Of a stretch of 64,000 bases of DNA, positions 1 through 64,000 are shown in pieces (within the stretch, counting starts at the first letter, position 1; every line of letters begins with the position of its first letter). Where the stretch lies: contig NZ_FNIQ01000002.1 in NCBI RefSeq assembly GCF_900104025.1, forward strand, positions 1-64,000, read 5' to 3'. The translations under genes and the position numbers were made by a program. Under the pieces are notes generated by a model. It was not told the origin of the DNA, ran no database searches, and worked only from the letters and a program-made list of their open reading frames with translations. The stretch is from Geodermatophilus sp. DSM 45219 (GTDB lineage Bacteria > Actinomycetota > Actinomycetes > Mycobacteriales > Geodermatophilaceae).

Positions 1-85
1 ACCCATTCCGAACCCGGAAGCTAAGCCTCTCAGCGCCGATGGTACTGCCCCGGAGACGGGGTGGGAGAGTAGGACGCCGCCGGAC
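1..85 (+). rRNA. rrf: 5S ribosomal RNA, 3' part
   Basis: The first 85 bases match the 3' two thirds of an actinobacterial 5S rRNA: the CCGAACCCGGAAGCTAAG block and the closing GTGGGAGAGTAGGACGCCGCCGG. About 30 bases of the 5' end lie outside the window, so an rRNA operon ends here. The exact 3' end may be off by 2-3 bases. Confidence 0.93.
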
Positions 86-96
86 AACCATTCCAG

Positions 97-140
97 AACG
101 GGGGTCGGAGCCACGTGCTCTGACCCCCGTTTCTGTCATT
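97..140 (+). terminator. rRNA operon terminator
   Basis: A 15-bp stem (97-111 with 117-131, one G-T pair) closes a CACGT loop and is followed by a T-rich run TTTCTGTCATTTC. It sits 12 bases after the 5S rRNA, so it is the intrinsic terminator of the rRNA operon. Confidence 0.88.
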
Positions 141-203
141 TCTGCCCATCTCCTGCAGCACCGGGCGTGCGGCAGCACCCAGTCTCGAGGTACGCACACC
201 CCC

Positions 204-2159
204 ATGACTTCTCCGCGACGAAGTGCCGGCGGTTCCGGCGGACAAGGACCCCGCGGTGGCCGCACGGGCTCCGGTCAGGGCCGTCCGCAGGCCCGGGGTG
301 GCGCGTCGCGCGGCGGCTCAGCCGGTCGGGGCGGTGAGGGCTCGTGGCAGGGGCGTGCCGAGGGCGGCCGCTCGTCCGACGGCCGGGGTTCGGGCTGGCA
401 GGAGCGCCGTCCCGACCGTGAGCGACCGCAGCGACGTCCACAGGGTGGCAGTGCCGGCCGCACGGCAGGCGGGGAGTGGCAGGACCGGCGCCCGCAGCGT
501 GAGGGCGGAGCCTCCGGTGGCGGTCCGCGTCGGGACTCGCAGGAGCGCCGTCCGCAGCGTGAGGGCGGAGCCTCCGGTGGGGGCCCGCGTCGGGACTGGC
601 AGGAGCGCCGTCCGCAGCGTGACGGCGGGACTGCTGGCGGCGCACCGCGCCGCGAATGGCAGGACCGTCGTCCGCAGGGTGACCGTCCGGCGGGCGCCCG
701 CGGGGAGTGGCGTGACCGACGTCCGCAGGGCGACTCGTCCCGTACCGAGCGCTCGGGGTGGCAGGAGCGCCGTCCGCAGCGTGAGGGCGGACCCTCCGGC
801 GGGGGACCGCGCCGCGAGTGGCAGGACCGGCGCCCTCAGGCCGGCGCGCGCCCGGAGTGGCGGGACCGTCGTCCGCACGACGACGCCCCGCGGGCCGAGC
901 GTCCGGCGCGGAGTGGGTGGCAGGAGCGCCCCCAGCGTGGCGACCGGGACCAGACCGATCGCGGCGGCTGGCGGGACCGGCCGTCCGCGGGTCGTCCCGG
1001 TGGCTCGGCTCCGGAGCGGCGCGAGGAGCGTCCTCACCGGACCGGTGCGCCGCGCGGTGACCGGCAGCCTCGGGAGGAGCGTCCGGGCCGACAGCGCGGC
1101 GACTGGCGGGACCGCCGTCCCTCCGACGACCGTCGCGGGCACCCGGAGCGGGAGCGGCGCCCGGCCCGCAGTGCGGACCGCACCCCGCCCGCACCGGCCG
1201 GCCCCGAGATCCCCGACTGGGCCGACCCCCGTGAGCTGGACCAGACGGTGCGTGCGGCACTGCGCGGGCTCGACCCTCGCAACGCCCAGCGTGTGGCGGG
1301 CCACCTGGTCGTCGCAGGCACCCTCCTCGACGACCAGCCCGAGGAGGCACTGGCGCACGCCCGGGCGGCCCGCGACCGGGCGTCGCGGATCGCCGTCGTG
1401 CGCGAGGCGGTCGGCGTCGCGGCCTACCACGCCGGGGACTACGCGGAGGCGGCCCGCGAGCTGCGCGCGTACCGCCGGATGAGCGGCGAGCCGGGGTACC
1501 GCGCGGTGCTGGCCGACTGCGAGCGCGCGCTGGGGCGCCCCGACGTCGCCCTGCGCCTGGTGCGCGAGGCGCTGACGGAGCGGCCGGACGCGGAGGAGGC
1601 CGTCGAGCTGCAGCTGGTCGAGGCCGGGGCCCGCCAGGACCTCGGCGAGCTCCCCGCGGCCCGCCTGGTGCTCGAGGGGGTCCTCGGTGGGCGGCCGCGG
1701 CCGGACGCCGTGGACCTCACCGACCCGACCGTGCTCCGGGTGGCCACCGCCTACGCCGACCTCCTCGCGGCGGCCGGCGACGACGAGGCCGCGGCGCTGT
1801 GGGACGCCGCGGTGGCCGCGCACACGCCCGAGGAGCCCGACGTCGAGTTCTCCGAGGAGGAGCTGCCGGTGGTGGCGGCCGAGGTTGGCGACGGGGTGGA
1901 CACCCGGGCCGACGAGCCGTCGACCGAGCCCGTGGACGCCGAGCCCGGGAACGCCGAGCCCGTGGAGGCCGAGGCCGCGGACGCCGAGCCCGTGGAGGCC
2001 GAGGCCGCTGCTGAGGCCGACGCCGAGGCCGACGCCGAGGACGACGCCGCTTACGACTTCGCCGAGGACGTCGAGGCCGAGGTCGCCGAACTCCTCGGCG
2101 AGACCGACGCGGACGACGACGCGGACGACACCCCGCCCCGGGACGGCGCCGAGCACTGA
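204..2159 (+). CDS. Arg/Gly-rich repeat protein with C-terminal TPR-like domain
   Basis: A protein of 651 residues if translation starts at the ATG at 204; an in-frame extension runs back into the 5S gene and is not credible. Residues 1-330 are extremely rich in Arg, Gly, Pro and Trp. They contain repeats of about 20 residues built on W-Q-(D/E)-R-R-P-Q-R-E-G-G, encoded by near-identical 60-bp units (about 474-653 and 750-830). Residues 335-540 form an Ala/Leu-rich helical region with TPR character. The tail (about 545-650) is very acidic, with Ala-Glu-Ala-Asp repeats. A basic disordered head, helical repeats and an acidic tail suggest nucleic-acid or ribosome contact, but that is inference. 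No enzyme motif is visible. It stands alone behind the rRNA operon. Confidence 0.8.
   Translation: MTSPRRSAGGSGGQGPRGGRTGSGQGRPQARGGASRGGSAGRGGEGSWQGRAEGGRSSDGRGSGWQERRPDRERPQRRPQGGSAGRTAGGEWQDRRPQREGGASGGGPRRDSQERRPQREGGASGGGPRRDWQERRPQRDGGTAGGAPRREWQDRRPQGDRPAGARGEWRDRRPQGDSSRTERSGWQERRPQREGGPSGGGPRREWQDRRPQAGARPEWRDRRPHDDAPRAERPARSGWQERPQRGDRDQTDRGGWRDRPSAGRPGGSAPERREERPHRTGAPRGDRQPREERPGRQRGDWRDRRPSDDRRGHPERERRPARSADRTPPAPAGPEIPDWADPRELDQTVRAALRGLDPRNAQRVAGHLVVAGTLLDDQPEEALAHARAARDRASRIAVVREAVGVAAYHAGDYAEAARELRAYRRMSGEPGYRAVLADCERALGRPDVALRLVREALTERPDAEEAVELQLVEAGARQDLGELPAARLVLEGVLGGRPRPDAVDLTDPTVLRVATAYADLLAAAGDDEAAALWDAAVAAHTPEEPDVEFSEEELPVVAAEVGDGVDTRADEPSTEPVDAEPGNAEPVEAEAADAEPVEAEAAAEADAEADAEDDAAYDFAEDVEAEVAELLGETDADDDADDTPPRDGAEH
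474..833 (+). repeat. 60-bp coding tandem repeats
   Basis: Units of 60 bp beginning GAGTGGCAGGACCGGCG or GACTGGCAGGAGCGCCG follow each other at 474, 534 and 594, with a degenerate unit at 654. A further near-copy at about 754-833 follows a spacer. All are in frame within the Arg-rich protein gene and encode a W-Q-x-R-R-P-Q-R-x-G-G period. Confidence 0.8.
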
Positions 2160-2258
2160 CCTCCGACCGCGGGGGTTCCGTCGTCCACACCGGCGTCGTC
2201 GGTCCACAGACTCCCGGCGGGCCTGGTCTGCCCGTGAGGGGACGGCGAGGCTGCGGTC

Positions 2259-2615
2259 ATGAGCGTGGCTGTGATCGACCGGAACGACGTGGTGCTCCGC
2301 GGGAAGCTGTCCGCACCCGCCGAGCTGCGGACCCTGCCCAGCGGCGACACGCTGGTCAGCTTCCGCCTGACGGTGCGGCGGCCCGAGCCGCAGGTGCGGG
2401 GGCGCACCACCGACACGCTGCCCTGCATCACCTACGACCGGGCGCTGCAGAAGCGGATCGCCGCGTGGCAGGCCGGTGACGTCGTGGAGATCGAGGGCGC
2501 GCTGCAGCGCCGGTTCTGGCGCACACCGACCGGCACCACCTCGATGACGGAGGTCAACTGCCGGCGCGGGCGCAAGGTGCCGCGGTCCGCGGGGGCCGAC
2601 GCCCGCAGCGCGTGA
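2259..2615 (+). CDS. single-stranded DNA-binding protein-like OB-fold protein
   Basis: A 118-residue protein with the SSB/PriB OB-fold pattern. The opening strands are N-x-V-x-L-x-G-K-L, then L-P-S-G-D-T-L-V-S-F-R-L-T-V-R-R, then the middle D-T-L-P-C-I-T-Y, and the final strand G-D-V-V-E-I-E-G-A-L-Q-R-R-F-W-R. It lacks the long Gly/Pro-rich tail ending in D-D-D-x-P-F of the main replication SSB. It is therefore more likely a short actinobacterial SSB paralogue than the essential protein. The ATG at 2259 has a GAGG 8 bases upstream. Single-stranded DNA binding is inferred from the fold. Confidence 0.72.
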   Translation: MSVAVIDRNDVVLRGKLSAPAELRTLPSGDTLVSFRLTVRRPEPQVRGRTTDTLPCITYDRALQKRIAAWQAGDVVEIEGALQRRFWRTPTGTTSMTEVNCRRGRKVPRSAGADARSA

Positions 2616-2623
2616 CCGGACGG

Positions 2624-3898
2624 TCAGTCCGCGTGCGGCCGCAGCACCAGACCGGTGCGCGGCTTCGGGACGAACAGGGTCGACTTGCGCGGCATGCGGG
2701 CACCCGCCCGGGCGACGGCGGCGACGTCGGCCGGCGAAGCGGCTCGAAGCAGCACGGCCACCCCGTGGCGGGCCGGCGCTCCGTCGAGCGCCTCCTCGAT
2801 GCTGTGGGCGATGTGGACGCCGTCGGGGTCGTCGGTGCGCCCCCACATCTGCTGCACCAGGCCGTGGTGGGCCAGCACGACGTCCAGCCCGCGCCAGGCC
2901 GCGGGGGCGTCGGCGGGCACCGCGTCGCAGACGTCGGACGAGGGGGTGTCCAGCCGGACCAGGCGCCGGCCGTCACTGACGACCATCCCCGCCTCGCCGG
3001 GGTCGGCGAGCCATCGCCGCACCGCCGGAGCCGGGCCGTCGTCGCCCACCGGCAGCTCGGTCGCGCGGAAGCCGGCCGACGCCGCGGCGAGTGCCTCGGT
3101 GAGGGGGAGGCCGGGCACCACGCGGTGGATGGGGTTCACCCGGAGTCCCCCCGGTCCCATGGAGGTGAGCAGCGCCAGGATCGTCGCCGCCCCGTGGGCG
3201 CGTGCCGCGGCGAAGCGGTGGTGCCCGTCGGCGATGACCGCGCCGGTGTCGGCGAGCGCGGCGGTGACCTGTTCGATCGTCGTGGGGTCGGGCACCCGCC
3301 AGAGGGAGTGCCGGACGCCGTCGGCGTCGGTCAGCTCCAGCGTCGGCGCGCCCTGCTGTGCCGCTGCGGTCAGGGCCGGGACGGCGGGGTGCGGGTCGTG
3401 CGCGAGGACGATGGGCTCGAGGTCGGTCGCGGTGGCCTCGAGCAGCGCCCGGCGGCCCTCCACGGCGACCGGGAAGGTGTCCTCGTGCGGCAGCACGGCG
3501 CGGGAGCCGTCCGGCGGCAGCCCCACCGCGGCGAGCCAGCCGACCGTCGCGGGCGCACCGTCGGCGGGGTGCATCGCGTAGACCCACAGGGCGGGCTCGC
3601 CGTCGCGCTCGAGCACCCCGGTGCGCTGCCACTCGTGCAGGGTCCGCGCTGCCTGCTCGACCGGCCGCGCCCCGTCGGGTCCCGACGCGACGACGGGCAG
3701 GATCAGGCGGACGATGTTGTGTGGGTCGGCCGCGGTCAGGCGTTCGCGGCCCTCCGGCGTCACCAGGTCGTAGGCTGGCGAGCTGACCCGGGCCAGGGCG
3801 TCCGGGTCCCGCCGCCGGTAGGTGAGGGCGCGGAAGGGCCGGACGTCGAGGCCCGTCGCAGTTGCCAGGAGCGGGGAGTCCGCGGACGACGAGGGCAC
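2624..3898 (-). CDS. DUF1015 family protein
   Basis: The 424-residue product matches the DUF1015 (SerB-like) family. Conserved stretches include L-D-V-R-P-F-R-A-L-T-Y-R near the N-terminus, P-A-Y-D-L-V-T-P-E-G-R, V-I-A-D-G-H-H-R-F-A-A-A-R, and the end P-R-K-S-T-L-F-V-P-K-P-R-T-G-L-V. No biochemical role is established for the family. The GTG start at 3898 is supported by a TACGAT box 7 bases upstream, implying a leaderless transcript. It is divergent from the TPR/HAD pair, a common actinobacterial arrangement. Confidence 0.88.
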   Translation of the reverse strand: MPSSSADSPLLATATGLDVRPFRALTYRRRDPDALARVSSPAYDLVTPEGRERLTAADPHNIVRLILPVVASGPDGARPVEQAARTLHEWQRTGVLERDGEPALWVYAMHPADGAPATVGWLAAVGLPPDGSRAVLPHEDTFPVAVEGRRALLEATATDLEPIVLAHDPHPAVPALTAAAQQGAPTLELTDADGVRHSLWRVPDPTTIEQVTAALADTGAVIADGHHRFAAARAHGAATILALLTSMGPGGLRVNPIHRVVPGLPLTEALAAASAGFRATELPVGDDGPAPAVRRWLADPGEAGMVVSDGRRLVRLDTPSSDVCDAVPADAPAAWRGLDVVLAHHGLVQQMWGRTDDPDGVHIAHSIEEALDGAPARHGVAVLLRAASPADVAAVARAGARMPRKSTLFVPKPRTGLVLRPHAD

Positions 3899-3905
3899 GA
3901 CGGAG

Positions 3906-3911
3906 ATCGTA
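3906..3911 (-). promoter_or_regulatory. -10 box of leaderless DUF1015 transcript
   Basis: On the minus strand TACGAT is followed by 7 bases and then the GTG at 3898, the spacing expected when transcription starts on the start codon. Confidence 0.5.
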
Positions 3912-4006
3912 GGAGCGGTGCGCTCCGGTGGGTGACGAGCGTGGGCCGTGGGGGAGGGCCGGCGGCGTCGACCGCGGCCGGCGGCACCCGGAGCAAGGGA
4001 GCGGCG

Positions 4007-4402
4007 GTGTCCGACGCGGGGGTGCCCGACGGTGACGTCTACGACTGGTACCAGCGCGGCCTGCAGTTGCTGGCCAACCGTGACCCGGCGGCGGCCGCGA
4101 CGATCCTCGCTCGCGCTGCGGAGGCCGAGCCGGGGTCGCGCAGCCTGCTCGAGGCGCTCGCGCGGGCCCAGTACGACGCCGGCCGCTACACCGAGGCGAT
4201 GCGCACGTTCCGCGAGCTGACCGTCCGCAACCCGGCCGACGACTACGCGCAGTTCGGCCTGGGACTCGCGGCCAGCCGGGCCGGGGACCTGGACCTGGCC
4301 GCCGAGCACCTCGCCCTCGCGGTCGCGATGCGGCCGGACCTCGGGCACTACTCCCGGGCGCTGCGTGGCGTGCGCGCCCGCCGCGGCGGGGAGACGTCGT
4401 GA
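4007..4402 (+). CDS. small tetratricopeptide-repeat protein
   Basis: A 131-residue protein with about three TPR units: W-Y-Q-R-G-L-Q-L-L, L-L-E-A-L-A-R-A-Q-Y-D-A-G-R-Y, and Y-A-Q-F-G-L-G-L-A-A-S-R-A-G-D-L-D-L-A. It probably acts as a protein-protein adaptor. GTG at 4007 was chosen because AAGGGAG lies 6 bases upstream; a GTG at 4022 is possible. Its stop overlaps the start of the HAD gene (GTGA), so the two are co-translated. In actinobacteria a TPR gene commonly precedes this HAD-IIA gene. Confidence 0.82.
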   Translation: MSDAGVPDGDVYDWYQRGLQLLANRDPAAAATILARAAEAEPGSRSLLEALARAQYDAGRYTEAMRTFRELTVRNPADDYAQFGLGLAASRAGDLDLAAEHLALAVAMRPDLGHYSRALRGVRARRGGETS

Positions 4403-5472
4403 GCGCCGCGCCGGTCCCGCTCAGCGCGGGCTCGACCCAGCCGCCGTGCGCCGTCCACGACGTGGCACTGCTCGACCTCGACGGCGTGGTGTACGTCGGG
4501 CCGGATGCGGTGCCCGGCGTGCCCCGGGCGCTGGCGGCGGCCCGGACGGCGGGCATGCGGCTGGGCTTCGTGACCAACAACGCCGCGCGCACACCCGAGG
4601 AGGTCGCCGGGCACCTCACCGCGCTGGAGGTGCCGGCCACGGCCGAGGACGTGATCACCAGCTCGCAGGCGGCGGCCACGGTCGTCCTCCAGCGGTTCGG
4701 TGCCGGCGCGCGCGTCCTGCCCGTGGGCGGGCCGGGCGTGACCGCCGCCCTCCGCGCCGCGGGCCTGACCGTGGTCCACCGGGCGGAGGACCGGCCGCTG
4801 GCGGTCGTGCAGGGCTACGGCCGCGACGTCGGGTGGGTCGAGCTGGCCGAGGCCGTGGTGGCGGTCCGCGACGGGGCCGAGCACGTCGCCACCAACGCCG
4901 ACGCCACCGTCCCCTCCCCGCGGGGGCCGCTGCCCGGGAACGGGGCGCTGGTGGGGGTGGTCAGCGCCGTGACCGGCCGCCGTCCGCTGGTGACCGGCAA
5001 GCCGGACCCGGCGATGCACGCCGAGTGCGTCCGCCGGACCGGGGCGCGCCGTCCCCTCGTCGTGGGGGACCGGCTCGACACCGACGTGGAGGGGAGCCGG
5101 CGGGCCGGCGCGGCGTCGCTGCTGGTCCTGACCGGCGTCACCGACGCGGCGGTCCTGCTCGCCGCCGGGCCCCAGCAGCGGCCGGACCTGCTGGCCCCCG
5201 ACGCCGGTGGGCTGCTCACCCGGCACCCGCGCGTGGTCCCGGAGGGGGCGAGCTGGCGCTGCGGCAGCTGGACCGGTCGTTCCCGGGGAGAGGAGCTCCA
5301 GCTGGCCCAGGACCGGGCCGCCGCCACCGACCACGGCGACGGGCTGGACGGGCTGCGCGCGCTCTGCGTCGCGCACTGGGCCGGATCCCCGGGGGCGGCT
5401 GCCCCGGTCCGGGTGCTCGCCGCCGACGAGGCGGCCGCGGCCGCGCTGCGGGCATGGGGACTGCCGTCCTGA
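4399..5472 (+). CDS. HAD superfamily class IIA hydrolase (NagD/phosphoglycolate phosphatase type)
   Basis: A 357-residue phosphatase with HAD motif I D-L-D-G-V-V-Y (about residue 30), motif II T-N-N-A-A-R-T-P, a class IIA cap, motif III Lys in T-G-K-P-D-P-A-M-H, and motif IV G-D-R-L-D-T-D-V. These residues support a Mg-dependent phosphomonoesterase; the natural substrate cannot be read from sequence. The C-terminal 110 residues extend past the HAD core and are family-specific. It overlaps the TPR gene by 4 bases. Confidence 0.9.
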   Translation: MSAAPVPLSAGSTQPPCAVHDVALLDLDGVVYVGPDAVPGVPRALAAARTAGMRLGFVTNNAARTPEEVAGHLTALEVPATAEDVITSSQAAATVVLQRFGAGARVLPVGGPGVTAALRAAGLTVVHRAEDRPLAVVQGYGRDVGWVELAEAVVAVRDGAEHVATNADATVPSPRGPLPGNGALVGVVSAVTGRRPLVTGKPDPAMHAECVRRTGARRPLVVGDRLDTDVEGSRRAGAASLLVLTGVTDAAVLLAAGPQQRPDLLAPDAGGLLTRHPRVVPEGASWRCGSWTGRSRGEELQLAQDRAAATDHGDGLDGLRALCVAHWAGSPGAAAPVRVLAADEAAAAALRAWGLPS

Positions 5473-5492
5473 GGCGCCCGGGGAGCCGCGCG

Positions 5493-5545
5493 GCCCTCCT
5501 GCGGGTGCCCGCCGGGAGGTCGCGGGCGGTGGGGCGCAGGAGGGC
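5493..5545. terminator. bidirectional hairpin between HAD and SCP2 genes (repeat family member)
   Basis: A perfect 11-bp inverted repeat (GCCCTCCTGCG at 5493-5503, complement at 5535-5545) with an inner CCCGC/GCGGG stem lies in the 76-bp gap between two convergent genes. It probably terminates both. It resembles the hairpins at 15263, 25196 and 30923. Confidence 0.6.
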
Positions 5546-5548
5546 TCC

Positions 5549-5887
5549 TCAGAGCAGCGTGCGCAGCCGGAGCATGTCGCGCAGGCCGGCTTCCAGCTTC
5601 ACCCGCCCCGACGCCCAGGCCGGTCCGAAGGACAGCCGGCCCTCGGTCAGGCCGACGAGGTCGTCACTGGACATCGTGAAACGGATGTCGGCCTTGTCCA
5701 GCGACTGGCCGTCGGGCTCGGCCCGCAGATCGCGCACCGACCCGCGTGCCAGCCGGCCGCGGACGACCTGGCCGAGGTCGGTCAGCCGGCAGGACAGGCT
5801 CCGGTCCAGGCCCTGGGCCGCCGGCTTGGCCGCGAGGTCGCCGAGGATGCCCTCCAGGGCGGTCATGCACTGCTCCATCGTGGCCAC
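5549..5887 (-). CDS. SCP2 sterol-binding domain protein
   Basis: A 112-residue single-domain protein of the SCP2 type: L-S-C-R-L-T-D-L, then a beta-rich stretch, the helix S-S-D-D-L-V-G-L-T-E-G-R-L-S-F, A-S-G-R-V-K-L-E-A-G, and L-R-D-M-L-R-L-R. This fold binds hydrophobic ligands such as lipids or acyl chains; the ligand is unknown. The GTG at 5887 has a GGAGG 9 bases upstream, whereas the inner ATG at 5878 would be 18 bases away. Confidence 0.82.
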   Translation of the reverse strand: MATMEQCMTALEGILGDLAAKPAAQGLDRSLSCRLTDLGQVVRGRLARGSVRDLRAEPDGQSLDKADIRFTMSSDDLVGLTEGRLSFGPAWASGRVKLEAGLRDMLRLRTLL

Positions 5888-5927
5888 GCGGGCACGCCTC
5901 CATCGGGTCGGGGGACCGGGCGGCCGA

Positions 5928-5937
5928 ACGCTAGCGT
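5928..5937. promoter_or_regulatory. palindromic -10 element between divergent genes
   Basis: ACGCTAGCGT is a perfect palindrome that presents a TAGCGT -10-like hexamer on both strands. It lies upstream of the minus-strand SCP2 gene and the plus-strand gene at 6079 and could serve both. Confidence 0.4.
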
Positions 5938-6078
5938 CCGCCGGCGAGCCGTGCGCGTCGCCCCCGGCCGGTACCGTGGCGAGCCGGGGGAACAGCACCG
6001 GGCCACACCGCGGGCACCCGTCCCCGACGTCCCTCCGGCGCACCCCGCCGCCCTGCCCGACCACCCGAGAGGCGAGCG

Positions 6079-6309
6079 ATGACCGAGCCGAACCCGCCGC
6101 GACCGGTCCCGGGCCCGCCCCGGCCCGGTCCGGGGGGCGGCCCGGTCCCGGGCCCGGCCGCGACGGGCACGCGCACCGCCGACGTCGGCAGCGAGCCGGC
6201 CGCGTCCTTCGCCGGCCTGGACCAGCGGCCGGTCGCCGAGCACGTCGCCGTCTTCGAGGCCGAGCACGCCCGGCTGCAGCGCGAGCTCGGCACGATCGAC
6301 CAGCTCTGA
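6079..6309 (+). CDS. small Pro-rich hypothetical protein upstream of tlyA
   Basis: A 76-residue protein. Residues 1-40 are Pro/Gly-rich and likely disordered. Residues 45-76 form one amphipathic helix ending V-F-E-A-E-H-A-R-L-Q-R-E-L-G-T-I-D-Q-L. Similar short proteins sit before tlyA in other actinobacteria. Its TGA overlaps the tlyA ATG (TGATG), indicating translational coupling. No function can be assigned. Confidence 0.72.
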   Translation: MTEPNPPRPVPGPPRPGPGGGPVPGPAATGTRTADVGSEPAASFAGLDQRPVAEHVAVFEAEHARLQRELGTIDQL

Positions 6310-7106
6310 TGGTCCGCCGCAGCCGGCTCGACGCCGAGCTCGTGCGGCGGGGACTCGCCCGCTCGCGTGAGCACGCCGTCGCGCTGATCGCCGACGGGCG
6401 CGTCGCCGTCTCCGGGCGGGCCGCCACCAAGCCCGCCACCGGGGTCGACGCCAACACCCCGGTCGTCGTGCGCACCGACCCCGACCAGCCCAGCTGGGTG
6501 TCCCGCGGCGCGCACAAGCTGCTCGGTGCGCTGGAGGCCTTCCCGGTCGCGTTGGGGGGCCGGCGCGCCCTCGACGCCGGCGCGTCCACCGGGGGGTTCA
6601 CCGAGGTGCTGCTCCGCCGCGGCGCGCGGGAGGTCGTGGCCGTCGACGTCGGCTACGGCGAGCTGGCCTGGTCGCTGCGCACCGACGAGCGGGTGACGGT
6701 GCTCGAGCGCACCAACGTCCGCAGCCTGACCCCCGAGCAGGTCGGCGGCCCGGTCGACCTGGTCGTCGCCGACCTGTCGTTCATCTCGCTGCGGCTGGTG
6801 CTGCCGGCGCTCGCCTCCTGCGCCACCGCCGAGGCCGACCTGCTGCCCATGGTCAAGCCGCAGTTCGAGGTCGGCCGCGAGCGGCTCGGTGCAGGCGGCG
6901 TGGTGCGCGACCCGGCACACCGGCAGGACGCCGTCCTGCAGGTCGCGCAGGCCGCCGCCGCGCTCGGTTGGGGGACGGCGGGCGTCGTCGCCAGCCCGCT
7001 GCCCGGGCCGGCCGGCAACGTCGAGTTCTTCCTGTGGCTGCGCCGTGACGCCGGCCCGCCGCGCGAGGACGACGTGCGCCGCGCCGTCGAGGACGGGCCG
7101 TCGTGA
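6309..7106 (+). CDS. tlyA: 16S/23S rRNA (cytidine-2'-O)-methyltransferase TlyA
   Basis: A 265-residue protein. An N-terminal S4 RNA-binding domain (R-L-D-A-E-L-V-R-R-G-L-A-R-S-R through V-A-V-S-G) is followed by S-R-G-A-H-K-L and an FtsJ-like SAM-binding domain with A-L-D-A-G-A-S-T-G-G-F-T, then D-L-V-V-A-D-L-S-F-I-S-L and K-P-Q-F-E-V-G. TlyA methylates both rRNAs and is known for determining capreomycin sensitivity in mycobacteria. Its gene heads the usual actinobacterial order tlyA-nadK-recN. Confidence 0.95.
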   Translation: MVRRSRLDAELVRRGLARSREHAVALIADGRVAVSGRAATKPATGVDANTPVVVRTDPDQPSWVSRGAHKLLGALEAFPVALGGRRALDAGASTGGFTEVLLRRGAREVVAVDVGYGELAWSLRTDERVTVLERTNVRSLTPEQVGGPVDLVVADLSFISLRLVLPALASCATAEADLLPMVKPQFEVGRERLGAGGVVRDPAHRQDAVLQVAQAAAALGWGTAGVVASPLPGPAGNVEFFLWLRRDAGPPREDDVRRAVEDGPS

Positions 7107-7189
7107 GCACCGCGGGTACCCAGGACCCACGACCCAGGCACCAGAGGCGCCGCCGGCACCCGCCGGCCGCCGTTCCCCGAGGAGGACCC

Positions 7190-7266
7190 GTGACCGAGCT
7201 CGCGAGGTCACGCAGGGACCCAGCACTGTCCGGCGCGCGACCGACGAGCGCCGGCGAGGAGGAAGC
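7190..7266 (+). repeat. intercistronic spacer repeat carrying the nadK ribosome binding site
   Basis: A spacer starting GTGACCGAGCTCGCGAGGTC and ending GACGAGCGCCGGCGAGGAGG directly before the nadK start. The same beginning and end recur before the Nudix gene at 22666 and, in a diverged form, before the gene at 28698. The GGAGG at the end is the nadK ribosome binding site. Confidence 0.65.
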
Positions 7267-8301
7267 GTGACAGAGGTCAGTCCTGCCGTGTGGGCGCCGA
7301 GCGGAGGCCGGCACGTGCTGCTCGCCGTCCACACCGGCCGCCAGGACATCGTCGAGCTCGCCCGCAGCTCCGCCGCCCGGCTGGCCAAGGGCGGCATCAC
7401 CGTGCGGCTGCTCGAGGACGAGGCCGTCGCGCTCGGCATCGAGGGCGCGCAGGTCGTGGCCGCCGACGCCGAGGCCGCCCGCGGCGCGGAGATCGTCATG
7501 GTCTTCGGCGGCGACGGCACCTTCCTGCGCGCCGCCGAGCTGGCGCGGTACAGCAACGCCGCGCTCATGGGCGTGAACCTGGGCCGGGTCGGCTTCCTCG
7601 CCGAGACCGAGCCCGAGGCGGTCGAGGAGACCCTCACCGCGATCGAGCGGTGCGAGTACTCGGTGGAGAAGCGGCTGGCGATCGAGGTGGACGTCCTCGA
7701 CGCGAGCGGAGCCGTCGTCGGCGGCACCTGGGCGATGAACGAGGCGTCGGTGGAGAAGTCCGAGCGCTCCCGGGTGCTCGACGTCGTCGTGGCCATCGAC
7801 GGCCGCCCGCTGACCAGCTTCGGCTGCGACGGGGTGCTGTTCGCCACCCCCACCGGGTCCACCGCCTACGCCTTCTCCGCCGGCGGACCGGTCGTGTGGC
7901 CCGACGTCGAGGCGATGCTCGTCGTCCCCTCCAACGCCCACGCCCTGTTCTCCCGCCCGCTGGTGACCTCGCCGGACTCGGTGCTCACCGTCGCCATCCC
8001 GGCCGACGGCAACCGGGCCCGCGTCTCCGCCGACGGCCGGCGCGCGCTGGAGGTGCCCGAGGGCGGGCGGGTCGACGTCCGCCGGGCCGCCCGGCCGGTG
8101 CGCATCGCCCGGGTGCACAAGGCGACCTTCGGCGACCGGCTGGTGGCCAAGTTCGGGCTGCCGGTGCGCGGCTTCCGGGACGCCCGCCGGCACGACCCGG
8201 GCCGGGAGATCGGCGCCGACCGCAACGTGCTCACCCGCGGCTACGTCGGCGGGTACCCGGGGGAGGAGGGCCGCGGTGCCGGCACGGACGACGACGCGTG
8301 A
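7267..8301 (+). CDS. nadK: NAD kinase
   Basis: A 344-residue ATP-NAD kinase that makes NADP. Visible motifs are F-G-G-D-G-T-F-L-R-A (the GGDG active site), N-L-G-R-V-G-F-L-A-E, the N-E-A-S-V-E-K substrate loop, and G-C-D-G-V-L-F-A-T-P-T-G-S-T-A-Y. The C-terminal 35 residues beyond the kinase fold are variable. GTG at 7267 follows GAGGAGGAAGC. The end overlaps recN by 26 bases. Confidence 0.95.
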   Translation: MTEVSPAVWAPSGGRHVLLAVHTGRQDIVELARSSAARLAKGGITVRLLEDEAVALGIEGAQVVAADAEAARGAEIVMVFGGDGTFLRAAELARYSNAALMGVNLGRVGFLAETEPEAVEETLTAIERCEYSVEKRLAIEVDVLDASGAVVGGTWAMNEASVEKSERSRVLDVVVAIDGRPLTSFGCDGVLFATPTGSTAYAFSAGGPVVWPDVEAMLVVPSNAHALFSRPLVTSPDSVLTVAIPADGNRARVSADGRRALEVPEGGRVDVRRAARPVRIARVHKATFGDRLVAKFGLPVRGFRDARRHDPGREIGADRNVLTRGYVGGYPGEEGRGAGTDDDA

Positions 8302-10090
8302 GGCCCGGCGGCCGGCCCGCCGCGCGCAACCGGTGGAGGAGCCGGCCCCCGCGCCGCTGGGCCGGCTGACCGAGCTGCGGATCCGCGGCCTGGGGGCCAT
8401 CGACGACGTCACCCTCGACCTCGGTGACGGTCTCACCGTGGTCACCGGCGAGACCGGGGCCGGCAAGACGATGGTGGTGACCGGGCTGACCCTGCTCTTC
8501 GGCGGCCGCGCCGACCCGGGGCGGGTGCGCGCCAACGGGCGGGCCGGCGTGGAGGGCCGGCTGGTGCTGCCGCCGGACTCCCCGGTCTGGGAGCGGGCCA
8601 CCGATGCCGGCGCGGAGCCGGACGACGACGGCACGCTGATCCTGGCCCGCACCGTGAGCGCCGAGGGCCGCTCGCGGGCGCACCTCGGCGGGCGCAGCGT
8701 CCCGGTCGGCGTCGTCGCCGAGCTGGCCGAGGGGCTGCTGGCGGTGCACGGGCAGAGCGACCAGCTGCGGCTGTCGCGCCCGGCGGAGCAGCGCCGGGCG
8801 CTGGACCGCTACGCCGGCACGGCGCACCTGCAGCTGCTGGACCGCTACCGCGAGGTGCACACCCGCTGGCGGCAGCTGGCCGCCGACCTGGAGCGCCGCC
8901 GCGGCCGGGCCCGGGAGCTGGCGCAGGCCGCCGACGTCCTCCGGCACGGGCTGGCGGAGATCGACGCGGTCGGCCCGCAGCCGGGTGAGGACGACGAGCT
9001 CGACACGCAGGCCCGCCGGCTCAGCGACGCCGACGCGCTCCGGGCCGCCGCCGACGAGGCCCGCACCGCCCTGGTCGGCGACGTCACCGGCGACCTGGGC
9101 GAGGACCTGCCGCAGGACGCCACGGCGGCGCTGGCCATCGCCGAGCGGGCGCTGGCCGCCTCCGACGACCCCACCCTGGTCATGCTCGCCCAGGACCTGA
9201 ACGACGCGGTCGCGGTGGTCTCCGACGTCGCCGGCCAGCTGGCCAGCTACGTCGCCGACCTGGACGCCGACCCCGCCCGGCTGGCCGAGGTGCTGGACCG
9301 CCGGGCGGCGATCACCGCGCTGGTGCGCAAGTACGCCGACGTGGGCGAGGGCGTGGCCGGCGTCCTGGCGTGGGCCGAGGACGCCCGCCGCCGCCTGGAC
9401 GAGCTGGACGTCTCCGACGAGGCGCTGGAGGCCCTGGAGGCCGCCCGTGACGCCGCCCGGTCCGAGGTCGACGAGCTGGGTGCGCAGGTGTCGGCCGGGC
9501 GGCGGGCGGCCGCCGAGGGGTTCGCCGCGGAGGTGGGCGCCGAGCTCGCCGGCCTGGCGATGAGGAGCGCGCGGGTCTCTTTCTCGATCGAGAGCGACCC
9601 GGCCGCGCCCGGCCCCGAGGGCGTCGACGAGGTGGCGCTGCTCATGGCCGCGCACCCCGGCGCCCCGCCGCGGCCGGTGCACAAGGGCGCCTCCGGCGGC
9701 GAGCTGTCCCGCGTGATGCTGGCCATCGAGGTCGTCTTCGCGGGAGCCGACCCGGTGCCGGTGATGGTCTTCGACGAGGTCGACGCCGGGGTCGGCGGGC
9801 AGGCCGCGGGGGAGATCGGCCGGCGGCTGGCGCGGCTGGCCCGCCGCCACCAGGTCGTCGTCGTCACCCACCTGGCGCAGGTGGCCGCGTTCGCCGACAC
9901 GCACCTGGTCGTGGACAAGTCCCCGGACACCGGCGCGGGCGTGACCGCCACCGACATCCGGGCCGTCGACGGCGAGGACCGGGTGCGCGAACTGGCGCGG
10001 ATGCTCTCCGGTCTGACCGACAGCGACACCGGTCAGGCCCACGCGCGCGAGCTGCTCGCCGTGGCGGCGACCGCGCGCACGGTGGAGTGA
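8276..10090 (+). CDS. recN: DNA repair protein RecN
   Basis: A 604-residue SMC-like ATPase for double-strand break repair. Walker A is G-E-T-G-A-G-K-T-M (about residue 62) and the Q-loop region is H-G-Q-S-D-Q-L-R-L. Two Ala/Leu/Arg-rich coiled-coil arms (about 190-270 and 330-430) flank the hinge region. The signature K-G-A-S-G-G-E-L-S-R and Walker B V-M-V-F-D-E-V-D-A-G-V-G-G complete the fold. The GTG at 8276 lies inside the end of nadK with GGGAGGAGG just upstream. Confidence 0.95.
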   Translation: MPARTTTREARRPARRAQPVEEPAPAPLGRLTELRIRGLGAIDDVTLDLGDGLTVVTGETGAGKTMVVTGLTLLFGGRADPGRVRANGRAGVEGRLVLPPDSPVWERATDAGAEPDDDGTLILARTVSAEGRSRAHLGGRSVPVGVVAELAEGLLAVHGQSDQLRLSRPAEQRRALDRYAGTAHLQLLDRYREVHTRWRQLAADLERRRGRARELAQAADVLRHGLAEIDAVGPQPGEDDELDTQARRLSDADALRAAADEARTALVGDVTGDLGEDLPQDATAALAIAERALAASDDPTLVMLAQDLNDAVAVVSDVAGQLASYVADLDADPARLAEVLDRRAAITALVRKYADVGEGVAGVLAWAEDARRRLDELDVSDEALEALEAARDAARSEVDELGAQVSAGRRAAAEGFAAEVGAELAGLAMRSARVSFSIESDPAAPGPEGVDEVALLMAAHPGAPPRPVHKGASGGELSRVMLAIEVVFAGADPVPVMVFDEVDAGVGGQAAGEIGRRLARLARRHQVVVVTHLAQVAAFADTHLVVDKSPDTGAGVTATDIRAVDGEDRVRELARMLSGLTDSDTGQAHARELLAVAATARTVE

Positions 10091-10210
10091 GTCCAGACCC
10101 GCAGGAGTGAGGGCCGGAGAGGAGGGGTAGGGCCGGGTCGTGCCCCATCGACGTCGCACCGCCGCTGACGCGCGGCCCCTCGTCCCCTCAGCCCCGACCG
10201 GCTCCGCCCG

Positions 10211-10927
10211 GTGAGCTGCTTCTCCTCCGCCGACGAGTCGGCGCACTACGGGTTCAGTGTCTGCATGCTGCTGCAGCAGTACCGCGAGCAGCTGGGCTGG
10301 GACGCCGACGGCGTGGCCGAGCTCGGTACCGGTGACGCCACGGCCATCGCCGACGTGGTGGCCGGGCTGCCCGGGCTGCGGGTGCGCAGCTTCGACATCA
10401 GCGCGCCGTCGGTCGAGCGGGCCCGGGAGAACATCGCCGCCCGCGGGGTCGCCGACCGCTACACCGTGGAGCTCGGCGACTTCTTCGACAGTGCGGACTC
10501 CGCGGCCGGCCCGCCGGTGTCCACGGTGATCGCCAACCCGCCCTACATCCCGGCGCCGGACCGCGACATCCTCATGCCCGAGCTGTGGGGCGGGGTCCAC
10601 GGCAACGACCTGGTGCTGCAGCTGCTCAAGGCGGGCTACCGCAACGTGGTCACCGCGGTGCCGAGCTACGCCGACCCGGAGACGACCGTCCGCACCGCCG
10701 AGGACCTCGGCTACCGGGTCGTCAACTTCCTCGCCATGGGCCTGGACTACGGCGAGTACAGCAGCGAGCCCAAGGTGCGCGACCACGTCCGCCGGCTGTG
10801 CGCCGAGGGCCGCGGCTGGGCCGGGGAGGACGAGTACATGGTCGCCGTCGCGCTGTTCACCCAGGACCCGGACATCCCCGGGGACCGGGGCACCCAGCTC
10901 CTGCGCGCCCTCCAGCTCGGCACCTGA
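10211..10927 (+). CDS. SAM-dependent class I methyltransferase, PrmC/HemK-like
   Basis: A 238-residue methyltransferase with motif I E-L-G-T-G-D-A-T-A, an acidic loop after R-S-F-D-I-S, and the N-P-P-Y-I-P catalytic motif of N-methylating enzymes (HemK/PrmC, N6-adenine or N5-glutamine types). It lacks the usual N-terminal release-factor-binding bundle of PrmC, so the substrate is open. The GTG at 10211 has no clear ribosome binding site; an ATG at 10265 is an alternative. It stands alone after recN. Confidence 0.75.
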   Translation: MSCFSSADESAHYGFSVCMLLQQYREQLGWDADGVAELGTGDATAIADVVAGLPGLRVRSFDISAPSVERARENIAARGVADRYTVELGDFFDSADSAAGPPVSTVIANPPYIPAPDRDILMPELWGGVHGNDLVLQLLKAGYRNVVTAVPSYADPETTVRTAEDLGYRVVNFLAMGLDYGEYSSEPKVRDHVRRLCAEGRGWAGEDEYMVAVALFTQDPDIPGDRGTQLLRALQLGT

Positions 10928-10936
10928 CCCCGGCGG

Positions 10937-11632
10937 TCACCCCAGCGGCGCGCAGAGCGCGGCCGGGTCGTCCGCGCAGCCGCCGGACCAGACGGTGACC
11001 CGGTCCCACGGGCCCTCGGCGTTGCTGCCGGCCTCGTTGCGCAGGCCGGACACCCGCAGGACCAGGTCCGCGGCGGGCACCCCGGCGGGTGCGACGACGT
11101 AGGCGGTGACCGGGACGTCGACGCCGCTGGTCCAGAACCCGTCGACCGTCGGCGTCGTCGTGCCGTCCTGGCACCAACGGGTGTCAGGGGCGGAGGACTC
11201 GACGAAGACCGCCGCGTCCGGCGCCGGCTCGCCGCCGTCGGCCGAGGTCAGCGCGACGGTCGCGGCGAGCGCGGCCATCGCCGTGCCGGTCGTGTCCGCG
11301 AAGGCGACCTCGACGGCGGTCGTGCGCACCGAGCCGTCGTCGGCCAGCGCGCCGTCGGCGGCGAAGGACCCCGGCAGCGGCGGCAGTCCGTCCACGGGCG
11401 AGACCGCGACCCGCACCGTCCCGGTGGAGTCGAGTCCGTCGTGGCGGTCGGCGAGGGCGGCGGCCGCCACCTCGACCGGCTCGGGTGGCAGCCGGGGCAG
11501 CCCGGTGGGGACCGGGGTGGACGCCGCGGCCGGCGGATCCGGCTCGGCGAGGTCGGTCAGGAACGCGCAGCCCGACGTGGCCAGGACGACGGTCGCGGCC
11601 GAGGACAGGACGACCGGCCGCCGGGTGATCAC
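10937..11632 (-). CDS. putative secreted lipoprotein
   Basis: About 231 residues. The N-terminus V-I-T-R-R-P-V-V-L-S-S-A-A-T-V-V-L-A-T-S-G-C looks like a lipoprotein signal with Cys at about 22, though its lipobox is imperfect (T at -3). A Pro-rich linker and a beta-rich domain of about 170 residues follow, with Cys pairs near the C-terminus (G-G-C-A-D-D, A-L-C-A-P). No family is recognised. GTG at 11632 is preferred (AGGG 9 bases upstream); GTG at 11650 would add 6 residues. It is convergent with the methyltransferase. Confidence 0.65.
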   Translation of the reverse strand: MITRRPVVLSSAATVVLATSGCAFLTDLAEPDPPAAASTPVPTGLPRLPPEPVEVAAAALADRHDGLDSTGTVRVAVSPVDGLPPLPGSFAADGALADDGSVRTTAVEVAFADTTGTAMAALAATVALTSADGGEPAPDAAVFVESSAPDTRWCQDGTTTPTVDGFWTSGVDVPVTAYVVAPAGVPAADLVLRVSGLRNEAGSNAEGPWDRVTVWSGGCADDPAALCAPLG

Positions 11633-11683
11633 GAGCGGGGACCCTGCCACGGTCGCGGGCCCATCGGCCCGCGACTCCGCCGG

Positions 11684-12535
11684 CTACCGCCGCTTGGCGT
11701 AGCCGGCGAGGCCGAACTGGAGCAGGGCCAGGCCGCGCTCGCCGCGGGTGCGCAGCTCGGCCGACAGCTCCGGGCCGGAGACGCCGGCGAGCACGCGGTC
11801 GCGGGCCAGCTCCAGCAGGGCCGCGTAGAGGCTGAGCACCGCGTGCGCGGCGAGCCAGGGCGCGAGCTCGCCGGGCTCCGACCGGGTCTCCTCGGCGATC
11901 AGCTCGGCCAGCGCGGTGGTCAGCTCGCCGAGGATCTCCCGCTCGCGGACCTGCAGCGTGCGGCTGCCGCGGATCACCTGCGCCATCTCGGCCACCCCGG
12001 CCGCGGCCTCCGGGGAGCCGAGACCGCTCATCGCCCGGACGACGAACGTGCCGGCCGCCGCGCTCACCGACTCACCGGCCGGGCGGGTGCGCACCGCCCC
12101 GAGCAGGGCCGCGCGCATGGGCGGGTCGGCCTCGAAGACCAGCCCCTCCTTGACCGGGAAGTGGTTGAACACCGTCTTCTCCACCACGCCGGCCCGCTGC
12201 GCGATCTCCACGACGCTCACCGCGTCGAAGCCGCGCTCGGCGAACAGCTCGGCGGCGGCCTCGATGATCGTGGCGCGGGTCTGCTGGCGGCGCCGCTCGC
12301 GCAGCCCGGGGCCGCGCAGGGCCCGCCGTCCGCGCCGGCCGCGTGCGGTGGCGTCCGGTTCGGCGGCCGCCGGCGGGACGGCGGGCGTGGTGGCGCCGGG
12401 CAGCGGGGGCGCCTCGTCCTCGGCGACCTCCGCCGGCTCCGGTGCGGGCACGTCGGGGACGGCGGCCCCGGGCGGCTCCGGCCGCACGTCGTCGTCCTCG
12501 TCGGTGCGGCCGACCGCGTGCGCCCCAGGAGTCAC
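11684..12535 (-). CDS. TetR/AcrR family transcriptional regulator
   Basis: A 283-residue regulator. Residues 1-70 are an Ala/Pro/Glu-rich extension and an Arg-rich linker. The TetR helix-turn-helix follows: R-A-T-I-I-E-A-A-A-E-L-F-A-E-R-G-F-D-A-V-S-V-V-E-I-A, then V-V-E-K-T-V-F-N-H-F-P-V-K. The C-terminal helical ligand domain has no assigned ligand. The GTG at 12535 is supported by TAGCGT 7 bases upstream, a leaderless signal. The target is unknown; the divergent steA operon is one candidate. Confidence 0.88.
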   Translation of the reverse strand: MTPGAHAVGRTDEDDDVRPEPPGAAVPDVPAPEPAEVAEDEAPPLPGATTPAVPPAAAEPDATARGRRGRRALRGPGLRERRRQQTRATIIEAAAELFAERGFDAVSVVEIAQRAGVVEKTVFNHFPVKEGLVFEADPPMRAALLGAVRTRPAGESVSAAAGTFVVRAMSGLGSPEAAAGVAEMAQVIRGSRTLQVREREILGELTTALAELIAEETRSEPGELAPWLAAHAVLSLYAALLELARDRVLAGVSGPELSAELRTRGERGLALLQFGLAGYAKRR

Positions 12536-12542
12536 CTCGCCA

Positions 12543-12548
12543 ACGCTA
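12543..12548 (-). promoter_or_regulatory. -10 box of leaderless tetR-type transcript
   Basis: TAGCGT on the minus strand, then 7 bases and the GTG at 12535. It decides the start codon of the TetR gene, which otherwise has no good ribosome binding site. Confidence 0.5.
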
Positions 12549-12700
12549 GCCAGGACGGCGGGGTGGTCCGGCGGGGCGGGTGGGGCAGGCGTGCCCGGCG
12601 TGTCGTGGTCTCCGTGGTGTCGGACACTCTCCGTGACTGGTATGTGGCGGAAGCGCGTCGTGGGGGAGTCGTCCGGCCCGCCCGTGGGAGAGTGCAGGCC

Positions 12701-13888
12701 ATGCGCATCGGCTCCATCCGCCGTGGCCGGGCGCCGGAGGCGGCCCCCGGAGTGACCGGCACCGTGCGGCTGGACCGCCGCACGAAGAACCTCACCAAGC
12801 GGCTGCGCCCCGGGGACGTCGCGGTCATCGACCACGTCGACATCGACCGGGTGAGCGCGGACTCGCTGGTCGCCTGCCGGGTCGCCGCGGTCGTCAACGC
12901 CGCGCCCAGCACCTCCGGCCGCTACCCGAACCTCGGCCCCGAGATCCTGGTGAACGCCGGCATCCCGCTCGTCGACGGCGTGGGCAAGGAGGTGCTGTCG
13001 GCGGTCAAGGAGGGCACGCCGGTCCGGGTCGACGGCAACCAGCTGCTGCTGGCGGACGGCACCGTCGTCGCCGAGGGGACCGAGCAGACCACCGAGTCGG
13101 TCGCCGGGGCGATGGCCGAGGCGCGGGCGGGGCTCTCGGTGCAGTTGGAGGCCTTCGCCACCAACACGATGGAGTACATGAAGCGCGAGCGGGCGCTGTT
13201 GCTCGACGGCGTCGGTGTCCCCGACGTGGCCACCCAGATCGAGGGCCGGCACGTGCTGGTCGTCGTCCGCGGCTACGACTACAAGGAGGACCTGCAGGCG
13301 CTGCGGTCCTACATCCGGGACTACCGGCCGGTGCTCGTCGGCGTGGACGGCGGCGCGGACGCGCTGGTCGAGGCCGGTTACCGGCCGGACATGATCATCG
13401 GCGACATGGACTCGGTGAGCGACGACGTGCTGAAGAGCGGCGCCGAGGTCGTCGTGCACGCCTACCCCGACGGGCGCGCCCCGGGCCTGGCCCGGGTGCA
13501 GGACCTGGGGGTGGAGGCGATCACCTTCCCGGCCGCGGCCACCAGCGAGGACATCGCGATGCTGCTGGCCGACGAGAAGGGCGCCAAGCTGATCGTCGCC
13601 GTCGGCACCCACGCCACGCTCGTGGAGTTCCTCGACAAGGGCCGCGGCGGCATGGCCTCCACGTTCCTCACCCGGCTGCGGCTGGGCGGCAAGCTCGTCG
13701 ACGCCAAGGGCGTGAGCCGGCTGTACCGCAGCCGCATCTCCACCCTGACGCTGGTCGTCCTGGTGCTCGCCGCCTTCGTGGCCATCGGCTCGGCGCTCGC
13801 CGTGTCCGCGGCCGGCCGCCTCTACCTCGACCTGCTGGCCGACCAATGGAACAGCTTCGTGTTCTGGCTGGAGAACCTCTTCTCGTGA
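12701..13888 (+). CDS. steA: SteA-type cytokinetic protein (thiamin pyrophosphokinase-like fold)
   Basis: A 395-residue protein. Its middle carries the TPK-like region V-G-V-D-G-G-A-D-A-L-V-E-A-G-Y and I-I-G-D-M-D-S-V-S-D, and it has a C-terminal transmembrane segment (about 347-370: L-T-L-V-V-L-V-L-A-A-F-V-A-I-G-S-A). In Corynebacterium SteA acts with SteB at the division septum. Here it is followed immediately by the SteB homologue, overlapping by 4 bases. ATG at 12701 has GGGAG 10 bases upstream. Confidence 0.88.
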   Translation: MRIGSIRRGRAPEAAPGVTGTVRLDRRTKNLTKRLRPGDVAVIDHVDIDRVSADSLVACRVAAVVNAAPSTSGRYPNLGPEILVNAGIPLVDGVGKEVLSAVKEGTPVRVDGNQLLLADGTVVAEGTEQTTESVAGAMAEARAGLSVQLEAFATNTMEYMKRERALLLDGVGVPDVATQIEGRHVLVVVRGYDYKEDLQALRSYIRDYRPVLVGVDGGADALVEAGYRPDMIIGDMDSVSDDVLKSGAEVVVHAYPDGRAPGLARVQDLGVEAITFPAAATSEDIAMLLADEKGAKLIVAVGTHATLVEFLDKGRGGMASTFLTRLRLGGKLVDAKGVSRLYRSRISTLTLVVLVLAAFVAIGSALAVSAAGRLYLDLLADQWNSFVFWLENLFS

Positions 13889-14838
13889 TCGACTTCCGCT
13901 ACCACCTGGTCTCGCTGATCGCGGTCTTCCTCGCCGTCGCGCTGGGCATCGTCATCGGCACCACCGCGCTCAACGCGCCGATCCTCGAGGACCTCGAGGG
14001 CGAGGTGGCCGCGCTCGCCGAGGACAAGCGGGAGCTGGAGACCCGGACCCAGGAGCTGCAGGCCCAGCTGGACACCAGTGACGCCTTCGAGCAGGCCGTC
14101 GCTCCGTCCCTGGTCGCCGGCAGCCTCGCGGGGCGCAGCGTCGTGCTGGTCGCCACCGGCGAGGACGTCCCCGAGGAGACCGTCGAGGAGGTCACCACGC
14201 TCGTCGGCGAGGCCGGCGGCACGGTCACCGGCACCATCCGGCTGCAGCCGGGCTACAACGACCCGGCCACCGCCGCCGAGGTGCAGAGCTACGTCACCGG
14301 CCCGGGCCTGCCCACCGGCGTCACCCTGCCCGAGACCGACGACACCGGGCAGCTGGTCGGCGCGCTGCTGGCCCAGGTGCTGATGCGGCCGGCCACCCCC
14401 GGCGCCACCGCGCCGGACACCGCCGCGCTGTCCTCGGTGCTCGCCGGCCTGCGGGCCCTCGGCGTGCTGGACGTCGACTCCGACTCGGTCACCCCGGCCG
14501 ACTTCGCGGTCGTGCTGACCGCCGGGGCCCCGACCGGGGACGACGCCGCGGACCGCACCGACACCCTGCTGGACCTGGCCCTCGCGCTGGACGCCGGCGG
14601 ATCGGGCGCGGTCGTCGCCGGCGACCCCGCCTCGGCCGGCGAGGCGGGGCTGGTCGGCGCGATCCGCGCCGACCCGGAGCACTCCGCCGCGGTCTCCACC
14701 GTCGACAACGTCGACTCCGCGTCCGGCCGGATCAGCACCGTGCTCGCCCTCGGGCGGGAGGGCGAGGGCACGTCCGGCGCCTACGGCACGGGCGAGGACG
14801 CCCAGCCGGTGCCGCCGGTCCCCGCCGCCGCACCGTGA
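13885..14838 (+). CDS. steB: SteB / copper-transporter (MctB)-like envelope protein
   Basis: A 317-residue protein with one N-terminal membrane segment (V-S-L-I-A-V-F-L-A-V-A-L-G-I-V-I-G). A coiled coil follows (about 30-65: L-E-G-E-V-A-A-L-A-E-D-K-R-E-L-E), then a large extracytoplasmic domain. The family is annotated as copper transporter MctB in mycobacteria and as SteB in corynebacteria. The SteA neighbour favours the cell-division role. GTG at 13885 overlaps the steA stop, and its own stop overlaps the next start. Confidence 0.87.
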   Translation: MIDFRYHLVSLIAVFLAVALGIVIGTTALNAPILEDLEGEVAALAEDKRELETRTQELQAQLDTSDAFEQAVAPSLVAGSLAGRSVVLVATGEDVPEETVEEVTTLVGEAGGTVTGTIRLQPGYNDPATAAEVQSYVTGPGLPTGVTLPETDDTGQLVGALLAQVLMRPATPGATAPDTAALSSVLAGLRALGVLDVDSDSVTPADFAVVLTAGAPTGDDAADRTDTLLDLALALDAGGSGAVVAGDPASAGEAGLVGAIRADPEHSAAVSTVDNVDSASGRISTVLALGREGEGTSGAYGTGEDAQPVPPVPAAAP

Positions 14839-15743
14839 CCCGCCGTCGCACGGGCGGCGGTGCGCGGCGGGTGCTGCTCGCCGCCGGCGGCGCGGCGCTC
14901 GCCCGCCTCGGCCTGGCCGGCGCGGCCGCGCTCGACGCCCGCCCGGCCGGCGCGCCCTGGCGGCGCACCAACTACGCCGGCCGCCCGGTCACCCTGCTCG
15001 GCGGCCCGGCCCTGGCGCTCGCCGCGACGGTGTCCGCGGTCGCCGGCGCACCGGCCGGCACCGGGGCGGCCGCCGCGCTGGTCGGCACGGTGTCCGGGGT
15101 GGTCGGCGGCTACGACGACCTCGCCGGTGCCCGTCCCGAGCAGGCCCGGGACAAGGGGCTGGCCGGCCACCTGCGCGCGCTGGGCGCGGGGCGGGTCTCG
15201 GCCGGCGCGGTCAAGGTCGCCGGCATCGGCGCCGCCGCCGCGGCCGCCGCGCTGCTGGTGGAGGCCCCCGCTGCCCCCCACGCCTCGCTCCGCTCGGCCC
15301 GGGGCGTTGCAGCGGGGCCGCTGCGCCGCCCCACCACGCTCGCCGACGCCGTCCTCACCACCGGGCTGGTCGCCGGCACCGCCAACCTGGTCAACCTGCT
15401 CGACCTGCGCCCCGGCCGGGCGGCCAAGGCCGCCGCGCTGGCCGCGGCCGCGGGCCTGGGCGGCCCGGCGGGCACCCTGGCCGCCGGGCCGCTGGGCGCG
15501 GCCCTCGCGGTGCTGCCGGCCGACCTCGGCGAACGGGTCATGCTGGGCGACGCCGGCGCCAACGCCGCCGGCGCGCTGCTCGGGCTGCGGCTGGCCGCGG
15601 TGCCCGGCCGCCCGGCGCGCGCCGGGGCGCTCGCGGTCGTCGTCGCGCTCACCCTCGCCAGCGAGCGGGTCAGCTTCACCCGGGTCATCGAGGCCACGCC
15701 CGTGCTGCGGGAGCTCGACCGGCTCGGCCGCCGGGGCACATGA
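14835..15743 (+). CDS. glycosyltransferase 4 / MraY-like membrane protein
   Basis: A 302-residue multi-pass membrane protein related to the polyprenyl-phosphate GlcNAc-/MurNAc-pentapeptide-1-phosphate transferases. Visible family marks are G-G-Y-D-D-L-A-G, N-L-V-N-L-L-D-L-R-P-G-R-A, and L-G-D-A-G-A-N-A-A-G-A-L-L-G. The usual D-D-x-x-D is reduced to Y-D-D-L-A. That and the Ala-rich, shortened sequence make a classical MraY role unlikely. Its neighbours are a flippase and a glycosyltransferase, so a lipid-linked envelope glycan is likely. A hairpin repeat lies inside the gene at 15263-15319. Confidence 0.78.
   Translation: MTRRRTGGGARRVLLAAGGAALARLGLAGAAALDARPAGAPWRRTNYAGRPVTLLGGPALALAATVSAVAGAPAGTGAAAALVGTVSGVVGGYDDLAGARPEQARDKGLAGHLRALGAGRVSAGAVKVAGIGAAAAAAALLVEAPAAPHASLRSARGVAAGPLRRPTTLADAVLTTGLVAGTANLVNLLDLRPGRAAKAAALAAAAGLGGPAGTLAAGPLGAALAVLPADLGERVMLGDAGANAAGALLGLRLAAVPGRPARAGALAVVVALTLASERVSFTRVIEATPVLRELDRLGRRGT
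15263..15319. repeat. hairpin repeat inside coding sequence
   Basis: GGCCCCCGCTGC at 15263-15274 pairs with GCAGCGGGGCC at 15309-15319 (one bulged base). Its middle contains CCTCGCTCCGCTCGG. The pattern matches the other hairpins at 5493, 25196 and 30923. It is in frame and encodes a linker between two membrane segments (A-P-A-A-P-H-A-S-L-R-S-A-R). Confidence 0.5.
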
Positions 15744-17365
15744 CCCGCGCGCAGGTCGTCCGGGGCGTCGCCGGGGCCGCCGCGCTGATCGCCGTCCTCA
15801 CCGTGCTGGCCCGGCTGGCGGGGTTCGGCCGCACGCTGGTGTTCACCAACGCCGTCGGCGCCGGCAGCACGGGGGACACCTACCTGGCGGCCAACACCGT
15901 CCCGAACATCGTCTTCGAGGTCGTCGCCGGCGGCGCGCTGGCCGGCCTGGTGGTCCCCATGCTGGCCGGGGGCATCGCCACCGGCGACCGCGAGCAGGTG
16001 CGGCGGACCGCCTCGGCGCTGCTGGGCTGGACGCTGCTGGTGCTCACCCCGCTGGCCGTGCTGCTGGCGCTGTGCGCCGAGCCGGTGGCCCGGCTGCTGC
16101 TGGGCACCGGCGACCCGGCGCAGGTCGACCTGGCCGCCCGCTTCCTGGTCGTCTTCGCCCCGCAGGTGGTGCTCTACGGCATCGGCATCGTGCTCACCGG
16201 CGTGCTGCAGGCCCACCGCCGCTTCGCCGCCCCCGCGCTGGCGCCGCTGCTGTCCAGCGTCGTCGTCGCCGGGGCCTACCTGACCTTCGCCGTGATCGGC
16301 GGCAGCCGGTCGGCGGGGGACCTGTCGACCGCCGCCGAGCTGACCCTCTCGGTGGGGACGACGCTCGGCGTGGCCGCCCTGGCCTCCAGCCTGCTGCCGC
16401 CCGTGCGCCGGCTGCGGCTGGGACTGCGGCCGGCGCTGCGCTTCCCCGTGGGAGTGGCGCCGAGGGTGCGCCGGCTGGCGGTCGCCGGCGTCCTGACGCT
16501 GGCCGGGCAGCAGCTGGTCGCCGCCGTGGCGATCCGGCTGGCCAACGCCGGCGCACCCGACGGCACCCAGGTCGTCTACGTCGCCGGGCTGACCGTCTTC
16601 CTCGTGCCGTGGGCCGCGCTGGCGGTGCCGCTGGCCACCTCCGCCTACCCGGGGCTGGTCGAGCGGGCCGGGACCGGCGACGAGGCCGGCTTCCGCCGGG
16701 CGCTGGCCCCGGTGACCGTGCTGGTCGTCGTCCCCTCGACGGTGGGCGCGGCGGTGCTCGTCGCCTGCGCGGGCCCGATGGCGCGGGTGTTCCTCGCCGG
16801 CGAGCCCGCGGCCGTCGTCGCCGCGCTCCGGGACACCCTGGTCGCCTTCGCCCCCGGCCTGCCCGGGTACGGGCTGGTGGCGGTGCTGACCCGCGCGCTC
16901 TACGCCCGCGGGCTGTGGCGGTCGCCGACGGTCTGCGTGCTGGGCGGCTGGCTGGTCGCGGTGGCCGCCGACCTGGTCCTCGCCGCGGCGCTGCCCGCGG
17001 CCGACCGCGGGGCGGCGCTGGCCGCCGGGCACAGCACCGGGGTGACCGTGGCCGGCCTCGCGCTGCTGGTCGTGGTCGCCCGCGTCACGGGACCGGCAGG
17101 GCTGGCCGGGGTCGCGCGCACCGGGCTGCCCGCGCTGCTCGCCGCGGTGCTCGGTGGAGCCGCCGGGCTGGCCGTCGCCGGTGCGCTGGGGGTCGACCCG
17201 GTGCCGCAGGGGCCGCTGCCCGCGACCGTCGGGGCCGGGGTCCTCGCCGCGGCGTCCGCACTGGTGGTGGCCGCGGCGGTCATGATGGGGACGGCACGCG
17301 GTCCGCTCCGGGCGGCCGTGCGCGGACTGAGACGAGGCGAGACCCAGGAGGTGCACGGTGGCTGA
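15740..17365 (+). CDS. murJ: MurJ-type lipid II flippase family protein
   Basis: A 541-residue protein with about 14 membrane segments of the MOP/MurJ family. The N-terminus A-R-L-A-G-F-G-R-T-L-V-F-T-N-A-V-G-A-G and T-Y-L-A-A-N-T-V-P-N-I-V-F-E-V-V-A-G-G-A-L are typical of MurJ. The family moves lipid-linked cell-wall precursors across the membrane. The mycobacterial form carries an extra pseudokinase and FHA region, absent here. Whether this is the main flippase or a paralogue for another polymer is not decided. It overlaps both neighbours. Confidence 0.85.
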   Translation: MTRAQVVRGVAGAAALIAVLTVLARLAGFGRTLVFTNAVGAGSTGDTYLAANTVPNIVFEVVAGGALAGLVVPMLAGGIATGDREQVRRTASALLGWTLLVLTPLAVLLALCAEPVARLLLGTGDPAQVDLAARFLVVFAPQVVLYGIGIVLTGVLQAHRRFAAPALAPLLSSVVVAGAYLTFAVIGGSRSAGDLSTAAELTLSVGTTLGVAALASSLLPPVRRLRLGLRPALRFPVGVAPRVRRLAVAGVLTLAGQQLVAAVAIRLANAGAPDGTQVVYVAGLTVFLVPWAALAVPLATSAYPGLVERAGTGDEAGFRRALAPVTVLVVVPSTVGAAVLVACAGPMARVFLAGEPAAVVAALRDTLVAFAPGLPGYGLVAVLTRALYARGLWRSPTVCVLGGWLVAVAADLVLAAALPAADRGAALAAGHSTGVTVAGLALLVVVARVTGPAGLAGVARTGLPALLAAVLGGAAGLAVAGALGVDPVPQGPLPATVGAGVLAAASALVVAAAVMMGTARGPLRAAVRGLRRGETQEVHGG

Positions 17366-18481
17366 GCGGCTCCCGCTGCAGGGCCGCCGGGTGGCCGAGG
17401 TCCTGGCCACCAGCACCGGCGGGGTGGGCACGCACGTGCGCGCCGTGCTGCCGGCGCTCGCCGCGGCCGGCGCCGACGTCCGGGTGTGCGGCCCGGCGGC
17501 CACCGAGGCGCTGTTCGGGTTCACCGCCGCCGGTGCCGCCTTCACCCCCGTCGGCATCTCCGCCGGCCTCGCGCCCGCCGCCGACGCCCGTGCCGTCGCC
17601 GCGCTGCGCCGGGCCACCGCCGACGCCGACCTGGTGCACGCGCACGGCCTGCGGGCCGGCCTGGTCGCCGCTGCGGCCCGCCGGCTGGGCGACCGCAGCC
17701 GGCCGCTGGTGCTCACGCTGCACAACGCCCTGCCCGAGGGCGGGGGCCCGCTGCGCCGCGTGCTCCGGCTCGCCGAGCGGGCCACGGTCCGCGGCACCGA
17801 CGTCGTCCTCGCCGCGTCCGGCGACCTCGCCGAGAACGCCTGGCGGCAGGGCGCCCGCGACGTGCGCGTCGCCCCCGTGTCCGCCCCGCCGCTGCCGCCG
17901 CCGTCCCGGACGGCCGCCGACGTGCGCGCCGAGCTGGGCCTGGCCGACGGGCGGCCGCTGGTCGTCGCCGTCGGGCGGCTGCACCCGCAGAAGGGCTACG
18001 ACGCCCTGCTCGACGCCGCGGCCCGCTGGGCCGCCGAGCCGCGACCACCGCTGGTCGCCGTCGCCGGCGACGGGCCGCTGCAGGACCGGCTCGCCGCCCG
18101 GATCGCCGCCGAGCGGCTGCCGGTCGTGCTGCTCGGCCGGCGCACCGACGTCGCCGACCTGCTCGCCGCCGCCGACCTCGCCGTGCTGCCGTCGGTCTGG
18201 GAGGCCCGCTCGCTGACCGCTCAGGAGGCGCTGCGCGCCGGCACCCCGCTGGTCGCCACCCGCACGGGCGGCCTGCCCGGGCTGCTGGGCGATGCGGCCG
18301 AGCTGGTGCCCGTGGGCGACGCCGCCGCGCTCGCCGACGCGGTCACCGGGCTGCTCGCCGACCCGGCCCGCGCGGAGGCGCTGGCCGCGGCCGGCACCGC
18401 GCAGGCGGCCACCTGGCCCGACGAGGCCGCCACGGCCCGCCAGCTGGTCGCCCTCTACCGCGAGCTGCTCGGCGCACCCCG

Positions 18482-18485
<4 letters not shown>
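17358..18485 (+). CDS. glycosyltransferase family 4 protein
   Basis: A 375-residue GT-B retaining glycosyltransferase. The N-terminal half has the T-G-G-V-G-T-H-V acceptor loop and a V-H-A-H-G-L motif. The C-terminal half has the donor-binding pattern V-A-V-G-R-L-H-P-Q-K-G-Y-D and the E-x7-E region P-S-V-W-E-A-R-S-L-T-A-Q-E-A. It probably adds a sugar from a nucleotide donor to a lipid-linked acceptor made by the neighbouring membrane proteins. Its GTG at 17358 overlaps murJ by 8 bases. Confidence 0.88.
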
Positions 18486-22588
<4,103 letters not shown>

Positions 22589-22589
<1 letters not shown>

Positions 22590-22665
22590 TGACCGGGCTC
22601 GCGAGGGCACAGGGCGGCAGAGCGCGGCCCGCCGCCAGGACGACGAGCGCCGGCGAGGAGGACTG
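22589..22665 (+). repeat. intercistronic spacer repeat before the Nudix gene
   Basis: It starts GTGACCGGGCTCGCGAGGGC at the pyrG stop and ends GACGAGCGCCGGCGAGGAGG four bases or so before the next ATG. It is nearly the same at both ends as the spacer before nadK, and it supplies the GGAGG of the Nudix gene. Confidence 0.65.
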
Positions 22666-23265
22666 ATGGTGGAGCCGGCGCGGCCGGGCGAGTACGAGGT
22701 CCTCGCCAGCGAGACCGTGCACGAGGGCCGGATCATCACGCTGGTCAAGGAGACCGTCGCCATGCCCGGCGGCGGGGACAGCGTGCGGGAGATGATCCGG
22801 CACATCGGCGCGGTCTGCGTCGCCGCGGTGGACGACGAGGGGCGGATCGTGATGATCCGCCAGTACCGCCACCCGGTCCGCGGCTACCTGTGGGAGCTGC
22901 CCGCCGGCCTGCGCGACGCCGACGGGGAGGCCCCGCTGGCCACCGCGAAGCGCGAGCTCGCCGAGGAGGCGGGCCTGGCCGCCGAGCGCTGGGCGCTGCT
23001 GGCGAACAACCTGAGCACGCCGGGCTTCTGCACCGAGCAGATCCTCGTCTACCTCGCCGAGGGGCTGTCGGCGGTGGACCTGCCGGAGGGCTTCGTCGTC
23101 GAGCACGAGGAGCTGGACATGACCGTCGAGCGGGTCCCGCTCGACGAGGCGGTGCAGCGGGTGCTCGCCGGGGGGATCCGCAACTCCTCGGCGGTCATCG
23201 GGGTGCTGGCCGCGGCGCAGGCCCGCGCCACCGGCGCGCAGCTGCGCCCCGCCGACTCCGAGTAG
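22666..23265 (+). CDS. Nudix hydrolase, ADP-ribose pyrophosphatase type
   Basis: A 199-residue protein of the NudF/ADP-ribose pyrophosphatase kind. The Nudix box is E-A-P-L-A-T-A-K-R-E-L-A-E-E-A-G-L, with E-L-P-A-G-L before it and the L-A-N-N-L-S-T-P-G-F-C-T-E loop after it, both typical of ADPR hydrolases. It would cleave ADP-ribose or a related nucleoside diphosphate derivative. It follows pyrG at 76 bases, with GGAGG upstream of the ATG. Confidence 0.9.
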   Translation: MVEPARPGEYEVLASETVHEGRIITLVKETVAMPGGGDSVREMIRHIGAVCVAAVDDEGRIVMIRQYRHPVRGYLWELPAGLRDADGEAPLATAKRELAEEAGLAAERWALLANNLSTPGFCTEQILVYLAEGLSAVDLPEGFVVEHEELDMTVERVPLDEAVQRVLAGGIRNSSAVIGVLAAAQARATGAQLRPADSE

Positions 23266-23270
23266 CGCCT

Positions 23271-23306
23271 ACCGAGGTGCCTTTCGCGCGCGGAAGGCAC
23301 CTCGGT
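23271..23306. terminator. bidirectional terminator
   Basis: A perfect 13-bp inverted repeat (ACCGAGGTGCCTT at 23271-23283, complement at 23294-23306) with a 10-base loop lies between the convergent Nudix gene and the FN3-like gene. Confidence 0.85.
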
Positions 23307-23314
23307 CGGCGTGC

Positions 23315-23974
23315 TCAGCCGATGACGACGGCGTCCGAGGTGCCCACCTGCACCCAGCGCAGGACGCCGAAGGTGTCGGGCACCTCCTCCTCCAGCCAGA
23401 ACACGTAGGGGACGCCGGAGGTCAGCCCGGCGAAGGCGACGGTGACCGGCACGCAGTCCTCGGGCTGGGCGGCGATCTGCACCGGCGGGTCGGGCTGCAG
23501 GCCGCTCACCAGCCGCTGGCTGACCGCCTGCACCCGGTAGCGCTGCACGTCGGCGTCGCCGTCGGCCTGCCAGCTGACCGTGGCCGACGCGACGCCGGGG
23601 ACCACACCGGGCAGGATCCGCCGCGGGTTGCCGTAGCCGCCGCACTCCGACGGCGGCGGGTCGGTGTCCGGCATGACGCCGTAGGGCACCCCGGGCCGCA
23701 CCGCGACCTCGATCGGCCGGGGCCGGGGGATGTCCACGGTGTCCACCGGCGGCACGGCGGCCGGCGCGGCGGGCGGGACGGCGACGACGCGCACCGGGTC
23801 GGGCAGCGCGGCCGCGGGCGCCGGGACGGCGGGCAGCGCCGTCGGGGTGGCCGTCACCGTCGCGGCCACCTCGGTGACCGGTCCGCTGAACGCGATCAGC
23901 CCGACCGCCGCCACCGCGGCGACGGTGCCGCCGTGCCCGCGCGGCCGTCGCTGCCGTCGTCCCCGCCCTGCCAC
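23315..23974 (-). CDS. membrane-anchored or secreted protein with fibronectin type III-like domain
   Basis: A 219-residue protein. After an Arg-rich start, residues 15-33 are hydrophobic (G-T-V-A-A-V-A-A-V-G-L-I-A-F-S-G) and act as signal or anchor. A Pro/Ala/Val-rich linker (35-90) leads to a C-terminal domain with FN3-like features: A-S-A-T-V-S-W-Q-A-D-G-D-A-D-V-Q-R-Y-R-V-Q-A-V, and later F-A-G-L-T-S-G-V-P-Y-V-F-W. Two cysteines may pair. GTG at 23974 is preceded by GGGAGG at 6 bases. It lies 49 bases behind the membrane protein gene at 24644, likely the same transcript. Function unknown. Confidence 0.72.
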   Translation of the reverse strand: MAGRGRRQRRPRGHGGTVAAVAAVGLIAFSGPVTEVAATVTATPTALPAVPAPAAALPDPVRVVAVPPAAPAAVPPVDTVDIPRPRPIEVAVRPGVPYGVMPDTDPPPSECGGYGNPRRILPGVVPGVASATVSWQADGDADVQRYRVQAVSQRLVSGLQPDPPVQIAAQPEDCVPVTVAFAGLTSGVPYVFWLEEEVPDTFGVLRWVQVGTSDAVVIG

Positions 23975-24023
23975 GCAGTACCTCCCGGTGTCCCACCCGT
24001 CATCGGCAGTCCCACCGGTCTCC

Positions 24024-24644
24024 TCAACCCCAACGGCGCACGTCGTCCCCGGTCGTGGGCAGGCCGAGGCGGGCGAGCTCCACGGACGCGAGCGCGCGGG
24101 TCGCCGCAGGGTCGCCCGAGCGCCACGCGTCGGCGGTCCCCGGCGGGAGTGCGGCGAGCCGGGACAGCGGGGCGGTGGCCAGCGCCCGCGCCGCCAGGAC
24201 GTCGGGGTCGGCCGCGGCCAGCCGCCGCGCCGCGACGGCCGCCCGCGCCCAGCCCAGCCGCCACGGCAGCCAGCGCAGCAGTGCCCAGCCCACCGGCAGC
24301 ACCACCAGGACGACGGCGAGCACGGTGGCCAGGGTGCCGACGGCGTCCTGGGCGGCCTGCCCCGCCCCGCCCACCGAGCCGGCCGCCGAGCCGAGCGCCT
24401 CGAACGGCCCGGCCAGGTCGTCGCCGACGACCGGTACGTCCTCGGCGGCCTCCGCGGCCGAGGACATGCTGCCGGCGACCGACGCGCCGAGGTCCTCCAC
24501 GGCGCGGCCGGGCTCGGCGAGGGCGAGCACCGCCCCGTGCACCGTCCGGGCCACCACCACCCAGAGCACCAGCCAGGCCACCATCCCCAGGTCGGCGGCC
24601 AGCTGGCGCCCCCGCAGCGCGGGGGACGGGGCGTAGAGGGGCAT
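24024..24644 (-). CDS. hypothetical membrane protein
   Basis: A 206-residue protein with two clear membrane segments (about 18-42, L-G-M-V-A-W-L-V-L-W-V-V-V-A-R, and 102-125, T-L-A-T-V-L-A-V-V-L-V-V-L-P-V-G). A Gly/Ala/Asp-rich extracytoplasmic loop joins them, and a cytoplasmic Ala/Arg-rich tail follows. No family is recognised. The ATG has GGAGG 6 bases upstream. The convergent GlcG-like gene side offers no functional clue. Confidence 0.72.
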   Translation of the reverse strand: MPLYAPSPALRGRQLAADLGMVAWLVLWVVVARTVHGAVLALAEPGRAVEDLGASVAGSMSSAAEAAEDVPVVGDDLAGPFEALGSAAGSVGGAGQAAQDAVGTLATVLAVVLVVLPVGWALLRWLPWRLGWARAAVAARRLAAADPDVLAARALATAPLSRLAALPPGTADAWRSGDPAATRALASVELARLGLPTTGDDVRRWG

Positions 24645-24749
24645 CGGGTTCCTCCGGAGGTGGTCGGCACGGGCCGGACGGCCCTACCCGGTGTCCGCGG
24701 CCGGGACCCTCCCGCGCGCGGCGTCCCGGGGCCCTGGCAGGCTGGGCCG

Positions 24750-25166
24750 GTGCTGACCTCCGACCAGGCCTGGGCCCTCCTCTCCGCCGCGCGCGAGGAG
24801 TGCGGGCGCGCCGGCATCCCGATGTCCTTCGCCGTCATGGACCCCGCGGGCCACCTCGTGGCCGCGCTGCGCACCGACGGCGCCCCGTGGATCTCCACCG
24901 ACGTCGCCCAGGGCAAGGCCTGGACGGCGGCGGCCTACGGCATGCCCAGCGCCGGGCAGAAGGCGAAGATGGACAGCCTGCCCAACTTCTCCACCGCGCT
25001 GACCTCGATGACCGGCGGCCGCTTCACGCCCCAGCCCGGTGCCGTGCCGGTCTACGCCGACGGGCAGCTGATCGGCGCCCTCGGCGCCAGCGGGGGCACC
25101 GGCCAGCAGGACGAGGACGTCTGCAGCGCCGCCGTCACCGCCTGCGGGTACACGACCAGCGCCTGA
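24750..25166 (+). CDS. GlcG/HbpS family heme-binding-type protein
   Basis: A 138-residue protein of the GlcG/HbpS (DUF336) family. Marks are [55 protein letters not shown], and D-E-D-V-C-S-A-A-V. HbpS of Streptomyces binds heme and modulates a sensor kinase, but many GlcG-like proteins have no known ligand. It stands alone here. Confidence 0.85.
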
Positions 25167-25195
25167 GGCCCCCGGCCCCCTCGCAGGGTCCCTGG

Positions 25196-25246
25196 CCTCC
25201 TCGCAGGGTCCCGCCACGAGCGTGCGAGTGGCGGGGGGCGAGGGGG
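25196..25246. repeat. intergenic hairpin repeat upstream of ald
   Basis: CCTCGC (25199-25204) pairs with GCGAGG (25238-25243), and inside it CCCGCCAC (25210-25217) pairs with GTGGCGGG (25228-25235). The loop contains GAGCGTGCGA. The reverse complement matches the hairpin at 30923 closely. An extra half copy of CCTCGCAGGGTCC precedes it at about 25178. Confidence 0.7.
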
Positions 25247-25255
25247 TCCTTCTCC

Positions 25256-25261
25256 TAGACT
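25256..25261 (+). promoter_or_regulatory. -10 box for ald
   Basis: TAGACT, a standard actinobacterial -10 hexamer, lies 94 bases upstream of the ald ATG and directly after the hairpin repeat. The long leader could hold control sites, but none is evident. Confidence 0.4.
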
Positions 25262-25354
25262 CCGCGCGAGGCGCGCCCCGACCGGGTGCGTCCACGAGGC
25301 GGTTGGGGCACCCGTCACCCTCGGGACGTCCCGCCGGGACCAGGAGTGCGGACG

Positions 25355-26470
25355 ATGCGGGTCGGGGTTCCCCGAGAGGTCAAGAACCGGGAGTACCGGG
25401 TGGCGCTCACCCCTGCCGGGGTGACCGAGCTGGTGCGGGCCGGGCACACGGTGCTCGTCGAGCGGGGCGCGGGGGAGGGCTCGTCCATCCCGGACGCCGA
25501 CTACACCGCCGCCGGCGCGACGATCGCCGCGTCGGCCGACGACGTGTGGGCCGACGCCGACCTGGTGCTCAAGGTCAAGGAGCCGGTCGCCGAGGAGTAC
25601 CACCGGCTCCGCGCGGGCCAGACGCTGTTCACCTACCTGCACCTGGCCGCGTCGAAGGACTGCACCGACGCGCTGGTCACCTCCGGGACCACCGCGATCG
25701 CCTACGAGACCGTGCAGACCGCCGGCGGCGCGCTACCGCTGCTCGCCCCGATGTCCGAGGTCGCCGGCCGGATGGCGCCGCAGGTCGGCGCGCACAGCCT
25801 GGAGCGGGCACACGGCGGGCGGGGCGTCCTGCTCGGCGGCGCGCCCGGCGTCTACGCGGCCAAGGTCGTCGTCATCGGCGCCGGGGTGTCCGGGATGAAC
25901 GCCGCCGCCATCGCGCTGGGCATGCAGGCCGAGGTCGTCGTCCTGGACCGGGACGTCGACAAGCTGCGCGCCGCCGACCGCATCTACCAGGGGCACCTGC
26001 AGACGGTGGCCTCCAACGCCTACGAGCTCGAGCGCGCCGTGCTGGACGCCGACCTGGTCATCGGCGCGGTGCTGGTGCCCGGGGCCAAGGCGCCCACGCT
26101 GGTGAGCAACGAGCTGGTCGCGCAGATGAAGCCGGGCTCGGTGCTCGTCGACATCGCCGTCGACCAGGGCGGCTGCTTCGAGGACACCCGGCCCACCACG
26201 CACGACGACCCGACCTTCCGGGTGCACGAGTCGGTCTTCTACTGCGTGGCCAACATGCCCGGTGCGGTGCCCAACACCTCCACGCACGCGCTGACCAACG
26301 TGACGCTGCCCTACGTCATGGCGCTGGCCAACGAGGGCACCGTCGCCGCGGTCGCCTCGGACCCGGCGCTGGCGCACGGGGTCAACGTGGTCGCCGGACA
26401 GGTGGTGCTGCCCGAGGTCGCCGAGGCCCACGGGATGACCGCCGTCCCGCTGGAGGAGGTGCTGTCCTGA
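25355..26470 (+). CDS. ald: alanine dehydrogenase
   Basis: A 371-residue NAD-dependent enzyme interconverting L-alanine and pyruvate plus ammonia. It starts [17 protein letters not shown], with the catalytic Lys in K-V-K-E-P and His in Y-L-H-L-A-A. The dinucleotide fold is [13 protein letters not shown]. The closing region [13 protein letters not shown] is diagnostic. Length equals the family norm. Confidence 0.96.
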
Positions 26471-26586
26471 CGACGGCGACGGGAGCATCGCAGCGAGCGC
26501 CGGCGAGCGAGGAGCGGACCGGCGCGCGGAGTCGGGACCACGGGCAGGGCCTGAGCGCTGCCGCCACGACCTCTCCGATCGCGCGG

Positions 26587-27501
26587 GTGGTGACCGGCTA
26601 CCTCGACCACCTGACCGTCGAGCGCGGGCTGGCCGCCAACACCATCTCCTCCTACCGCCGCGACCTGCGCCGCTACACCGAGTTCCTCGACGCGGCCGGG
26701 GTGCGGGGGCTGGGCGAGGTGGCCGAGTCCGACGTCGCCGGGTTCCTCGCCGCGCTCCGCCAGGGGGACGACGACCACCCGCCGCTGTCGGCGACCTCGG
26801 CGGCGCGCGCGGTGGTCGCCGTCCGCGGGCTGCACCGTTTCGCACTGCTCGACGGTCTGGTGCCCGACGACGTGGCCCACGAGGTGCGCCCGCCGTCGCC
26901 GGCGCGCCGGCTGCCCAAGGCGATCCCGGTCGAGTCGGTGGTCGCGCTGATCGAGGGGGCCGGCGCGCTGGAGGGGCCGCGCGGGCTGCGGGACCGGGCG
27001 CTGCTGGAGTTGCTCTACGGCACCGGGGCGCGCATCTCCGAGGCGGTGGGGCTGGCCGTCGACGACCTGGACCGCGGGCAGTCGGTCGTCCGGCTGGCCG
27101 GCAAGGGCGGCAAGCAGCGGATCGTGCCGGTCGGGTCCTACGCGCTCCGGGCGGTGGAGGACTACCTGGTGCGCGCCCGTCCGGCGCTGGCCGCGGCCGG
27201 CCGCACCGGGGTGCGCGGCGGCGCGCTGTTCCTCAACGCCCGCGGCGGGTCGCTGTCGCGGCAGAGCGCGTGGGCGATCCTGCGGACGGCGGCGGAGCGG
27301 GCCGGGCTGACGGCGGAGGTCTCGCCGCACACGCTGCGGCACTCCTTCGCCACCCACCTGCTCGACGGCGGCGCCGACGTCCGCGTGGTGCAGGAGCTGC
27401 TCGGCCACGCCTCGGTGACCACCACGCAGGTCTACACGCTGGTGACCGTCGACCGGCTCCGTGAGGTGTACGCGAGCAGCCACCCGCGTGCGCTGACCTG
27501 A
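26587..27501 (+). CDS. xerD: tyrosine recombinase XerD
   Basis: At least 304 residues. The N-terminal core-binding domain is [23 protein letters not shown]. The catalytic domain has Arg in G-T-G-A-R-I-S-E, Lys in G-K-G-G-K-Q-R, H-x-x-R in [10 protein letters not shown], His in [10 protein letters not shown], and the Tyr nucleophile in Q-V-Y-T. XerD resolves chromosome dimers at dif. The start is uncertain: GTG at 26587 is the first standard start codon and leaves only four residues before Y-L-D-H-L. The spacer back to ald holds a repeat-like stretch (GCGAGCGCCGGCGAGCGAGG), and a CTG at 26551 or 26467 is conceivable. Confidence 0.92.
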
Positions 27502-27582
27502 CAGCGCTCGGCCCGAACCCTCGGCGTCTTCTGCCAGTGGTCTCGGCTGGATGTGACCACTGTGTTGGCATGGGTCGCCAAG

Positions 27583-27636
27583 TCGACACGACTCGCGGCG
27601 TGCCTCCTCGGCCAACCGTGTCGATCTCCCTACCTT
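27583..27636 (+). promoter_or_regulatory. parA promoter region with inverted repeat
   Basis: TACCTT (27631-27636) is a plausible -10. Just upstream, TCGACACG (27583-27590) is inverted as CGTGTCGA (27617-27624), arms 8 bp with 26 bp between them. The right arm would lie between -35 and -10, so it could be an operator, perhaps for autoregulation. Confidence 0.45.
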
Positions 27637-27715
27637 CAGTGCATCCCGCGCGGCAGACCGGCTGACCGCACCCGGCACGAGTCGGAACGGGCACGAGGTG
27701 GAGGACACGACAGCG

Positions 27716-28624
27716 ATGGCGATCCGAGGGGACGCGGCCGGCCAGGCCTTCGCGCTCCCGACCGACCCCGAGCCCGAGATGGGTGCGGCCGCCTCGCGGC
27801 TGGACCCGGCCCGCGCGCGCATGCGCCGGCTGCCCGACCCCAAGCCCCTGACGCAGCACGGCCCCGCGCGGATCATCGCGATGTGCAACCAGAAGGGCGG
27901 CGTCGGCAAGACCACGTCGACCATCAACCTGGGCGCCGCGCTGGTCGAGTACGGCCGCAAGGTGCTGCTCATCGACCTCGACCCGCAGGGCGCCCTGTCC
28001 GTCGGGCTCGGCGTCCCGGCGCAGAACCTGGACCGGACCATCTACAACGCCCTGATGGAGCGGCGCACCTCGCTCAAGGACGTGCGGGTGCCCACCGACA
28101 TCGCCGGCCTGGACCTGGTGCCGAGCAACATCGACCTGTCCGCGGCGGAGGTGCAGCTGGTCAGCGAGGTCGCCCGGGAGCAGACGCTGCTGCGGGTGCT
28201 CGCCGACGTCCGCGACGAGTACGACTACATCCTCATCGACTGCCAGCCCTCGCTCGGCCTGCTGACGGTCAACGCGCTCACCGCGGCGCAGGGCGTGGTC
28301 ATCCCGCTGGAGTGCGAGTTCTTCTCGCTGCGCGGCGTGGCCCTGCTCGTCGACACGATCGAGAAGGTCAAGGAGCGGCTGAACCCGGACCTGGAGATCT
28401 CCGGGATCCTGGCCACGATGTACGACGCCCGCACGGTGCACTGCCGCGAGGTGTTCAGCCGGGTCGTCGAGGCCTTCGGCGACACCGTCTTCCAGACGGT
28501 CATCCAACGGACCGTGCGCTTCCCGGAGACCACGGTCGCCGGCCAGCCGATCACCACCTGGGCGCCGACGTCGTCCGGCGCGTCGGCCTACCGGGACCTG
28601 GCCAAGGAGGTCCTGGCACTGTGA
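27716..28624 (+). CDS. parA: ParA/Soj family ATPase
   Basis: A 302-residue deviant-Walker ATPase. A Pro/Asp-rich 45-residue leader precedes Walker A N-Q-K-G-G-V-G-K-T-T, Walker A' L-L-I-D-L-D-P-Q-G-A, and Walker B Y-I-L-I-D-C-Q-P-S-L-G. No ParB gene follows; instead a small RHH-like gene and scpA/scpB do, the arrangement seen in many actinobacteria. A role in chromosome segregation or condensin loading is likely. ATG at 27716 has GGAGG 12 bases upstream; a GTG at 27698 is possible. Confidence 0.9.
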   Translation: MAIRGDAAGQAFALPTDPEPEMGAAASRLDPARARMRRLPDPKPLTQHGPARIIAMCNQKGGVGKTTSTINLGAALVEYGRKVLLIDLDPQGALSVGLGVPAQNLDRTIYNALMERRTSLKDVRVPTDIAGLDLVPSNIDLSAAEVQLVSEVAREQTLLRVLADVRDEYDYILIDCQPSLGLLTVNALTAAQGVVIPLECEFFSLRGVALLVDTIEKVKERLNPDLEISGILATMYDARTVHCREVFSRVVEAFGDTVFQTVIQRTVRFPETTVAGQPITTWAPTSSGASAYRDLAKEVLAL

Positions 28625-28697
28625 GCGAGCTCGCGAGCTCACCGATGAGCACAGCCCGCCGCGTCGCGCTCCCGCCGAGCGCCAGCGAGGTGGCAGC
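28622..28697 (+). repeat. diverged intercistronic spacer repeat
   Basis: It starts GTGAGCGAGCTCGCGAGCTC at the parA stop and ends CCGAGCGCCAGCGAGGTGG before the next GTG. It is a diverged copy of the spacers before nadK and the Nudix gene, again supplying the ribosome binding site. Confidence 0.55.
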
Positions 28698-29180
28698 GTG
28701 ACGCGGCGCCCCGTCCTCCCCGGTGCGGCGGAGCTCTTCCGCCGCACCGACGCCGCCCCGGCGCCGGAGGTCACCGAGCTGCCCAGCATCAGCGCCACGG
28801 TGAGCTCGCCGGCACTGCGCGGGGCCCCGGCCCGTCGCGGCGACGGCGACACGGCCGCGCCGCTCACCCTGGTGCCCGGCGGGGCGGACGACGCCGACCC
28901 GCTGGCCGGCTTCCGCACGCCGCCGCCCGCCCCGGCCCCGGCGCCGGCCCGCCGTGGCCGCGCGCAGCGGACCGAGCGGACCAAGCACGACGAGAAGATC
29001 ACCGTCTACATCTCCGCGGACGAGCTGCTCGCGCTGGAGAGCGCCCGGCTGACCCTGCGCGGCCAGCACGGCGTCGCCGCCGACCGCGGCCGCATCGTGC
29101 GCGAGGCGATCAACGTGCTGCTCGCCGACCTCGCCGAGCGCGGTGAGGACTCGGTGCTGGTCCAGCGGCTGAGGAAGTAG
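28698..29180 (+). CDS. small protein with ribbon-helix-helix-like C-terminus, between parA and scpA
   Basis: A 160-residue protein. Residues 1-95 are low-complexity (Pro, Ala, Gly). Residues 98-155 are conserved in style: K-I-T-V-Y-I-S-A-D-E-L-L-A-L-E-S-A-R-L-T-L, then R-G-R-I-V-R-E-A-I-N-V-L-L-A-D-L. A strand followed by two helices with a basic R-G-R-I-V-R-E joint reads like a ribbon-helix-helix DNA-binding fold. That is an inference from pattern. Its position after parA suggests a ParB-like partner for the ATPase. Confidence 0.75.
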   Translation: MTRRPVLPGAAELFRRTDAAPAPEVTELPSISATVSSPALRGAPARRGDGDTAAPLTLVPGGADDADPLAGFRTPPPAPAPAPARRGRAQRTERTKHDEKITVYISADELLALESARLTLRGQHGVAADRGRIVREAINVLLADLAERGEDSVLVQRLRK

Positions 29181-29286
29181 CCGCGGCCCGGTCCGCGGCG
29201 GTCGTCGTCCGTCAGCGTGTCTCACCGCGACCTGCCGACGAGCGTTCAGGGGGCCCGGGGTGGCCGCGACCGTCGGTGACCGCTCC

Positions 29287-29292
29287 TAAGCT
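29287..29292 (+). promoter_or_regulatory. -10 box of leaderless scpA transcript
   Basis: TAAGCT is followed by 6 bases and the GTG at 29299. scpA has no ribosome binding site, so an internal leaderless promoter 118 bases after the preceding gene is likely. Confidence 0.5.
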
Positions 29293-29298
29293 GACCGT

Positions 29299-30108
29299 GT
29301 GACAGCGACGAGTGCGCCGGAGGTCGGCAGCGAGCGGTTCACCGTCAAGCTGACGAACTTCGAGGGCCCGTTCGACCTGCTGCTCCAGCTGATCGGCAAG
29401 CACAAGCTCGACGTCACCGAGATCGCCCTGTCGACGGTCACCGACGAGTTCATCGCGCACCTGCGGGCGCTCGGCGACGAGCTGCACCTCGACCAGGCCA
29501 GCGAGTTCCTCGTCGTCGCGGCCACCCTGCTCGACCTCAAGGCCGCCCGGCTGCTGCCCGCCGCCGAGGTGGAGGACGACGAGGACCTGGAGCTGCTCGA
29601 GGCCCGCGACCTGCTGTTCGCCCGGCTGCTGCAGTACCGCGCCTACAAGGAGGCCGCGGCCTTCCTGCGCGAGCGCGAGGCCGGCGCGGTCCGCCGGCAC
29701 GCCCGCGACGTGGCGCTCGAGCCGCGGTTCGCCGAGCTGCTGCCCGAGGTGCTGCTGGGCGTCACCCCGGAGCAGTTCGCCGCGCTGGCCACCAGGGCGC
29801 TGACCCCGCAGGTGCCGCCGACGGTCGGTGTCTCGCACCTGCACGCGCCGCCGGTGAGCGTCGCCGAGCAGCTCGTGCTGGTGCGCACCCAGCTCCTGGG
29901 CCTGGGGACGGCGAGCTTCCGGACCCTGACCGCCGACTGCCCGCACGTCCTCGAGGTGGTGGCCCGCTTCCTCGCGCTGCTGGAGCTCTACCGCCAGCAG
30001 CGGGTGGTCTTCGAGCAGCTGACCCCGCTCGGTGAGCTGCACGTGCGCTGGACCGGCGGTGCCGACCCCGGGCCGGAGGAGGCCGACGCGGACGGGGAGT
30101 ACACGTGA
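29299..30108 (+). CDS. scpA: segregation and condensation protein A (kleisin)
   Basis: A 269-residue kleisin of the SMC-ScpAB condensin. The N-terminal SMC-neck-binding part starts F-T-V-K-L-T-N-F-E-G-P-F-D-L-L-L-Q-L-I and continues F-L-V-V-A-A-T-L-L-D-L-K-A-A-R-L-L-P. A C-terminal winged helix ends F-L-A-L-L-E-L-Y-R-Q-Q-R-V-V-F-E-Q. GTG start as above. The stop overlaps the scpB start. Confidence 0.94.
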   Translation: MTATSAPEVGSERFTVKLTNFEGPFDLLLQLIGKHKLDVTEIALSTVTDEFIAHLRALGDELHLDQASEFLVVAATLLDLKAARLLPAAEVEDDEDLELLEARDLLFARLLQYRAYKEAAAFLREREAGAVRRHARDVALEPRFAELLPEVLLGVTPEQFAALATRALTPQVPPTVGVSHLHAPPVSVAEQLVLVRTQLLGLGTASFRTLTADCPHVLEVVARFLALLELYRQQRVVFEQLTPLGELHVRWTGGADPGPEEADADGEYT

Positions 30109-30917
30109 CCGGGGACGAGCGGCCGCCCATCTCCTGGGACGCGCTGGCCGAGGAGCTCGCCGCCACCCGCGAGGAGGCCGAGCGGCGCGAGGGCGCCGAC
30201 CCCGCCACCTGGGACGCCGTCGCCGCGGAGCTGGCCGTCCGGGTCGGCGAGCGGCCGGCGACGGTCGCCGGGCCCGCGCCCGTCGAGGAGCCCGCGCCGC
30301 TGCCGCCACCGGTGGCCGCCGTCCCCGAGCCCGAGCCGGCACCGGAGGCAGAGCCGGAGCCCGACCTCGACCCCGCCGCGCTGCGCGGCGGGCTGGAGGC
30401 GCTGCTGTTCGTCGCCGACACCCCGGTCGACGAGGTCACGCTGGCCGACGCGCTGCGCTGCCCGATGCCACGGGTGCGTGCCGAGCTCACGGCGCTGGCG
30501 GCCGGCTACGACGAGCGCCGCGCGGGGATGACGCTGCGCCGGGTGGGGGAGGGCTGGCGGCTGTACACCCGGGAGCAGTACGCCCAGGTGGTCGAGCGCC
30601 ACCTCGTCGACGGCCAGCGCAGCCGGCTCACCCAGGCGGCGCTGGAGACCCTCGCCGTCATCGCCTACCGGCAGCCGGTGACCCGCGCCCGGGTGTCGGC
30701 GATCCGCGGCGTCGGGGTGGACGGCGTCATGCGCACGCTGATCTCCCGCGGGCTGGTGTCCGAGGTCGGCACCGACCCCGACAGCGGCGGCGGGCTGTAC
30801 GGGACCACGCCGGTGTTCCTCGAGCGGCTGGGACTGGAGAGCCTCGACGAGCTGCCCGAGCTGGGCCCGCTCCTGCCCGAGCCGTCCTCCCTGCTCGACG
30901 AGCACCCCGACGCCTGA
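30105..30917 (+). CDS. scpB: segregation and condensation protein B
   Basis: A 270-residue protein. The first 85 residues are an acidic, Pro-rich extension beyond the usual family start. Two winged-helix domains follow, beginning G-L-E-A-L-L-F-V-A-D-T-P-V and including R-L-T-Q-A-A-L-E-T-L-A-V-I-A-Y-R-Q-P-V-T-R and I-R-G-V-G-V-D-G-V-M-R-T-L-I-S-R-G. ScpB dimerises and binds the kleisin ScpA. It overlaps scpA by 4 bases. Confidence 0.94.
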   Translation: MTGDERPPISWDALAEELAATREEAERREGADPATWDAVAAELAVRVGERPATVAGPAPVEEPAPLPPPVAAVPEPEPAPEAEPEPDLDPAALRGGLEALLFVADTPVDEVTLADALRCPMPRVRAELTALAAGYDERRAGMTLRRVGEGWRLYTREQYAQVVERHLVDGQRSRLTQAALETLAVIAYRQPVTRARVSAIRGVGVDGVMRTLISRGLVSEVGTDPDSGGGLYGTTPVFLERLGLESLDELPELGPLLPEPSSLLDEHPDA

Positions 30918-30922
30918 GAGAG

Positions 30923-30977
30923 GACCCCTCTGCCCCCGACCGCTCGCACGCTCGCGGCGGGACCCTGCAGAGGGGCC
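30923..30977. repeat. intergenic hairpin repeat after scpB
   Basis: CCCCTCTGC (30925-30933) pairs with GCAGAGGGG (30967-30975), with an inner CCGC/GCGG stem around TCGCACGCTC. The middle (CTCGCACGCTCG, then GGCGGGACCCTGC) is shared with the reverse complement of the hairpin at 25196. It could also terminate the parA-scpB transcript. Confidence 0.7.
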
Positions 30978-31160
30978 GTGCGCGAGGAACCCCGGCAATG
31001 CCGGACTCCCGCGCGGTCACCTGCGTCAGCGCGCCGTTGCACCAGCGCGAGAGCGGCAGGAACGGCGCGGGAGTCGGCCGGCGGCCGGGCCGGCAGAGCG
31101 GGGAACCTGCGGGCGCAGCGGCGGGAAGCGGCGTTCCGCCGGGTGGGAGACTGGACGGCG

Positions 31161-32003
31161 ATGGACACCGCCCCGCACGACGATCCGACCCCCGGCCCCG
31201 GCGAGAGCTGGTCGGAGGACATGGAGCTCGCCCCCGCCCACCCCGGCGACCGTGGCCGCACCCGCACCGACCCCTCCGCGGAGGGTGAGCGGCTGCAGAA
31301 GGTGCTCGCCCGCGCCGGGGTCGGCTCGCGCCGGGTCGTGGAGAACATGGTCGACCAGGGCCGGATCAGCGTGAACGGCAAGCTGGTCACGGTCCAGGGC
31401 ATGCGGGTCGACCCCGGGCGCGACAAGATCGCCGTCGACGGCGCCCGCATCGAGCTGCGCGACGACCGGGTCACCTACGCGCTGAACAAGCCGCCGGGTG
31501 TCATCACCGCGATGAGCGACGACCGCAACCGGCCGACCGTCGGTGACATGGTCGGCGACCTCGCGCCGGGCCTGGTGCACGTCGGCCGGCTGGACCAGGA
31601 CACCGAGGGCCTGCTGCTGGTCACCAACGACGGCGAGCTGGCCCACCGGCTGGCCCACCCGTCCTACGGGGTCAAGAAGACCTACCTGGCGCAGGTGTCC
31701 GGGTCGATCCCGCGCGACCTGGGCCGCCGGCTGCGCTCGGGGGTCGAGCTCGAGGACGGCCCGGTCAAGATCGACTCCTTCACGGTCGTCGACACCCACG
31801 CCGGTCAGTCGGTCGTCGAGGTCGTGCTGCACGAGGGCCGCAAGCACATCGTCCGGCGGCTGCTCGGGCACGTGGGCCTGCCGGTGTCGCGGCTGACCCG
31901 CACCGCCGTCGGCCCGATCAAGCTCGAGCGGATGCGCAGCGGCTCCATCCGCCGGCTCACCCGCGCCGAGGTCGGTGCGCTCGAAGAGGTCGTCGGGCTC
32001 TAG
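31161..32003 (+). CDS. rluB: rRNA pseudouridine synthase, RluB/RsuA family
   Basis: A 280-residue enzyme. After an acidic 38-residue head comes an S4 domain (R-L-Q-K-V-L-A-R-A-G-V-G-S-R-R, then Q-G-R-I-S-V-N-G-K). The catalytic domain has the Asp nucleophile in V-G-R-L-D-Q-D-T-E-G-L-L-L-V-T-N-D-G, and the end contains H-E-G-R-K-H-I-V-R-R-L-L. It makes pseudouridine in 23S rRNA by family analogy. A GAGACT hexamer 8 bases before the ATG may be a leaderless -10. Its stop codon is shared with the convergent ROK gene in a CTAG palindrome. Confidence 0.92.
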   Translation: MDTAPHDDPTPGPGESWSEDMELAPAHPGDRGRTRTDPSAEGERLQKVLARAGVGSRRVVENMVDQGRISVNGKLVTVQGMRVDPGRDKIAVDGARIELRDDRVTYALNKPPGVITAMSDDRNRPTVGDMVGDLAPGLVHVGRLDQDTEGLLLVTNDGELAHRLAHPSYGVKKTYLAQVSGSIPRDLGRRLRSGVELEDGPVKIDSFTVVDTHAGQSVVEVVLHEGRKHIVRRLLGHVGLPVSRLTRTAVGPIKLERMRSGSIRRLTRAEVGALEEVVGL

Positions 32004-33175
32004 GGCAGCCAGGCCACCGGGTCGGCCACGACGGCGTCCAGCGCCTGCAGTGCCGCGCCCGTGGCCCCCGCGGCCGGTGGCCCGGTCACGGCGAGGACGG
32101 TCGGTCGGCGCCAGCGCGCCGAGAGCACCCGCCGGCCCAGCAGCTCCTCCAGGCCGGGCCGCAGCACGTCGGCCAGCGCCGCCAGGTGACCGCCGAGGAC
32201 GACGACCGGCAGGTCGAGCACGTTGACCACCCCGGCCAGCGCGACGCCCAGCGCGTCGGCCGCGGCGTCCAGGGCCCTGCGCACGGGAAGCTCCCCGGCC
32301 CGGGCCACCACCTCGGCCGGCGGGGTGTCCAGCGGCAGCCCGGCGGCGGCGAGCAGCGCGTGCCGCCCGGCGTACTGCTCCAGGCAGCCGGTGGAGCCGC
32401 AGCGGCAGGCCGGCCCGTCGGGGTCGACGCACACGTGGCCCACCTCGCCGGCCCATCCGGCGCTGCCGGTCAGCACCCGGCCGCCGAGCACGGCCGCGCC
32501 GCCGATGCCGATCTGCCCGGACAGGTAGAGGAAGTCCCGCAGCGGACCCGGCCGGCCGGGCGCGGTGTCGGCCACGGTGCGCGCGGCCAGGTCGGCCTCG
32601 TTGCCCACCACCGGGCGCAGCCCGCCGGGCAGCTGCGCGGCCAGCAGGTCGGGCGCGGGGACGTCGGTCCAGCCGAGGTTCGGCGCCCGCAGCAGCAGGT
32701 CGCCGTCCACCAGCCCGGGCAGTGCCAGGCCCGCGCCGGCCAGCCGGAGCCCCGCGGGCAGGCCGGCCACCAGGTCGGCGGTGAGCGCGCCGAGCCGGGC
32801 AAGCGTGCGCGCCGGGTCGCTGCCGACCAGGTCGTCGTCCTCGACGTGTTCGGCGACCACCCGGCCGCGCAGGTCCAGCACGCGGGCGGCGAGCAGCCCG
32901 GCGTCCACCTGCAGACCCAGCGCCCCGACGCGCGCGCCGGGCAGCAGCGGTGTGGCCGGGCGGCCGCGCCGGGGCGGGGTCAGGCGCTCGCCCTCGTCGA
33001 GCAGCCGGCCGGCGACCAGGTCGTCGACCAGCCGGGCGGCGGTCGCCCGCGTCGTCCCGGTGCGGACGGCGACGTCGGCGCGCGACAGCGGGCCGCCGGC
33101 GCAGACGGTGCGCAGCACGAGCGCGAGGTTGCTGCTGCGCAGCGTCGACTGCCGCGCCGCGGATGTCGGCGTCAC
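32000..33175 (-). CDS. xylR: ROK family repressor, probable XylR
   Basis: A 391-residue protein with an N-terminal winged helix (L-S-R-A-D-V-A-V-R-T-G-T-T-R-A-T-A-A-R-L-V-D-D-L) and a ROK sugar-kinase-like domain. It keeps the zinc signature C-R-C-G-S-T-G-C-L-E and the sugar-site G-W-A-G-E-V-G-H. It is divergent from xylA with one operator between them, so it probably represses xylAB and responds to xylose. GTG at 33175 is supported by TAGCCT 6 bases upstream (leaderless). The 3' end overlaps rluB by 4 bases. Confidence 0.87.
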   Translation of the reverse strand: MTPTSAARQSTLRSSNLALVLRTVCAGGPLSRADVAVRTGTTRATAARLVDDLVAGRLLDEGERLTPPRRGRPATPLLPGARVGALGLQVDAGLLAARVLDLRGRVVAEHVEDDDLVGSDPARTLARLGALTADLVAGLPAGLRLAGAGLALPGLVDGDLLLRAPNLGWTDVPAPDLLAAQLPGGLRPVVGNEADLAARTVADTAPGRPGPLRDFLYLSGQIGIGGAAVLGGRVLTGSAGWAGEVGHVCVDPDGPACRCGSTGCLEQYAGRHALLAAAGLPLDTPPAEVVARAGELPVRRALDAAADALGVALAGVVNVLDLPVVVLGGHLAALADVLRPGLEELLGRRVLSARWRRPTVLAVTGPPAAGATGAALQALDAVVADPVAWLP

Positions 33176-33178
33176 CCC

Positions 33179-33220
33179 TTGAGGCTAGCCACCCGACTGG
33201 TTATGTTCCACGGGAGAACA
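33179..33220. promoter_or_regulatory. xylA/xylR divergent promoters and shared operator
   Basis: For xylA: -35 TTGAGG (33179-33184), 17-bp spacer, -10 TATGTT (33202-33207). An inverted repeat TGTTC-N7-GAACA (33204-33208 and 33216-33220) covers the -10 and start region. For the ROK gene on the other strand, -10 TAGCCT is at 33187-33182 and its -35 region would fall on the same inverted repeat. Binding there would block both promoters. Confidence 0.6.
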
Positions 33221-33242
33221 AACTCGATGGAGGGATACCGCG

Positions 33243-34427
33243 ATGACCGCACAGCCCCGGGACGTCCAGTTCACCTTCGGCCTCTGGACCGTCGGCTGGC
33301 AGGCCCGTGACCCGTTCGGCGACGCCACCCGCCCGGCGCTGGACCCGGTCGAGAGCGTGCACCGGCTGGCCGGGCTGGGCGCCTCCGGCGTGACCTTCCA
33401 CGACGACGACCTCATCCCGTTCGGCAGCGGCGACACCGACCGGACCAAGCACGTCGAGCGGTTCAAGGCGGCGCTGGAGGAGACCGGCCTCGTCGTCCCC
33501 ATGGCCACGACCAACCTGTTCACCCACCCGGTGTTCAAGGAGGGCGCGCTCACCGCGAACGACCGCGACGTCCGCCGGTACGCGCTGCGCAAGGTCATGC
33601 GGAACATGGACCTCGCCGCCGAGCTCGGCGCCCGCACCTACGTGCTGTGGGGCGGCCGCGAGGGCGCCGAGGTCGACTCCGCCAAGGACCTGCGGGCCGC
33701 GCTGGACCGCTACCGCGAGGGCATCGACACCCTGGCGCAGTACTCGGAGGACCGGGGCTACGGCCTGCGGTTCGCCCTCGAGCCGAAGCCGAACGAGCCG
33801 CGCGGCGACATCTTCCTGCCCACCGTCGGGCACGCGCTGGGGTTCATCTCGACCCTCGAGCACGCCGACCTGGTGGGGCTCAACCCCGAGGTCGGGCACG
33901 AGCAGATGGCCGGGCTGAACTTCACGCACGGCATCGCCCAGGCGCTGTGGCAGGGCAAGCTCTTCCACATCGACCTCAACGGCCAGCACGGGATCAAGTA
34001 CGACCAGGACCTCGTCTTCGGCCACGGCGACCTGCTCTCCGCCTTCGGCACCGTCGACCTGCTGGAGCACGGCGGCCCCCAGGGCGGCCCGGCCTACGAC
34101 GGCCCCCGGCACTTCGACTACAAGCCGCTGCGCACCGAGGACGTGGACGGCGTGTGGGCCTCCGCGGCGGCCAACATGCGCACGTACCTGCTGCTCAAGG
34201 AGCGCGCCGCGGCCTTCCGCGCCGACCCGGAGGTGCAGGAGGCACTGGCCGCGGCCCGCGTGCCCGAGCTGGCGCGGCCGACGCTGGGCGACGGCGAGAC
34301 GTACGAGGACCTGCTCGCCGACCGCACCGCGTTCGAGGACTTCGACGCCGAGGCCGCCGGCGCCCGCCCGGGCGGTCAGGTGCGGCTCGCGCAGCTGGCG
34401 GTGGAGCACCTGCTCGGCGCCCGCTGA
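33243..34427 (+). CDS. xylA: xylose isomerase
   Basis: A 394-residue class I (actinobacterial) xylose isomerase converting D-xylose to D-xylulose. Active-site marks are the His/Asp of [11 protein letters not shown], the metal Glu of [12 protein letters not shown], the E/H of [12 protein letters not shown], and the Asp ligands of [21 protein letters not shown] lies 8 bases before the ATG. It is first in the xylAB operon, overlapping xylB by one base. Confidence 0.96.
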
Positions 34428-35839
34428 TGCCTCTGGTGGCGGGGGTCGACTCCTCGACCCAGGCGTGCAAGGTCGTCGTCCGGGACGCATCCTCCGGCGC
34501 CCTGGTGCGCGAGGGCCGGGCGCCGCACCCCGACGGCACCGAGGTCGACCCGGCCGCGTGGGAGTCCGCCCTGGACCGGGCGCTGGCGCAGGCCGGCGGC
34601 CTGGACGACGTCGCGGCGGTCGCCGTCGGCGGCCAGCAGCACGGCATGGTCTGCCTGGACGACGACGGTGCGGTGGTGCGCCCGGCGCTGCTGTGGAACG
34701 ACACCCGCTCGGCCGGCGCCGCGCGCGACCTCACCGCGGAGCTCGGCGGCGGGCAGGCGTGGGCCGACGCGGTCGGGCTGGTGCCGGTCGCCTCGTTCAC
34801 GGTGACCAAGCTGCGCTGGCTGGCCGACGCGGAGCCCGCGAACGCCGCCCGCACCGCCGCGGTGTGCCTGCCGCACGACTGGCTGACCTGGCGGCTGGCG
34901 GGTGCCCCGGGACTGGACGCCCTGGTCACCGACCGCGGGGACGCCAGCGGCACCGGCTACTGGTCCGCGGCGACGGGGGAGTACCGCCCCGACCTGCTGG
35001 AGCGCGCGCTCGGGCACGGCGCCGTCGTCCCCCGGGTGCTCGACCCGGCGGAGCCAGCAGGGTCGACGCCCGACGGCGTCCTCCTGGGGCCGGGCTCCGG
35101 GGACAACGCGGCCGCGGCGCTCGGCCTGGCGGCGGAGCCCGGGGACGTCGTCTGCTCGATCGGCACCTCCGGCGTGGTGTCGATCGTCTCGACCACGCCG
35201 GCGGCCGACCCGTCGGGCACCGTCGCCGGGTTCGCCGACGCCACGGGCAACTTCCTGCCGCTGATCGCCACGCTCAACGCCGCCCGCGTGCTCGACGCCA
35301 CCGCCCGGTTGCTCGGGGTGGACCTCGACGAGCTGTCCCGGCTGGCGCTGTCGGCCCCGCCCGGCGCCGGCGGCCTGGTGCTGGTGCCGTACCTGGAGGG
35401 CGAACGGACGCCGGACCGCCCGGACTCCACCGGCGCGCTGCACGGCCTGACGCTGGCGACCGCGCAGCGCGCGCACCTGGCCCGCGCCGCGGTCGAGGGG
35501 CTGCTGTGCGGGCTGGCCGACGGGCTGGACGCCGTCGCTGCCACCGGCACCCCGGTGCGCCGGGTGCTGCTCGTCGGCGGTGGCGCCCGGTCGGCGGCGG
35601 TCCGCCGGATCGCCCCCGCCGTCCTCGGGGTGCCGGTGCTCGCGCCGCCGCCGGGGGAGTACGTCGCCGACGGCGCCGCCCGGCAGGCGGCCTGGGTGCT
35701 GGCCGCCGGTGAGGCACCGCCGGAGTGGCCGCGGCCGGGCACCGAGCGGCACGAGGCCGACCCGGTGCCGCACGTGCGGGAGCGCTACGCCGAGGTGCGC
35801 GACCTGACCGCGGACCGGCTCTCCGCGGCCGGTACCTAG
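34427..35839 (+). CDS. xylB: xylulokinase
   Basis: A 470-residue FGGY kinase phosphorylating D-xylulose. N-terminal [10 protein letters not shown], substrate region [15 protein letters not shown], and [11 protein letters not shown] are visible. The catalytic Asp is in [11 protein letters not shown], and the ATP site includes [13 protein letters not shown] overlap with xylA indicates translational coupling. No xylose transporter is near. Confidence 0.94.
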
Positions 35840-35842
35840 ACT
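35837..35842 (+). promoter_or_regulatory. -10 box for the aroH-cmk-der transcript
   Basis: TAGACT begins with the xylB stop codon TAG. It sits 53 bases before the aroH start and would give the downstream housekeeping genes a promoter independent of xylose control. Confidence 0.42.
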
Positions 35843-35894
35843 CGACCGAGGGGCACGGCGATCCGGAGCCCCGCACCGATCGAGGAGAGTGGTA

Positions 35895-36257
35895 GTGGCC
35901 GTCCGAGCCATCCGGGGCGCGACGCAGGTGGACGCCGACGAGCGGGAGCTGGTCCTCGACGCGACCCGCGAGCTGGTGAGCGCGGTCATGGAGCGCAACC
36001 AGCTGGAGCACGACGACGTCATCAGCATCCTGTTCACCGCCACCCCCGACCTCGTCTCGGAGTTCCCGGCGCTGGCCGCCCGCGAGCTGGGCTTCGGCGA
36101 CGTCCCGCTGATGTGCGCCACCGAGATGGGCGTCCCGCACGCGCTGCCGCGGGTGCTGCGGCTGATGGCGCACGTGGAGACCGAGATGCCGCGGGCGGAC
36201 GTGCAGCACGTGTACCTGCGCGGGGCGAAGGCGCTGCGGCGGGACATCGCACAGTGA
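35895..36257 (+). CDS. aroH: chorismate mutase, AroH type
   Basis: A 120-residue monofunctional chorismate mutase of the AroH (pseudo-barrel) class, which converts chorismate to prephenate for Phe/Tyr synthesis. It starts [10 protein letters not shown] and holds the catalytic Arg/Glu/Arg in I-R-G-A-T, A-T-E-M-G-V and H-V-Y-L-R-G-A. GTG at 35895 has GAGGAG 7 bases upstream; GTG at 35889 would be too close. Confidence 0.93.
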
Positions 36258-36301
36258 GCGAGCGCCAGCGAGCGGAGACCACTGTGCGGAGCGATCGCGC
36301 A
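36254..36301 (+). repeat. spacer with GAGCGCCAGCGAGCG motif before cmk
   Basis: A 48-base spacer beginning GTGAGCGAGCGCCAGCGAGC. It is related to the spacers before nadK, the Nudix gene and the gene at 28698, and again lies between co-directional genes. Confidence 0.45.
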
Positions 36302-36988
36302 GTGAGCGGCTTCGTGGGCCAGGTGGCGCTGGACGGACCGTCGGGGACGGGCAAGTCCAGCGTGGCGCGCGCGGTCGCCTCCCGGCTGGGGGCGGCCTAC
36401 CTGGACACCGGCGCGATGTACCGCGCCGCGACCGTCGCGGTGCTCGACGCCGGCGTGGACCCGGAGGACGCCGAGGCCGTGGCCGCCGCCGTCGCCGCCG
36501 CCCGGATCGAGGTGGGGACGCACGCCCACACCGAGCTGGTCGAGGTGGACGGCGTGGACGTCGCCGTGCGGATCCGCGGCGCGGAGGTGACCCGCGCGGT
36601 GTCGGCGGTCTCGGCGGTGCCCTCGGTGCGCCGCCGGCTGGTCGACCAGCAGCGCGCGCTCGTGTCGGCCGCCGACGCCGTCGTCGTCGAGGGCCGCGAC
36701 ATCGGCACCGTCGTCCTGCCGGACGCGACGCTGAAGGTGTACCTGACCGCCGCGCCCGAGGCCCGGGCCCAGCGCCGTGCCGCCCAGCTGGGCCTCACCA
36801 CGCCCGAGGAGATCGCCGAGCTCGCGGCCGACCTGCGCCGCCGGGACGAGTACGACAGCAGCCGCGCCGACAGCCCGCTGCGCCCGGCCGCGGACGCCGT
36901 GATCGTGGACAGCACCGACCTGGACCGCGAGGGCGTCGTCGACCGGGTGGTCGAGCTGGCGCTGACGACCGTGGGGGCGGCGCGATGA
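36302..36988 (+). CDS. cmk: cytidylate kinase
   Basis: A 228-residue kinase that phosphorylates CMP and dCMP. P-loop [20 protein letters not shown], the CMP-binding insert, [11 protein letters not shown], and the lid R-R-D-E-Y-D-S-S-R are all present. GTG at 36302 is preferred (GGAG 10 bases upstream). A GTG at 36254, overlapping the aroH stop, would add 16 residues encoded by the spacer repeat. Confidence 0.94.
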
Positions 36989-38328
36989 GCGAGCAGACCG
37001 GGCCGCTGCCCGTGGTCGCGGTCGTCGGGCGGCCGAACGTCGGCAAGTCCACGCTGGTCAACCGGGTCCTGGGCCGCCGCGCCGCCGTCGTCCAGGACAC
37101 CCCGGGCGTGACCCGCGACCGCATCGCCTACGAGGCGCTGTGGAACGGCAAGCGGTTCACCGTCGTGGACACCGGCGGGTGGGACCCCAGGGCCAGCGGT
37201 CTCGGCGCGTCGATCACCCGGCAGGCCGAGTACGCGATGCAGACCGCCGACGTCATCGTGTTCGTCGTCGACAGCCAGGTGGGCGCCACCGACACCGACC
37301 TGGCCGCTGCGCGGATCCTGCGCCGCAGCGACCGCCCGGTGATCCCGGTGGCCAACAAGGTCGACGACGAGCGCAGCGAGGCCAACGCCTCGGAGCTGTG
37401 GTCGCTGGGCCTGGGCGAGCCGCAGCCGGTCAGCGCGCTGCACGGCCGGGGCAGCGGCGACCTGCTGGACCTGATCCTCGACGCGCTGCCCGAGGCGCCG
37501 CGGGAGCAGGAGGAGGAGGGCGGCCCGAGGCGGGTGGCGCTGGTCGGGCGGCCCAACGTGGGCAAGTCCAGCCTGATCAACCGGGTGGCGCGCGAGGAGC
37601 GCTCGGTCGTCGACTCGGTCGCCGGCACCACCGTCGACCCGGTCGACTCGATCGTCACCCTGGGCGGCGAGGAGTGGCGGTTCGTCGACACCGCGGGGCT
37701 GCGCCGCAAGGTGAACACCGCCAGCGGCATGGAGTACTACGCAAGCCTGCGCACCGAGGCCGCCATCCAGGCCGCCGAGGTCGCCGTCGTCCTGCTCGCC
37801 GCCGACGAGGTGATCAGCGAGCAGGACCAGCGGGTGATCACCCAGGTCATCGAGGCCGGCCGCGCGCTGGTCATCGCCTTCAACAAGTGGGACACCCTCG
37901 ACGAGGACCGCCGGCTGCAGCTGGAGCGGGAGATCGAACGCGACCTGGCCCGGGTGAAGTGGGCCTCGCGGGTGAACATCTCGGCCCTGACCGGCCGCGG
38001 CGTGGACAAGCTCGCCCAGCACCTGCGCGAGGCCCTCGCCTCCTGGGAGATGCGGGTGCCGACCGCGGAGCTCAACACCTACGTCCGGGCGCTGGTGCAG
38101 GAGACGCCGCCGCCTGCCCGCGGTGGGCGCGCCCCGAAGATCAAGTACGTGACGCAGGCCGACGTCCGCCCGCCGCGGTTCGTCGTCTTCTCGACCGGCT
38201 TCCTGGAGGCCGGCTACCGGCGGTTCCTGGAGCGCAAGCTGCGCGAGCGGTTCGGCTTCCACGGGACGCCGATCGAGATCTCGGTGAAGGTCCGCGAGGG
38301 CCGGGGGAGCGAGAAGCCGAAGGGCTGA
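36985..38328 (+). CDS. der: ribosome-associated GTPase Der (EngA)
   Basis: A 447-residue double GTPase for 50S ribosome assembly. The first G domain has G-R-P-N-V-G-K-S-T (about residue 14), D-T-G-G-W and N-K-V-D. The second has G-R-P-N-V-G-K-S-S (about 187), D-T-A-G-L-R-R-K and N-K-W-D. A C-terminal KH-like domain ends the protein. ATG overlaps the cmk stop. Confidence 0.96.
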
Positions 38329-38331
38329 GCG

Positions 38332-39249
38332 ATGAGTCCGGCGCCCGGCGCCGGTCTCCCTGGCATGACCGAACCGCAGACGCAGACCCTGGAGACCCCG
38401 GGCGCCGTCCTCACCTACGACGTCCGGCCCGGCTCCGCCACGGCGCCGCCGCTGCTGCTCATCGGCTCTCCGATGGGGGCGGCGGGCTTCGGCACGCTGG
38501 CCGCGCACTTCCGCGACCGCACCGTGGTCACCTACGACCCGCGCGGCGTCGAGCGCAGCCGGCGCACCGACGGCGCGACCGAGACCACGCCGGAGGAGCA
38601 CGCCGACGACCTGTCGCGGCTGATCGCGGCGCTGGGCGCCGGGCCGGTCGAGGTGTTCGCCAGCAGCGGGGGAGCGGTCAACGCGCTGGTGCTCGTCGCC
38701 CGCCACCCCGAGCAGGTGCGCACCCTGGTCGCGCACGAGCCGCCGGCGCTGCAGCTGCTGCCCGACCGCGAGCCGGCGCTGGCCGCCACCCGGCAGGTGG
38801 CGGACGCCTACCAGGCGAGCGGGTTCGGCGCCGGGATGGCGGGGTTCATCCGGCTCGTCGGCCACCGCGGCCCGGTGCCCGACGACCTCGGCGACCTGCC
38901 CGACCCGGCCGCCTTCGGCCTGCCGGCCGAGGACGACGGCTCGCGGGACGACGTGCTGCTCGGCCACAACCTGATCAGCTGCACGTCCCACGAGCACGAC
39001 GTCGAGGCGCTGAGGGCCGCGGCGACGCGGATCGTCGTGGCGGTCGGCGCCGGGTCCGACGGCGAGCTGGCGCACCGCTGCGGTCTCGCCCTCGCCGAGC
39101 GGCTGGGGACGGCGCCGGTGGTGTTCCCCGGCGACCACGGCGGCTTCCTCGGCGGCGAGTACGGCCAGACCGGCGAGCCGGAGGCGTTCGCCGCGACCCT
39201 GCGGGAGGTGCTGGCCGGCGACCGGGACGCCGTCCCGGCGCGCGGCTGA
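38332..39249 (+). CDS. alpha/beta hydrolase
   Basis: A 305-residue alpha/beta-hydrolase fold protein. It has the oxyanion region L-L-L-I-G-S-P-M-G-A-A-G-F, D-P-R-G-V-E-R-S, a nucleophile elbow V-F-A-S-S-G-G-A-V-N-A (second Ser the likely nucleophile), and a late His in F-P-G-D-H-G-G-F. The substrate is unknown. Translation may begin at 38332 or at the ATG at 38365 (M-T-E-P-Q-T). It is the last conserved gene before the tRNA. Confidence 0.85.
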   Translation: MSPAPGAGLPGMTEPQTQTLETPGAVLTYDVRPGSATAPPLLLIGSPMGAAGFGTLAAHFRDRTVVTYDPRGVERSRRTDGATETTPEEHADDLSRLIAALGAGPVEVFASSGGAVNALVLVARHPEQVRTLVAHEPPALQLLPDREPALAATRQVADAYQASGFGAGMAGFIRLVGHRGPVPDDLGDLPDPAAFGLPAEDDGSRDDVLLGHNLISCTSHEHDVEALRAAATRIVVAVGAGSDGELAHRCGLALAERLGTAPVVFPGDHGGFLGGEYGQTGEPEAFAATLREVLAGDRDAVPARG

Positions 39250-39279
39250 CCTCCGGGCGGGGCCGGTCGGGGGGTGCGG

Positions 39280-39285
39280 TAGCCT
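39280..39285 (+). promoter_or_regulatory. -10 box for tRNA-Pro
   Basis: TAGCCT lies 40 bases upstream of the mature tRNA, consistent with a short 5' leader removed by RNase P. Confidence 0.4.
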
Positions 39286-39325
39286 GGCTCCTGCAGCGAT
39301 CGGGCGGTGCGAGCCGCCCGGCGCT

Positions 39326-39507
<182 letters not shown>

Positions 39508-39572
39508 CATGGCGACCTGCCGGCAGGAGTGAGCAGGTGGGGTGCAGACGCCGTGGCCAGCTCCGCCACGCG

Positions 39573-39615
39573 AGCACGAGCGGGTCCACCTGGCAAGGAT
39601 GGACCCGCTCGTGCT
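39573..39615. terminator. perfect 16-bp inverted repeat
   Basis: AGCACGAGCGGGTCCA (39573-39588) and its exact complement (39600-39615) flank an 11-base loop. It may act as a terminator or be the end of an old mobile element. There is no T-tract, and the flanking stretch is non-coding on both strands. Confidence 0.6.
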
Positions 39616-39712
39616 GGCGTGACCGGATGGCGCCGGCCATAGGGCCGCGCCGCCAGGTCCCACGTGGGAACGTCGGCAGACCGTCTGTCTTACACCATGT
39701 GACACTGGGCGG

Positions 39713-39946
39713 ATGGCGGACACCGTCACCTTTCGGCCCGACGCGGAAGCCTCACGCGCGCTGGCCCTGTTGACCCAGGACGGCACTCCTGTCTCAGCGG
39801 CCGTGCGCAACGCGCTGATCCGGGCCGCCCGGGCGGTGGCCTCGGAGCAGCTGCGGGCGGAGGCGGCCGACTTGGCGGCCGACGAGGCCGATCGCGCGGA
39901 GGCGGCGCAGGTGCTGCGGGACATGGAGACGTTGCGTGCGTGGTGA
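39713..39946 (+). CDS. antitoxin of a MazEF-like pair
   Basis: A 77-residue protein opening V-T-F-R-P-D-A-E-A-S-R-A-L-A-L-L, with T-P-V-S-A-A-V-R-N-A-L-I-R-A-A-R, a ribbon-helix-helix-like DNA-binding pattern. A long acidic Ala-rich helix (A-A-D-L-A-A-D-E-A-D-R-A-E-A-A-Q-V-L) follows that would wrap the toxin. The 3' end overlaps the toxin gene by 11 bases, the typical arrangement with the antitoxin first. Autoregulation of its own promoter is expected from the family, not shown here. Confidence 0.8.
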   Translation: MADTVTFRPDAEASRALALLTQDGTPVSAAVRNALIRAARAVASEQLRAEAADLAADEADRAEAAQVLRDMETLRAW

Positions 39947-40247
39947 GGTGTTCCGGCTTCGAGCGCCTGGGGATGCCCGGGGCCACGAGCAGTCCGGCCG
40001 GCGGTTCGCCGTGGTGGTCCAGTCGGACCTGCTGCCGTTGTCCACCTGGCTGGTCGCCCCGACGTCGACGTCGGCGCGGGCGGCGACCTTCCGGCCGGAG
40101 GTGGAGATCGACGGTCAGGTGACGCTGGTCCTCGCCGAGCAGACCGCTGCGGTCGATCCGCAACGGCTGGGGGCGAGCGCTGGCCGTCTCAGCTCCACGG
40201 AGATGCGCCGAGTAGAGGCGGCGCTGCGACTGGTGCTCAGCCTCTGA
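39936..40247 (+). CDS. MazF/PemK-type endoribonuclease toxin
   Basis: A 103-residue PemK/MazF-fold protein: R-G-E-V-F-R-L, then G-R-R-F-A-V-V-V-Q-S-D, S-T-W-L-V-A-P-T-S-T-S, V-T-L-V-L-A-E-Q-T-A-A-V-D, and the closing L-S-S-T-E-M-R-R-V-E-A-A-L. Family members cut mRNA at short sequences to stop growth; the target here is unknown. It starts with GTG inside the antitoxin gene. Confidence 0.88.
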   Translation: MRGEVFRLRAPGDARGHEQSGRRFAVVVQSDLLPLSTWLVAPTSTSARAATFRPEVEIDGQVTLVLAEQTAAVDPQRLGASAGRLSSTEMRRVEAALRLVLSL

Positions 40248-40818
40248 GAGGCGAGTCGGCGCTGAGGGTTGCAGACCCTCGTCCGCCGGGTCCGCAGCCC
40301 TCACGACGCTCCAGCACGGAAGATCCCCGCCGGTCCCGGAGGACGACGGGGAGGAACGACGTCAGGATGACACCCCCGACGCCTGCGGCTCGGTGGCTGC
40401 TCAGTGGTGAGGGAGCACCAACGACAGCAACACTCACCCCCGGAGCGCTTGGTCGAGCCGGTCGGCCGCCTCGACGGCAGCGGTCGACGGCGGGAGCGGC
40501 GAGCGCCGGATCGAGGCCGGTCCCGGCCTGCTCGAGGTGTGGTCCACGGGATTCCCACGGGCTGTCGGCGCTGACGTTCCACCGCACGATCGAACATCCG
40601 GCGGCAGCACCACGCCGGCGCGACGCCCTGCGGGCCGAGCCGTTGTCAGGCGTGTCCCCTCCGGCGGCCTGGTCTGGCGCCTTGGCAGATTGTCCTGACA
40701 TACTCGCGTTACTTGCATCACTCATCCGAGACCACTCAACGTCCTGCCTGCCCCGTGCGCATCGGTGACGTCAGGGCCCGACGCGGTCTCGGGTGGTCGG
40801 ATCACCGGAAGGACATCC
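40248..40818. other. gene-poor stretch with island repeat copy D
   Basis: 571 bases in which no reading frame has protein-like composition. Copy D of the island repeat lies at 40424-40476. From about 40676 to 40740 the DNA becomes clearly more AT-rich (TTGGCAGATTGTCCTGACAT and following), probably holding the promoter of the isomerase gene. Exact -35/-10 boxes could not be fixed. Confidence 0.6.
40424..40476 (+). repeat. island repeat, copy D (partial)
   Basis: ACAGCAACACTCACCCCCGG and the following GAGCGCTTGGTCGAGCCGGT align with about 52262-52311 in copy B (roughly 80% identical by eye). It lacks the tRNA part. Confidence 0.6.
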
Positions 40819-41784
40819 ATGAGGATCGGGTTGATCACGGACTCGGTCGGTCACCTCTCGCTCGAAGGTGCGCTCGACCTGGCGAAGCACCATGGGCTCA
40901 GCTCCGTCGAGATCGCCACGGGGAACTGGTCCGAAGCCCCGCACGCCGACCTGCCCGCGCTCGTCTCCTCCGCGGACGCCCGGGCCGAGTTCGCGGAGAA
41001 GATCTCCTCCCGCGGCCTCGTCCTCAGTGCGCTGTGCGCCAACGGCAACCAGCTGCACCCGACCGAGGGAGCGCGGCACGACCAGGTGGTGCGCGACACC
41101 ATCGAGGTGGCCAGCCACCTGGGGGTGCCCACGGTGGTCCTGATGTCCGGCCTGCCGGGCGCTCGCGGTGACTCGACACCGAACTGGATCACCACGTCAT
41201 GGCCGCCGGAGACCCTCGCGGTGCTCGACTACCAGTGGAACGAGGTGGCGATCCCCTACTGGAAGGAGCTCGCCGCGCTGGCGCGGGACAAGGGGGTCCG
41301 CCTGGCCATCGAGGCATGCGGAAGCCAGCTGGTGTACAGCGTGTCGAGCATGTTCCGCCTCCTCGACGCGGTCGGCGACGACGTCGTCGGCGCCAACCTG
41401 GACCCGTCCCACCTGATGTGGATGGGAGCAGACATCCCCACCGTGATCCGCGCCCTGGGACCGGCCATCTACCACGTCCATGCCAAGGACATCCGGGTGA
41501 ACAGGTTCCAGGCGGACCGCGACGGCCTGCTCGACACGCTGCCCATCGAGCGGGCCGGCGACCGCGCCTGGAACTACGTCACCCTGGGACTCGGGCAGCC
41601 GGCCGGGGCGGCCTTCTGGGCCGACTTCGTCTACGCCCTGCGTTCGGTGGGGTACGACGGAACGCTCAACATCGAGCACGAGGACACCCTGGTCAACTCC
41701 GTCGAGGGCGTCGGCCGCGCCGCCGACCTGCTCAAGCAGCTCGTCCTGGTCGAGCCCCCGGACTGGAAGCCGGCCAACATCTGA
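40819..41784 (+). CDS. sugar phosphate isomerase/epimerase family protein (TIM barrel)
   Basis: A 321-residue protein of the xylose isomerase-like TIM barrel superfamily (AP endonuclease 2 family). It starts M-R-I-G-L-I-T-D-S-V-G, with L-S-S-V-E-I-A-T-G-N-W, S-A-L-C-A-N-G-N, the metal Glu in L-A-I-E-A-C-G, N-L-D-P-S-H-L-M-W, H-V-H-A-K-D-I-R, and the final Glu in L-N-I-E-H-E-D. These fit a divalent-metal isomerase or epimerase on a sugar or inositol derivative. GGAAGGA lies 5 bases before the ATG. It is the only metabolic gene of the island, with no transporter or dehydrogenase beside it. Confidence 0.85.
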   Translation: MRIGLITDSVGHLSLEGALDLAKHHGLSSVEIATGNWSEAPHADLPALVSSADARAEFAEKISSRGLVLSALCANGNQLHPTEGARHDQVVRDTIEVASHLGVPTVVLMSGLPGARGDSTPNWITTSWPPETLAVLDYQWNEVAIPYWKELAALARDKGVRLAIEACGSQLVYSVSSMFRLLDAVGDDVVGANLDPSHLMWMGADIPTVIRALGPAIYHVHAKDIRVNRFQADRDGLLDTLPIERAGDRAWNYVTLGLGQPAGAAFWADFVYALRSVGYDGTLNIEHEDTLVNSVEGVGRAADLLKQLVLVEPPDWKPANI

Positions 41785-42180
41785 TCGTGGTCGGTGGTGG
41801 GTCCTGGTCGGCGTCCTCGCGCCGAGCCTCGGCGCGGGCGTGCGTGTCGGGGAGGCAGGGTGCCGCCGCGCAACGGCTCCACGGGTCCAGCTGACCTCCA
41901 GCCGAGAGGCGGTGTGGTGGCGGCGCCCGGTTTGGCAGTGGTCGCGGGGCCGGCGCGGCGGCGGAGGGCAGCGAGGACGTCCCCGCGCAGCGCCAAGTAG
42001 CCGGTCGGGACAGCGGATGGCTCGGTGGGACGGCTGCGGGGTAGCCGTACGCGGCTGACGCCGGACGAGCTGGCGGGCACCTCCTCGCCAGGTGATCTAC
42101 GTCACCCGATCGCCATCGCCGACGAGGCACGGCTCACCGAGGTCAGCTTGGAGCTCGAGAGCCTGGCGGCGTCGGGGGCG

Positions 42181-42235
42181 CCCCGCCTCTCGAGTGATCA
42201 CAGCAACGCAGCCGCGGTACAGCAACGGCCGCCCT
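42181..42235 (+). repeat. island repeat, copy C (partial)
   Basis: CCCCGCCTCTCGAGTGATCA and the following CAGCAACG and TACAGCAACGG elements align with 39443-39499 downstream of the tRNA, with a short deletion. It holds the right arm of the tRNA terminator but no tRNA sequence. Confidence 0.6.
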
Positions 42236-42529
42236 CGCAGCGCCCTGATCAGCCGCCTCTGCTTGCATGCGCTGCACGACGTCGCTCCAGCCCCGACCGC
42301 GAGGGCTGTCCCGGCCCCGCGGTCGAACGACTCGGGTGTCCGGGTGACTCCCTCCTCGTCGACCCAAGCTCCCGAACTCCGACGCCCGGGCGCCGCGCAC
42401 GCACCTGCGGGCCGTCGCAGCCCAGGCTCCTATCAGGCATCAATCGCCCAGGGCATCGGCAGGCGTCACCGGCGGGCAATCAATGCGAAGGCCACTGAAC
42501 TTCGCGACGGGCAAGCAAGACGTCGAGCA

Positions 42530-42548
42530 CCCCGCCGCGGTGGCGGGG
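42530..42548. terminator. short GC hairpin
   Basis: CCCCGCC (42530-42536) pairs with GGCGGGG (42542-42548) around GCGGT. It has the form of an actinobacterial terminator, but no gene clearly ends next to it; it may mark the end of a decayed gene. Confidence 0.4.
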
Positions 42549-42866
42549 CCTCGTTGGTACCGCAGGTGCAAGACGTGTGACGTTTGGTGATCTTGATGTG
42601 ACCGGACCGGGATCGGCCGATGGCGCAGTTGGATGCGGATGGTGCGCAGCACGAACTGCGTCGGCTCGGACCTTGACTGCGCCGACCTCGAGGTCGACGG
42701 CGCGGAATCGAGCAGGACCGTGGGCTGACCAGCCCGTACACCGCCCAAGGGTCGTTCATAACGCGTTGATCACTTTGCGTTGCACGTAGTCCCAGCCACG
42801 CCGCTGGTCCAGCACCAGCTGCTTCACTCCTCGCGCTCGTTTCGTCGCGGACAGTGTGGAGTGGTC

Positions 42867-45800
42867 GTGGCTGGTCGGGGTCGGATTGCGCGGTGGTGGC
42901 GTCGGGCCGGTCGGCCGCAGACGGTGGCGCTGGCCGCCGCGCTGATGACGGCCACGGTCTTGGCCTCTGATCTCCCGGCCATCGCCGCGCCGCCGCCGGT
43001 CCCCGTGGCGGACGAGTCGCGGAGCGGAGACGAAGCAGGCCTGACGGCTCCGGATGCGGTTTCCGCCCGCACGATCGCCCGTTCCACCGGTCAGGCGGTC
43101 GAGGTCGTCGGTGAGCGCACCGAGACCTCCTCCACGTGGGTGCGGCCCGACGGTACGTTCACCCGCAGTGAGTTCGCCGCCCCCGTGTGGGTGCAGACGG
43201 GGGCGGACGCGACGGAACCGGGGTCATGGGCACCGGTCGACCTCCGCCTCGAGGTCGGCGCGGACGGCGCCGTCCGTCCCATGTCGCACCCGCGGGACGT
43301 GCGGCTCAGTGGCGGCGGCGAGGGCGAGGTCGCCCGCATGGACCTGCCCGGCGGCTCGGTGGCCTTCCGAGGAGTCGACCGGTTGCCGAAGCCCCGTCTG
43401 GAGGGTTCCCGGGCGGTCTACGCAGACGTTCGTCCGGGCGTCGACCTGGTCGTGGAGGTCAACCGCACCGGCTTCGAACAGTTCTGGGTGATCCGTGACC
43501 GGCCGGGCCGCGGTCGGGTGCCCCTGGAACTGGACCTGCCCATGGAGCTGGTGACGGAGGGCGTGGACACCGCCGTCCGGACGGACGGTCAGGTCGACGT
43601 GGTCGATGCGGCAGGTACGACGCTCGCGACGCTGCCGAAGCCCAACATGTGGGACGCCTCGGTCGACGCCGACCTTGCCCGACCGATCGCCGCACCCGCT
43701 CCCGGCCTCGCCGGTATGGCCGCCGGCCAGCCGCCGGCGGTTCCTGCCGCCGTCGAGGGCGGCGTACAGCCGGTGCCGGCCTCCCACGAGCCCTACATCG
43801 CTGAGCAGGCGAGTCCCGGGCACGCGCCGGTGACGACCACGCAACCCTCGTCGGCCACGGGTTCGCCATCCGGTGACGAGCCGTCGGTGCGGACGGGCCC
43901 GGCGACGCCCGGCACGGGCCGGCCGGAGGCGCGGCCGGTCGACGTGCGGGTCGACAAGCCAGGGCGTGGGCGGACGGCGTTCACCTTCAGCCCGGGGCGG
44001 GCGTTCCTGGACTCGCCGTCGACCCGGTATCCCGTCGTGGTCGACCCCTACGTGAACGCTTGGACGCACTTCGACACCTACGTGCAGTCGAACGTCGTCA
44101 ACACCGACTACTCCGGCTCCGGCGAGCTGCGCCTCGGCACCTATGACGGTGGGGCCACCGTGGCGCGCAGCTTCCTGACGATGAACCTCGACGGGCTGCA
44201 GGACAAGACGATCATCACCAGCCGCCTGGCTCTCTGGAACTGGCACTCGTGGTCGTGCGAGCGCGCCGATTGGGAGGTCTGGTGGACCAATGAGGCGTCG
44301 CCGGCCACCCGCTGGGGCTCACAGCCCGGCTGGCACCGGCGGATCGGCGTCTCTGCTGACACCCAGGGATACGGCAGCGGGGCCTGCGGGGACGGCTGGG
44401 TGTGGGCCGACATCACCGAGGCGACCCAGTGGCAGTCCAGCCGTGGAGTCACCCGGTGGGGCCTGGGCCTGAAGGCGCTCAACGAAGGTGACAACAGGAG
44501 CTGGAAGAAGTTCGACTCGGCCAACGCCGGCATCCCGCCGCGTCTGGACGTCACCTACCGCAACCGCCCCCACACAGCCGGCGACCTGCAGATCTCCCAC
44601 TCCGGCTTCGACGCTGCGGGACGGTTGGTCAGCAACCCCCGTCCCGAGCTGAGCTTCGTCGCTGCTCACCCCGACGGTGCCGACGTCGATGCGGTCTTCT
44701 ACGTGTACGAGGGAAGCCGCCTGGCCTTCCAGCAGGCGGTGCGCGTCCGATCCGGGGAACGAGCGCGGCTCGTGGTGCCGGACGGTGTGCTCAAGCAGGG
44801 GCGCGCCTACAAGTTCCGCGCCGCCGTCTACGACGACTACACGTTCGGCCCGGACGGCTGGAACCGCATCACACCGGCCCACGCGCCGAACAAGGCGCTC
44901 GACGTCCCCGGCTGTGGCGTCGAGGCAGGCCTGCAGATGCACCAGTGGGACTGGAACGGCGGGAACTGCCAGCGGTTCGGCATCCTCATGCCGCGCGACG
45001 GTGCCGGTCACCACGCCTTCCTGGCGCGCAGCGGTGCCGGTGCGCTGGACCAGGCCGGCTGCGCCACCACCATGGGAACGCGCATCATCACCTGGTACCC
45101 ACACCTCGCGAGCTGTCAGCAGTTCTTCCTGCAACCCACGCGCGGGGACGCCGCAGGCCAGTACCGGCTGCTGGCCCGCAACTCCGGGCTCGCCATGGAC
45201 ATCAACGGCGCGAGCGTGGACAACGGTGCGATCGTCCATCTCTGGGGCGTCAACGGGTGCCTGTGCCAGGAGTTCCGCATCGACCCCGCCGGCGACAACG
45301 GCTGGGAGTCGCGGATCGAGTTCCGCACCGACTTCACCGCCCCGGGGGCTCCCTTCGTCTCCTCGTCCAACTACCCGAACAACGAGACCTGGAACGGTGG
45401 CGCCGGCACCGCCGGCTCTTTCACCGTGCGCCCGGCCACCGGCAACACCGACGTCGCCGGTTACGAGTGGGGGCTGGACAGCCCCGCGGCGGCGACCAAC
45501 TTCGTCGCTGGCGGTGGTCAGGTCACCTTCAGCGTGCCGATCCCGACGAACGGCCGGCACACCCTGCAGGTGGTGGCCCGCGACCATGCGGGCAACCGCT
45601 CCCCACCGGTGAGCTACAGCTTCAACGTCGGGCGCGGCGGGATCACCCAGCCGGCCGTCGGGCACCACGCGGTCCGCCGGGTGCGGGTCACCGTGGACGG
45701 CGACCCGTCCTGGACCCAGGTACGGCTCGACTACCGCCGCGGCGAGGGCGCCACCGAGTTCCCCGTGCCCATCGGCCACCTCACCCGGCCGGACGGCACC

Positions 45801-48800
45801 GGGTTGACCAGTACCACCGGGTTCCTGCCCCTGGCCGACGTCCGCGAGGCGGCGATCTGGGACGCCGGCACGACCTTGGGCTTCGTCGGTGGGCCGGTGC
45901 AGCTGCGGGCCACCCTCCGCGACGCCTCCGGCGTCACGTACCAGACGCCGTGGATCGGCTTCACCCTCGACCGGGACGCCGACGGCGCCGCCACCACCGA
46001 CATCGGTCCCGGAACGGTCAACGTGCTCACCGGCGACCACGTGCTGTCCAGTACCGACGCCGAGGAGCCCGGGCTGTCGGTCAGCCGCACCACGTCCTCT
46101 CGGGACCCCGACAGCGGCCTGCAGCCCCAGCGCGAGCAGTTCACCGCCAACCAGGCCGCGATCGGCACGGACACCGCAGGCTTCGCACCCAACTCCGTGA
46201 CGGTCACCCGCGTCGCCGACCGGGGCCACTCGCCGGGCGGTGCGCTCCAGGTCGTCCCGGCCGGCACCGGTAGCACCTCGGACACCTTCGTGGCGGTGGG
46301 GGAGGGCAGCGGGCTGCAGGCCGGCCTGCAGCCGGGCAGGCGGTACCGCGTCTCCGGGTGGGTCTTCGTCCCCGGGGCCACGGGGCTGTCACCGGCCGAT
46401 CCCGACGACGGGCTGCGCATCGTGGTCGCCGCCCGCCGCGCCGACGGGACCTGGACCCACGCCCGGTCGGACAAGGCCGGCACGACCGACGCCTGGCAGC
46501 AGCTGTCGGTCGACGTCACCCTGCCTGCCGACGCCACGGCCGCCGGGGTGCGGCTGTACTCCGGCTTCGCCACCGGCAGCAACGCGCCGGTCCTCTTCGA
46601 CGACCTCTCGCTGCGCCAGCTGTGGGCCCCCTTCGGCGAGGCCTGGAACACCGGCGTCACCGCCGAGGCCGCCGGCACCGACTACACCCGCATCTCCCTC
46701 GTCGAGACCGAGGTGGCCCAGGTCGACCTGGCCGGCGGCGGGCGAATCTGGTTCACCAAGGGCCCGAACGGCTGGTGGCCCGAGCTCGGCGCCGAGGGCC
46801 TCACGCTGACCGTCAACGCCGCCGAGGACTCCTTCACCCTCACCGAGCTCGACGGCACCGCCACGGTCTTCCGCCGCACCAGCCCGGGTGTCGGTGACTG
46901 GCTGGTCGACGCCACGACCCCGCCGGTGGCCTCGGCCACGACCCGGTACGTGTACGAGACGACGCCGCAGGGCGTCACCCGGATCACCCGCGCGGTCGCG
47001 CCGACCCAGCCGGGCATCGACGCCTCGGCCTGCGCCACGGCGGCCACCCCGCCGGTGGGCTGCGTGGTCCTCGAGTACGACTACGCGCCCGCGAACACCG
47101 CACGTCCCTCCGGACTGGGCGACTTCCCCGAGCAGGTCCGGCAGGTGCGGATGTGGACCACCGACCCGGCCACCCGGACGCCGTCGGCCGAGGCGGTCGC
47201 CCGCTACCTGTACGACAACAGCGGCCGTCTCCGAGAGGTCTGGGACCCGCGCATCGAGGCCACGGGCGCGCCGGCACTGAAGACCAGGTACGAGTACGAC
47301 GCCCAGGGGCGGGTCACCAAGCTGACGCCGCCCGGCGAGCTGCCCTGGTCGTTCACCTACGGCCAGGCCGGCGACACCGTCACCGGCAGCGGCGACTGGA
47401 TCGACCCGAACCCCGGCCGGCTGCTCGCGGTGTCGCGGCCCAGCCTGGTGGAGGGCACCCGGGACCAGGTCGGCCCCGACATCCGCACGAGCGTCGTCTA
47501 CGACGTCCCGACCACGCGGGCTGCCGGCGGCCCCTACGACCTGGACGCCCCCGCCATCGCGACCTGGGGGCAGACGGAGGCGCCCACGGACGCCACCGCC
47601 GTCTTCGGTCCCGAGACCGTGCCCAGCGTGTCGACGGCGACCGCCAGCAGCCCCGGCTCCGGTGGCTATTCAGCGGCGACCGTCCACTACCTCAACGCGG
47701 CCGGTCGGGCGGTCAACACCGCCTCCCCGGCCGGACCGGACGCACCGGTCGAGGGTTTCATCGACACCGCCGCCTACGACCGGTTCGGCAACGTCGTCCG
47801 CACGCTCGAGGCCACCAACCGGCTGCTCGCCCTGCGCCGGCTCCCGGACGCGGCGCTCACCCTCGGTCGTCTCGGTCTCGCCGGAGTCAGCAGCGCCGGC
47901 GCGGCCTCGGCGCTGAGCTCGGTGACGACCTACAGCCCCGACGGTCTCGACGTCCTCACCAGCACCGGGCCCACGCAGCTGTTGGCGATCGGCAACGACG
48001 TGGCCAGCACCCAGCCCGTCCGTGACTACACCGAGTACCGCTACGACGAGGGCAAGCCCGACGGGCTGACCTACCACCTGGTCACCACCGAGACCGAAGG
48101 GGTGAAGAAGGCCGACGGCACGCTGGCCGACGTCGACGTCACCACCAACGGCTACAGCCCGCCGACCGTCTGCCCCGGCAGCGGCAGCGGCTGGCGCCAG
48201 GGCGGACAGCCCACCACGGTCACCGTCGACGCCGCCGGCAAGAAGATCACCACGACGGTCTGCTACGACGACCAGGGCCGGGCGGTGCAGTCCCGCCGTG
48301 CCGGTGCCGGCGGCACGGACGCCGGCACGGTCCGGACGGTCTTCTGGACCGCGGGCGCCAATCCCGACGACACCGAGTGCGGCGGCCGACCCGAGTGGGC
48401 CGGGCTGCCCTGCGTGACCCGCGCGGCCGGCCCGGCCACCGGCGCGGACACCACCCGGATGGCCGCCGAGCTGCCGGTCAAGCGGATCCGGGCCTACTCC
48501 CGCTACGGCAGCGCCGAGCGGGTGGAGGAGTCCGCGACCGGCCCGGTGGCCGGTGCCACGGCCACGCAGACCCGCACCACGGTCACCACCTACGACCGGG
48601 CCGACCGGGTCACCTCCGTGGCCATCGCCACCGCCGGGCCCGGGATGGTGCCGGTCGCAACCACCCGGCACACCTACGACCCGGTCAGCGGTGACGTCAC
48701 CCGCATCGCCAAGATCGACGCCAGCGGTGCCGAGAGCGCGGCCGTGGTGAAGACCTTCGACGCGCTCGGGCGGATGACCCGGTACGACGACGGCGCCGGC

Positions 48801-51182
48801 GCGTGGACCGCGACGACGTTCGACCGGTTCGACAAGCCGACCGTGGTGACCGACAGCCTGGGGAGCACCCAGCGGTTCAGCTACGACCGCAGCGTCGAGC
48901 CGCGGGGCTTCCTCACCTCGGTCGACGACTCGGTCGCCGGCACGCTGAGCGCCGCCTACGGGCCCGACGGCCAGGTGGTGCGGCAGAGCCTGCCGGGGCA
49001 GGTCACCTTGCGGATCGGCTACGACCCGGCCGGCATCCCCGTGTCGCGCGACTACACGGCGCCCGACGGGCCGGATGCGGACACCACCGAGGACAGGCTC
49101 GCCTTCTCGGCGGTGGTCGAGAACGGCGCCGGCCAGTACATCAGCCACGAGACGGCGGCCAGCGCCAAGACCTACGCCTACGACGTGCTGGGCCGGCTCA
49201 CCGACGTCCGCGACCTGACCCGAACCAGCACCGGGGTCTGCAGCTGGCGGAAGTACACCTGGAACGACCGGGCCGGCCGCCAGTCGCTGTCGGCCACGCG
49301 GACGGCGGGGCAGACCTGCACCGACCCGGCCACCACGGCCGGTGCGGCCACCACCGGCTACGGCTACGACTCCGCCGACCGGCTGCAGGCCACCACGGGT
49401 GCCTCTGCCGGCACCTACGCCTACGACCCGCTGGGGCGGATCACCACCGCTCCGGTCGCGAGCAACCCGGGTGCGACGGTCACCAACAGCTACTACGCCA
49501 ACGACCTGGTGGCCGGCCAGGAGATCAGCGGCGTCGCCCGCACCCGCTGGACGCTGGACGCGCTGCAGCGGTTCTCCACCTACACCGCCGAGGCGTGGGC
49601 CAACGGTGCGTGGGCGAACGCGGTCACCAAGACCAACCACTACGACTCCGACGGCGACAGCCCGGCCTGGATCGCCGAGGACGCCACCCTGCCCGACGAG
49701 GTCACCCGGTACATCGACGGGCTCGACGGCCAGCTGGCGGTGCAGACCGGCAAGACCGGCGACCGCGTACTGCAGCTGATCGACCTGCACGGCGACGTCA
49801 TGGCCACCCTCCCCATCCGGGACGGCGCCGCCAGCGGGGACTGGGCCGGGCTGCGGCACCAGGCGGCCGACGAGTTCGGCAACCCGACCGACCTGGCCAC
49901 CGGCGCGACCACCGCCTCCACCGGCGCACCGCCCGGCAAGGGCAACCGGTACGGCTGGCTCGGCGGCGCCCAGCGCTCCAGCGAGGCCCTCGCCGGGGTC
50001 CTGCTCATGGGCGTTCGCCTCTACGACCCCGCCACCGGACGGTTCTGGTCACAGGACCCCGAACCCGGGGGCAACGCCACCCCGTACGACTACTGCGGCG
50101 CCGACCCGGTCAACTGCACCGATCTCGACGGCCGCTGGGGCTGGCTGAAGAAGTCGCTGAAGAAGGTCGCCCGGTTCGCCGAGGTCGCCTCCTACATCCC
50201 CGGGCCCATCGGCTCCGCCGCCTCAGCGATCTCGGCCGGCGCCTACGCCGCTACCGGCAACCGCCGCAAGGCCATCGAGATGGGCATCAGCGCGGCCGCG
50301 GCGATGGTGCCCGGCGGTCGAGCAGCCGTGCGGCTGGGAGCCGCAGCACTTCGCTCGGCAGGCAAGGTATCGGCCAAGGCCGGACGACCACTAGCCCGGG
50401 CATCCAAGCCGTGCAACAGCTTCACCCCGGGAACCGGCGTCCTCATGGCCGACGGCACCACGCTGCCCATCAGCCAGATCCAGGTCGGGGATCTCGTCGC
50501 CGCCCGCGACCCGATCACCGGCGAGACGTCGGCTCAACCGGTGCTCGACGTCATCGTCGGCGTAGGCGACAAGCACCTCATCGGCGTCACGACCTCCCGG
50601 GCTCCGCCTACTGCGCTCGGGTCGGAAGAGGTTGGCGCCGCGGCCGGCGCCGACTCCTGGACGGCCACCGCCGGCCATCCCATCTGGGTCGAAGGTGAGG
50701 GCTGGACGGACGCCGAGGACCTTGAGGTCGGCGACCGGACCGTCGGCGCAACTGGCGAACTTCGCATCGTCGTGGCGCTCGTCGATCACGGTTGGCGCGC
50801 TGACCAGACGGTCTTCAACCTCAGCATTGCGAACGTTCACACGTACGTCGTTGGTGATGTCGGCGACGGAACCGTGGTGCACAATAAGAGTTGTAGGCAA
50901 GGTGGTGTCTATGCTCTGACGACCGCGAGTGGAAAGGTGGTCCGAACAGGTCGTACGAATGACCTCGCGCGGCGGGAATCCGAACACGGTCGCATGTATC
51001 AAGGCCTCAACTTCGTGCCGCTGGCGAGGACAAACAATCGCTTCGCTCAGCGAGGACTGGAGCAGATGGTCCACAACCGATACCGGCCGATCCTCAACCG
51101 TGTAAGCCCCGTGTCCTCAAAGAATCCGGCTCGGCACCTGTACGCGGCAGCCGCCAAGCGCCACCTACGTGGGGGTAGATGA
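42867..51182 (+). CDS. secreted RHS/YD-repeat polymorphic toxin with HINT and GIY-YIG-like nuclease domains
   Basis: 2771 residues counted from the GTG at 42867 (GGAG 7 bases upstream; GTG at 42861 or TTG at 42780 are alternatives). Order: signal peptide (1-41, twin Arg then V-A-L-A-A-A-L-M-T-A-T-V-L-A, ending A-I-A-A); DNRLRE-like domain (about 400-563); ricin-type beta-trefoil with Q-W/Q-F motifs (about 675-815); jelly-roll carbohydrate-binding-like domain (about 1110-1252); YD repeats (about 1470-2355); RHS core from R-Y-G-W-L-G to D-L-D-G (2361-2422). Then come a hydrophobic linker and a HINT domain from Cys2516 to V-V-H-N (Asn2673). The last 98 residues are the toxin: G-V-Y (2680-2682), V-R-T-G-R-T-N-D-L-A-R-R with Arg2702/2703, His2707 and Glu2732, the GIY-YIG layout. 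The RHS shell should encase the toxin and HINT release it. The tail is visibly less GC-rich than the body, typical of toxin swapping. A small immunity-like gene overlaps its stop. Confidence 0.9.
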   Translation: MAGRGRIARWWRRAGRPQTVALAAALMTATVLASDLPAIAAPPPVPVADESRSGDEAGLTAPDAVSARTIARSTGQAVEVVGERTETSSTWVRPDGTFTRSEFAAPVWVQTGADATEPGSWAPVDLRLEVGADGAVRPMSHPRDVRLSGGGEGEVARMDLPGGSVAFRGVDRLPKPRLEGSRAVYADVRPGVDLVVEVNRTGFEQFWVIRDRPGRGRVPLELDLPMELVTEGVDTAVRTDGQVDVVDAAGTTLATLPKPNMWDASVDADLARPIAAPAPGLAGMAAGQPPAVPAAVEGGVQPVPASHEPYIAEQASPGHAPVTTTQPSSATGSPSGDEPSVRTGPATPGTGRPEARPVDVRVDKPGRGRTAFTFSPGRAFLDSPSTRYPVVVDPYVNAWTHFDTYVQSNVVNTDYSGSGELRLGTYDGGATVARSFLTMNLDGLQDKTIITSRLALWNWHSWSCERADWEVWWTNEASPATRWGSQPGWHRRIGVSADTQGYGSGACGDGWVWADITEATQWQSSRGVTRWGLGLKALNEGDNRSWKKFDSANAGIPPRLDVTYRNRPHTAGDLQISHSGFDAAGRLVSNPRPELSFVAAHPDGADVDAVFYVYEGSRLAFQQAVRVRSGERARLVVPDGVLKQGRAYKFRAAVYDDYTFGPDGWNRITPAHAPNKALDVPGCGVEAGLQMHQWDWNGGNCQRFGILMPRDGAGHHAFLARSGAGALDQAGCATTMGTRIITWYPHLASCQQFFLQPTRGDAAGQYRLLARNSGLAMDINGASVDNGAIVHLWGVNGCLCQEFRIDPAGDNGWESRIEFRTDFTAPGAPFVSSSNYPNNETWNGGAGTAGSFTVRPATGNTDVAGYEWGLDSPAAATNFVAGGGQVTFSVPIPTNGRHTLQVVARDHAGNRSPPVSYSFNVGRGGITQPAVGHHAVRRVRVTVDGDPSWTQVRLDYRRGEGATEFPVPIGHLTRPDGTGLTSTTGFLPLADVREAAIWDAGTTLGFVGGPVQLRATLRDASGVTYQTPWIGFTLDRDADGAATTDIGPGTVNVLTGDHVLSSTDAEEPGLSVSRTTSSRDPDSGLQPQREQFTANQAAIGTDTAGFAPNSVTVTRVADRGHSPGGALQVVPAGTGSTSDTFVAVGEGSGLQAGLQPGRRYRVSGWVFVPGATGLSPADPDDGLRIVVAARRADGTWTHARSDKAGTTDAWQQLSVDVTLPADATAAGVRLYSGFATGSNAPVLFDDLSLRQLWAPFGEAWNTGVTAEAAGTDYTRISLVETEVAQVDLAGGGRIWFTKGPNGWWPELGAEGLTLTVNAAEDSFTLTELDGTATVFRRTSPGVGDWLVDATTPPVASATTRYVYETTPQGVTRITRAVAPTQPGIDASACATAATPPVGCVVLEYDYAPANTARPSGLGDFPEQVRQVRMWTTDPATRTPSAEAVARYLYDNSGRLREVWDPRIEATGAPALKTRYEYDAQGRVTKLTPPGELPWSFTYGQAGDTVTGSGDWIDPNPGRLLAVSRPSLVEGTRDQVGPDIRTSVVYDVPTTRAAGGPYDLDAPAIATWGQTEAPTDATAVFGPETVPSVSTATASSPGSGGYSAATVHYLNAAGRAVNTASPAGPDAPVEGFIDTAAYDRFGNVVRTLEATNRLLALRRLPDAALTLGRLGLAGVSSAGAASALSSVTTYSPDGLDVLTSTGPTQLLAIGNDVASTQPVRDYTEYRYDEGKPDGLTYHLVTTETEGVKKADGTLADVDVTTNGYSPPTVCPGSGSGWRQGGQPTTVTVDAAGKKITTTVCYDDQGRAVQSRRAGAGGTDAGTVRTVFWTAGANPDDTECGGRPEWAGLPCVTRAAGPATGADTTRMAAELPVKRIRAYSRYGSAERVEESATGPVAGATATQTRTTVTTYDRADRVTSVAIATAGPGMVPVATTRHTYDPVSGDVTRIAKIDASGAESAAVVKTFDALGRMTRYDDGAGAWTATTFDRFDKPTVVTDSLGSTQRFSYDRSVEPRGFLTSVDDSVAGTLSAAYGPDGQVVRQSLPGQVTLRIGYDPAGIPVSRDYTAPDGPDADTTEDRLAFSAVVENGAGQYISHETAASAKTYAYDVLGRLTDVRDLTRTSTGVCSWRKYTWNDRAGRQSLSATRTAGQTCTDPATTAGAATTGYGYDSADRLQATTGASAGTYAYDPLGRITTAPVASNPGATVTNSYYANDLVAGQEISGVARTRWTLDALQRFSTYTAEAWANGAWANAVTKTNHYDSDGDSPAWIAEDATLPDEVTRYIDGLDGQLAVQTGKTGDRVLQLIDLHGDVMATLPIRDGAASGDWAGLRHQAADEFGNPTDLATGATTASTGAPPGKGNRYGWLGGAQRSSEALAGVLLMGVRLYDPATGRFWSQDPEPGGNATPYDYCGADPVNCTDLDGRWGWLKKSLKKVARFAEVASYIPGPIGSAASAISAGAYAATGNRRKAIEMGISAAAAMVPGGRAAVRLGAAALRSAGKVSAKAGRPLARASKPCNSFTPGTGVLMADGTTLPISQIQVGDLVAARDPITGETSAQPVLDVIVGVGDKHLIGVTTSRAPPTALGSEEVGAAAGADSWTATAGHPIWVEGEGWTDAEDLEVGDRTVGATGELRIVVALVDHGWRADQTVFNLSIANVHTYVVGDVGDGTVVHNKSCRQGGVYALTTASGKVVRTGRTNDLARRESEHGRMYQGLNFVPLARTNNRFAQRGLEQMVHNRYRPILNRVSPVSSKNPARHLYAAAAKRHLRGGR

Positions 51183-51640
51183 TGGCTCGATCGATACCAG
51201 AGGGGACAGTCTTCATAATCCCACCGCGGATGGCGGCACCGGCTCTCGGGGTAGTGGCACGGCGCCAACCACGGGGCACCTGCGTAGCCGCCTACATATT
51301 CGCGAGGGTATCGATGGATCACGCTGATGTGCTGCGCGCGCCTCTCCCCGACCCGACCGAAGCCTCGTACAGGGTGCGCTTTTCGGATCATGCCATACGC
51401 ACGGGTTCGTGGAAGGACCTCGGAGTCCATCCGCGTTTTGAACGCGCCCGATGGCCGTTCCCCGCGATTCGCCACCGTGACTATTTCACCGGCGAGTGCC
51501 AAATCCTGCAACTGGATGATCGGAATCCGCTCGTGGTGACTTCATCCCAGGCGGTCGACTGTGGTGAAGTGGGGCATCTGCCGCCTGACGGGATCATGGA
51601 TCCCTACATCTTCATGGAGACGGTGCTTCCAGAGCTCTAG
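51179..51640 (+). CDS. putative immunity protein for the RHS nuclease toxin
   Basis: A 153-residue (or 152 from the ATG at 51182) cytosolic protein directly behind the toxin, its start overlapping the toxin stop (ATGATGA). GGGGG precedes. The opening I-P-E-G-T-V-F-I-I-P-P-R and a central F-E-R-A-R-W-P-F-P-A with a final acidic I-M-D-P-Y-I-F-M-E-T resemble the Imm26 type of immunity proteins, but this match is only by eye. Base composition is lower in GC than the housekeeping genes, like the toxin tail. Small size, overlap and context make immunity the best guess. Confidence 0.72.
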   Translation: MMARSIPEGTVFIIPPRMAAPALGVVARRQPRGTCVAAYIFARVSMDHADVLRAPLPDPTEASYRVRFSDHAIRTGSWKDLGVHPRFERARWPFPAIRHRDYFTGECQILQLDDRNPLVVTSSQAVDCGEVGHLPPDGIMDPYIFMETVLPEL

Positions 51641-51652
51641 GAAGACGTTGCA

Positions 51653-51792
51653 TTAGTCGGTTAACAGGCGGCGGGCACAGATGAGGGTGACGGCCAGGCA
51701 GGCCAGTGCGGTGATCGTTGTGGCGGTGCGGTCGTATCGCAGACTGTCAGGCTTTTGTAGGACAGCAGCCAGCCAAGGGTGCGATCGACGAC
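51653..51792 (-). pseudogene. IS5 family transposase remnant (frameshifted)
   Basis: On the minus strand one frame reads V-V-D-R-T-L-G-W-L-L-S-Y-K-S-L and, after a frameshift near 51755, another reads R-Y-D-R-T-A-T-T-I-T-A-L-A-C-L-A-V-T-L then I-C-A-R-R-L-L-T-D-stop. Together they match the C-terminal end of IS5-family DDE transposases (V-V-E-R-T-x-x-W-L ... R-Y-D-R/R-Y-E-R ... L-x-C-x-x-I-C-x-R-R-L), including the region of the final catalytic Glu, here Asp. A stop codon also precedes V-V-D-R-T. Only about 45 codons remain. Confidence 0.75.
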
Positions 51793-52133
51793 TCAGCGGT
51801 GCGCATCCACGGCTGCGGCGGCAAGCTGCGCGACTCAGACACCGTGCCACCCAGCAACGACCCGTCCCACAGGCGGAACCCGCTACGGGGACGCTCCACG
51901 CGGTCTCAGTTGCTGCAGCCGGGCGTCCCAGGGAATCGGCCTCCGGCCACGTCGACGACCTCCGCACCGCGGTGGCCTCGGTGCCCGGCCGCTCACCGCA
52001 CGCCGCACGACCTTGCTGGCGCACTGACGCCGGGCTCCGGCCGCAGGTGGGACCGCTCGGCGTCGAAGGACCAGTCGTTTGCGTGCCGGCCCCGGGGTCG
52101 GCCGGCTCGGGCCAGCCGGCGACGGGCCCTGGG

Positions 52134-52311
52134 CACGTCACTGGGGGTCTAGGGGTCGCAGCTTCAGATCCTGTCAGCCTGACAGTGGAACCGCAGGTCA
52201 GAGGCGGATCGGCCGAGAGGGCCGGCCCGCCTCCCGCGTGAGTGCAGCAAGGCGGCCGGAGTGCAGCAGCAGTCACCACCGGAGCGCCTCGTCGAGCCGA
52301 TCTGCCGGCTC
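52134..52311 (+). repeat. island repeat, copy B (attR-like, decayed tRNA-Pro 3' half)
   Basis: 52134-52183 aligns without gaps with 39351-39400 (44 of 50 identical), covering anticodon arm, T arm and acceptor 3' strand of tRNA-Pro. The similarity continues through the terminator hairpin and the ACAGCAAC-like repeats to about 52275. It has no 5' half and cannot encode a tRNA. From 52262 it also matches copy D. Confidence 0.8.
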
Positions 52312-52392
52312 ACGTCGTCGTGCGGGCCCGACCTGGCCGTGGACGTCCGCTGTGACGGCGTCCGACGAGTGACCGGGGTGTTCCCGGACGAC

Positions 52393-53145
52393 CTACTCCC
52401 GTATCGAGGCGGTGACCTGGTGGAACGTCGGCAACCAGGCATGGTCCACATGGGCCGGTGCGAAGAGGACGAGGAGAACCGGAGAGGGCTCCTCGATCAA
52501 GTACAGGTGCAGGTGCAGCACCTCGTCCGAGGCCAGTTGCAGACTCCCGTCGAAGGTGCTGGTCTCGCGGCCGGCGATCTCGGTCCGGTCACCCGCTGGG
52601 GAGATCGTGCTGGCGGGCAAGGACGCCTGGATCTGTTCCCGTTGCTGCACGGGGTCTCTCGCGTTCAGCAGGGGCCTCTCGGCGACGTACAGGCCGACCG
52701 CCGACTCGGGGTCCCGCTCAGCCGCGCCGGCCGCCTCCTGCCGTGCGCTCGGCTCGCCGAGGAAGACCCCGGACCAGTCGATCGGGGCCAGCACGGCCTG
52801 ACCCTCCGTCCCCGGTCGGCGCCATGGTTCCCAGTCGCGCGGGACGTCCGCCGAGTAGCCGCCGACCCCCAGCTGCCGCGTGACCCGGTCGGTCTCGCGC
52901 TCCCACGGTCGCCAGAGCACGAGGAGCACAACGGCCGCCGCCAGCAGGATCGCCCCGACGACGGGCCACAGCGGCCACCGGCGTCGCTGCCGGGCCGACG
53001 CCGGCTCGCCGGGCGCCGAGGAGGGGGCGGACGGCGGGCTGTCCGGAGCGGCGTCCTCGCCGGGTGGGGTCGAGGTCTCCCGGCGGGGCGCACTCCTCTT
53101 GCCGAAGGGGTACACCTCCGCAGACGAGCCCTCGTCGGCGCTCAC
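52393..53145 (-). CDS. membrane-anchored extracytoplasmic protein of unknown function
   Basis: A 250-residue protein. Residues 1-55 are hydrophilic and Pro/Ser-rich (cytoplasmic), residues 57-80 form one membrane segment (P-L-W-P-V-V-G-A-I-L-L-A-A-A-V-V-L-L-V), and the rest is outside. The outer domain starts Y-S-A-D-V-P-R-D-W-E-P-W and ends F-H-Q-V-T-A-S-I-R-E. This outline resembles the PsbP/LpqN-like fold, but that is inference. It is the last gene of a minus-strand trio with the genes at 53335 and 54765. Confidence 0.7.
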   Translation of the reverse strand: MSADEGSSAEVYPFGKRSAPRRETSTPPGEDAAPDSPPSAPSSAPGEPASARQRRRWPLWPVVGAILLAAAVVLLVLWRPWERETDRVTRQLGVGGYSADVPRDWEPWRRPGTEGQAVLAPIDWSGVFLGEPSARQEAAGAAERDPESAVGLYVAERPLLNARDPVQQREQIQASLPASTISPAGDRTEIAGRETSTFDGSLQLASDEVLHLHLYLIEEPSPVLLVLFAPAHVDHAWLPTFHQVTASIRE

Positions 53146-53334
53146 GGCCGCAGCCGTCTGCGCGACGGGTCACCGCACGACGACTGCCCCTGCTCCGCCG
53201 ATCCCGGTCCACCGCGCACCGACCGCACACCGGGCGCTGCGGGGTGGCGTCGCCGGGTCGCCGTCGTCGGGCGCGGAGCGACGTCCACGTCTGCCCACAG
53301 GGGTGGGGAGTACCGTCCCCGGAGGCAGGGGGGC

Positions 53335-54636
53335 TCACCGGTCAGCATCTCGCTGGCCGGCGGACGCGTCGCCTGCCGTGGGCGCTGCTCCACCCGTCGG
53401 GCCGGCCGTCCCGACGACGCCGGTAGGGCGGCGACGTCGTCCGATCAGCAGCCCCGCGGTCAGTGCCCCGAGCACGAGCAGCACCACCACGCCCCACATC
53501 CACCACGCGATGCCCCCGTCGTCGGGCACGAGATCGTCGACGGCGTCCTCCCGGGCGGCGGCGCGGTCCTGGGCGAACGTGAGGTAGTCGCGGGCGAGAG
53601 CCGAGTCGAAGTACGTCGTCGCCGTTCGCAGCCGCTCGGCCGCTGCCGCGTACTCCCCCCGGTTGATCTGTGCGAGCCCGTCCGCGAAAGCGATGTCGAA
53701 GCCGGATCGCGTGGCCGTGACGCCGGCGCCGACCAGCGCCGCCTGGATGCTGGCGGCCCCGACCGCGGAGACGACGAAGGACGGGTCGCAGTCGGCCAGG
53801 GCGAGCACGGCGCCGGTGGCCCGGTCGATGACGGGTCCGCCGTTGAGCCCACCGGCGAGCGAGCTCGTCAGGGTCTGGCCCCCCGTCAGCCTGCTGCCGT
53901 CCAGACGCACGGGTTCGACCGCGGGCCGCAGGGTGCGTGTGGTCGGAGCCGACTGCGACACCTCCCAGTCGAGTCCGGCGACCGCCGCATCGTCGACGGG
54001 CTCCTGGGTCGGGGACAGGCTGGCGGTCGGCAGGCCTCCGGCGCCGATGCGCAGGAGCGCCACGTCGGTCGGGCCTGAGGGCTGGTTGACGAGGGTGGCC
54101 GGCACGGGCTCCTCCTGGTCCGCGCTGAGCAACACGACCTCGTAGCGTTCGTGGGGGACGACGATGCAGTGCTCGACCCGCCGGTAGCAGTGCTGGAGGT
54201 GCTCGTCGATCGCGGGGTCCGTCGCGTGGGTGGGACCGGTCGCGTCGTTCCCGTCCACCAGCTGCGCGCCGATCTGCTCCACGAAGAGTCGGTTGGCGGC
54301 CGGGACGGTCACCGTGTCCAGGTCCTCCCGGAGCAGCCGGTACAGCGTCGCCACGACGCCGTCCCCGGTCACCAGCACCCCGGTCGCCTCGGCTTGCGGC
54401 ACCTCGTAGGTCCCTTGGTGGATGACCACGTCGCCGGTGGAGTGGTTGACGTGGGCGATCGTCACGTCCGCGATCACGTTGATGCGCACGAGCGCGGCCT
54501 GCGTGCCCACCAGCTCGGTGTCCACCGTGGCCGGCTCACCCCCGGCGGGACCCGCCTGAGCCGCCGGCATCAGGGCGAGGAAGGTGACGAGGACCGCGGC
54601 GGCGGAGCCGATGCGGCGGATGAGCGTCGTTGACAT
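53335..54636 (-). CDS. secreted trypsin-like protein without catalytic His/Ser, C-terminal membrane anchor
   Basis: A 433-residue protein. A signal peptide (1-29, ending A-A-Q-A) precedes a chymotrypsin-fold-like domain. The Asp strand T-D-V-A-L-L-R-I is intact, but the His position reads V-V-A-T-L-Y-R and the Ser loop reads G-L-N-G-G-P-V-I-D where proteases have G-x-S-G-G-P. A helical stretch (about 310-365) with TPR-like A-Q-I-N-R-G-E-Y-A-A-A-A-E-R follows, then a membrane segment (about 377-400) and a basic tail. It is probably a binding or scaffold protein, not an enzyme. ATG at 54636 has GGGGG 8 bases upstream. Confidence 0.75.
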   Translation of the reverse strand: MSTTLIRRIGSAAAVLVTFLALMPAAQAGPAGGEPATVDTELVGTQAALVRINVIADVTIAHVNHSTGDVVIHQGTYEVPQAEATGVLVTGDGVVATLYRLLREDLDTVTVPAANRLFVEQIGAQLVDGNDATGPTHATDPAIDEHLQHCYRRVEHCIVVPHERYEVVLLSADQEEPVPATLVNQPSGPTDVALLRIGAGGLPTASLSPTQEPVDDAAVAGLDWEVSQSAPTTRTLRPAVEPVRLDGSRLTGGQTLTSSLAGGLNGGPVIDRATGAVLALADCDPSFVVSAVGAASIQAALVGAGVTATRSGFDIAFADGLAQINRGEYAAAAERLRTATTYFDSALARDYLTFAQDRAAAREDAVDDLVPDDGGIAWWMWGVVVLLVLGALTAGLLIGRRRRPTGVVGTAGPTGGAAPTAGDASAGQRDADR

Positions 54637-54764
54637 CGCTGAACCCCCAGGGGTCCCTGCCGGTCGGAGCGGCCACCGCGTCCGGTGACCGCTGGCCCGG
54701 ACGGAGCGGTTCCCGGTGTGCAGCCCGAGCGGTGTGCCGTCCGCCTCGAGCCCGTGTCCCGATC

Positions 54765-57017
54765 TCAGCTGCATGCCGCGAGCCACGGGTCGACCACCCC
54801 CTCGGCCCGTTGGTACGCCTGCACGGCTTCCGTCCCGCGCTGGACCCAGGCATCCGTCGGCTCGGCCTCCCGCAGTGCGCGACCGAGGTCCCGGGCGTAC
54901 CGCAGGGCATCGATCTCGGCGGCCGCGGCCTTGGTGCAGGCAGCCGCAGGGGTGTCCTCCGGTGTCTCGGTACCACTGCAGGCCAGCAGCGCACTGTTCG
55001 CTCCCTCGAAGTACGCCTCGAAGAGCTCAGCTGCCTCGGCACCCTGCTGGAGGGTCGGCGCTCCACCCGTCCCGCCGGGAACCGACCCGCTCATCTCGGC
55101 GACACGGCGTTCGAAGGCGGTCCGGATCTCGGTCGTGTAGAGGTCCGTGAGCGTCTTCGCGACCTCCAGCGCTGGCTCGCACTGCTGGAAGACGTCGCTC
55201 GGCAGCGGGTGGAACTGCGGCGCAGCCGGCACCGTGCTCGCGGCAGCCGCTGCCTCGGCCCCGGTCGTCAGCGACACCACGTCCAGCGCCCCGGTCTGGA
55301 CCAGCCCGTAGAAGCCCGCCATCTCCTCCGCGTACTCCGCCATCTCCTGGTACCGGCGCTCGTAGGCGTTGGCCACGCGCCCCTCGCCGTCGGCGAGGGA
55401 GTACCACGTCCCCGGGCACACGGCGGTCGGGTCGCGTCGGATCTCCGAGTCCTCGGCCTGGCCCTCGAGCGTGCCGGCGGGACTGATGCACGTGGCCATG
55501 CTGCCCTGCTCGACCTCCATGAGGGCGGCCGAGTTCCGGGGGTCGTACAGCCGCATGCTGAGCACCTGCACCGTGTTGACGACGTGAGCTCCCCGGACGA
55601 GCCGGTGGAGGGTGCTCAGGTCCTCGATCGGCCACTCGACCACGGTGTAGCGGTGGGGATAGGGACGCGGCGACCTCGTGGGCTCGGCTCCCACCAGCAG
55701 GGGAGCCTCGTCCGGACTCCTCGGCATGGTGAGTTCCTCGTAGTACGAGTCTCGACGCCCGATGTCCACCTCGACGGTGCTGTCGGGCTCCGTGGTGGTG
55801 TCGTCGGCGCCGGCATCGTCCTGCCACCCGGTGCGCTGGACTGCTTCCTCGGCCTCCTTGTAGTCCCGGTACTCCTCGTTGCTCATGAGAGCCCGCGGCA
55901 CCATCTCCGGCCCGTGACCCGGGACCCGTTCGAGGACGAGTCGCGATCCCTGGGCGACGGCCAGCCATGCCGACAGGTGCAGCTCCTCCAAGCCGGGGGA
56001 TCCGCCCGGTTCCGCTCGTCCCGGGACGTGGACCACCAGGTTGTGCTCGAACGCCTCCTCGGGCTCCAACCAGGAACCGTCCCCGACGATGTGTCCCAGC
56101 TGGAGCGTCTGGGCCGCGATCGGCTGGCTGGTGCGGGAGATGGGGTAGTCGTCCTCGGCCCTGGGGTCTCCGGCGCTGAACTGGCCGTACCGGTAGATGT
56201 GGGGCTGGTCGCACTCCGGGTCGGTCACGGGCGCGAGTTCCTCGAGGAAGCAGGCCACCTGCTGCCGTTCCCGGTCGACCTCGTTGATGCCTTCCATCGG
56301 GTCACGCAGGCCATGGGTGACCGTCGTGACCTGGTAGAGGGAGGCGACGATCTGGACCTTGGTGGAACTGACGTTCTCCACGGTGATCGTGCCCTCGAAC
56401 ACGTGCGGGCCCGACACGTCGTCGGCGTTCCCCGCCGCCGTTGCGGGCGCCGGCCTCAGCTCGGCCGTGACGGTCAGGGCCGCCGCGGTGGTGCCCGGCT
56501 GGTACTGCTGCGTGTACCACCAGTTCACCCCGCTGAAGAGCACGGTCACGGAGAGCCCGCCCGCGAACAGGCGTCCGCCGATCGCCGTCCAGGTCACCTG
56601 GTCGGCGGCGTGGTCCTCGGTGCTCCGCCAGCCGAGGACGGCCGCCGACACCGAGGCCACCACGACGACGGCCCACGGCGCCCACGTCAGGAACGGGGGC
56701 AGGCGGCTGCCGGGGAGGTCAGGTGCCCGGTACTGCAGCACGAGCAGGTAGCCGCCGACGAACACCCCGGCGACGCCTGCGGCCACAGCCGCGACGCGAC
56801 CGCGCTTCCACCGCCACGTGTCCCGGACGAGCACGGCGCTGCCCGCGAGCAGCACCAGCCCGGCCGTCGTGAACGCGAGCCCGATCAACTTGTACTGCAG
56901 GTTCGCGGCGGAGAGGAGATCCAGCAGGCCGACCCAGGAGGCGAACACGCCGACCGCTCCGAAGAGGGCGGCGGCCACCCACGCCGCACTCGGCTTCTGG
57001 GGGCGGGTCAATGCCAT
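54765..57017 (-). CDS. large multi-pass membrane protein of unknown function
   Basis: A 750-residue protein. The first 170 residues hold about five membrane segments (around 12-34, 43-64, 77-96, 108-128 and 150-168). Residues 175-750 are extracytoplasmic, beginning with a beta-rich region and ending with a long helical Ala/Glu-rich domain (about 570-750) with several Cys residues. No family is recognised. It is first in the minus-strand trio; a TAGCTT box lies about 55 bases upstream. The three products together may form an envelope complex. Confidence 0.7.
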   Translation of the reverse strand: MALTRPQKPSAAWVAAALFGAVGVFASWVGLLDLLSAANLQYKLIGLAFTTAGLVLLAGSAVLVRDTWRWKRGRVAAVAAGVAGVFVGGYLLVLQYRAPDLPGSRLPPFLTWAPWAVVVVASVSAAVLGWRSTEDHAADQVTWTAIGGRLFAGGLSVTVLFSGVNWWYTQQYQPGTTAAALTVTAELRPAPATAAGNADDVSGPHVFEGTITVENVSSTKVQIVASLYQVTTVTHGLRDPMEGINEVDRERQQVACFLEELAPVTDPECDQPHIYRYGQFSAGDPRAEDDYPISRTSQPIAAQTLQLGHIVGDGSWLEPEEAFEHNLVVHVPGRAEPGGSPGLEELHLSAWLAVAQGSRLVLERVPGHGPEMVPRALMSNEEYRDYKEAEEAVQRTGWQDDAGADDTTTEPDSTVEVDIGRRDSYYEELTMPRSPDEAPLLVGAEPTRSPRPYPHRYTVVEWPIEDLSTLHRLVRGAHVVNTVQVLSMRLYDPRNSAALMEVEQGSMATCISPAGTLEGQAEDSEIRRDPTAVCPGTWYSLADGEGRVANAYERRYQEMAEYAEEMAGFYGLVQTGALDVVSLTTGAEAAAAASTVPAAPQFHPLPSDVFQQCEPALEVAKTLTDLYTTEIRTAFERRVAEMSGSVPGGTGGAPTLQQGAEAAELFEAYFEGANSALLACSGTETPEDTPAAACTKAAAAEIDALRYARDLGRALREAEPTDAWVQRGTEAVQAYQRAEGVVDPWLAACS

Positions 57018-57287
57018 GGACCGTCACCGCTGGCACCATCGGACCAGGCGCCACGCACCGCGGGCGCCACCCGCGAAGCTAGGTCCCCCGCGTCACCCCG
57101 GCGTCGCCGTCGCGTCACCGCGTCACCGCGCTGAGAGGCCGGTCAGCCGACGCCCGCGCACCCGCGGTCCATGCCGGGGTCTGGGGTCTTCGGCAGCCGG
57201 CGGTGCCGGGTGGTCCCGGGTTGCGGGACGACGGCGAACCGCCACGGACGCCGTCATGACGGTCCCGCGGGGGGGCGGGAGCTGCAG

Positions 57288-58016
57288 TCAGCGCCGGGCC
57301 AGCGCCGCGAGCGCGCCCTCGATCCGCAGCCGGGTGTCGTCGGAGGTCCAGCCGGCGAGGACGGCCGCGTCACCGTCGGCGGTCGCCTCGATCGCTGCGT
57401 TCGCGGGGCGGTGGAGTGCGCTCTTGGCCAGCCGGTAGGACTCAGGCGACCGGGAGGCCAGCTCGGTGGCCAGCGCGACCGCCCGCGGCAGCAGCTCGCC
57501 GGGCTCGGTGAGTTCGTCGACCATCCCCAGGGCCAGCGCCCGCTCCCGGTCCCCGGTCCGCGCGCCGAGCAGGACCTGGCCGGCACGGGAGCCGAGCGCG
57601 TGCCGGACGATCTCCAGGGCGGTGGTCGGGAAGGGGACGCCGACCGTCAGCTCGGTCAACCCGATCCGTCCGCCCGACATCAGCCGGAGGTCGCAGGCGA
57701 GGGCCAGCACGCAGCCGCCGGCGATCGCGTGCCCGTTGACCGCCGCGACGGTCGGCCGCGGGTGGTCGAACACGACGCGGAACGTGCGGGACAGGGCCGC
57801 CAGGAGCTCCTCGGTGTACGGCCGGCCGCCGTCCAGGATCCGGCGCAGGTCCACCCCGGCGGAGAAGGACGAGCCGCTGCCGGTGATGACCACCGCCCGG
57901 TCGGATGCGGTCACGGCCTCGGTGAGGGCGTCCAGCAGCTCCACGTCGAGGGCGCCGACCCGGCCGTGCTCGATGCGCAGGACGGCAACGTCATCCCGGT
58001 CCTCGGTGGTCAGCAC
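57288..58016 (-). CDS. enoyl-CoA hydratase/isomerase family protein
   Basis: A 242-residue crotonase-fold protein. It has the first oxyanion loop G-S-G-S-S-F-S-A-G-V-D-L-R, the second A-A-V-N-G-H-A-I-A-G-G-C-V-L-A-L-A-C-D, and L-T-E-L-T-V-G-V-P-F-P. The two catalytic Glu of classical hydratases appear as L-T-E-L (first) and V-G-V-P (second absent), so hydration may be replaced by isomerase or other activity. GTG at 58016 is chosen; GTG at 58031 adds five residues. It has no fatty-acid neighbours. Confidence 0.88.
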   Translation of the reverse strand: MLTTEDRDDVAVLRIEHGRVGALDVELLDALTEAVTASDRAVVITGSGSSFSAGVDLRRILDGGRPYTEELLAALSRTFRVVFDHPRPTVAAVNGHAIAGGCVLALACDLRLMSGGRIGLTELTVGVPFPTTALEIVRHALGSRAGQVLLGARTGDRERALALGMVDELTEPGELLPRAVALATELASRSPESYRLAKSALHRPANAAIEATADGDAAVLAGWTSDDTRLRIEGALAALARR

Positions 58017-58365
58017 CGGGCCATCATGCACGCACCCGGGTGTGGCGCTGGACGACGGGAACTCGCGCGGGGACGGGCTGACGAGGGTCCGCCACCGCCG
58101 GCACCCGGGAGCTGCGACGCTGCGCTCGGTGCGGTCCTCCACGGTGTCCCACTCGACGAGCCGCCTGGGCGTCGATGTCGCGTCGCACAGCGGTGTGGCG
58201 CACGGCGGAGTCACCTCAACTTCGTCGCCGGGGTCACTGCCCGGTGTCCATCGGACCGGAGGCCCTCGGTGGCCCCACAGGAGGCCGACGATCCGCGGAA
58301 GCCGTCGAGGCGCTGGAGCACCTGGGCCAGTGGCCCGGGCCCGCCGACCGCTGCCGGACCAGCCG
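58017..58365. other. gap between enoyl-CoA hydratase and the Asp23 cluster
   Basis: About 350 bases with no supported gene. It should contain the promoter of the minus-strand hydratase and the terminator of the minus-strand sigma/Asp23 genes; no clear hairpin was found. Confidence 0.5.
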
Positions 58366-58509
58366 TCAGTCCTCCAGCACGGCGCCGGCCGCCCGCCACG
58401 GGCGCTCGGCGACCTCCTCGACGGCTTCGTGCGCCTCGTCGCTGGCGTGGTCCAGCGGCTTCGCCCACGGGGACCGCGTGGCCGGCACCGCCAGTTCGGC
58501 GGTCCTCAC
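58366..58509 (-). CDS. small hypothetical protein downstream of the Asp23 fusion
   Basis: A 47-residue frame from GTG at 58509 (GTG at 58575 would give 69 residues and overlap the preceding gene). The product has a protein-like composition: S-P-W-A-K-P-L-D-H-A-S-D-E-A-H-E-A-V-E-E-V-A-E-R-P-W. It forms one acidic amphipathic helix flanked by Trp-Pro motifs. Same strand as the sigma and zinc-finger/Asp23 genes. No family known to me. Confidence 0.45.
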   Translation of the reverse strand: MRTAELAVPATRSPWAKPLDHASDEAHEAVEEVAERPWRAAGAVLED

Positions 58510-58567
58510 CGTCGGGTGGTGCCCGCCACGTCCCGTCCAGCCCCGGCCTCGTCGCCGCGTTCCGGTC

Positions 58568-59200
58568 TCATCCACCCCCGTGGGGCGTCCGGACGTCGAC
58601 GACGGCGACGTTGACCTCGGTGGTGACCAGCCCGGTCTGCTGCGCGATGTGCGCGGCGATGCGCTCGCGCACCACCGCCGCGACGGCGTGGATCGGGACG
58701 CCGTGGTCGACGGCGATCTGGACGTCGACCACCACGCGGGAACCGGCCGTGCCCACCGCGGTGGCCGCCTCTCCGTCCGGCCCGGCGACTCGTGCGGGGT
58801 CGGCCGCGGTGTCCGGCGGGGTGGCCACCCGGCCCCCGCCGAGGGCGAGGGACACGTGCGGTACCGACTCGGCGGCCAGGCGGGCGACGGCTCCGACGAC
58901 GCGCGCGGCGATGCGGGTCTGGCCGGCGGGGTCGTGGAGCACGGCGGACCAGTTGGCGCGGGACAGTTCGCGGACCTGCGCCATCACCGACTGGAGCAGG
59001 TCGGCCGGGGCGCGGACCCGCTCTGCTGCCAGCTCGCGGACGGGGGTCCAGAGCTCCTCGAACTCGGCCAGCGCCGCGCGGCAGTGGGGGCAGCTCCGCT
59101 GGTGGGCCGGGTCGCGCGGCGCGGTGCCCTCGGTGACCTGGGTGAGCAGGTCGGCCGGGACGGCGCCGCAGGGCAGGCGGTCGGCGGGCACGGCGGTCAC
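58568..59200 (-). CDS. zinc-finger (anti-sigma-like) and Asp23 domain fusion protein
   Basis: A 210-residue protein. Residues 25-45 carry H-Q-R-S-C-P-H-C, the H-x3-C-x2-C motif of zinc-binding anti-sigma factors. Residues 50-95 are helical (E-E-L-W-T-P-V-R-E-L-A-A-E-R-V-R-A-P), also as in anti-sigma domains. Residues 95-205 are Asp23/Gls24-like, ending V-V-V-D-V-Q-I-A-V-D-H-G-V-P-I and T-E-V-N-V-A-V-V-D-V. GTG at 59200 overlaps the stop of the sigma gene, with GGAG 5 bases before it. It probably controls the co-encoded sigma factor. Confidence 0.82.
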   Translation of the reverse strand: MTAVPADRLPCGAVPADLLTQVTEGTAPRDPAHQRSCPHCRAALAEFEELWTPVRELAAERVRAPADLLQSVMAQVRELSRANWSAVLHDPAGQTRIAARVVGAVARLAAESVPHVSLALGGGRVATPPDTAADPARVAGPDGEAATAVGTAGSRVVVDVQIAVDHGVPIHAVAAVVRERIAAHIAQQTGLVTTEVNVAVVDVRTPHGGG

Positions 59201-59772
59201 CTCCACTCCTGCAGGACGTCGGCCAGTGCCCGCCGGGCGCGGTGGGCCCGGACCTTCGCGGCGCTCTCGCTGATCCCCAGGATGCGCCCGGTCTCGGCGT
59301 GTGTGTACCCACCGAACGTGGTGAGCACGAGCGGCGCCCGCTGGTCGAGGGGAAGCGCCCGCAGGGCGTGCCGGACGGCCTCGCGGCGGTGCGCGGCGAC
59401 GGCGAGCGTCTCCGCAGCCGGCGTGCGGGGCATGTCTGCTGCCGTGTCGTCCTCCGGGAGGGGGCCGACGGGGCGGCGGGCGCGGTGGGCGTTGTGGCAG
59501 CGGTTGATCAGGATCCGGGTCGCCCAGGTGGAGAACCCGGCCTCGCCGCGGAAACCCGGCAGGTGGCGCCACGCCTGGATCAGGGTCTCCTGGAGGACGT
59601 CGCGGGCGTCGTCGCGATCGCCGGTCATGCGCAGGGCGACCGCGTACAGGCGGTCCTGGTGGCTGCGGACGAGAGCGGCGAACGCCTGCTCGTCACCTGC
59701 CCGGGCCAGGTCGACCCAGCGGGCCTCCAGCGGATCGGCCGGCCTGTCCGCGTCGACGGTCGACCCGCTCAC
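59197..59772 (-). CDS. ECF-type RNA polymerase sigma factor
   Basis: A 191-residue sigma-70 family factor. Region 2 is A-F-A-A-L-V-R-S-H-Q-D-R-L-Y-A-V-A-L-R-M, D-A-R-D-V-L-Q-E-T-L-I-Q-A-W and F-S-T-W-A-T-R-I-L-I-N-R. Region 4 is L-P-L-D-Q-R-A-P-L-V-L, A-E-T-G-R-I-L-G-I-S-E-S-A-A-K-V-R-A-H-R-A-R. It is translationally coupled to the zinc-finger/Asp23 gene and divergent from the main Asp23 operon, which it may activate. Confidence 0.92.
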   Translation of the reverse strand: MSGSTVDADRPADPLEARWVDLARAGDEQAFAALVRSHQDRLYAVALRMTGDRDDARDVLQETLIQAWRHLPGFRGEAGFSTWATRILINRCHNAHRARRPVGPLPEDDTAADMPRTPAAETLAVAAHRREAVRHALRALPLDQRAPLVLTTFGGYTHAETGRILGISESAAKVRAHRARRALADVLQEWR

Positions 59773-59933
59773 CGCGGTGTTGTGCCGCGCACTACGAGAT
59801 CTTTCCCCATCTGCTGTAACCCTTCCCGTCCCTGTGTGTCCAAGGAGGTGTGGCCCGTGAGGCGGACGAGCAACGGCCGCTCGCCTCGGAGCCACGGACG
59901 AGACTGCCCCTACCCACCGGAAGAGGTCCAACC

Positions 59934-60395
59934 ATGACCCAGTCCACCAGCAGCAGCACCTCCACCTCGTCGAGCGCGATCGCGCAGGCGACCCCGTCGG
60001 CCCTGCAGAGCACGCAGGGGACGACGACCATCGCCAACGACGTCGTCCAGAAGATCGCCGGCCTGGCCGCGCGCGAGGTCGCCGGCGTCTACTCCCTCGG
60101 CGGCGGCGCGGCCCGCGCGCTCGGTGCACTGCGCGAGCGCATCCCCGGCGCCTCCCAGGCGGTCGGCCAGGGCGTGACGGTCGAGGTGGGCGAGCGGCAG
60201 GCCGCGGTGGACCTGGACCTGGTCACCGAGTACGGCGTCCCGATCGCCGACCTGTCGCGGTCGGTGCGGCGCAACGTCATCGCCTCGGTCGAGGGGATGA
60301 CCGGCCTGCAGGTCACCGAGGTGAACATCTCGGTCAACGACATCCACCTGCCCACCGACGACGAGGGTCCGCAGGAGCCTGCGCGCGTCCGGTGA
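59934..60395 (+). CDS. Asp23/Gls24 family envelope stress protein
   Basis: A 153-residue Asp23 protein. A Ser/Thr-rich head (1-30) precedes the domain: T-T-I-A-N-D-V-V-Q-K-I-A-G-L-A-A-R-E-V-A-G-V-Y, G-V-T-V-E-V-G-E-R-Q-A-A-V-D-L-D-L-V-T-E-Y-G, and L-Q-V-T-E-V-N-I-S-V-N-D-I-H-L. Family members coat the membrane through AmaP, present at 62218. ATG at 59934 has AAGAGG 8 bases upstream. It is the first gene of the plus-strand operon. Confidence 0.92.
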   Translation: MTQSTSSSTSTSSSAIAQATPSALQSTQGTTTIANDVVQKIAGLAAREVAGVYSLGGGAARALGALRERIPGASQAVGQGVTVEVGERQAAVDLDLVTEYGVPIADLSRSVRRNVIASVEGMTGLQVTEVNISVNDIHLPTDDEGPQEPARVR

Positions 60396-60730
60396 GCACT
60401 CCGCAGAGCGTCGCGGGAGCCGAGGTGCTCGTCGAGGCCGGGACGGCGGACGCGATCGTCGCGGCCGTCACGGCCTGCCCGGCCGTGGCGTCCCTGCACG
60501 GCGGCGGTCTGCGCCGCACCGCGACCTACCTCCCGGGCCGCCTGGTCGAGGGTGTGCACGTCGACGACGACCGGGTCCGGGTCTCCGTCGTCGCCGTGCA
60601 GGGGGTACCCGTGGCGCAGGTGGCGGAGCAGGTCCGCGCCGCCGTCGCGCCCCTCGTCCCCGGCCGGGCGGTCGACGTCCACGTGGCCGACGTGCAGGTG
60701 ACCCACCCGCCGGCTCCGCCGCCGGCCTGA
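60392..60730 (+). CDS. short Asp23-like protein
   Basis: A 112-residue protein, a reduced Asp23-like domain. The alternating strands are L-V-E-G-V-H-V-D-D-D-R-V-R-V-S-V-V-A-V-Q-G-V-P and A-V-D-V-H-V-A-D-V-Q-V-T. It overlaps the preceding Asp23 gene by 4 bases, so both are probably made together and may associate. Confidence 0.75.
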   Translation: MSTPQSVAGAEVLVEAGTADAIVAAVTACPAVASLHGGGLRRTATYLPGRLVEGVHVDDDRVRVSVVAVQGVPVAQVAEQVRAAVAPLVPGRAVDVHVADVQVTHPPAPPPA

Positions 60731-60749
60731 CCGCTCCTCGGAGCCCGAG

Positions 60750-60986
60750 ATGCCGTCGTCCCCCGATCCCGCCGAGCGCCGCCGGCGGCGTGCGCTCCTG
60801 CGGGCCACCCATCCCGACCTCGGTGGGGACCCCGAGGAGTTCATCCGCGTCCTCGCCGCGCTCGAGGCCGGGGGGACGGCGGCACCCGGTCCCGGACCCG
60901 AGGTGCGATTCGTGCGCCGGCCCCGGGGAGTCGCCCGGGTCACCGCGTGGTGGCGGCGCCGACGGCGCCCCCCGCGCGTCGTCTGA
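60750..60986 (+). CDS. tiny protein with HPD-containing J-like motif
   Basis: A 78-residue basic protein. Residues 15-42 read L-L-R-A-T-H-P-D-L-G-G-D-P-E-E-F-I-R-V-L, matching the H-P-D-x-G-G-D loop and start of helix III of J-domains. The preceding helix is short and Arg-rich, and the C-terminus is a tryptophan/arginine-rich tail that could bind membrane or nucleic acid. Whether it stimulates an Hsp70 is unknown. It sits inside the Asp23 operon. Confidence 0.68.
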   Translation: MPSSPDPAERRRRRALLRATHPDLGGDPEEFIRVLAALEAGGTAAPGPGPEVRFVRRPRGVARVTAWWRRRRRPPRVV

Positions 60987-61030
60987 GGTCCGTCCCGCTC
61001 CCGCCCGTCCCATCCGTACGGAGGAACTCC

Positions 61031-61216
61031 ATGCCCCCCACCGTCGTCGGTCTCTTCACCGGCCTCCTGCTCGGCCTGGCCTGGGTGATCGGCGGTCTCG
61101 ACGCCTTCGTCGGCACCGCCGTGCTCGGTGTCATCGGCTTCGTCATCGGCAAGGTCGTCGCCGGCCAGCTCGACCTCACCCCGTACCTGGGCGGCGGCGG
61201 CCGCGGCTCCCGGTGA
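61031..61216 (+). CDS. small two-pass membrane protein, DUF2273-like
   Basis: A 61-residue protein with two membrane helices (G-L-F-T-G-L-L-L-G-L-A-W-V-I-G and A-V-L-G-V-I-G-F-V-I-G-K-V-V-A-G) and a Gly-rich end. Small DUF2273-type proteins accompany Asp23 genes in Gram-positive bacteria and probably help anchor the Asp23 layer. GAGG lies 8 bases before the ATG. Confidence 0.8.
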   Translation: MPPTVVGLFTGLLLGLAWVIGGLDAFVGTAVLGVIGFVIGKVVAGQLDLTPYLGGGGRGSR

Positions 61217-61665
61217 GCACCGTCGCCTCCGCGGTCGTCCCCGACGACGCGCCGGTCGGCACCCCGCTCGCCGCCGAGACCGGCAGCGCCCACCCCGAGC
61301 TGGGTGACCCGGCCGAGCGGGGCAGCCTCACCGTCGCCGACCGGGTCGTCGAACGCGTCGCCGGCCACGCCGTGACCCGGGTCGAGGGCGCCAGCGCCGC
61401 CCCGCGCCGCGTGCTGGGAGTCAGCGTCGGCGGCAGCCGGCCCGACCGTGAGGCTTCCGTCGACGCCCGCGTCGACGGCTCGACCGCCACCGTCGAGGCC
61501 ACCGTGGCCGTCGCGTGGCCTGCATCGGTCCGCGAGGTGACGGCACGGCTGCGGGAGCAGGTGCGCGACGACGTCGGCCGCATCACCGGCGTGCGCGTGG
61601 CCCACGTCGACGTCGACGTCGTCAGCCTGACGGCGCCGGCGGCCCGTCCGCGCCGGGTCCAGTGA
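61213..61665 (+). CDS. Asp23/Gls24 family protein
   Basis: A 150-residue Asp23-type protein with an acidic Ala/Pro-rich head, then L-T-V-A-D-R-V-V-E-R-V-A-G-H-A-V-T-R-V-E-G, A-S-V-D-A-R-V-D-G-S-T-A-T-V-E-A-T-V-A-V and V-R-V-A-H-V-D-V-D-V-V-S-L. It is the third plus-strand Asp23-type gene here and overlaps the DUF2273-like gene by 4 bases. Confidence 0.87.
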   Translation: MSTVASAVVPDDAPVGTPLAAETGSAHPELGDPAERGSLTVADRVVERVAGHAVTRVEGASAAPRRVLGVSVGGSRPDREASVDARVDGSTATVEATVAVAWPASVREVTARLREQVRDDVGRITGVRVAHVDVDVVSLTAPAARPRRVQ

Positions 61666-61690
61666 CCGCATCCACGAGGAAGGAGCAGAC

Positions 61691-62221
61691 GTGCACGTGG
61701 TGAACCGGGTCCTCGCGACCCTGCTGGCGCTCGCGCTGCTGCTCGGCGGGCTGCTGGCCGTCGTCGAGATCGTCCTGGCCCAGCTGGGCCGCCCGTCCTG
61801 GCTCGCGCCCCACGAGCGGTGGAGCAGCTGGCTGGCGGGCCAGACCTTCCTCAGCGGGGTGGTCCGCGCCGTCCTGATCGGCCTGGCGGTCCTCGGGCTC
61901 GTGCTGCTCGTGCTCGCGCTCCGGCGTGGGAGGCCCGGATCGGTGCAGCTGCCGTCCCGGACCGAGGGCGTCCGCGTGAGCGCTTCCCGCCGCGGCATCG
62001 AGCGCTCGCTGTCGACGGCCGCACGGCGGGCCGACGGCGTCCGGTCGGCCCGCGCCAGGGCCGGACGGCGTGCCGTGCGGGTGAAGGCCGTGTCGGCCCT
62101 GCGCTCGACCGGTGACCTGCAGCAGCCGGTCACGGCGGCCGTCACCGCCCGACTCGAGCAGCTCGGCCTCGGCGGGGTCCTGCGGCCCCGCGTCACCGTC
62201 ACGAAGGAGTCCTCCCGGTGA
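61691..62221 (+). CDS. DUF6286-type membrane protein
   Basis: A 176-residue protein with two membrane segments (about 6-28 and 55-78) followed by a basic cytoplasmic domain (V-R-V-S-A-S-R-R-G-I-E-R-S-L and R-A-V-R-V-K-A-V-S-A-L). Proteins of this outline are annotated DUF6286 in actinobacterial Asp23 clusters. Start GTG at 61691 with GAGGAAGGAG upstream. It overlaps amaP. Confidence 0.78.
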   Translation: MHVVNRVLATLLALALLLGGLLAVVEIVLAQLGRPSWLAPHERWSSWLAGQTFLSGVVRAVLIGLAVLGLVLLVLALRRGRPGSVQLPSRTEGVRVSASRRGIERSLSTAARRADGVRSARARAGRRAVRVKAVSALRSTGDLQQPVTAAVTARLEQLGLGGVLRPRVTVTKESSR

Positions 62222-62790
62222 GCGCACGCGTGAACGGCGTCAACCGCACGGTCCTGGCGCTCCTCGGCCTGGTGCTGCTCGCGGCCGGAGGGCTGGGCCT
62301 GGCGTACTCCTTCGGCGCCTTCGGTACCGGGCAGCGCCCGGTCCTGCCCCAGCCGGTGCGCGACTACGCCCGCGAGCAGGGCTGGTTCTGGTGGGCGGTG
62401 GCCGGCGTGTGCCTCCTGCTGGCGCTGGTGGGTCTGTGGTGGCTGCTGGCCCAGCTGCGGACCGACCGCGTCAGCCGCCTCGACCTCACCACCGACGACC
62501 GGGACGGCCTGACCACCGTGCACGCCGGGGCCGTGACCGACGCGGTCGAGACCGAGGTCGAGGGACTCCGCGGCGTGGCCGGCGCGTCGGCGTCCCTGAT
62601 CGAGCGACGCGGGCGGCGCCTGACCCTGTCCGTCGACCTGGCGGAGTACGCCGACATCGCCGAGGTCCGGCAGGCCATCGAGGACCGCGTCGTCGCCCAC
62701 GCGCGGCAGGCCCTCGACGACCCGGACCTGCTGGTGGACGTCGAGCTGCGCCCCGGACGCACCCGGTCGGCCGGGCACGGCGTGCGCTGA
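62218..62790 (+). CDS. amaP: alkaline shock response membrane anchor protein AmaP
   Basis: A 190-residue protein with two N-terminal membrane helices (about 11-31, T-V-L-A-L-L-G-L-V-L-L-A-A-G-G, and 57-78, W-W-A-V-A-G-V-C-L-L-L-A-L-V-G). The cytoplasmic Asp23-binding domain includes L-I-E-R-R-G-R-R-L-T-L-S-V-D-L-A. In Staphylococcus AmaP tethers Asp23 to the membrane. It is the last gene of the operon. Confidence 0.87.
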   Translation: MSARVNGVNRTVLALLGLVLLAAGGLGLAYSFGAFGTGQRPVLPQPVRDYAREQGWFWWAVAGVCLLLALVGLWWLLAQLRTDRVSRLDLTTDDRDGLTTVHAGAVTDAVETEVEGLRGVAGASASLIERRGRRLTLSVDLAEYADIAEVRQAIEDRVVAHARQALDDPDLLVDVELRPGRTRSAGHGVR

Positions 62791-63016
62791 CCGCCGCGCC
62801 CGGTCGAGCCGCTCCTGTGGAGGCGGCGCCGGTCACCGGCCCGGTCCCGGAGACCGACGCCGGGCCGTGGCCGGCGCTCGGTCGGCCCGACCCCGATCCG
62901 CCAGGACGCGCCCGCCCATGCCGGTCTGCGCGGTGAGCACGCCGGCCAAGCCGAGGACGGCGACGTCCCGGACGTCGAGGCGCGCGAGTGTCTCGCGGCC
63001 GGGATGACAGGACCCG

Positions 63017-63727
63017 TCAGCCGTGCCTTGAGCTGCCCGCGCCGCTGCGTGCCGCAGCGACGACGCCGGCGCCGAACACCAGCACGAGGACCTGGAAGGC
63101 CGGGGAGGCGACCTGCTGGAACCCGCTGTCCAGGCCGCTGTACCCGACGTCGACCCCCACGCTCAGCGACACGATCCCGGCCAGGACGGCGACCCACCCG
63201 GTCCAGCCGGCCAGCAGTCGCGCGACCAGGATCGTCACGCCGAACAGCAGCAGCGTCGCGCCCAGCAGCACGCGGAAGTAGCTCTGCGCACCCCACTCCG
63301 TCCACCGCACGGTCTCCGCGTCGGCGAAGCGGACCGCCTTCTCCGACCCCTCGGCGGCGACCCAGGCGTCGACGGCCTGCTTCAGGGTGATCCCGTCGAC
63401 GGCCTGCAGCAGGGCCCACACGGCGGCCGTGGCCACGGCGAGCCCCGCGGCGGACGCCGACAGCACCGGCGCCCTGGACCGCAGTGCCAGGTGGAGGACG
63501 ACCAGCCCGCCGAGGGCCAGCAGGACCCCGACGAACTGAGCGAGGTGGACCCACTCCCACGAGTCGCTCGCGGCGTACTCGGCGAAGATCGCCTCGTGGA
63601 CGTCCTCGTCCCCGGACGGGTGGAACAGCATGGTCACCGCTGCGGTGAGGACGATCCCGGCGAGGAGCAGGATCCCGCTCCACCGCAGGAGGTGCCGCTC
63701 CGTCCGGAGCTCGGTTGCCGACGTCAT
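63017..63727 (-). CDS. DUF4386-like multi-pass membrane protein
   Basis: A 236-residue protein with about six membrane helices (G-I-L-L-L-A-G-I-V-L-T-A-A-V-T at 17-35, F-V-G-V-L-L-A-L-G-G-L-V-V-L-H near 65-83, and others to the C-terminus). The loop F-H-P-S-G-D-E-D after helix 1 recurs in DUF4386-like proteins. ATG at 63727 has AAGGG 6 bases upstream. Function unknown. Confidence 0.75.
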   Translation of the reverse strand: MTSATELRTERHLLRWSGILLLAGIVLTAAVTMLFHPSGDEDVHEAIFAEYAASDSWEWVHLAQFVGVLLALGGLVVLHLALRSRAPVLSASAAGLAVATAAVWALLQAVDGITLKQAVDAWVAAEGSEKAVRFADAETVRWTEWGAQSYFRVLLGATLLLFGVTILVARLLAGWTGWVAVLAGIVSLSVGVDVGYSGLDSGFQQVASPAFQVLVLVFGAGVVAAARSGAGSSRHG

Positions 63728-63834
63728 GGCTGCCCCTTCCGCCGAACGGCGGCCTGTGGGTCAGGGTAGCGACGGGGCAGGTCGCACGGGGCCCGACCGC
63801 ACCTGGGGTGCATGGGCCCGCCCGAACGCTCGGT

Positions 63835-64000
63835 TCAGGTCCCCGGGCGCAGCCCCGCGAGGGTCACGTCGACGAGTCGGTGCACCGCCGTCTCCGAGGG
63901 GAGGTCGCCGGCGGCGGCGAGAGCGTGCAGGCAGTAGGTCGCCAGCTCCCCGGCCGGGACGTCGCCGCGCAGCTCCCCGCTCCGCGCTCCGGCCTCGACG
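63835..64000 (-). CDS. TetR-type regulator, C-terminal fragment (window edge)
   Basis: 55 codons of the 3' end, cut by the window edge. The tail reads G-E-L-R-G-D-V-P-A-G-E-L-A-T-Y-C-L-H-A-L, then V-H-R-L-V-D-V-T-L-A-G-L-R-P, typical of the ligand domain of TetR regulators. The DNA-binding part lies outside the window. Confidence 0.7.
   Translation of the reverse strand, partial: VEAGARSGELRGDVPAGELATYCLHALAAAGDLPSETAVHRLVDVTLAGLRPGT

Follow-up and report, generated by a model that had tools for sequence, protein, structure and literature searches.

The gene at 53335–54636, in a window of 64,000 nucleotides of DNA from Geodermatophilus sp. DSM 45219, encodes a secreted and membrane-anchored protein that we term pseudo-HtrA: its ectodomain is predicted to have the fold of an HtrA protease, and the loss of its catalysis is well supported. 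In relatives, the pseudo-HtrA gene adjoins the gene of a membrane-spanning signalling kinase, and the protein therefore probably serves a receptor as its sensing half. We lean towards the view that it acts outside the cytoplasm as the sensor, or co-receptor, in a receptor module that some actinomycetes encode in two genes, and that in the window lineage the output of this module was lost and the ectodomains were kept. The main functional evidence is the strict pairing with a kinase-type partner, together with the parallel absence of the kinase domain and of a zinc ribbon.

Layout of the gene and its product

The open reading frame of pseudo-HtrA starts with the ATG at 54636 on the minus strand. 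Its GC content by codon position (0.755/0.531/0.912), an intact copy in Geodermatophilus obscurus and a dN/dS of 0.21–0.42 indicate that this is a real gene and not a chance frame; within its own genome it was matched once. The product had been described in the original prediction as secreted with a membrane anchor, and both a hydrophobic N-terminus running to AQA-G and a strong transmembrane segment close to the C-terminus are consistent with this (Table 1). The pair Cys150/Cys157 is likely to form a disulfide.

Table 1. Features of the pseudo-HtrA gene and of the genes on either side of it in the window
Feature	Position	Strand	Description or basis
Partner gene, 250 aa	52393..53145	−	Cytoplasmic stub, TM (residues 59–77), PsbP/LpqN-fold ectodomain; kinase domain absent
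Partner ectodomain, PsbP-like fold	52396..52914	−	AlphaFold2 pLDDT 91.2
Pseudo-HtrA gene, 433 aa	53335..54636	−	Signal peptide, dead trypsin-fold ectodomain, TPR-like helices, TM, short cytoplasmic tail
Signal peptide, residues 1–28	54553..54636	−	Hydrophobic core, AQA-G end; sequence and hydropathy
HtrA/trypsin-fold domain, residues 35–306	53719..54534	−	AlphaFold2 model residues 1–272 aligned to HtrA structures
TPR-like helices, residues 312–361	53554..53703	−	Helices in AlphaFold2 model; weak TPR_2 match in orthologue
Transmembrane helix, residues 380–398	53443..53499	−	Mean hydropathy 2.46
Segment Cys150 to Cys157	54166..54189	−	Cys pair in 24/24 members
Arg100 codon, catalytic His position	54337..54339	−	Motif GVVATLYR; His in 0/24 members
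Asp191 codon, catalytic Asp position, retained	54064..54066	−	Motif PTDVALLRI; Asp in 8/24 members (register-dependent)
Asn265 codon, catalytic Ser position	53842..53844	−	Motif GGLNGGP; Ser in 2/24 members
Upstream gene, 750 aa	54765..57017	−	Four TM-like N-terminal peaks, then large domain

Predicted fold of the ectodomain

Residues 35–361 were modelled with AlphaFold2 from a 24-row alignment (mean pLDDT 90.9, pTM 0.87), and the best structural neighbours of the model were HtrA proteases. The best VIA-align match was H. pylori HtrA (Z 18.9, rmsd 2.8, 170 residues), with DegS and HtrA1 at Z about 18 and MamO (5hma) in the same list of neighbours at Z 17.5; Foldseek returned DegS (E 1.7e-9). 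A Z of at least 8 was reached by 991 of the 994 chains aligned to the model, which places it in the double β-barrel trypsin fold. Three helices follow the barrel in the model, so that helices and a transmembrane segment come after the protease domain, where HtrA has PDZ.

For the window protein, Pfam gave no family at E ≤ 10, and hence no PDZ match, and a phmmer search against the PDB gave no match. The relationship to trypsin is thus invisible from this protein alone and rests on the orthologues and the model. Trypsin_2 reached 47.9 bits in the orthologue L054, where 27.6 is the cut-off; it was below the cut-off or unmatched in the other four orthologues scanned by Pfam. The TPR_2 match, in the orthologue L058, had an E of 0.2 and was below the Pfam cut-off.

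Catalytic positions across the family

The motifs quoted in the original prediction are present in the protein: the Asp strand is kept, with Arg at the His position and Asn at the Ser position. Arg100 was assigned to the His position by the T-x-x-H spacing of HtrA and trypsin. Where S1/S1C proteases require a His-Asp-Ser triad, the window protein therefore has Arg100, Asp191 and Asn265.

Genome searches gave relatives with 40–89% identity in the window organism's own family and 28% further away. The closest, from G. obscurus (Geodermatophilaceae; genome G009, locus L002), is 86–89% identical and has an intact reading frame. A profile built from eight pseudo-HtrA sequences (A2) added 16 members from a class-wide sample, giving a family of 24 that includes the window protein. 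Within the window's own genus the distribution is patchy, with the family found in five of 26 genomes.

Judged from the alignment, an intact triad occurs in none of the 24 members. The absence of His from its catalytic position is independent of the alignment register; the count for Asp depends on it, with rows from one taxonomic family (f31) often having an Asp one residue before the aligned column. A His elsewhere might have taken over, and was sought: no His column is invariant among the 24 rows, the best reaching 17, so there is no conserved replacement. The loss of catalysis is thus well supported by the sequences, both in the window protein and across its family, and this part of the earlier interpretation stands. 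The binding role that it had drawn from that loss is a fair inference for the dead domain.

Weaker matches to the family profiles include relatives with active-type His and Ser loops (L047, L048 and L121–L129). When the 24 members were placed in a tree with 14 active-looking rows, all 24 lay as one clade on one side of a branch with support 100/99, which was seen in all 200 bootstrap trees counted and at which long branches meet. 'Active' here means that His and Ser loops are seen in the sequence, not that activity is; the loops were recognized by simple patterns in some of these outgroup rows and by visual reading in the others, and two of the 14 (L034 and L121) are one gene.

Pairing with a kinase-type partner gene

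A gene of one partner family (C0) lies directly downstream of pseudo-HtrA on the same strand at all 24 loci, which comprise the window, 14 neighbourhoods read from predicted genes or, for L056, from open reading frames, and nine further loci; at one of the 24 (L070) the contig ends within the partner gene. The kinase motifs HRDxKxxN, DFG and APE are found in 22 of the 24 partners, and Pfam placed Pkinase above its cut-off in both of the partners scanned (E 1.4e-38 and 2.1e-40), with no PASTA domain in either. These kinase-bearing partners have a kinase domain followed by a linker, one transmembrane helix and an ectodomain, which spans 171–182 residues where the partner is complete. In all 22 such pairs the intergenic gap is −25 to +32 bp. 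The gap is 171 bp in G. obscurus and 189 bp in the window, so that co-transcription is not assured at these two reduced loci.

The ectodomain of the window partner was modelled with AlphaFold2 from 23 rows, the cut partner being left out, and the model has the PsbP/LpqN/Mog1 fold. Foldseek matched it to PsbP (E 3.1e-7), and VIA-align to a cyanobacterial PsbP (Z 13.8), LpqN (Z 10.2) and MTC28 (Z 9.9).

A profile of the partner ectodomain and one of pseudo-HtrA matched the same 17 of 394 actinomycete genomes in a class-wide sample; the loci described here had supplied the sequences for both profiles, and only the best few candidates per genome were scored. For pseudo-HtrA, the 17 genomes were matched at E ≤ 4.2e-110 and the next best match was at 1.3e-27. 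The chance figure for identical genome sets, 3.8e-30, overstates the case because 15 of the 17 genomes, which represent three families, belong to a single one (f31) and are not independent. In total, the pair is known from four families. The flanking genes vary across families, and the pair therefore behaves as a unit.

Reduction of both genes in the window lineage

A C-terminal zinc ribbon (CxxCG...CxxCG) is present in 22 of the 24 pseudo-HtrA members and absent from those of the window and G. obscurus (L002). The partners at these two loci, of 250 and 259 aa, respectively, retain only a short stub, the transmembrane helix and the ectodomain, the kinase domain having gone. The zinc ribbon and the kinase domain are thus absent in parallel, and since the two genomes are sisters, the parallel loss counts as a single evolutionary event.

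Remnants of the missing parts were sought at the window locus. A kinase from another locus (L051) aligned at 52393–53145 by residues 327–555 only, that is, by its transmembrane and ectodomain part, where the open frame is 258 codons; its 12 other matches lay elsewhere in the genome. A six-frame search of 53101–53600 for the zinc ribbon gave three matches with Cys spacing, none of them like the double motif, and these were taken as chance.

Between the window and G. obscurus, two-sequence estimates of dN/dS (NG86/YN00) were 0.42/0.21 for pseudo-HtrA (0.28 by NG86 for its ectodomain), 0.42/0.24 for the partner and 0.50/0.20 for the 750-aa protein encoded upstream. From these values, both outer parts appear to have been kept after both cytoplasmic parts went, and both remaining genes, membrane helices included, appear to be under purifying selection.

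Genes around the pair

Among the loci seen, the upstream membrane-protein gene adjoins the pair only in the window genome and in G. obscurus, where the copy beside the pair is 77% identical. Other relatives of the 750-aa protein were found at two more places in G. obscurus and in a further genome (G010), all away from the pair, and no neighbour was consistent among the three loci seen. Pfam gave only sub-threshold matches (DUF525, DotU) for the two neighbours of pseudo-HtrA.

At two other loci, in G008 and G025, the kinase gene is followed, after ∼0.8 kb, by the gene of a membrane-anchored trypsin-like paralogue whose His and Ser loops are intact and whose tail resembles a zinc ribbon (L049, 12160–13404 (+), with Trypsin_2 at 65.8 bits; L050, 11645–13063 (+)). 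In G082, an FHA-domain ABC transporter-like gene (L056, 11663–13930 (+)), recognized from its sequence, begins ∼10 bp after the kinase gene, and its product might recognize phosphothreonines made by the kinase. Both kinds of neighbour are consistent with a signalling locus, without proving one.

Elsewhere in the window, features recognized by their sequence include a very large RHS-repeat protein (42780–51182 (+), a frame of 2800 aa). It carries a Hint/intein-like segment close to the C-terminus, its terminal domain is similar to GIY-YIG nucleases, and it is likely a polymorphic toxin acting between bacteria; the small ORF directly after it (51179–51640 (+)) could be its immunity gene. A gene pair at 58568–59772 (−) resembles an ECF sigma factor and a zinc-type anti-sigma factor, and a run of small genes at 59934–62790 (+) resembles an Asp23/alkaline-shock envelope cluster.

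Proposed function and alternatives

In the mechanism that we propose, pseudo-HtrA would be the ligand-binding co-receptor and the kinase with the PsbP-like ectodomain the transmitter. The former substrate cleft would bind an extracellular ligand, which may be a peptide, an unfolded protein or a wall fragment; the two ectodomains would meet beside the membrane and set the activity of the kinase, and the cytoplasmic zinc ribbon might dock on the kinase or on its substrate. In the window lineage the module would have been rewired, with the ectodomains and membrane helices kept and a third membrane-protein gene upstream. The parts left there could form a complex for binding at the surface or act as a decoy, or they could still sense and pass their output through the upstream membrane protein.

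An envelope scaffold or holdase chaperone would account for part of the same data. Chaperone functions are known for HtrA proteins, DegS and HtrA are among the closest folds, and TPR-like helices follow the domain; the dead domain would then bind misfolded proteins, and its neighbour would be co-regulated without direct contact. The constant adjacency to one kinase family, with an identical distribution among genomes, fits a dedicated partner better, and we regard the chaperone reading as unlikely. We give rather less credence to the idea that the window pair is a relic, two shortened genes drifting without function since the kinase domain and zinc ribbon were lost. It would explain why both cytoplasmic output domains are missing, why the intergenic gap is enlarged and why so few genomes of the genus hold the family. 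However, both frames are intact in two species, with dN/dS at 0.21–0.42 for pseudo-HtrA and 0.24–0.42 for the partner, and AlphaFold2 gave confident folds for both window proteins, though aided by the alignments of relatives.

The presence of MamO among the structural neighbours also raises a metal-binding role, since metal binding replaced catalysis in that protein, where His116 and Asp149 of the predicted triad remain and a di-His motif binds the metal (PMC4794232). With no His column of the pseudo-HtrA family above 17 of 24 rows, a family-wide di-His site is unlikely, and we consider this role very doubtful. That the protein remains a protease, by means of a different Ser and His or of an unusual mechanism, is harder still to believe: the window protein retains Asp191 and two members have the Ser, but there is no invariant His among the 24 rows and none at the catalytic position.

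The co-receptor reading leads to a broader proposal, which we put forward tentatively and at somewhat less than even odds. The dead HtrA domain may define an undescribed receptor class of actinomycetes as the dedicated co-receptor of a Ser/Thr kinase with a PsbP-type ectodomain. In one Geodermatophilus lineage the output side, kinase and zinc ribbon together, may have been lost as a unit and the remainder redeployed at the surface, in a complex that lacks a kinase and includes a new membrane protein. Beyond the PASTA type, how bacterial receptor kinases perceive external signals is still largely an open question. Through its strict pairing with a single kinase family, this pseudoprotease offers a concrete case, open to testing, of a dead enzyme that serves as a sensor. 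The window lineage adds a natural experiment, having retained the sensor side after loss of the kinase.

Comparison with known systems

The ectodomain of pseudo-HtrA has the fold of HtrA/DegS-type proteases (S1C, Trypsin_2). DegS is anchored in the membrane outside the cytoplasm, as is the window protein. Unlike these proteases, however, the window protein lacks the His and Ser, carries its anchor at the C-terminus, has helices after the domain and gives no PDZ match in Pfam. The closest relatives found are the actinomycete trypsin-like membrane proteins with active loops, which have a similar layout and share the signal peptide, trypsin domain and transmembrane helix, and several of which also have a helical part or a C-terminal zinc ribbon. 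They differ in keeping the His and Ser loops, and the partner gene was adjacent in none of the four of their neighbourhoods that were examined (L072–L075); at L074, a weak match to the kinase part lies two genes away.

Inactive prokaryotic homologues of serine proteases are already known, 42 having been counted among 966 prokaryotic proteases in PMC2605481, where the word 'kinase' does not occur in the main text. MamO, also known, is a bacterial trypsin-fold magnetosome protein repurposed after its catalysis was lost (PMC4794232). The pseudo-HtrA family differs from MamO in lacking the catalytic His in all 24 members and in being paired with a kinase gene. Searches of open-licence PMC papers gave no description of the pairing seen here.

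The partner ectodomain shares its fold with PsbP/LpqN/Mog1-like proteins, but it is joined to a transmembrane helix and usually to a kinase, and has 12–14% identity to the PsbP and LpqN chains. In 22 of the 24 partners, a cytoplasmic kinase domain, one transmembrane helix and an ectodomain give the arrangement of PknB-type receptor Ser/Thr kinases. The partners depart from PknB in that this ectodomain is PsbP/LpqN-like and not PASTA, and the window copy departs further in having no kinase domain.

Follow-up and report, generated by a model that had tools for sequence, protein, structure and literature searches.

A zinc-head/Asp23 fusion as putative anti-sigma factor of an ECF sigma factor divergent from an Asp23/AmaP operon in Geodermatophilus

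The soil actinobacterium Geodermatophilus sp. DSM 45219 encodes an ECF sigma factor next to a protein that joins a ZAS-type head to an Asp23 domain, divergent from an operon for Asp23-family proteins and AmaP-type membrane anchors. These parts probably form a local envelope-stress circuit in which the fusion inhibits the sigma factor, the sigma factor drives the Asp23/AmaP operon, and the Asp23 half may be the sensor. The ZAS-Asp23 protein, encoded in the same transcription unit, would keep the sigma factor inactive in the cytosol by clamping it with its helical, zinc-binding head, as RslA and RsiW do. Once freed, it would transcribe the divergent operon from a promoter of the form GTAACCC-N13/14-GTGTC. 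The Asp23 half would most likely sense the signal by binding free or membrane-assembled Asp23, and the state of the Asp23/AmaP layer would then set the amount of free sigma factor. As the inhibitor contains a domain similar to what the operon encodes, this is the simplest sensor model. The more specific proposal that the Asp23 half co-assembles with the Asp23/AmaP layer, and that the layer's assembly state directly sets transcription, is tentative and could well prove too strong. In such a circuit, the envelope layer might monitor and control how much of it is made.

The window, i.e. the whole stretch of DNA analysed, comprises 64,000 nt of the 4.97-Mb genome. The fusion gene lies directly downstream of the ECF sigma gene on the minus strand, its start overlapping the sigma gene's stop, and the pair is divergent from the seven-gene Asp23/AmaP operon on the plus strand:

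58568-59206, minus strand: ZAS-Asp23 fusion, putative cytosolic anti-sigma factor; GTG start, 212 aa; PF03780 42.1 bits
59197-59772, minus strand: ECF sigma gene; GTG start, about 191 aa; Sigma70_r2 68.5 bits, r4_2 54.2 bits
59816-59840, plus strand: candidate ECF-type promoter GTAACCCTTCCCGTCCCTGTGTGTC; -35 GTAACCC, -10 GTGTC; points into the Asp23 operon
59934-60395, plus strand: AspA, Asp23-family, first gene of the operon; PF03780 101.8 bits
60392-60730, plus strand: AspB, divergent Asp23-like; PF03780 18.6 bits, under cut-off; synteny conserved
60750-60986, plus strand: 78-aa protein with J-domain-like HPDxGG motif; conserved in about 25 related loci
61031-61216, plus strand: DUF2273-like small membrane protein; PF10031 11.5 bits, weak, under cut-off; synteny conserved
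61216-61665, plus strand: AspC, Asp23-family; PF03780 48.3 bits
61691-62221, plus strand: DUF6286 membrane protein, AmaP-like; PF19803 80.3 bits; NF033218 41.6 bits, under cut-off
62218-62790, plus strand: AmaP-type Asp23 membrane anchor; NF033218 66.2 bits, cut-off 55

The sigma protein of ~190 aa consists of regions 2 and 4 only, with both Pfam models over cut-off, and its start codon sequence GTGA (TCAC on the plus strand) is kept in most related loci. A preliminary description of this DNA had proposed the coupling of an ECF sigma gene to an H-x3-C-x2-C/Asp23 fusion, and the Pfam matches, the PF03780 match and the head motif bear this out. Two of the three divergent Asp23-type genes named there are clear, while the third, AspB, matches weakly and is placed by its conserved synteny. 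Similarly, the DUF6286- and AmaP-type anchors are clear, and the DUF2273 match is weak. A longer homologue of the 78-aa protein (L046) reaches 30.1 bits for DnaJ at a cut-off of 27.8. The genome's only PF03780 matches are two operon genes and the fusion, all at this locus. The span first given, 58366-62790, is too wide at its left limit, where it takes in a 69-aa ORF (58366-58575) that resembles the remnant of another gene and lies outside the system.

The head of the fusion reads C13-x21-H35-x3-C39-x2-C42, and thus has the H-x3-C-x2-C motif and the upstream metal ligand of ZAS domains. These four columns are invariant in alignments A1-A4, and in diverse alignments the invariant head positions are C13, G14, H35, C39, and C42. 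Zinc binding by the head is predicted from this ligand conservation. In the predicted model, four head helices (17-26, 33-38, 40-61, and 68-82), the first three with a pLDDT of 86-94, are followed by the Asp23 domain; the PF03780 match covers residues 95-206 and exceeds the cut-off of 28 bits. Neither in the sequence of the fusion nor in its predicted model was a membrane segment noticed. Structural comparison of the model gave matches filled by the Asp23 domain, with the head not covered. For the Asp23 part, the comparison found a likeness to the C-terminal domain of the CDF metal transporters MamM and MamB (Z 11-12, 75-79 residues, 1.5-2.2 Å), which is one of shared fold only. The C-terminal domains of CDF transporters dimerise. 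That a ZAS domain recently captured the adjacent AspA is not the favoured origin, as the fusion Asp23 domains fall in their own clades, separate from AspA. One clade of the Asp23 domain tree comprises 112 AspA sequences and one fusion, at modest support.

The kinship of the head to known anti-sigma factors was assessed with profiles. A head-only profile was compared with 177,635 solved sequences, and the best two matches are RslA (3hug_B, E 0.004) and RsiW (5wuq_C, E 0.007), both with the H-x3-C-x2-C motif in register and with modest E-values. Chain 3hug_B, which we take to be RslA, bears the database label conserved membrane protein. With a profile of the whole fusion, RsiW ranks first and RslA third among the solved chains. 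The RsiW chain 5wuq_C was crystallised together with SigW, and crystal structures of RsiW exist for the zinc-bound and the oxidised state. Run on Mycobacterium genomes, the family profile retrieves 15 RslA-like or similar head-type proteins, each encoded beside an ECF sigma gene, in 14 cases directly downstream of it. None of the curated Pfam/NCBIfam anti-sigma models exceeds its cut-off on the head (RsrA TIGR03988, 13.2 versus 62.5 bits). The head is recognised by the family profile, and a curated-model match is an annotation convenience rather than a structural definition. Owing to the linkage to ECF sigma genes, the conservation of the ligands, the RslA/RsiW matches and the retrieval in Mycobacterium, the head very probably represents a ZAS domain that binds a sigma factor. 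Its binding to this sigma factor is likewise predicted from sequence, and the fusion very probably holds the ECF sigma factor off.

The pairing of sigma factor and fusion recurs across actinobacteria. Searches at the level of family, order, class, and phylum, together with a scan of named genomes (Geodermatophilus, Blastococcus, Modestobacter, Actinomycetospora, Pseudonocardia, Streptomyces, and one Intrasporangium MAG), yielded 74 non-redundant pairs. The survey of the fusion that had been called for in the preliminary description thus found it always with an ECF sigma factor: in 74/74 loci, it is encoded on the same strand behind the ECF sigma ORF. The distance from the sigma stop to the head is 6-107 nt in all loci except one, where it is 408 nt. 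Loss of the Cys/His motif among homologues had been named as a finding that would speak against the idea; 69 of the 74 fusions retain the complete set of four metal ligands, and the five exceptions form one related group in which the head sequence is still there but ligands are lost. Asp23-family genes lie divergent or downstream at most fusion loci. Mirror-tree distances correlate between the sigma factor and the head (r 0.68) and between the sigma factor and the Asp23 half (r 0.85; Mantel p 0.001). By partial r, the sigma factor follows the Asp23 half (0.69) more than the head (0.08), although the head is short. The correlation was dropped as a sign of sigma-fusion contact, since it is explained by shared descent.

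The promoter at 59816-59840 is absent from the preliminary description. Among 12 related loci with the sigma/fusion pair, GTAAC[CT]C-N(13-14)-GTGTC forms a conserved intergenic block that is oriented towards the Asp23 operon, is found in 12/12 loci and in most of them sits 110-186 nt ahead of the operon's first gene. ECF promoters commonly show AAC in the -35 and GTC in the -10 element. In shuffled controls, the motif appeared in 0-3 of 5000 shuffles per intergenic sequence. It was not found on the reverse strand of the 12 intergenic regions, i.e. it faces the sigma gene at none of the 12 loci, and the sigma pair is therefore not obviously autoregulated. A looser pattern has four matches in the 5-Mb genome, and only the one at 59816-59840 precedes an Asp23 gene. 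Of the other three, one is located between dnaA and dnaN, one runs antisense to a probable tsaB-type gene, and one falls at a probable molybdenum-cofactor gene (names assigned by eye); all three were taken as chance matches. The ECF sigma factor very probably turns on the neighbouring Asp23 operon, and the sequence points to 59816-59840 as the promoter that it would use.

Natural controls are provided by seven orthologous Geodermatophilaceae operons (L146-L150, L152, and L159) with no matching ECF sigma factor or fusion in the stretches examined. The ECF-type motif is absent upstream of the operon in 7/7 of these loci. Another element stands there, GTTTAC (GTTTGC in one locus) and then GAAAC, with a G-run after it in most; it may represent a promoter of the SigB/SigF type or an operator with an inverted repeat. 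One genome (G045) has two such operons: L072 is ECF-linked and carries the motif, and L159 is unlinked and lacks it. In another genome (L153), the pair has decayed, with the start of the sigma gene joined to the end of the fusion gene by an internal deletion, and the motif is still there.

The zinc site is not retained throughout. In five Geodermatophilus loci (L142-L145 and L151), the divergent partner of the operon is a related ECF sigma gene, which is followed by a gene for an Asp23-type protein without zinc head; the one such protein tested scores 22.4 bits for PF03780, under the cut-off. In Mycobacterium, the operon is also divergent from an ECF sigma gene (150-183 bits to the family profile), in most cases followed by a similar zinc-less protein. 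In the sigma tree, the five zinc-less loci of Geodermatophilus are nested among loci with the zinc head (support 0.95-0.96), and the zinc-less Mycobacterium loci branch near the base of the group. Because of this nesting, zinc was lost at least once, and probably several times. The zinc head is, by these comparisons, not essential to the sigma/Asp23 pairing, and zinc may be less important than the Asp23 half or the short helix that precedes it.

These losses bear on the question of which part of the fusion reads the signal. As in RsrA, ChrR, and RslA, the zinc head itself could be the sensor, in which case oxidation or loss of zinc would free the sigma factor, while the Asp23 domain would only dimerise the anti-sigma factor or tether it at the membrane layer. 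The invariance of the four-ligand site in most members speaks for such a sensor, as do the closest solved relatives, RslA and RsiW with its zinc-bound and oxidised crystals, and the resemblance of the Asp23 model to CDF-transporter domains. However, several lineages have lost the ligands while keeping the sigma/Asp23 pairing and the operon, so zinc sensing does not serve as the signal everywhere. As a general mechanism, a zinc-only redox switch was accordingly rated lower, and we consider a zinc sensor unlikely.

It is far less probable that the fusion is a structural or chaperone part of the Asp23 layer, merely co-transcribed with the sigma factor and devoid of anti-sigma function. Its invariant place behind an ECF sigma gene in 74 loci, the RslA/RsiW matches of its head and the retrieval of RslA-like anti-sigma factors by the same profile argue against this role, even though the fusion and the structural proteins of the operon have a domain in common. 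Nor could a contact be predicted from a single-chain model for the Modestobacter locus L075, where sigma factor and fusion are in frame and were read through the TGA as one chain. This model has a pTM of 0.52 and places the two sigma domains unlike any solved sigma/anti-sigma arrangement; with both of them superposed, the rmsd to solved sigma structures is 14-21 Å. It weighs neither for nor against contact with the sigma factor, the second point on which the preliminary description had let its idea depend. Finally, the Asp23 operon might be driven by another sigma factor, e.g. of the general-stress SigB/SigF type, and the ECF sigma factor might regulate distant genes. This would be in line with the GTTTAC-type element of relatives without the pair, but that element is not seen where the pair is present, where the conserved intergenic block is the ECF-type -35/-10, and the remaining genome matches fall between dnaA and dnaN or at sites that are not promoter-like. 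We regard this last possibility as highly improbable.

The circuit in which the fusion inhibits the sigma factor and its Asp23 half senses the layer is therefore preferred. If it is true, a domain with a structural role in an envelope layer now serves an anti-sigma factor as its sensor. Asp23 is abundant and widespread, and a sigma factor with an Asp23-bearing inhibitor and the Asp23 operon as predicted target would be a simple reporter of what the Asp23/AmaP layer senses. The natural set of zinc head, degenerate head, no head, and absent pair with another promoter makes the roles of the parts testable by gene swaps.

Several known systems share individual features with this locus. The soluble ZAS proteins RsrA and ChrR and the cytosolic heads of RslA and RsiW resemble the fusion head in the H-x3-C-x2-C motif with an upstream ligand, in their short helices, and in being encoded behind their own ECF sigma gene. 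The difference lies in the C-terminal domain, which is Asp23 here and a cupin, a membrane segment or nothing in that set. ECF286 and ECF292 adjoin soluble Asp23-family proteins predicted as anti-sigma factors, with examples in Streptomyces rimosus and Mycolicibacterium cosmeticum, according to the passage on these groups in a 2022 review (PMC8999054, citing Casas-Pastor et al. 2021). Like these actinobacterial groups, the window and the 74 loci have an apparently soluble Asp23-family protein, a predicted anti-sigma factor, beside the ECF sigma factor. The statement in the preliminary description that no such case was known thus needs qualifying, and the idea of a soluble Asp23-family anti-sigma factor is not wholly new. 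Experimental work on an Asp23-type anti-sigma factor did not come up in the literature searches. Measured against that passage of the review, which names an Asp23-family protein only, the zinc head, the operon promoter, and the lineage-wise loss of zinc are new here.

The Asp23 operon of Staphylococcus aureus is under SigB. In this organism, Asp23 is anchored by AmaP and forms filaments, and loss of either protein induces cell wall stress genes (PMC6954212). The two systems are alike in the AmaP-anchored Asp23 layer and in an operon with Asp23 and AmaP genes (PMC6954212). They differ in that the Geodermatophilus operon has a candidate ECF-type promoter, a dedicated sigma factor, and a putative anti-sigma factor that itself bears an Asp23 domain.

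Among loci from related genomes, L142-L145 and L151 carry an Asp23-domain protein behind the ECF sigma gene that lacks the zinc head, namely the N-terminal C-x21-H-x3-C-x2-C part of the fusion. The Mycobacterium loci L167-L171, L175, L176 and L180 have the same order: an ECF sigma gene comes first, and the Asp23-domain protein encoded after it lacks the zinc head. This zinc-less Mycobacterium form may be of the ECF292 type, a sigma group with an Asp23-family neighbour (PMC8999054). In L155 (4606-5696), sigma and Asp23 are kept and the head ligands are lost, while relatives in the genus have the zinc head; the ligand loss is recent. A fusion-type head follows sigma in L156 and L157, and no Asp23 domain was found after the L156 head within the stretch of that locus examined.

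In L153, an internal deletion around 7300-7700 joins the sigma start to the Asp23 end of the fusion. The ECF promoter is retained, and the locus reads as a decaying circuit. A GTTTAC..GAAAC element recurs upstream of AspA, the first gene of the Asp23 operon, in L146-L150, L152 and L159, none of which has the sigma/fusion pair in the stretch examined; in most of them a G-run comes after the element. This element could be a SigB/SigF-like promoter or an inverted-repeat operator.

The HPDxGG motif is conserved in a small ORF of the operon (window 60750-60986). As the DnaJ-domain model matches its longer L046 homologue (30.1 bits, cut-off 27.8), this ORF may encode a reduced J-domain protein. L064 and L014 encode a longer protein, to portions of which a 69-aa ORF beside the fusion (window 58366-58575) is similar; the hydrophobic middle of that protein is absent from the ORF. 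The ORF is probably a remnant of another gene, outside the circuit.

The C-terminal half of the fusion was compared as a predicted model:

58574-58915, minus strand, predicted Asp23 domain of the fusion (residues 98-209)

The sequence matches of the fusion profile to solved chains included no solved Asp23-family protein. In the structure comparison, the predicted domain matched the C-terminal domains of the CDF metal transporters MamM and MamB, with Z about 12.
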